A stretch of DNA of 14,586 nucleotides, taken from assembly GCA_934358235.1 (NCBI GenBank), contig CAKRKK010000045.1:1-14586 (forward strand), in the 5' to 3' direction. The position numbers and the translations under genes are program-made. The stretch comes from an uncultured Lachnospira sp. (GTDB taxonomy: Bacteria > Bacillota > Clostridia > Lachnospirales > Lachnospiraceae). Under the pieces are notes generated by a model. The model made no database searches. It was not told the DNA's origin and saw only the letters and a program-made list of their open reading frames with translations. Positions 1 to 14,586 of the stretch are shown here, piece after piece (position 1 is the first letter of the stretch; every line of letters begins with the position of its first letter).

Positions 1-741
1 GCCTGAAAGTAGTGCAGGTATACCAAGAACTGTTGGTGAACCTCCGGCTATTGCATCGTTATAATAAGTGAAATCCTCGAATTCTTTTTTATATTTATCC
101 TCGGATAATATTTCACTTTCAAACCATTCTGCATCAAGAGTATCTATAACAAACATAATTGTGTTATTCTTAGACGACAACTCGAATTCGCCGTTCTTAG
201 TAACAGCAAAATCGTTTGAAATTTCCTTATGTGTAGTAAGCAAAAGAACAATTAATGATACAAGCTGCATAGCTGTTACAAAGTAGCTTCCCCACTTTGC
301 AATGAGCTCCATTATATTCTTTTTTAATACATATATAACCTGTGGTACAACAAAGCATAATATCCACCCAATTATACTTATAATGCCATTCACCTTATAA
401 TTGCTCCAGTTAATTTCCTTACCGTTGAGTGAATTAAAAGCAGGATTAAGGAAATTACCCTGAATATAAAAGCCTAACGCAAGACCAAATACAAGTAAAA
501 CATATGAATCAAACAATCTTGCATTTAATAGTATTGCACCAATTATATATACTACAAATGCGATAGCAGCCGATGCAAGTAAAAGCAATGAAACTATCTT
601 AGAATAATCAAGTGAAAAATCATCTATGTTGCCAAGAAATAGCGAACTTGGCATATAAATTCCAAATGTAAATATTAAAAATAATGTAGGAGGCAGTAAT
701 CGTAAAGCCTTTTCCTTTATTGTGTATCGTTTTTTATCCAT
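1..741 (-). CDS. LtaS-like membrane phospho-transferase/phosphodiesterase, alkaline phosphatase (sulfatase) superfamily, paralog 2 (partial, C-terminus outside window)
   Basis: The frame is open for 247 codons from the ATG at 741 to the window start, so the catalytic domain is cut. The N-terminus holds about five hydrophobic segments (near residues 15-36, 48-72, 80-95, 118-139, 152-170). An extracellular domain then starts with a strand ending in a metal-ligand-type Asp (FVID, D200) and a nucleophile-loop-like GGSPTVLGIP around S235. The layout matches the full-length gene upstream on the same strand, including NGxxxxW and an IQGN patch, so the two are tandem paralogs. By family (LtaS, EptA, membrane sulfatases) such enzymes move or cleave phosphoglycerol or phosphoethanolamine-type groups outside the membrane. 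Where the neighbour has Thr, this protein has Ser. The ATG overlaps the upstream gene's end by 8 nt, suggesting translational coupling. Membership in the superfamily is fairly sure; the substrate is unknown. Confidence 0.8.
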   Translation of the reverse strand, partial: MDKKRYTIKEKALRLLPPTLFLIFTFGIYMPSSLFLGNIDDFSLDYSKIVSLLLLASAAIAFVVYIIGAILLNARLFDSYVLLVFGLALGFYIQGNFLNPAFNSLNGKEINWSNYKVNGIISIIGWILCFVVPQVIYVLKKNIMELIAKWGSYFVTAMQLVSLIVLLLTTHKEISNDFAVTKNGEFELSSKNNTIMFVIDTLDAEWFESEILSEDKYKKEFEDFTYYNDAIAGGSPTVLGIPALLSG

Positions 742-2851
742 TATAATCAATTACCCTGCTTTCTATAAAATCATCATCTATATAATTAATTGTCATAGTT
801 TTTAAAGCAATTCCTAATGTTCTATGGTCAGTTTCAAAGCTTAATGCATCAGGTAGTTCCAACTTTATATCTAGATTTTGTGAATTTTTCATATGCTCCA
901 TTGTAATCTTAAATATTAGTTCATTACTATCCATTGCATACCAATTAAGGAACTCTCCATTCACAGAAACACCCACTCTTTGAACATCACCTATTATTAT
1001 GTTGCTTTTTATCTTTACATATATATCTGATGTAACTATTTCAGATAAAGGAATATCAAACTCTACTTCGTGCCCATCTGTCCATGTATGCTCATCTTCA
1101 TTTTTACTCAAACCTTTAATCGCATACGCATTACCCGAAGCTTCTATACCAAAGCTTAATTCTTCACCAATACTATATTGTGGTGTTTCTCCATCATCTG
1201 TAGATTTAAAAATATCAAAAGTTCTACCTGTTTGGATAACTTCTTCGTTTTTACCAACAGTTCCTGTTATTTTATATTCTATTGCCTTATTCTGAGCAGT
1301 TTCCTGAAAATAAAAATATCTTTCAGCATTATCATCCATTGTAAGTTCCCAGATACTCTTAACACCCGTATTATTATTTCCTATAGCAGCAAGGATAGTT
1401 GGCTGAAGATTATCATACGAAACAGGCAGCTCACTGATTGTATAATTATTAGTTTCCATTCCTTTTTTTACCATAAACAATGGATTATATTCCACCCCAC
1501 CTTCACCATGATCCGAACATATAATAATAGTCGAATTATCATATATTCCTAAATCTTTCATCTGTTTAAAGTATTCATTAAGAATTGTCATTACTCCCTG
1601 CTGTTGTTCTTCAAAACTTGTGTCTGATCCATCTGAAGTTGCGTCACTTTTTAAAGTATACGATGGATGAGCCCCTTTAAGATGATATAATCTAAATGCA
1701 TTTTTATCATTTCTTAACACCAACCCATCTTCTTTAAGATTCTTATAGAAAGCAGCATCATTTATTGTATAGCTTGCCTCATCTGACTTATTATCTTCTG
1801 CTGCTTCATCAAAATCACCAGAATACATCCATACATATTTTTTCAATATATGTGGAAAATACTTACATGCTGTAAACTTGTACATACAATAATTAAGTTT
1901 ATTATAATCCGCAACCTTCTTCTCACCCGTATACAGATTATCTATATTTACTTTAATAGAAGATGGAGCAAATGTACTCTCTGTATATATTCTTGTATCG
2001 TAATTACTTTTTTCTAAATTATCATATAAAACAGTACTATTATAAGACTCATTAAGATAAGTAAGATAAGTCTTTTCATCTATATATGGTTTGCCTGTTA
2101 ATATATGAGGCAATGCCAATACCGTTCTTGTACTTCCCCCTACCGTGTTAGGATAATAAGTAAATTCAGTAAAAAGCTCGTTTTTATACTCAGAATGTTC
2201 TTCTATAAATTTATTAAATTCTTTTGAATCATAACAATCAAGAATAAACACACATACATTATTTTCAGATGAAACTGTATATTTACCTTCATTAGTAAAT
2301 ATTCTATCACTATTATTCAAAGTCTTAGGCTTTACATTTGAAAATAATACAATTAATGTAACAACCTGAATAGCAACTATCCATAACGAACCCGCCATAT
2401 TAATCACCCGCGAAATTTTTGGTTTAATTGCGGTAATTATTAATGGAATTATTATACATGCAATCCACAAAACTGTATTCCATATAGAAACAGTTTTATA
2501 TGCACTCCAATCAACTGTTTCCCCATTAAGCGTTCCATAATTAGTTGTTATATAATTTCCCTGAATATATAAAGCTAATGAAACACCAAACACAAAGCTG
2601 CTAATCCATCTTGAAATAATCTCTGGTAATATCAACATTATAATTGATAATACTGCAAAAAGCAAAATCGTATATTTCACACAAGAACCTTTAATATCTG
2701 AAAAATCAAAATAAAATTCAGATGCATTCGTCAGATACAACTGCACAGGTCCAAAAAAGCCTATCATAAAACTAAGGAAAAGAGCTGCTGGAACGCAACT
2801 CTTTAACTTATTAATCATATTTTCTTTAAATTTAATTTTATTAAATCTCAT
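734..2851 (-). CDS. LtaS-like integral membrane enzyme of the alkaline phosphatase/sulfatase superfamily, paralog 1 (complete, 705 aa)
   Basis: Hydrophobic segments lie near residues 20-40, 58-77, 82-97, 120-143 and 152-171, followed by an extracellular catalytic domain. Visible motifs are a metal-site Asp (FILD, D205), a nucleophile loop GGSTRTVLALP with T241 where EptA-type enzymes place their Thr, a His-rich YHLKGAHPSY (H390, H395), the family-typical LGIYDNSTIII, and the metal pair SDHGEGG (D447, H448). After about residue 520 a beta-rich tail resembles a jelly-roll or carbohydrate-binding fold, longer than in LtaS. By family it acts outside the membrane on phosphoglycerol or similar groups, so polymer synthesis, decoration or cleavage are all possible. 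It starts 5 nt after the small membrane protein stop, with only a weak AG-rich site, so it probably relies on coupled translation. The ATG at 2851 precedes the first membrane span. Family assignment is confident; the reaction is not. Confidence 0.85.
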   Translation of the reverse strand: MRFNKIKFKENMINKLKSCVPAALFLSFMIGFFGPVQLYLTNASEFYFDFSDIKGSCVKYTILLFAVLSIIMLILPEIISRWISSFVFGVSLALYIQGNYITTNYGTLNGETVDWSAYKTVSIWNTVLWIACIIIPLIITAIKPKISRVINMAGSLWIVAIQVVTLIVLFSNVKPKTLNNSDRIFTNEGKYTVSSENNVCVFILDCYDSKEFNKFIEEHSEYKNELFTEFTYYPNTVGGSTRTVLALPHILTGKPYIDEKTYLTYLNESYNSTVLYDNLEKSNYDTRIYTESTFAPSSIKVNIDNLYTGEKKVADYNKLNYCMYKFTACKYFPHILKKYVWMYSGDFDEAAEDNKSDEASYTINDAAFYKNLKEDGLVLRNDKNAFRLYHLKGAHPSYTLKSDATSDGSDTSFEEQQQGVMTILNEYFKQMKDLGIYDNSTIIICSDHGEGGVEYNPLFMVKKGMETNNYTISELPVSYDNLQPTILAAIGNNNTGVKSIWELTMDDNAERYFYFQETAQNKAIEYKITGTVGKNEEVIQTGRTFDIFKSTDDGETPQYSIGEELSFGIEASGNAYAIKGLSKNEDEHTWTDGHEVEFDIPLSEIVTSDIYVKIKSNIIIGDVQRVGVSVNGEFLNWYAMDSNELIFKITMEHMKNSQNLDIKLELPDALSFETDHRTLGIALKTMTINYIDDDFIESRVIDYNG

Positions 2852-2856
2852 AATGA

Positions 2857-3087
2857 TTACTTTTCATCAGAAGCTGTTGTGTTAATAACAATATCATCAC
2901 TTTCAACTTCCTTGTTCCTGTTCTCATCGATACCGAGCTTGTCGCTCATCTTCTTTTTTGCCTTTCTCCAGTAAATACCTGCTACTGCTCCAATAGCAAT
3001 AACAACACCTGCTATTGCCTGGATAGCATAAGTCATAACTGAAGGGTCAAGATATCCGCCTACTGTTAAAGTTCCCATTGTAATCAT
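2857..3087 (-). CDS. Small single-span membrane protein of unknown function (76 aa) in the YidC-glycerophosphotransferase operon
   Basis: I do not recognise a named family. The protein has a short, uncharged N-terminus with one Asp (GGYLDPSVM), one membrane span at about residues 17-40 rich in Ala, Gly, Ile and Val, then a strongly basic stretch (WRKAKKK) and a charged, acidic tail of about 30 residues. By the positive-inside rule this predicts N-out, C-in topology, the layout of small YidC-dependent proteins. It sits between the YidC fusion gene and the two LtaS-like genes. Its ribosome site is the best in the operon (AAGGAGG, 9 nt before the ATG), suggesting a higher dose than its neighbours. 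It could be an assembly subunit, a scaffold tying the inner glycerophosphotransferase to the outer enzymes, or a regulatory subunit. These roles are inferred from context only; that it is a real gene is well supported. Confidence 0.8.
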   Translation of the reverse strand: MITMGTLTVGGYLDPSVMTYAIQAIAGVVIAIGAVAGIYWRKAKKKMSDKLGIDENRNKEVESDDIVINTTASDEK

Positions 3088-3145
3088 TGTAATAATCCTC
3101 CTTAAATATATAAATTGTTATTAATTATATTAATTACTTCTTTGT

Positions 3146-5254
3146 TTATTTAGCTTCCTTAGCTTCTTTTATCTTTCTGACAACGGCATTGATTATATAA
3201 TCGCCACCTACCTTGGCACTATTACCAAGATTATATACATATTCGTGTACGAACTCATCAATCTGTCTGCTGTAAGCTTCTGAATTATTAAACATATCTT
3301 CAACAACACCAGCAACCTTATCCATCTCATCAGGATTAACAGACTTGCCTATACTGTGTCTCATCCAGATATTAATAGGTTCTACACCAATCTTTTCATA
3401 TTCTGGATTCATAACCTTCATTGGTGTATTAATAAATAATACCGGCTTACATGTTGTATATGCATATTCATAGGCAATACCTGACCAGTCAGTAATCATC
3501 ATATCAGCTTCAAATACTGTGCTGTTAGAAGAAAAATCAGTCTGAATCTCAATATCATCATTATCTGCAAATTTCTCCTTAAGCTGTTCCATGCGCTCAG
3601 GCATATGTCTTACGTGCTGTGGATGAGGTCTTACTGTTACCTTATATCCGTGTCCCTTAAGATTATCCAGAAGTTCATCAAGACAGCTATCTACGATATT
3701 ATCCTTCTGCCATGATGGTGCAATAAGAATCGACTTCTTAGCTGATGGATTCTTCTTAACAGACTTATAATCCTCTCTCATGGAATCTAACAGGCAATAA
3801 CCCCAGTCAACGATATTCTTCTTAGGAAGTCCATAAACCTCTTCAGTCTTTTCAATCTCTTCTCTTTGATGCTTTCCTGTACAGAATACTGTATCAAAGT
3901 GATCCATAGAGCCTGTCCTCATAGTCATATTTAAGCTGTCCATGCCATGTGGAACATATATATACTCAATATTTTTTCTTATGTAGCTTCTCTTAATGTG
4001 ATAATTCTCAAGATCCGGCATAGTCATAACAACAATATCTGCATCCATCTTCATCATAAGAGTAATAAGCTTCTTCTCGCCTATATAATATGCCTTAATC
4101 TTGTCATTCTTTTCAGCCTTTTCAAATATAGAATCATCAGGATCGCTTGTCACATAATGAATAGTAATATTTGTATTCTTAAGTATGTATTCAATCATAC
4201 CTGCATAATACTTATAGAAACCATTATTCTCCGAATAAAATACAAGATGCTTATTAACTATTGAGAAAAACCTCTTATAATCAGCTCTTTCCCTCTTAGC
4301 ATAAGGATTCTTCTGAAACAGCTTCTGCTTACCTGCACTACCGCCAATACCTTCAAGTGCTGCAAGCTCCTTCTTACTTTCCTCTAAATCCTCATAATCA
4401 ACATAATGCTTTGGATTAATAGCCCAGTTAAGAAGATATAGCTGTATAATAGCAAATATATTACTAGCTATCCAATAAAGTGCAACACCGGCTGGAACAA
4501 ACCATCCAAGATATAATGAAAGACCAACTGAAAGCACCATCATACCGTATTTATTGAGCTTTGACTGTTCAGCCTGTAATACATTACTTGCATTCTGTGC
4601 CACGCATAAAAGCCAGGCTGAAAAACCTGCAATAACAGGTACAATAATATCAATACCACCTATCTGTGATGGCACCCAGCTAAGATTGATTCCGACAAAG
4701 CTCATATTAAGTGACTTTATAGCATCTATTGTAGCAGCAACATCCATATCAGGAAACTGCGTCTGTAAGGCTGCAAGCTGTGCTGCAAATGTTCCGTTCT
4801 TAATATTCTCAACTACAATAAGCTGTATTGATGAAGATTCTGGATCTGCACCAAGCATTGAAACAGCCATTCCATTAAGTGTATTAATAAAATCCTGTGG
4901 AAGATGTAACAGATAATCAAGTGGATGATAAATAACCGCTACAAGTCCTAACAAAAGTACAATCTGTACGATAAGTGGAATAAGTGATGCCAAAGGATTA
5001 TATTTCTCCTGCTTAAACAGCTTTGACTGTTCATCTGCTATTGCATCCTTATCTCCAAAATGCTTAGCTTTAATTCTGTTTATGTCAGGCTGCATCTTTA
5101 CCATCTTAATAGAATTCTTCTGAACCCATATAGATACTGGCAGCAATACAAACTTGCTTATCAAAGTAAACAGAATAATAGCTATTCCATAGTTACTTAC
5201 CAGCTTATAGCAGAATGCCATAACATATCCTAAAGCACTGGATAATATATTCAT
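3146..5254 (-). CDS. YidC/Oxa1 membrane insertase fused to a CDP-glycerol glycerophosphotransferase (TagB/TagF-like) domain
   Basis: Residues are numbered from the ATG at 5254 (702 aa). Residues 1-275 form a YidC/Oxa1 insertase core: spans near 20-42, 89-109, 202-221, 237-255 and 256-275, a cytoplasmic amphipathic hairpin after the first span (KMQPDINRIKAKH), and an outside loop of about 90 residues between spans 2 and 3. The groove Arg of YidC is replaced by Lys (ISKFVLLP, K34). After a linker (about 280-335) comes a cytoplasmic GT-B-type glycerophosphotransferase domain with PHGMD (435-439), APSWQKDN (512-519), RPHPQ (542-546), DWSG (589-592) and KPVLFINTP (603-611). Such domains move glycerol-phosphate from CDP-glycerol onto a lipid-linked acceptor. 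A TTG at 5347 extends the frame but lies about 11 nt from the likely transcript start with no ribosome site, whereas AAGAGG sits 6 nt before the 5254 ATG. No N-terminal lipobox is seen. It is the first gene of the operon. Confidence 0.88.
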   Translation of the reverse strand: MNILSSALGYVMAFCYKLVSNYGIAIILFTLISKFVLLPVSIWVQKNSIKMVKMQPDINRIKAKHFGDKDAIADEQSKLFKQEKYNPLASLIPLIVQIVLLLGLVAVIYHPLDYLLHLPQDFINTLNGMAVSMLGADPESSSIQLIVVENIKNGTFAAQLAALQTQFPDMDVAATIDAIKSLNMSFVGINLSWVPSQIGGIDIIVPVIAGFSAWLLCVAQNASNVLQAEQSKLNKYGMMVLSVGLSLYLGWFVPAGVALYWIASNIFAIIQLYLLNWAINPKHYVDYEDLEESKKELAALEGIGGSAGKQKLFQKNPYAKRERADYKRFFSIVNKHLVFYSENNGFYKYYAGMIEYILKNTNITIHYVTSDPDDSIFEKAEKNDKIKAYYIGEKKLITLMMKMDADIVVMTMPDLENYHIKRSYIRKNIEYIYVPHGMDSLNMTMRTGSMDHFDTVFCTGKHQREEIEKTEEVYGLPKKNIVDWGYCLLDSMREDYKSVKKNPSAKKSILIAPSWQKDNIVDSCLDELLDNLKGHGYKVTVRPHPQHVRHMPERMEQLKEKFADNDDIEIQTDFSSNSTVFEADMMITDWSGIAYEYAYTTCKPVLFINTPMKVMNPEYEKIGVEPINIWMRHSIGKSVNPDEMDKVAGVVEDMFNNSEAYSRQIDEFVHEYVYNLGNSAKVGGDYIINAVVRKIKEAKEAK

Positions 5255-5364
5255 AACCAACCTCTTTCTTACATATGAAGCACATCCCTCTGCATTCATA
5301 TTTATAATTTTATCCTTTTGTATTCTACCAGAATTAATAAAATACAATCGTCTTACAAAAGTTT

Positions 5365-5413
5365 ATTCTAGCATAACTTAATATACAGGTAAAGTTTTTT
5401 TTAATTTTTCTTC
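5365..5413 (-). promoter_or_regulatory. Sigma-A-type promoter with A-rich UP-like element for the YidC-glycerophosphotransferase operon
   Basis: On the minus strand, -35 TTTACC (5388-5393) and -10 TAGAAT (5365-5370) are 17 nt apart. Directly upstream is an A-tract-rich stretch (5394-5413), the position of an UP element, suggesting a strong promoter. Transcription would start near 5358, giving a leader of about 100 nt before the chosen ATG at 5254. No riboswitch or clear operator was recognised in that leader. Confidence 0.6.
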
Positions 5414-5459
5414 AGTTTTGTGAAGCGAATATGAAATGAATGTGAAATATATGTTTTGA

Positions 5460-5516
5460 CATAAATATAAAACCGGATATGCATAAAGTTTAATAAAGCC
5501 TTTATGCACATCCGGT
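5460..5516 (-). terminator. Intrinsic terminator downstream of the MCP gene
   Basis: The hairpin arms are 5472-5488 and 5500-5516: 7 bp (ACCGGAT), one A-C mismatch, then 9 bp (TGCATAAAG), with an 11-nt loop. Reading leftward, the stem is followed by TTTTATATTTAT (5471-5460), a terminator-like T-tract on the minus strand. It lies 38 nt past the MCP stop and upstream of the next operon's promoter, so it should isolate the two units. Confidence 0.8.
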
Positions 5517-5553
5517 CTTGTAGACACAATCTATAATTCTGTATTAATATTAT

Positions 5554-6843
5554 TTACTTTTCTAATCTGTTCTGACTTATATTCTTTATCTCATTGACAA
5601 GCTCATTAGATACATTGACAATTTTATCTGTTGAATTCTTACATCCTGCCATAACCTGCTCAAGATTATTCATATTGTCCCTTGTAGTTCTTCCGCTTTC
5701 TGAATTCTGCTTGGCAAAATCTGCGAGATTATCAACGCCACCGGCAATAGTATTCTTATGTGTTTCAAGCTCATCAACCTCATTAGCAATACCACCTATT
5801 GCCATACCTACTCTGTTAATCTCAGAATTAAGAGTTACAAATATAGCCTCTGTATCTTTAATCTTTGCATCCTGCTTCTCAAATGCTTCTGATACTATCC
5901 TTGCTGTTTCAACACTTATATTGGAATTATCTATAAGTCCATTTACTATCTGGTTTATATGTTCAGTTGACTCTCTTGACTGGTCTGCTAACTCCCTTAT
6001 CTGTTCTGCAACTACTGCAAAGCCTCTTCCATTCTCACCAGCTCTTGCAGCCTCTATGCTTGCATTAAGAGCAAGAAGATTAGTCTGGTTAGATATTCCT
6101 GCAATAATCTCTGTAACCTTTCTTATCTCCTGTGCTGATGCATTAGTGCGTTCTGTTTCCATGCCAACCTTTTCCATAGCCTGTCCACTTTCTTCACTAA
6201 TAGTAATAAGCTCCTTCATAATATCGGCTGCCCTGTCATTACACTCTGTGACAGTATCTATGCTTTCCTTAAGTCCTTCTATGTTGATATGTATATTGTC
6301 AACAGACTTGCTTATTGCATCCGTCTTAACCCTAATATCTTCCACCTTATCTGCCTGAATCACAGTATTATCCGTTATTATATCTACTGCTGAATTAGTA
6401 CCATCAACTACCTTCTGCATAGAATTAAACATATCTACGAATTCCTGTGAAACCTGTTCAAGCTCAACCGTAGCTTTTCTTATTGCCGCAATTGTAGCTG
6501 TAAAACCACCAAAGGTATTTTGCACATTACGGACCATCTCTCCAATGTCATCATTTCTTGCTGACAGCTTTTCTAACTTCTCATCTATCTTTGTATTCTC
6601 TTTATCTTCACTAGAAACACCTGTTATAGCTGCCCTTATCGGTACAATTATCGTTCTTATTATGTTAATAAGCATTAAAAGAACAATTCCAAATACTACA
6701 AGCATAAGCACAAATGCCGGTATTACTCCGATAATATTATTTTTTAATAAAACAAATATAACTATCATAGCAATAAAGACTGGTAAACTTAATGCAACTG
6801 CTGTCATTATAAGCTTCCTAGCAACATTAGTTTTTTCTTTCAT
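5554..6843 (-). CDS. Methyl-accepting chemotaxis protein with HAMP and no large extracellular sensor (429 aa)
   Basis: Two membrane spans (about residues 11-34 and 39-63) are separated by only a few residues (KNN), so there is no periplasmic-type ligand domain. A HAMP-like segment follows (about 63-115, starting IVPIR and ending with [11 protein letters not shown]), then a long coiled coil. The signalling tip near 246-290 carries the hallmark [17 protein letters not shown] and [12 protein letters not shown] runs. It would couple CheA/CheW to an internal or membrane-linked signal rather than an external ligand. The start is the ATG at 6843: GGAGGAG lies a few nt before it, whereas an earlier in-frame ATG (6855) overlaps that ribosome site. 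It lies downstream of the GGDEF-EAL gene, may be partly co-transcribed with it, and also has its own promoter. It ends before a clear terminator. Family assignment is very sure; the signal sensed is unknown. Confidence 0.95.
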
Positions 6844-6880
6844 AAACTCCTCCATTTCCGTACAATCTGTACAACAACAT

Positions 6881-6908
6881 ATTATATATCACAATGATAA
6901 TCATTCAA
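6881..6908 (-). promoter_or_regulatory. Promoter of the MCP gene
   Basis: On the minus strand, -35 TTGAAT (6903-6908) and a perfect -10 TATAAT (6881-6886) are 16 nt apart. The -35 overlaps the stop of the upstream GGDEF-EAL gene, so this is an intergenic/internal promoter. The predicted start near 6874 gives a leader of about 31 nt ending in GGAGGAG before the ATG at 6843. Confidence 0.65.
6893..6905. promoter_or_regulatory. Candidate operator: 13-bp Fur-like palindrome between -35 and -10 of the MCP promoter
   Basis: AATGATAATCATT is a perfect 6-1-6 palindrome equal to the central 13 bases of the classical 19-bp Fur box, though the flanks do not match. It overlaps the end of the -35 and the spacer, where a repressor would block polymerase. 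Perfect 13-bp odd palindromes are expected a few times by chance in 14 kb of AT-rich DNA, so only the position supports it. Confidence 0.35.
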
Positions 6909-8586
6909 TATATAGTTCATTAAAATATTCTGCGGGATATGCCTTACCAAAAAGATATCCCTGTATACAATCAGCACCAAGCCTTCTTAATGCCCTTAAA
7001 TCCTCTGAGGTTTCAATACCCTCTATACACAGCTTTAATCCAAGACTATGTGCCATATTTATAATATAAGTCATAAGTTCATAGTCATAATGATTCTTCA
7101 ACGCTTTTAATGTGAAGGAACGGTCTATCTTTATATAATCCGGCTTTAAATCGCTTAAGCAATGCAGATTGGAATATCCAGTACCAAAATCATCCAAAAG
7201 AACATATACACCATTATTCTTTAGCTGTTCCCATAAATATTTAAAATGTGTGCTTGAATCCAGATATCCGCTTTCTGTAAGTTCAATTCCTATACACGAA
7301 GGATTCAGGGAATACTTTTGTATAGCTGTCATTATATCTGACAGCACATCACTCTTCATAACCTGTATATATGATACATTGACATTTATTCTGAAGTCCT
7401 CTACCTTTTTGCACCATATACTACATTGTTTTGCTGACTGCTCAAGTATCCATCTGCCAGCCGGAATAATAAGTCCGGATTCTTCCAGCAATGGAATAAA
7501 CTCTACTGGTGAAATATACTCTCTTTCGTCTGAATTCTCCTTTTTCATTGAAAAACGCATAAGTGCTTCAGCCCCCATAAGCATATAAGTACCTGCATCT
7601 ACTACCGGCTGATAAAACACCTCAAAGCCATCAAAATCATTATTGACCGCATTATGGAGTGCCTTACTTATAACTCTTTTTCTTTTAAACCTTTTATATT
7701 CTTCTTCATTATATATGTAGTAGTTATTTCTGCCATTATCTTTAGCTGTTTTGATGGCATATTCTGATGCCTTTATATAATCCTCGACCTTAGTGCCTAT
7801 ATGCTTAGTATCAATAATACCTGCTGACAAGGTAAATATTACTTCATATTTATTATCTTCTATAAACCTTGTTATAAGCCTTTTACAGTTCATATATATA
7901 TCAACAGCAGATTGTATATCTCCGCCATTAAAATCCACTACTATGAATTCATCCACACCAACCTTAAACACGCTTTGTTGCTCGTTAATGCAGGAATGTA
8001 TACACTCAGCTACCTTTTTTAATATAAAGTCTCCATAAGCTGTACCAGCATTAGCATTGATAAGGCTGAAATTATCTATGCCAATTCTTAATATAAAGCC
8101 CTTTGGAATAGTCTTACCACAGCATTCCCTGACATAATCAGTAAGTGCCTGCTCTCCTAATAGTCCGCTTATATTATCAGCCTCTGGCTTTTCACCTATT
8201 TCATTGATACAGCCAACCAGATAATGTGGAATTAAATCATCATCATAAAGCACCGTGCCCCTGCAGTTAATCCATACAGGCTCAGAATTCTTATCAAGCC
8301 ATCTGTACTTCATATTATGAAATTCTTTCTTTCCCTCTTTTATCTGCCTGATTTCTGCTTGTAACAATGGCATATCCTGTGGATATACGAATATCTCATG
8401 CCCTCTGGCTGCATCATAGAACTTATCCGATGGCAGCAGGAATCTTTCTGTAGCATGTTCAGAAATCACATAATAATCCTCTTTTAAATCATATACATAA
8501 AGATAGTCATTCATACAAGGATTCAATATTCTTATAGCTTCTTCTATTTGTTTCTTTGACATATTTATTAAACTATTACGCATCAT
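6901..8586 (-). CDS. PAS-GGDEF-EAL protein, probable c-di-GMP phosphodiesterase (561 aa)
   Basis: Residues are numbered from the ATG at 8586. A PAS-like domain (about 25-133) precedes a GGDEF domain (about 140-292) and a C-terminal EAL domain (about 305-561). The EAL signature residues are all visible: QPVVD and GAEALMR (E340), NVS (N403), ELTES (E435), DDFGTGYS (D465, D466), IKIDRSF (K486), EGIET (E522) and QGYLFGKA (Q542). Hydrolysis of c-di-GMP to pGpG is therefore likely. The GGDEF motif reads GVDEF (210-214), which probably abolishes or weakens synthesis; such domains often bind GTP and tune the EAL domain. No membrane span is seen, so it is cytoplasmic. An in-frame ATG at 8643 lies too close to the predicted transcript start and has no ribosome site, while AAAGGA sits 6 nt before 8586. 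An ATG at 8583 is almost equally possible. An MCP gene follows. Confidence 0.9.
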   Translation of the reverse strand: MMRNSLINMSKKQIEEAIRILNPCMNDYLYVYDLKEDYYVISEHATERFLLPSDKFYDAARGHEIFVYPQDMPLLQAEIRQIKEGKKEFHNMKYRWLDKNSEPVWINCRGTVLYDDDLIPHYLVGCINEIGEKPEADNISGLLGEQALTDYVRECCGKTIPKGFILRIGIDNFSLINANAGTAYGDFILKKVAECIHSCINEQQSVFKVGVDEFIVVDFNGGDIQSAVDIYMNCKRLITRFIEDNKYEVIFTLSAGIIDTKHIGTKVEDYIKASEYAIKTAKDNGRNNYYIYNEEEYKRFKRKRVISKALHNAVNNDFDGFEVFYQPVVDAGTYMLMGAEALMRFSMKKENSDEREYISPVEFIPLLEESGLIIPAGRWILEQSAKQCSIWCKKVEDFRINVNVSYIQVMKSDVLSDIMTAIQKYSLNPSCIGIELTESGYLDSSTHFKYLWEQLKNNGVYVLLDDFGTGYSNLHCLSDLKPDYIKIDRSFTLKALKNHYDYELMTYIINMAHSLGLKLCIEGIETSEDLRALRRLGADCIQGYLFGKAYPAEYFNELYIE

Positions 8587-8659
8587 GCCTGTTCCTTTCA
8601 TAATAAAACAACAAAGTATTTTATTTATGTCCCCTTCAAACATTCATCTAATATCTAAT

Positions 8660-8688
8660 AAGATACCTTTTTGTCAAATAAATGTCAA
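8660..8688 (-). promoter_or_regulatory. Promoter for the PAS-GGDEF-EAL gene, with tandem TTGACA repeat
   Basis: On the minus strand, a consensus -35 TTGACA (8683-8688) and -10 TATCTT (8660-8665) are 17 nt apart. A second TTGACA (8672-8677) lies 11 bp away as part of a tandem TGTCAAATA repeat on the plus strand, so an overlapping alternative promoter shifted by 11 bp is possible. The predicted start near 8653 gives a leader of about 67 nt to the ATG at 8586. Confidence 0.55.
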
Positions 8689-8693
8689 ATATT

Positions 8694-8739
8694 AGTTGGC
8701 TTTTCACATAATATAAGTTGGTTTTTTATTAATTATGTG
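8694..8739. repeat. Direct and inverted repeats in the divergent promoter region
   Basis: AGTTGGCTTTT (8694-8704) and AGTTGGTTTTT (8716-8726) are near-identical direct repeats 22 bp apart, about two helical turns. A perfect 8-bp inverted repeat, CACATAAT (8705-8712) and ATTATGTG (8732-8739), flanks the -35 of the plus-strand promoter and reaches into its spacer. Either could be a binding site for a regulator of one or both divergent genes. No known regulator is matched. Confidence 0.35.
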
Positions 8740-8746
8740 CTATCAT
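8718..8746 (+). promoter_or_regulatory. Promoter for the Cys-rich PAS / degenerate GGDEF gene
   Basis: -35 TTGGTT (8718-8723) and -10 TATCAT (8741-8746) are 17 nt apart on the plus strand. The predicted start near 8753 gives a short leader carrying AAGGTGGGG before the ATG at 8778. The promoter is divergent from that of the c-di-GMP phosphodiesterase gene. Confidence 0.5.
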
Positions 8747-8777
8747 TTAAACAATTACAAAAGGTGGGGAACGGATT

Positions 8778-9671
8778 ATGGATAATATAATTAATAACAA
8801 TAGTAATATACAATCATATTCAACTGAAGAAATAACAGCCGAGATGAATGTGCTATCACATTCCTTTGATGTAGTAAGACTGGTTAATCCTTGGGAGTGT
8901 AATATTGTTAAAGCTGTTAAAGAAGCACCAGATAATACAGATAATTGCTTTGATGTATGGAATGTTCCATATCAGTGTGTCAACTGTACCTCTGCAAGAG
9001 CCTTACTGACCGGGCATACTCAGTCCAAGCTTGATACGACCTGTGATGATATATTTCAGATAACATCCCGTCCTGTTAATGTTGACGGCAAACCTCTTGT
9101 ACTTGAAATCGCAAAGCATTTTTCTTACACCTATAACAGATATGATTCTGTCTCCCAAAGAAAGAAGCTCATCAATGCAATAAGGGCTCTCAATCACGAT
9201 CTATTGCTGGATAAGGAAACTGATGCCTTTAACCGTGATTATATGGCTGAACACTTTCCTAACATTTTCCATACTGCACAGCAGATTCATCGGACTAATG
9301 CTGCACTTATTCACATACAGCATCTGTATGATATAACACAAAATGAAGGTTCTATGGCAGCCTCAGGCATGATATGCAGTCTTTATTCATTATTAAAGCA
9401 AACCTTCTTAGATGAAACAGATGTAGGACTTTTGTATATAAGATATAGTCCCGACACCTTCCTGGTGTTTGAAAACAATCTTGATTATGAAAGCTTTAAT
9501 AAAAGGATTAATCTTCTTCAGCTAGAGGCAGCACCTAAGCATCTGCTGTTTAACAACAAAAGACTGCCCTTCGATATTTCTATTGCCTGTGCAGACCTTG
9601 CTAATGAAGACATAAACAGCCTTGATGAACTACTAGGTATTTTAAAGACGCGCCTTGAAAACAGCTTGTAA
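8778..9671 (+). CDS. Cys-rich PAS-like domain joined to a degenerate GGDEF domain (297 aa), probable non-catalytic signalling protein
   Basis: The N-terminal half (about residues 25-118) looks like a PAS domain with three clustered Cys in a C-x9-C-x2-C pattern (C57, C67, C70, around FDVWNVPYQCVNC), plus C89. I associate this Cys-cluster PAS with Lachnospiraceae diguanylate cyclase-like proteins; it could bind a metal or report redox state. The C-terminal half (about 138-297) follows the GGDEF fold outline: DKETDAFNR replaces D-x-LTGLxNR, and YSPDTF (223-228) sits where YGGDEF should be. Both the substrate loop and the metal Asp/Glu are lost, so diguanylate cyclase activity is unlikely. No membrane span is present. 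A ribosome site (AAGGTGG) lies about 10 nt before the ATG. It is divergent from the phosphodiesterase gene, so it may bind or regulate that enzyme, though this is inference. Confidence 0.75.
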   Translation: MDNIINNNSNIQSYSTEEITAEMNVLSHSFDVVRLVNPWECNIVKAVKEAPDNTDNCFDVWNVPYQCVNCTSARALLTGHTQSKLDTTCDDIFQITSRPVNVDGKPLVLEIAKHFSYTYNRYDSVSQRKKLINAIRALNHDLLLDKETDAFNRDYMAEHFPNIFHTAQQIHRTNAALIHIQHLYDITQNEGSMAASGMICSLYSLLKQTFLDETDVGLLYIRYSPDTFLVFENNLDYESFNKRINLLQLEAAPKHLLFNNKRLPFDISIACADLANEDINSLDELLGILKTRLENSL

Positions 9672-9702
9672 GCTTATGTTGTAATAAACTAATGCATTAA
9701 TA

Positions 9703-9731
9703 TTGACAAAAATAATATGATAATATAAAAT
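9703..9731 (+). promoter_or_regulatory. Promoter of the flavodiiron protein gene
   Basis: Consensus -35 TTGACA (9703-9708) and -10 TAAAAT (9726-9731) lie 17 nt apart. The expected start is near 9738, giving a leader of about 55 nt that ends in GGAGG, 8 nt before the ATG at 9793. It lies in the 121-nt gap after the preceding gene. Confidence 0.7.
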
Positions 9732-9739
9732 CAAAACGA

Positions 9740-9754
9740 TAATAGTAATTATTA
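9740..9754. promoter_or_regulatory. PerR/Fur-family box candidate at the fprA transcription start
   Basis: TAATAGT-A-ATTATTA is a 7-1-7 inverted repeat matching in 6 of 7 arm positions, the format of Gram-positive Fur/PerR boxes. It sits directly over the expected start of transcription. Clostridial flavodiiron genes are known PerR targets, which makes PerR repression relieved by oxygen or peroxide the best guess. Confidence 0.45.
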
Positions 9755-9792
9755 CCATTTTATAAATTTAACATTTTCTGGAGGTATTTATT

Positions 9793-10956
9793 ATGGCTGA
9801 TACATTTATATCTGATTCAATCAAATACATAGGAGCTGATGACACTACTCTCGACTTATTTGAAAGTCAATATAAGGTTCCTAACGGAATATCCTACAAT
9901 TCCTACGTCATCCTGGATGAGAAGGTTGCTGTTATGGATACAATAGATGCAAGAAAGACTGATGAATGGTTTGACAAGCTTGAAGCTGAACTTGGTGGCA
10001 GAGCTGTTGATTACATCGTAATCTCTCATCTTGAGCCTGACCACGCCGCTAATATAAAGGCTCTTGCTGACAAATATCCTGATGCTGTGCTTGTACTTAG
10101 TGCTAAGGCTAAGGCAATGCTTCCTCAGTTCTTTGATATAGCCGGGCTTGACAATCGTTGTCAGGTTGTTGCAGAAGGTGATAAGCTTTCCTTAGGAAAT
10201 CACGAGCTTACCTTCATAATGGCTCCTATGGTTCATTGGCCAGAGGTTATGCTTGAATATGAAACAAGTGAAAAGGTACTGTTTTCTGCCGATGCCTTTG
10301 GTAAATTCGGTGCTTTAAGTGCTGATGAAGACTGGACCTGCGAGGCAAGAAGATACTACTTTAATATTGTAGGCAAGTACGGTGCTCCTGTACAGACATT
10401 ACTTAAGAAGGCTTCTTCTCTTGATATTAAAACTATATGTCCTCTTCATGGACCTATACTTAAGAATGACCTTGATTTCTATATTGGCAAATACCTTACC
10501 TGGAGCAGCTATGAACCTGAGGATGATGGAATCCTTGTAGCCTGTGCTTCTATACATGGCAATACTAAGGCCGTTTCCTTAAAAATGGTTGATATATTAA
10601 AGGAAAATGGCTATAAGAAGGTAGCCTTTACAGATCTTACAAGAGATGATATGGCAGAAGCCATAGAAGATGCTTTCCGCTATTCAAGACTTATTGTAGC
10701 TGGTGCTTCTTATGATGGAGGTGTATTCCCTCCTATGGAGGACTTCATCAACAGACTCTCTCATAAGTCTTACCAGAAGCGAACAGTAGGAATTATTGAA
10801 AATGGTTCCTGGGCACCTACTGCTGGCAAGTGGATGAAAACAGCCTTTGAAGGCATGAAAAATATTAATATATGCCAGAACATAGTTACAATAAAATCAA
10901 CTATGAAGGATAGCGATATTGTGAATATGGAGAAATTAGCTGAAGAAATGAAATAA
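9793..10956 (+). CDS. fprA: FprA-type flavodiiron protein (oxygen/nitric oxide reductase), 387 aa
   Basis: The N-terminal metallo-beta-lactamase-like domain (about residues 1-245) carries a complete diiron ligand set: SHLEPDH (H79, E81, D83, H84), H148 in MVHWPEVM, D167 in FSADAFG and H219 in CPLHGP. The C-terminal flavodoxin domain (about 248-387) starts with an FMN loop ACASIHGNTKA and has the GASYDGG and ENGSWAPTAGK loops. There is no extra rubredoxin or flavin-reductase domain, so this is a class A enzyme needing an outside electron donor such as rubredoxin. It reduces oxygen to water or NO to N2O in the cytoplasm and protects anaerobes. Length is usual for the class. The start is set by GGAGG 8 nt before the ATG. 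The gene is probably monocistronic, with a PerR-like box at its promoter. A 13-bp arm of an inverted repeat overlaps its last codons. Confidence 0.96.
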   Translation: MADTFISDSIKYIGADDTTLDLFESQYKVPNGISYNSYVILDEKVAVMDTIDARKTDEWFDKLEAELGGRAVDYIVISHLEPDHAANIKALADKYPDAVLVLSAKAKAMLPQFFDIAGLDNRCQVVAEGDKLSLGNHELTFIMAPMVHWPEVMLEYETSEKVLFSADAFGKFGALSADEDWTCEARRYYFNIVGKYGAPVQTLLKKASSLDIKTICPLHGPILKNDLDFYIGKYLTWSSYEPEDDGILVACASIHGNTKAVSLKMVDILKENGYKKVAFTDLTRDDMAEAIEDAFRYSRLIVAGASYDGGVFPPMEDFINRLSHKSYQKRTVGIIENGSWAPTAGKWMKTAFEGMKNINICQNIVTIKSTMKDSDIVNMEKLAEEMK

Positions 10957-10989
10957 TTATTAATATCACACAATATTTCAGCTAATTTC
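10932..10989. repeat. Perfect 13-bp inverted repeat between convergent fprA and MATE genes, possible bidirectional terminator
   Basis: The arms GAAATTAGCTGAA (10932-10944) and TTCAGCTAATTTC (10977-10989) are perfectly complementary, with a 32-nt AT-rich spacer. The left arm is inside the last codons of fprA, and the right arm is just past the MATE stop on the other strand. Neither side has a strong T-tract, so termination is only a guess. The position between convergent genes supports a 3'-end role. Confidence 0.4.
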
Positions 10990-11007
10990 AATTTATTCAA
11001 ATTACGG

Positions 11008-12375
11008 TTATTCAAATTCCAGTTTCCTGAAGCAATGTATGAAATATGCTATTTCTGCTATTGCGGTTATTATCCAGGAACAAGGATACAGAAGGAACAA
11101 CGATGGAATTGTATGATAATATGCAAATATTGTATACACCCACGCAACCCTGAAGACACACGAACCTATTATAACCACTATTGTAGGAACAACTGCCTTT
11201 CCAAGTCCTCTTGAGGCTGCTATTGTACAATCCATAAATGCAGATACTGCATAGGAAAAGCCCATAATCATTATTCTTTGCATACCAGCCTCTATAACCT
11301 CTGGCTCGCTTGTAAATAAAGACAAAAACTGTCTTCCGAATATTATCAGAAGACCTCCGAGTATAGCTGCCGCAAAAAAAGCGTATGACATGCTTATAAT
11401 ATAGCTTTTTAACATACGCTTTTTATTGTGGGCACCCATATTCTGTCCCATAAAGCTTGAACAGGCTGTATAGAATGCCATCATAACATTGTATATAAGT
11501 GTATCTGCATTAGCCGCTGCTGCTGTACCAGATACCATAACTGCACTAAAGGAATTAACTCCTGCCTGTATAAACAGATTAGCAAGTGCAAATATTGCAT
11601 TCTGTATGCCCGCAGGAATTCCCAGCATAAGTATTATTCCTGAAACACCCGGATATACTTTCAGCTCTTTTATTCTTATTCTGCAGCTATCACTCTCTTT
11701 TCTTTTTAGAAGATTAATGCATACAAGTGCAGCAGATATATATTGTGCTGTTATACTTGCGTATGCAACACCATCCTCTGCCATTCCTATCCCTATTACA
11801 AATATGAGATTAAGAATCACATTAACAACACCTGCTATTGAAAGATATATAAGTGGTTTTTTAGTATCACCGCATGCACTCATTACAGCATTACCAAAGT
11901 TATATACAGCCATAGCCGGCATACCAAGTGCATATATTCTGAAATAAAGTACTGCTCCTGATAATAGCTCTTCCTTTGTTTTTATAAGCAAAAGAAATGG
12001 TCTGGCCCCTATTATACATAATATGCAGGCAATTATACCAACCAATAAGCATAGCAGGAAAGATGTATGAATTGTCTTACGCACGTTCTCCTTCTGCCCA
12101 GCTCCAAGCTGATGGGCAGTTCTTACATTAACTCCACATCCCATGCCTATAAGAAAGCCTGTAAACAATGTAACAAGCAGTGAAGTCGAGCCAACTGCAC
12201 CAAGTGCCTCGTAGCTTGAAAATTTACCTACAACTGCTACATCTGACATATTAAAAAGCACCTCTAGTATCTGTGCTAACATCAGCGGAACACTGAACTT
12301 AAATATATTTACGGGAATAGAGCCCGTTGTCATATTCATACCCAAAGCAGACGCCTTGCCATTCTCCTTAGTCAT
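11008..12375 (-). CDS. MATE family multidrug/toxin efflux transporter (455 aa)
   Basis: The length and about twelve hydrophobic segments fit the MATE (NorM/DinF-like) family. The N-terminus has the typical GSIPVNIFKFSVPLML opening, and the first membrane spans hold NMSDVAVVGKF and LGAVGSTS. The second half repeats the pattern with MLGIPAGIQNAIFALANLFIQ, the counterpart of the first-half signature. Such proteins export drugs, dyes or metabolites using a Na+ or H+ gradient; the substrate cannot be told here. The ATG at 12375 has GAGAGG 9 nt upstream. It lies downstream of trxB on the same strand after a 185-nt gap with its own promoter, and converges on fprA with a 51-nt gap. An 11-bp direct repeat (TTATTCAAATT, 10993-11003 and 11008-11018) covers its stop codon. 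Family assignment is very sure. Confidence 0.95.
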   Translation of the reverse strand: MTKENGKASALGMNMTTGSIPVNIFKFSVPLMLAQILEVLFNMSDVAVVGKFSSYEALGAVGSTSLLVTLFTGFLIGMGCGVNVRTAHQLGAGQKENVRKTIHTSFLLCLLVGIIACILCIIGARPFLLLIKTKEELLSGAVLYFRIYALGMPAMAVYNFGNAVMSACGDTKKPLIYLSIAGVVNVILNLIFVIGIGMAEDGVAYASITAQYISAALVCINLLKRKESDSCRIRIKELKVYPGVSGIILMLGIPAGIQNAIFALANLFIQAGVNSFSAVMVSGTAAAANADTLIYNVMMAFYTACSSFMGQNMGAHNKKRMLKSYIISMSYAFFAAAILGGLLIIFGRQFLSLFTSEPEVIEAGMQRIMIMGFSYAVSAFMDCTIAASRGLGKAVVPTIVVIIGSCVFRVAWVYTIFAYYHTIPSLFLLYPCSWIITAIAEIAYFIHCFRKLEFE

Positions 12376-12420
12376 TAGTTATTACCTCTCACTTTATCCT
12401 TTATAAGCTGTATAAATATC

Positions 12421-12463
12421 AGGCTTAGCTATATAAATATAAGCTCCTAAGGCTGCTGCCTTA
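12421..12463 (-). promoter_or_regulatory. Two adjacent stem-loops in the MATE gene leader
   Basis: TAAGGC-TGCT-GCCTTA (12448-12463) forms a 6-bp hairpin next to an A/T run. Immediately beside it, 12421-12448 forms a second, bulged hairpin pairing AGCTATA with TATA-A-GCT, closed by AGG/CCT. Both lie in the predicted leader of about 110 nt of the MATE mRNA. No T-run follows either in the direction of transcription, so they are not simple terminators. No riboswitch class was recognised. Confidence 0.3.
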
Positions 12464-12495
12464 AAAAACTGCTGTTATATTTTAGCTGGACAATG

Positions 12496-12524
12496 AATAT
12501 AACATATGCAAAGCATAATTTCAA
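12496..12524 (-). promoter_or_regulatory. Promoter of the MATE transporter gene
   Basis: On the minus strand, -35 TTGAAA (12519-12524) and -10 TATATT (12496-12501) are 17 nt apart, in the 185-nt gap after trxB. The expected start near 12488 leaves a leader of about 110 nt. I saw no terminator after trxB, so read-through from trxB is also possible. Confidence 0.5.
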
Positions 12525-12560
12525 TCGTCTTTGGATTATTAATTCAATTACAATTCAACC

Positions 12561-13526
12561 TTATACATTTCTTATATACTTTATTGCATTGGAAGCTGCA
12601 TTAGCGCCATCCGCTGCTGCCGTTATAAGCTGTCTTACTTCCTTGGTTCTGACATCGCCGGCTGCATACAGGCCTGGGGCTGATGTAACGCAGTTTTCCC
12701 CTGCAATAATATAGCCAGTCTTATCAAGGCTTACAACTCCTTTTAATATACTGGTTGCCGGCTCCATGCCAATAGCAACAAAAAGTCCATCCGCCTTTAT
12801 AACCTGTCCATCATTTAAAACAACCTCTTCAAGCTTATTTCCACCTTTTAGCGCACATATAGTTACCCCTGTTATAAAGTGGACATTTTTACGCTCCTTA
12901 AGCCTTTCTAATGTAACAAGGTCGCCTCTGAACTCTGCTCTTCTATGAACGATATATACATTACTGCATATATCAGAAAGATATATAGCATCCCCAAGTG
13001 CACTATTGCCGCCGCCTGCAACAACAACATTTTTATCTTTAAAGAAAGCACCATCACACACAGCACAATATGATACGCCTTTACCTATAAACTGATTCTC
13101 TTCATCAAGTCCCAGATGTCTATGATGGCTTCCAGCCGCATATATGACGGTTCTTGCAAGTCTGTAGCTTTCATCTGAAAGCTCCACCCTCCATAAGGCT
13201 GCTTTATCAGCCTCCTGATTATCTATGGTTAGTTTTCCTGTATCATCTACCCTTTTTATTGTGGTCACATCACCGTCTGCAATCTCAACCCCAAGCGATA
13301 TAGCATGATTTCTAAAGTTTTCTCCTAGCTCATAGCCGCTTACTGCTGGTATTCCAAGGTAATTATCAACTCTGTCGCTGTATGCAATCTGTCCTGTACC
13401 CATATATTCTTTTTCAATAACAAGCACCTTAAGGCCTGCTCTCTTTGTATATATGGCTGCAGACAGACCTGCCGGACCACTTCCTACTATAACAACATCA
13501 ATAATATCATTATTATATGTGCCCAT
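12561..13526 (-). CDS. trxB: Thioredoxin reductase (NADPH type), 321 aa
   Basis: The low-molecular-weight thioredoxin reductase layout is clear: FAD loop GSGPAG (15-20), redox-active CAVCDG (C154, C157), NADPH loop GGGNSA (171-176), the NADPH 2'-phosphate signature HRRAEFR (194-200), and a C-terminal FAD motif AAGDVR (288-293). It moves electrons from NADPH to thioredoxin in the cytoplasm. The presence of HRR-x3-R argues against the ferredoxin- or NADH-using variants. The flavin-side GGQ motif reads TGQ here, a mild variant. GAGAGGTG lies 5 nt before the ATG at 13526. No thioredoxin gene is adjacent in the window. Upstream lie a JAMM peptidase and a ThiF-like gene on the same strand, but a strong hairpin separates them, so trxB is probably its own unit. 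Its reducing power could serve sulfur transfer, which is inference. Confidence 0.95.
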   Translation of the reverse strand: MGTYNNDIIDVVIVGSGPAGLSAAIYTKRAGLKVLVIEKEYMGTGQIAYSDRVDNYLGIPAVSGYELGENFRNHAISLGVEIADGDVTTIKRVDDTGKLTIDNQEADKAALWRVELSDESYRLARTVIYAAGSHHRHLGLDEENQFIGKGVSYCAVCDGAFFKDKNVVVAGGGNSALGDAIYLSDICSNVYIVHRRAEFRGDLVTLERLKERKNVHFITGVTICALKGGNKLEEVVLNDGQVIKADGLFVAIGMEPATSILKGVVSLDKTGYIIAGENCVTSAPGLYAAGDVRTKEVRQLITAAADGANAASNAIKYIRNV

Positions 13527-13628
13527 AATAACACCTCTCTTTCACTTCATTCTTATTTATATTTTCTGCTTAGATTATTATTTTTATTCTGTCAGTTAAT
13601 CAGCCCAATCTATAATTCACATAAAGCT

Positions 13629-13668
13629 CTGCCGTTTTTTTATATAATGCGGCAGGCAATATACACAA
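13629..13668 (-). promoter_or_regulatory. Candidate trxB promoter with an inverted repeat flanking the -10
   Basis: On the minus strand, -35 TTGTGT (13663-13668) and -10 TATATA (13641-13646, spacing 16) or TATAAA (13639-13644, spacing 18) fit a promoter. The start near 13632 gives a leader of about 105 nt. CTGCCG (13629-13634) and CGGCAG (13650-13655) form a perfect 6-bp inverted repeat 21 bp apart, about two helical turns, bracketing the -10. It could be an operator or a small RNA hairpin. Confidence 0.35.
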
Positions 13669-13719
13669 AGAGCAAAACCAAGTGCAGTATTATCAGGCCA
13701 GCACCTCGTTTTGCTCTTT
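13667..13719 (-). terminator. Long hairpin after the JAMM gene, probable terminator
   Basis: Arms 13667-13678 (AAAGAGCAAAAC) and 13708-13719 pair perfectly over 12 bp. After one G-G mismatch a further 7 bp (one G-T) continue, leaving a 15-nt loop. It lies 32 nt past the JAMM stop and upstream of trxB. The minus-strand tail (TTTGTGTATATT) is a weak T-tract; the plus-strand side has TTTTT. Termination after the ThiF-JAMM unit is the best reading. Confidence 0.55.
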
Positions 13720-13750
13720 TTGCTCCTATGAACTATAAACATATAAGCTC

Positions 13751-14161
13751 TTAAATTATATGAAGCTCTTCCTTTTCAGATATATTCCCCTCTATATGAA
13801 ACGAATTAAGCACCGGTTCATCTGCATTCATAAGAGAAAGTATCATATAACTAGCTTTACTATCATATGCAAGCCTTTTATCCTCCTTAGATGGTCTTGA
13901 AGGAGATTCAGGGTGCGAATGCCAGTTGCCAAGAGGTACAAGTCCGTTAGCTCTCATATCCTTGACTGCTGCAAGCTGCTCCTTAGGATCCATTGAAAAA
14001 TGCTCATTGGAATGGTCAATATTAGTTAAAAGATATACCTTTCTGATATGCTTATTACCATCCTCTACTGTTCCACCTATAAGGCCACAGGCTTCTTCTG
14101 GAAGATTAGTCTTAGCATATTCAAGGATTTTATCATAATCAGTTTTATTAAATGTAATCAC
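13751..14161 (-). CDS. JAMM/MPN+ metallopeptidase, Mec-like, probable sulfur-carrier protein processing enzyme (136 aa)
   Basis: A complete zinc-peptidase JAMM signature is present: H-x-H-x7-S-x2-D as HSHP...SKED (H81, H83, S91, D94), with the upstream Glu in LPEEACGLIGG (E22/E23). The length fits stand-alone bacterial JAB proteins of the Mec/RadC-related MPN group. In Mycobacterium, Mec cleaves cysteine from the thiocarboxylated carrier CysO; similar pairs with ThiF/MoeB E1 enzymes occur widely. Here the E1-like gene lies just upstream with a 45-nt gap, so the pair probably works together on a ThiS/MoaD-like carrier, whose gene is not in the window. The start codon is GTG at 14161, supported by GGAGGA about 9 nt before it; no ATG fits. 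The protein has no signal peptide and should be cytoplasmic. Peptidase family is very sure, pathway is inferred. Confidence 0.9.
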   Translation of the reverse strand: MITFNKTDYDKILEYAKTNLPEEACGLIGGTVEDGNKHIRKVYLLTNIDHSNEHFSMDPKEQLAAVKDMRANGLVPLGNWHSHPESPSRPSKEDKRLAYDSKASYMILSLMNADEPVLNSFHIEGNISEKEELHII

Positions 14162-14206
14162 CTTTTAAGTCCTCCTGATTTCCTTTTAATGTCACAGACT
14201 ATAGAT

Positions 14207-14586
14207 TTAGTGGTCTTCACAGACTGCCTGTTCATAGTCTATAAGCTCTGTAATAGTTGGGTTCTTACCACATACCGCACAGCCATCTGTATTAGAAGGA
14301 AGCTTAATCTTATGGAATTCCTGTGTTATGGCATCATAGGTAAGAAGATAACCTGTGAGCAGCTCTCCTACTCCAAGAATATACTTGATAGCCTCCATAG
14401 CCTGAAGACTTCCTATGACACCACCCATAGCTCCAATAACACCAGCCTGCTTACAGGTTGGAACTGCATCCTTTGGTGGTGGATTCTTGAATACACATCT
14501 GTAGCATGGACCTTCTCCAGGAACATAGGTCATAAGCTGTCCCTTAAACCTGATAATACCAGCGTGTGAAAAAGGCTTCTTAGCCA
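14207..14586 (-). CDS. ThiF/MoeB/HesA-family E1-like adenylyltransferase (partial, N-terminus outside window)
   Basis: The frame runs off the window end; the visible C-terminal 126 residues begin AKKPFSHAGIIRFKGQL. The first zinc Cys pair is in PGEGPCYRC and the second in CAVCG, as in MoeB and ThiF. Between them, PTCKQAGVIGAMGG holds the Cys at the place of the E1 family's catalytic or persulfide-carrying Cys, followed by GSLQAMEAIKYILG of the dimer helix. The ATP-binding GxGG part lies outside the window. Such enzymes adenylate the C-terminal Gly-Gly of a ThiS/MoaD/CysO-like carrier so that sulfur can be loaded. The neighbouring JAMM peptidase downstream suggests a cysteine- or sulfide-forming role rather than thiamine or molybdopterin alone. 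It probably heads the unit ThiF-JAMM. A type II CBASS Cap2 is a less likely alternative. Superfamily is sure, the exact role less so. Confidence 0.88.
   Translation of the reverse strand, partial: AKKPFSHAGIIRFKGQLMTYVPGEGPCYRCVFKNPPPKDAVPTCKQAGVIGAMGGVIGSLQAMEAIKYILGVGELLTGYLLTYDAITQEFHKIKLPSNTDGCAVCGKNPTITELIDYEQAVCEDH

Follow-up and report, generated by a model that had tools for sequence, protein, structure and literature searches.

What would a YidC-type membrane insertase do in the same polypeptide as a glycerophosphotransferase? The question is raised by a stretch of 14,586 nucleotides from an uncultured Lachnospira sp. (assembly GCA_934358235.1, contig CAKRKK010000045.1), the whole of which is referred to here as the window. 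Positions 3146..5254 of its minus strand encode a fusion protein of 702 aa (F), in which a YidC/Oxa1 core is followed by a TagF-like (PF04464) domain (Gly). The core occupies residues 22-276 (4427..5191, minus strand) and comprises five membrane spans in the structural model; between spans 2 and 3 lies an insertion (residues 111-198; 4661..4924, minus strand), presumably located outside, whose length varies among relatives. A charged linker (residues 287-331; 4262..4396, minus strand), which includes the region of lowest model confidence (304-311), leads to the Gly domain (residues 332-697; 3164..4261, minus strand). The pTM of the F model is 0.61, which makes the mutual placement of the domains uncertain.

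The original prediction took this reading frame to be one genuine polypeptide with an intact YidC core, and on both counts it was right. All 120 F homologues among the matches listed contain the YidC as well as the PF04464 domain, and this recurrence in homologues and at other loci rules out an assembly error or a frameshift as the origin of the fusion. The five-span core fold is present, and among 84 aligned F proteins K34, Q97, N224, N265, H436, R542, H544, D589, W590 and S591 are invariant, while Q220 is kept in 81. Lys34 (5153..5155, minus strand) occupies the groove position of span 1.

Judged by gene content, F is a YidC paralogue and not the housekeeping YidC, since 18 of the 20 fusion-bearing genomes possess one or more further YidC frames of 314-529 aa, so that F is not their only insertase-type gene. 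G010 and G017, in which no separate gene of YidC size was found, may both be incomplete MAGs. Full F is rare across species: of 150 genomes drawn from the family to which G001 belongs, five have it, among them G001; in another of the five, G155, the match contains a stop codon. The charged groove residue of span 1 is only weakly diagnostic: it is Lys in 84/84 F proteins, and the separate YidCs (L081-L101; position readable in 11 of 18) have Asn in four cases, Tyr in three, Lys in two and Arg in two. The groove arginine is thus often absent from the separate YidC of these gut Firmicutes. A change from Arg to Lys was considered as a mark of lost insertase function and dropped, because the separate YidCs of the same genomes vary at this position.

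Within PF04464, the Gly domain sits on a branch that has diverged from the rest: with the family profile the fusions reach 39-61 bits, compared with 144-300 bits for the 12 highest-scoring other members, which come from seven of the 17 fusion-bearing genomes searched. Profile comparison with these 12 ordinary proteins gave a probability of 99.1 over 323 columns and paired PHGMD with WHG, RPHPQ with R-HHQ or HP, and ITDWSGIAYEY with ITDYSAIAFDY. His436 of F (PHGMD; 3947..3949), His544 (RPHPQ; 3623..3625) and Asp589 (DWSG; 3488..3490), all on the minus strand and present in 84/84 proteins, hence align with the WHG histidine, the second family histidine and the D of TDYS, respectively. When the domain sequence was compared with solved structures no match was obtained at E 1; its top structure match is TagF, both histidines of which are named catalytic in the available text of PMC5974469. 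Since the fold, the two family histidines and the TDxS motif are all in place and the PF04464 bit scores are low, Gly looks like an active yet divergent transferase. Strong matches to it (E below 1e-30), whether or not YidC is present, occur in six of 398 genomes of the phylum of G001, two of them already known; the same search also gave weaker matches (E above 1e-30) and one at a contig edge in G481.

In the window, F is followed on the same strand by T, S1 and S2, the last being cut at position 1; the original prediction had overlooked these partners. T (2857..3087, minus strand) is a single-span protein of 76 aa, preceded by GGAGG ahead of its ATG, and consists of a short N-tail with YLDPSVMTYAIQ, the predicted span and a basic tail. 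It has 2889 homologues at E 1e-3, the few source names given being "hypothetical", and Y[ILV]DP is found in 45/45 free T proteins. The N-terminus is variable across loci L001-L080: in some it resembles a signal peptide ending in A before YIDP, in the window, L028 and L023 it amounts to a few residues, and the remainder of the protein is very similar. A classification of T as a holin was rejected, as the match to PF23987 reaches 17.8 bits, below the 27-bit cut-off.

S1 (734..2851, minus strand; 705 aa) is composed of N-terminal helices, an alkaline-phosphatase/sulfatase-superfamily domain (Pfam Sulfatase, E 1.2e-7) and a C-terminal beta domain. The model (pLDDT 89.1) contains five long N-terminal helices, of which hydropathy picks four. 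Its structure matches include PbgA (6xlp), EptA (5fgn) and MCR-1, and those of the enzyme domain alone include sulfatases, YejM/PbgA and phosphonate monoester hydrolases. S1 therefore has the N-terminal spans and alkaline-phosphatase-fold domain that are features of envelope phosphotransferases. At the sequence level, the three matches to solved structures (E 0.08-0.94) are not meaningful. LtaS is a membrane enzyme of the alkaline-phosphatase superfamily; it is not among the structure matches listed for S, which excludes nothing. D205, D447 and H448 are invariant in 55 aligned rows and Thr243 (2123..2125, minus strand) is conserved in at least 90% of them; by analogy to LtaS and EptA, we take the threonine to be the candidate nucleophile and the other residues to be putative metal ligands. 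S2 (1..741, minus strand), readable over 247 aa, is a second protein of this type (phmmer E 1.9e-41 to S1), and the fragment has no Pfam match.

The rest of the window holds genes of other kinds. An MCP-type gene (5554-6855) stands between F and a pair at 6901-9671, which consists of a PAS-GGDEF-EAL gene on the minus strand and a divergent plus-strand gene whose GGDEF-like match is just under the Pfam cut-off. At 13751-14533 a Prok-JAB gene adjoins a frame that corresponds to the C-terminal portion of ThiF (positions 151-237 of the 238 in the profile). Promoter-like sites were no more frequent than in shuffled sequences (20 found, 29.1 expected), and four terminator-like sites were found against 1.4 expected.

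The association of F with T and S is not peculiar to the window. It was followed in 78 loci with full F (81 minus L017, L024 and L073, which have none), each extending up to 9 kb on either side of F and many cut by contig ends. A six-frame profile search detected T anywhere in the locus in 73 of them (60 by ORF calling). Among the five loci in which T was missed, L021 and L075 stop less than 0.5 kb downstream of F, and L077, perhaps a real miss, is truncated immediately upstream of it; L039 and L054, with no contig end downstream, are real ones. S is present in 61 of the 78 loci and absent from 17 within these stretches; it also occurs in 2/18 control stretches around separate YidC genes.

Moreover, the parts are fused in several permutations. 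Apart from YidC-Gly itself, T and S share one frame in 16 loci, and S-YidC-Gly is found in P0108, L007, L061 and L062. A second class came to light in a search of genomes with F: here Gly has an N-terminal YIDPGTGS span of its own (nine of ten readable free Gly genes: L111-L116 and L210-L212, with L209 lacking it; L117, whose Gly gene was not recovered by ORF calling, is left out) and YidC is joined to S. Such a YidC-S gene adjoins the second-class Gly at L111-L114, where its YidC part is confirmed by Pfam; its S part exceeds the Sulfatase cut-off at L111 and L114 and is recognised by our own profile only at L112 and L113. YidC-S homologues account for 6109 of 7999 scored candidates at E 1e-3, and the 120 matches listed (P0121-P0240) all contain PF02096, 87 of them with PF00884 as well. 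Groove residue 34, Lys in F, is Asn in 5/5 YidC-S proteins examined. The fusion at L114:7840-10626 is about 920 aa long, the source name, where given, being YidC/Oxa1 insertase, and the second-class Gly at L111:6535-8700 (721 aa) has an extra C-terminal part with a further hydrophobic stretch. The YIDPGTGS span and T gave a weak hhalign probability of 23, so that their relatedness is only suggestive.

That parts join repeatedly in different orders is strong evidence, at the level of gene architecture, for one conserved four-part module of Gly, T, S and the YidC fold. The original prediction had named separate genes for the two domains in relatives as an observation that would refute it. Such a split does exist in the second class, but YidC is there joined to S; together with L209, which has a Gly domain alone and no YidC fold, this points to domain shuffling and not to an artefact.

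What the module works on is suggested by its neighbours. Among loci of at least 15 kb, a CTP-type nucleotidyltransferase was found in 35/50, compared with 1/20 random stretches and 0/18 separate-YidC stretches (Fisher p 4e-7 and 8e-8, respectively), PEP mutase in 14/50 compared with 0/38 controls (p 1.5e-4), and a CobD-like part in 21/50 compared with 1/20 and 0/18. The control stretches were of 20 kb (4.8 kb only for the separate-YidC stretch L185), the random ones coming from four fusion-bearing genomes. Since the profiles were built from F neighbours, it is the controls that carry the claim, and the loci are related and not independent. A nucleotidyltransferase match is located no more than 16 kb from F in 17 of 20 genomes; G005 and G009 carry theirs on a different contig, and G019 gave no match.

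The neighbours fall into different sets. Representative ones exceed the NCBIfam cut-offs for PEP mutase (TIGR02320), phosphonopyruvate decarboxylase (Ppd, TIGR03297) and 2-aminoethylphosphonate aminotransferase (PhnW/AepZ, TIGR03301), and MobA/LicC-type nucleotidyltransferases accompany them. All four phosphonate genes are near F at L008, L022, L037, L039 and L050, and the set is also found at L209, L211, L212 and the G004 locus L215/L216. At L050, which is from Roseburia inulinivorans DSM 16841, the order is F, T and the aminoethylphosphonate genes. The simplest arrangement is that of L209, where the complete aminoethylphosphonate set is followed by Gly alone and then by two sulfatase-family proteins. 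Most other F loci have a different nucleotidyltransferase gene, or none was found, 15 of the 50 long loci being without a detected one. The neighbour, where there is one, is either a 600-aa fusion of a nucleotidyltransferase with a CobD-like PLP enzyme or else a protein resembling LicC, sometimes accompanied by a BCCT transporter; these sets would supply CDP-ethanolamine or CDP-choline. The LicC/PntC-like nucleotidyltransferase-CobD-like fusion (L004:2131-3942, L114:4769-6574 and 13 others) may make CDP-ethanolamine from phosphoserine; the L004 copy is under the cut-off of all 25 NCBIfam families listed. PEP mutase (six genomes) and the full-length fusion (nine) do not overlap among the 20 genomes (chance 0.012).

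The window, cut inside S2, has no CTP-activation gene among its larger ORFs. In G004, a closer relative, F is followed by T and three S genes and, some 11 kb further on, by PntC-like, PhnW, PEP mutase and Ppd genes, and in G001 the activation set is likewise about 11 kb from F. L004, the closest by identity (74%) of the loci examined, has the CobD-like fusion directly after F. Since relatives thus differ, the gene context does not point to one particular head group for the window itself. As a class, the CTP-activated head group is well supported by gene context as the likely donor.

F could well be the core of a membrane machine, made up of the YidC fold, Gly, T and S, that places small phosphorus-containing head groups on the cell surface, a proposal that we are about equally inclined to accept and to doubt. 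As we infer them, the donor and its lipid-linked intermediate, the direction, the last acceptor and the part played by the YidC fold would fit together as follows. In the cytosol, Gly would take a head group activated with CTP (CMP-2-aminoethylphosphonate in certain lineages, in others probably CDP-ethanolamine or CDP-choline) and transfer it, at the inner face, to an acceptor lipid of the membrane. The head group would then cross by way of the YidC fold, which has a polar groove in the membrane, and at the outer face S, as a threonine-type transferase of the alkaline-phosphatase superfamily, would move it onto a glycan. T would be a small subunit, nearly always present. A lipid-linked intermediate would be an economical way to cross, because an S-type enzyme presumably needs its donor outside and CMP and CDP compounds are cytosolic. 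Against the proposal weigh the long loci with no activation gene detected, its absence from the larger ORFs of the window, the missing YidC fold at L209, the loci lacking T or S, the S matches in two control stretches, the weak resemblance of T to the YIDPGTGS span and the Asn at groove residue 34 of YidC-S.

According to the available text of PMC10491306, E. coli YidC scrambles lipids once reconstituted in liposomes, and all Oxa1-family members tested scrambled lipids in simulation; a review echoes this (PMC7618853, available text). Given this activity, and with one class tying it to Gly and the other to S, the YidC fold is best read as a passage. The original prediction had offered the fold as a conduit or anchor for lipid or polymer; we favour the conduit, for an envelope enzyme, and set the polymer aside. 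Tentatively, the YidC/Oxa1 fold would thus have been recruited from protein insertion as the lipid-crossing channel of an assembly line, united in some species in one polypeptide (S-YidC-Gly), with Gly loading the lipid and S transferring to the glycan; this fuller version seems to us doubtful, if conceivable.

Alternatively, the YidC domain of F could be a dedicated insertase with T (or S) as its client, coupling decoration synthesis to the assembly of its own subunit; with T as client, the coupling to membrane-protein insertion put forward in the original prediction might still hold. Its polar groove residues are invariant, in 39/78 loci the gene immediately after F is a free T, with a 4-base overlap in 19 of those, and the window T has the short N-tail, single span and basic tail of Sec-independent YidC clients. 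We nevertheless consider this unlikely, since T has a signal-peptide-like N-terminus in many loci and, being fused to S, or to Gly if the YIDPGTGS span is T, acts like a subunit in addition to any role as client; furthermore, a separate YidC-size gene exists in 18/20 genomes.

It is similarly improbable that the YidC part is a mere membrane anchor or scaffold that sets Gly beside S, lipids crossing elsewhere. That the domains are freely swapped, and that at L209 YidC is missing beside Gly and S-like genes, would agree with such a role, but a five-span fold with polar residues in or near its spans (K34, Q97 and N265 in 84/84, Q220 in 81/84) exceeds the needs of an anchor. Nor is YidC needed for anchoring, as a single span of its own suffices for second-class Gly and S has its own helices.

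The synthesis of a glycerophosphate polymer, as put forward in the original prediction, found no support. A lipoteichoic-acid-like glycerophosphate chain would fit the Pfam name, the TagF structure match with both histidines kept, and the resemblance of S to membrane transferases of EptA/PbgA layout. However, Gly is a divergent subfamily, the typed neighbour genes provide amino head groups in CTP-activated form (aminoethylphosphonate, elsewhere probably phosphoethanolamine or phosphocholine), and among the neighbours typed a candidate cytidylyltransferase of glycerol type turned up at a single locus, L112, so that we regard this reading as very unlikely. That F is no more than the cell's own YidC carrying an extra domain is scarcely credible, despite its complete YidC core and the few source names for its homologues, which say YidC, in view of the separate YidC-size gene in 18/20 genomes and the presence of full F in only 5/150 sampled family genomes.

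The reading of F as part of a head-group transfer machine matters for several reasons. Rice et al. 2019, in the available text, call the steps from aminoethylphosphonate to the decorated surface unknown (PMC6697681), and the module provides concrete candidates for these transfer steps. The main text of that paper, as available, names LicD once and mentions neither YidC, insertase nor glycerophosphotransferase, and the open-access literature searched yielded nothing on the fusion, the module or the phosphonate link. If the channel reading is true, it would provide the missing transfer step of bacterial phosphonate tailoring and, as far as we know, the first case of a YidC-type protein with a physiological role in lipid transport. 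The in-vitro scrambling of lipids by insertases would become testable in cells, where donor enzyme, passage and outer transferase are one S-YidC-Gly chain. YidC-Gly and YidC-S each have thousands of homologues among the scored candidates, named YidC/Oxa1 insertase if at all, which are probably envelope enzymes. Finally, if gut commensals display aminoethylphosphonate, phosphoethanolamine or phosphocholine on their surface, this would be relevant to host recognition and phage binding.

Surface decoration via an activated head group is a known kind of process, and the machine itself is, as far as searched, undescribed. F differs from the YidC/Oxa1/Alb3 insertases (PF02096) in that its YidC fold is joined to Gly or S, within envelope loci, beside a separate YidC-size gene (18/20). 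With the TagF/TarL polyol-phosphate transferases (PF04464), Gly has in common the fold, both family histidines and the TDxS motif; it differs as a divergent subfamily with a membrane-spanning partner in the same chain and aminoethylphosphonate or aminoalcohol gene neighbours. S shares the N-terminal spans and alkaline-phosphatase fold of PbgA/YejM, EptA and MCR-1, with its conserved D-T-DH set, but occurs fused to T or YidC and, in the window, has an extra beta domain. The Dlt and Gtr/Arn lipid-carrier systems use an inner-face donor, membrane passage, an outer-face transferase and a small membrane peptide (DltX); the F module would follow the same logic, but its proteins are not known from these systems and membership is not claimed. 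The Lic (phosphocholine) and Pnt (aminoethylphosphonate) tailoring systems have, like the F loci, CTP activation of a head group beside a transferase (PMC6697681, available text), but at the F loci examined the candidate transferase is Gly plus S.
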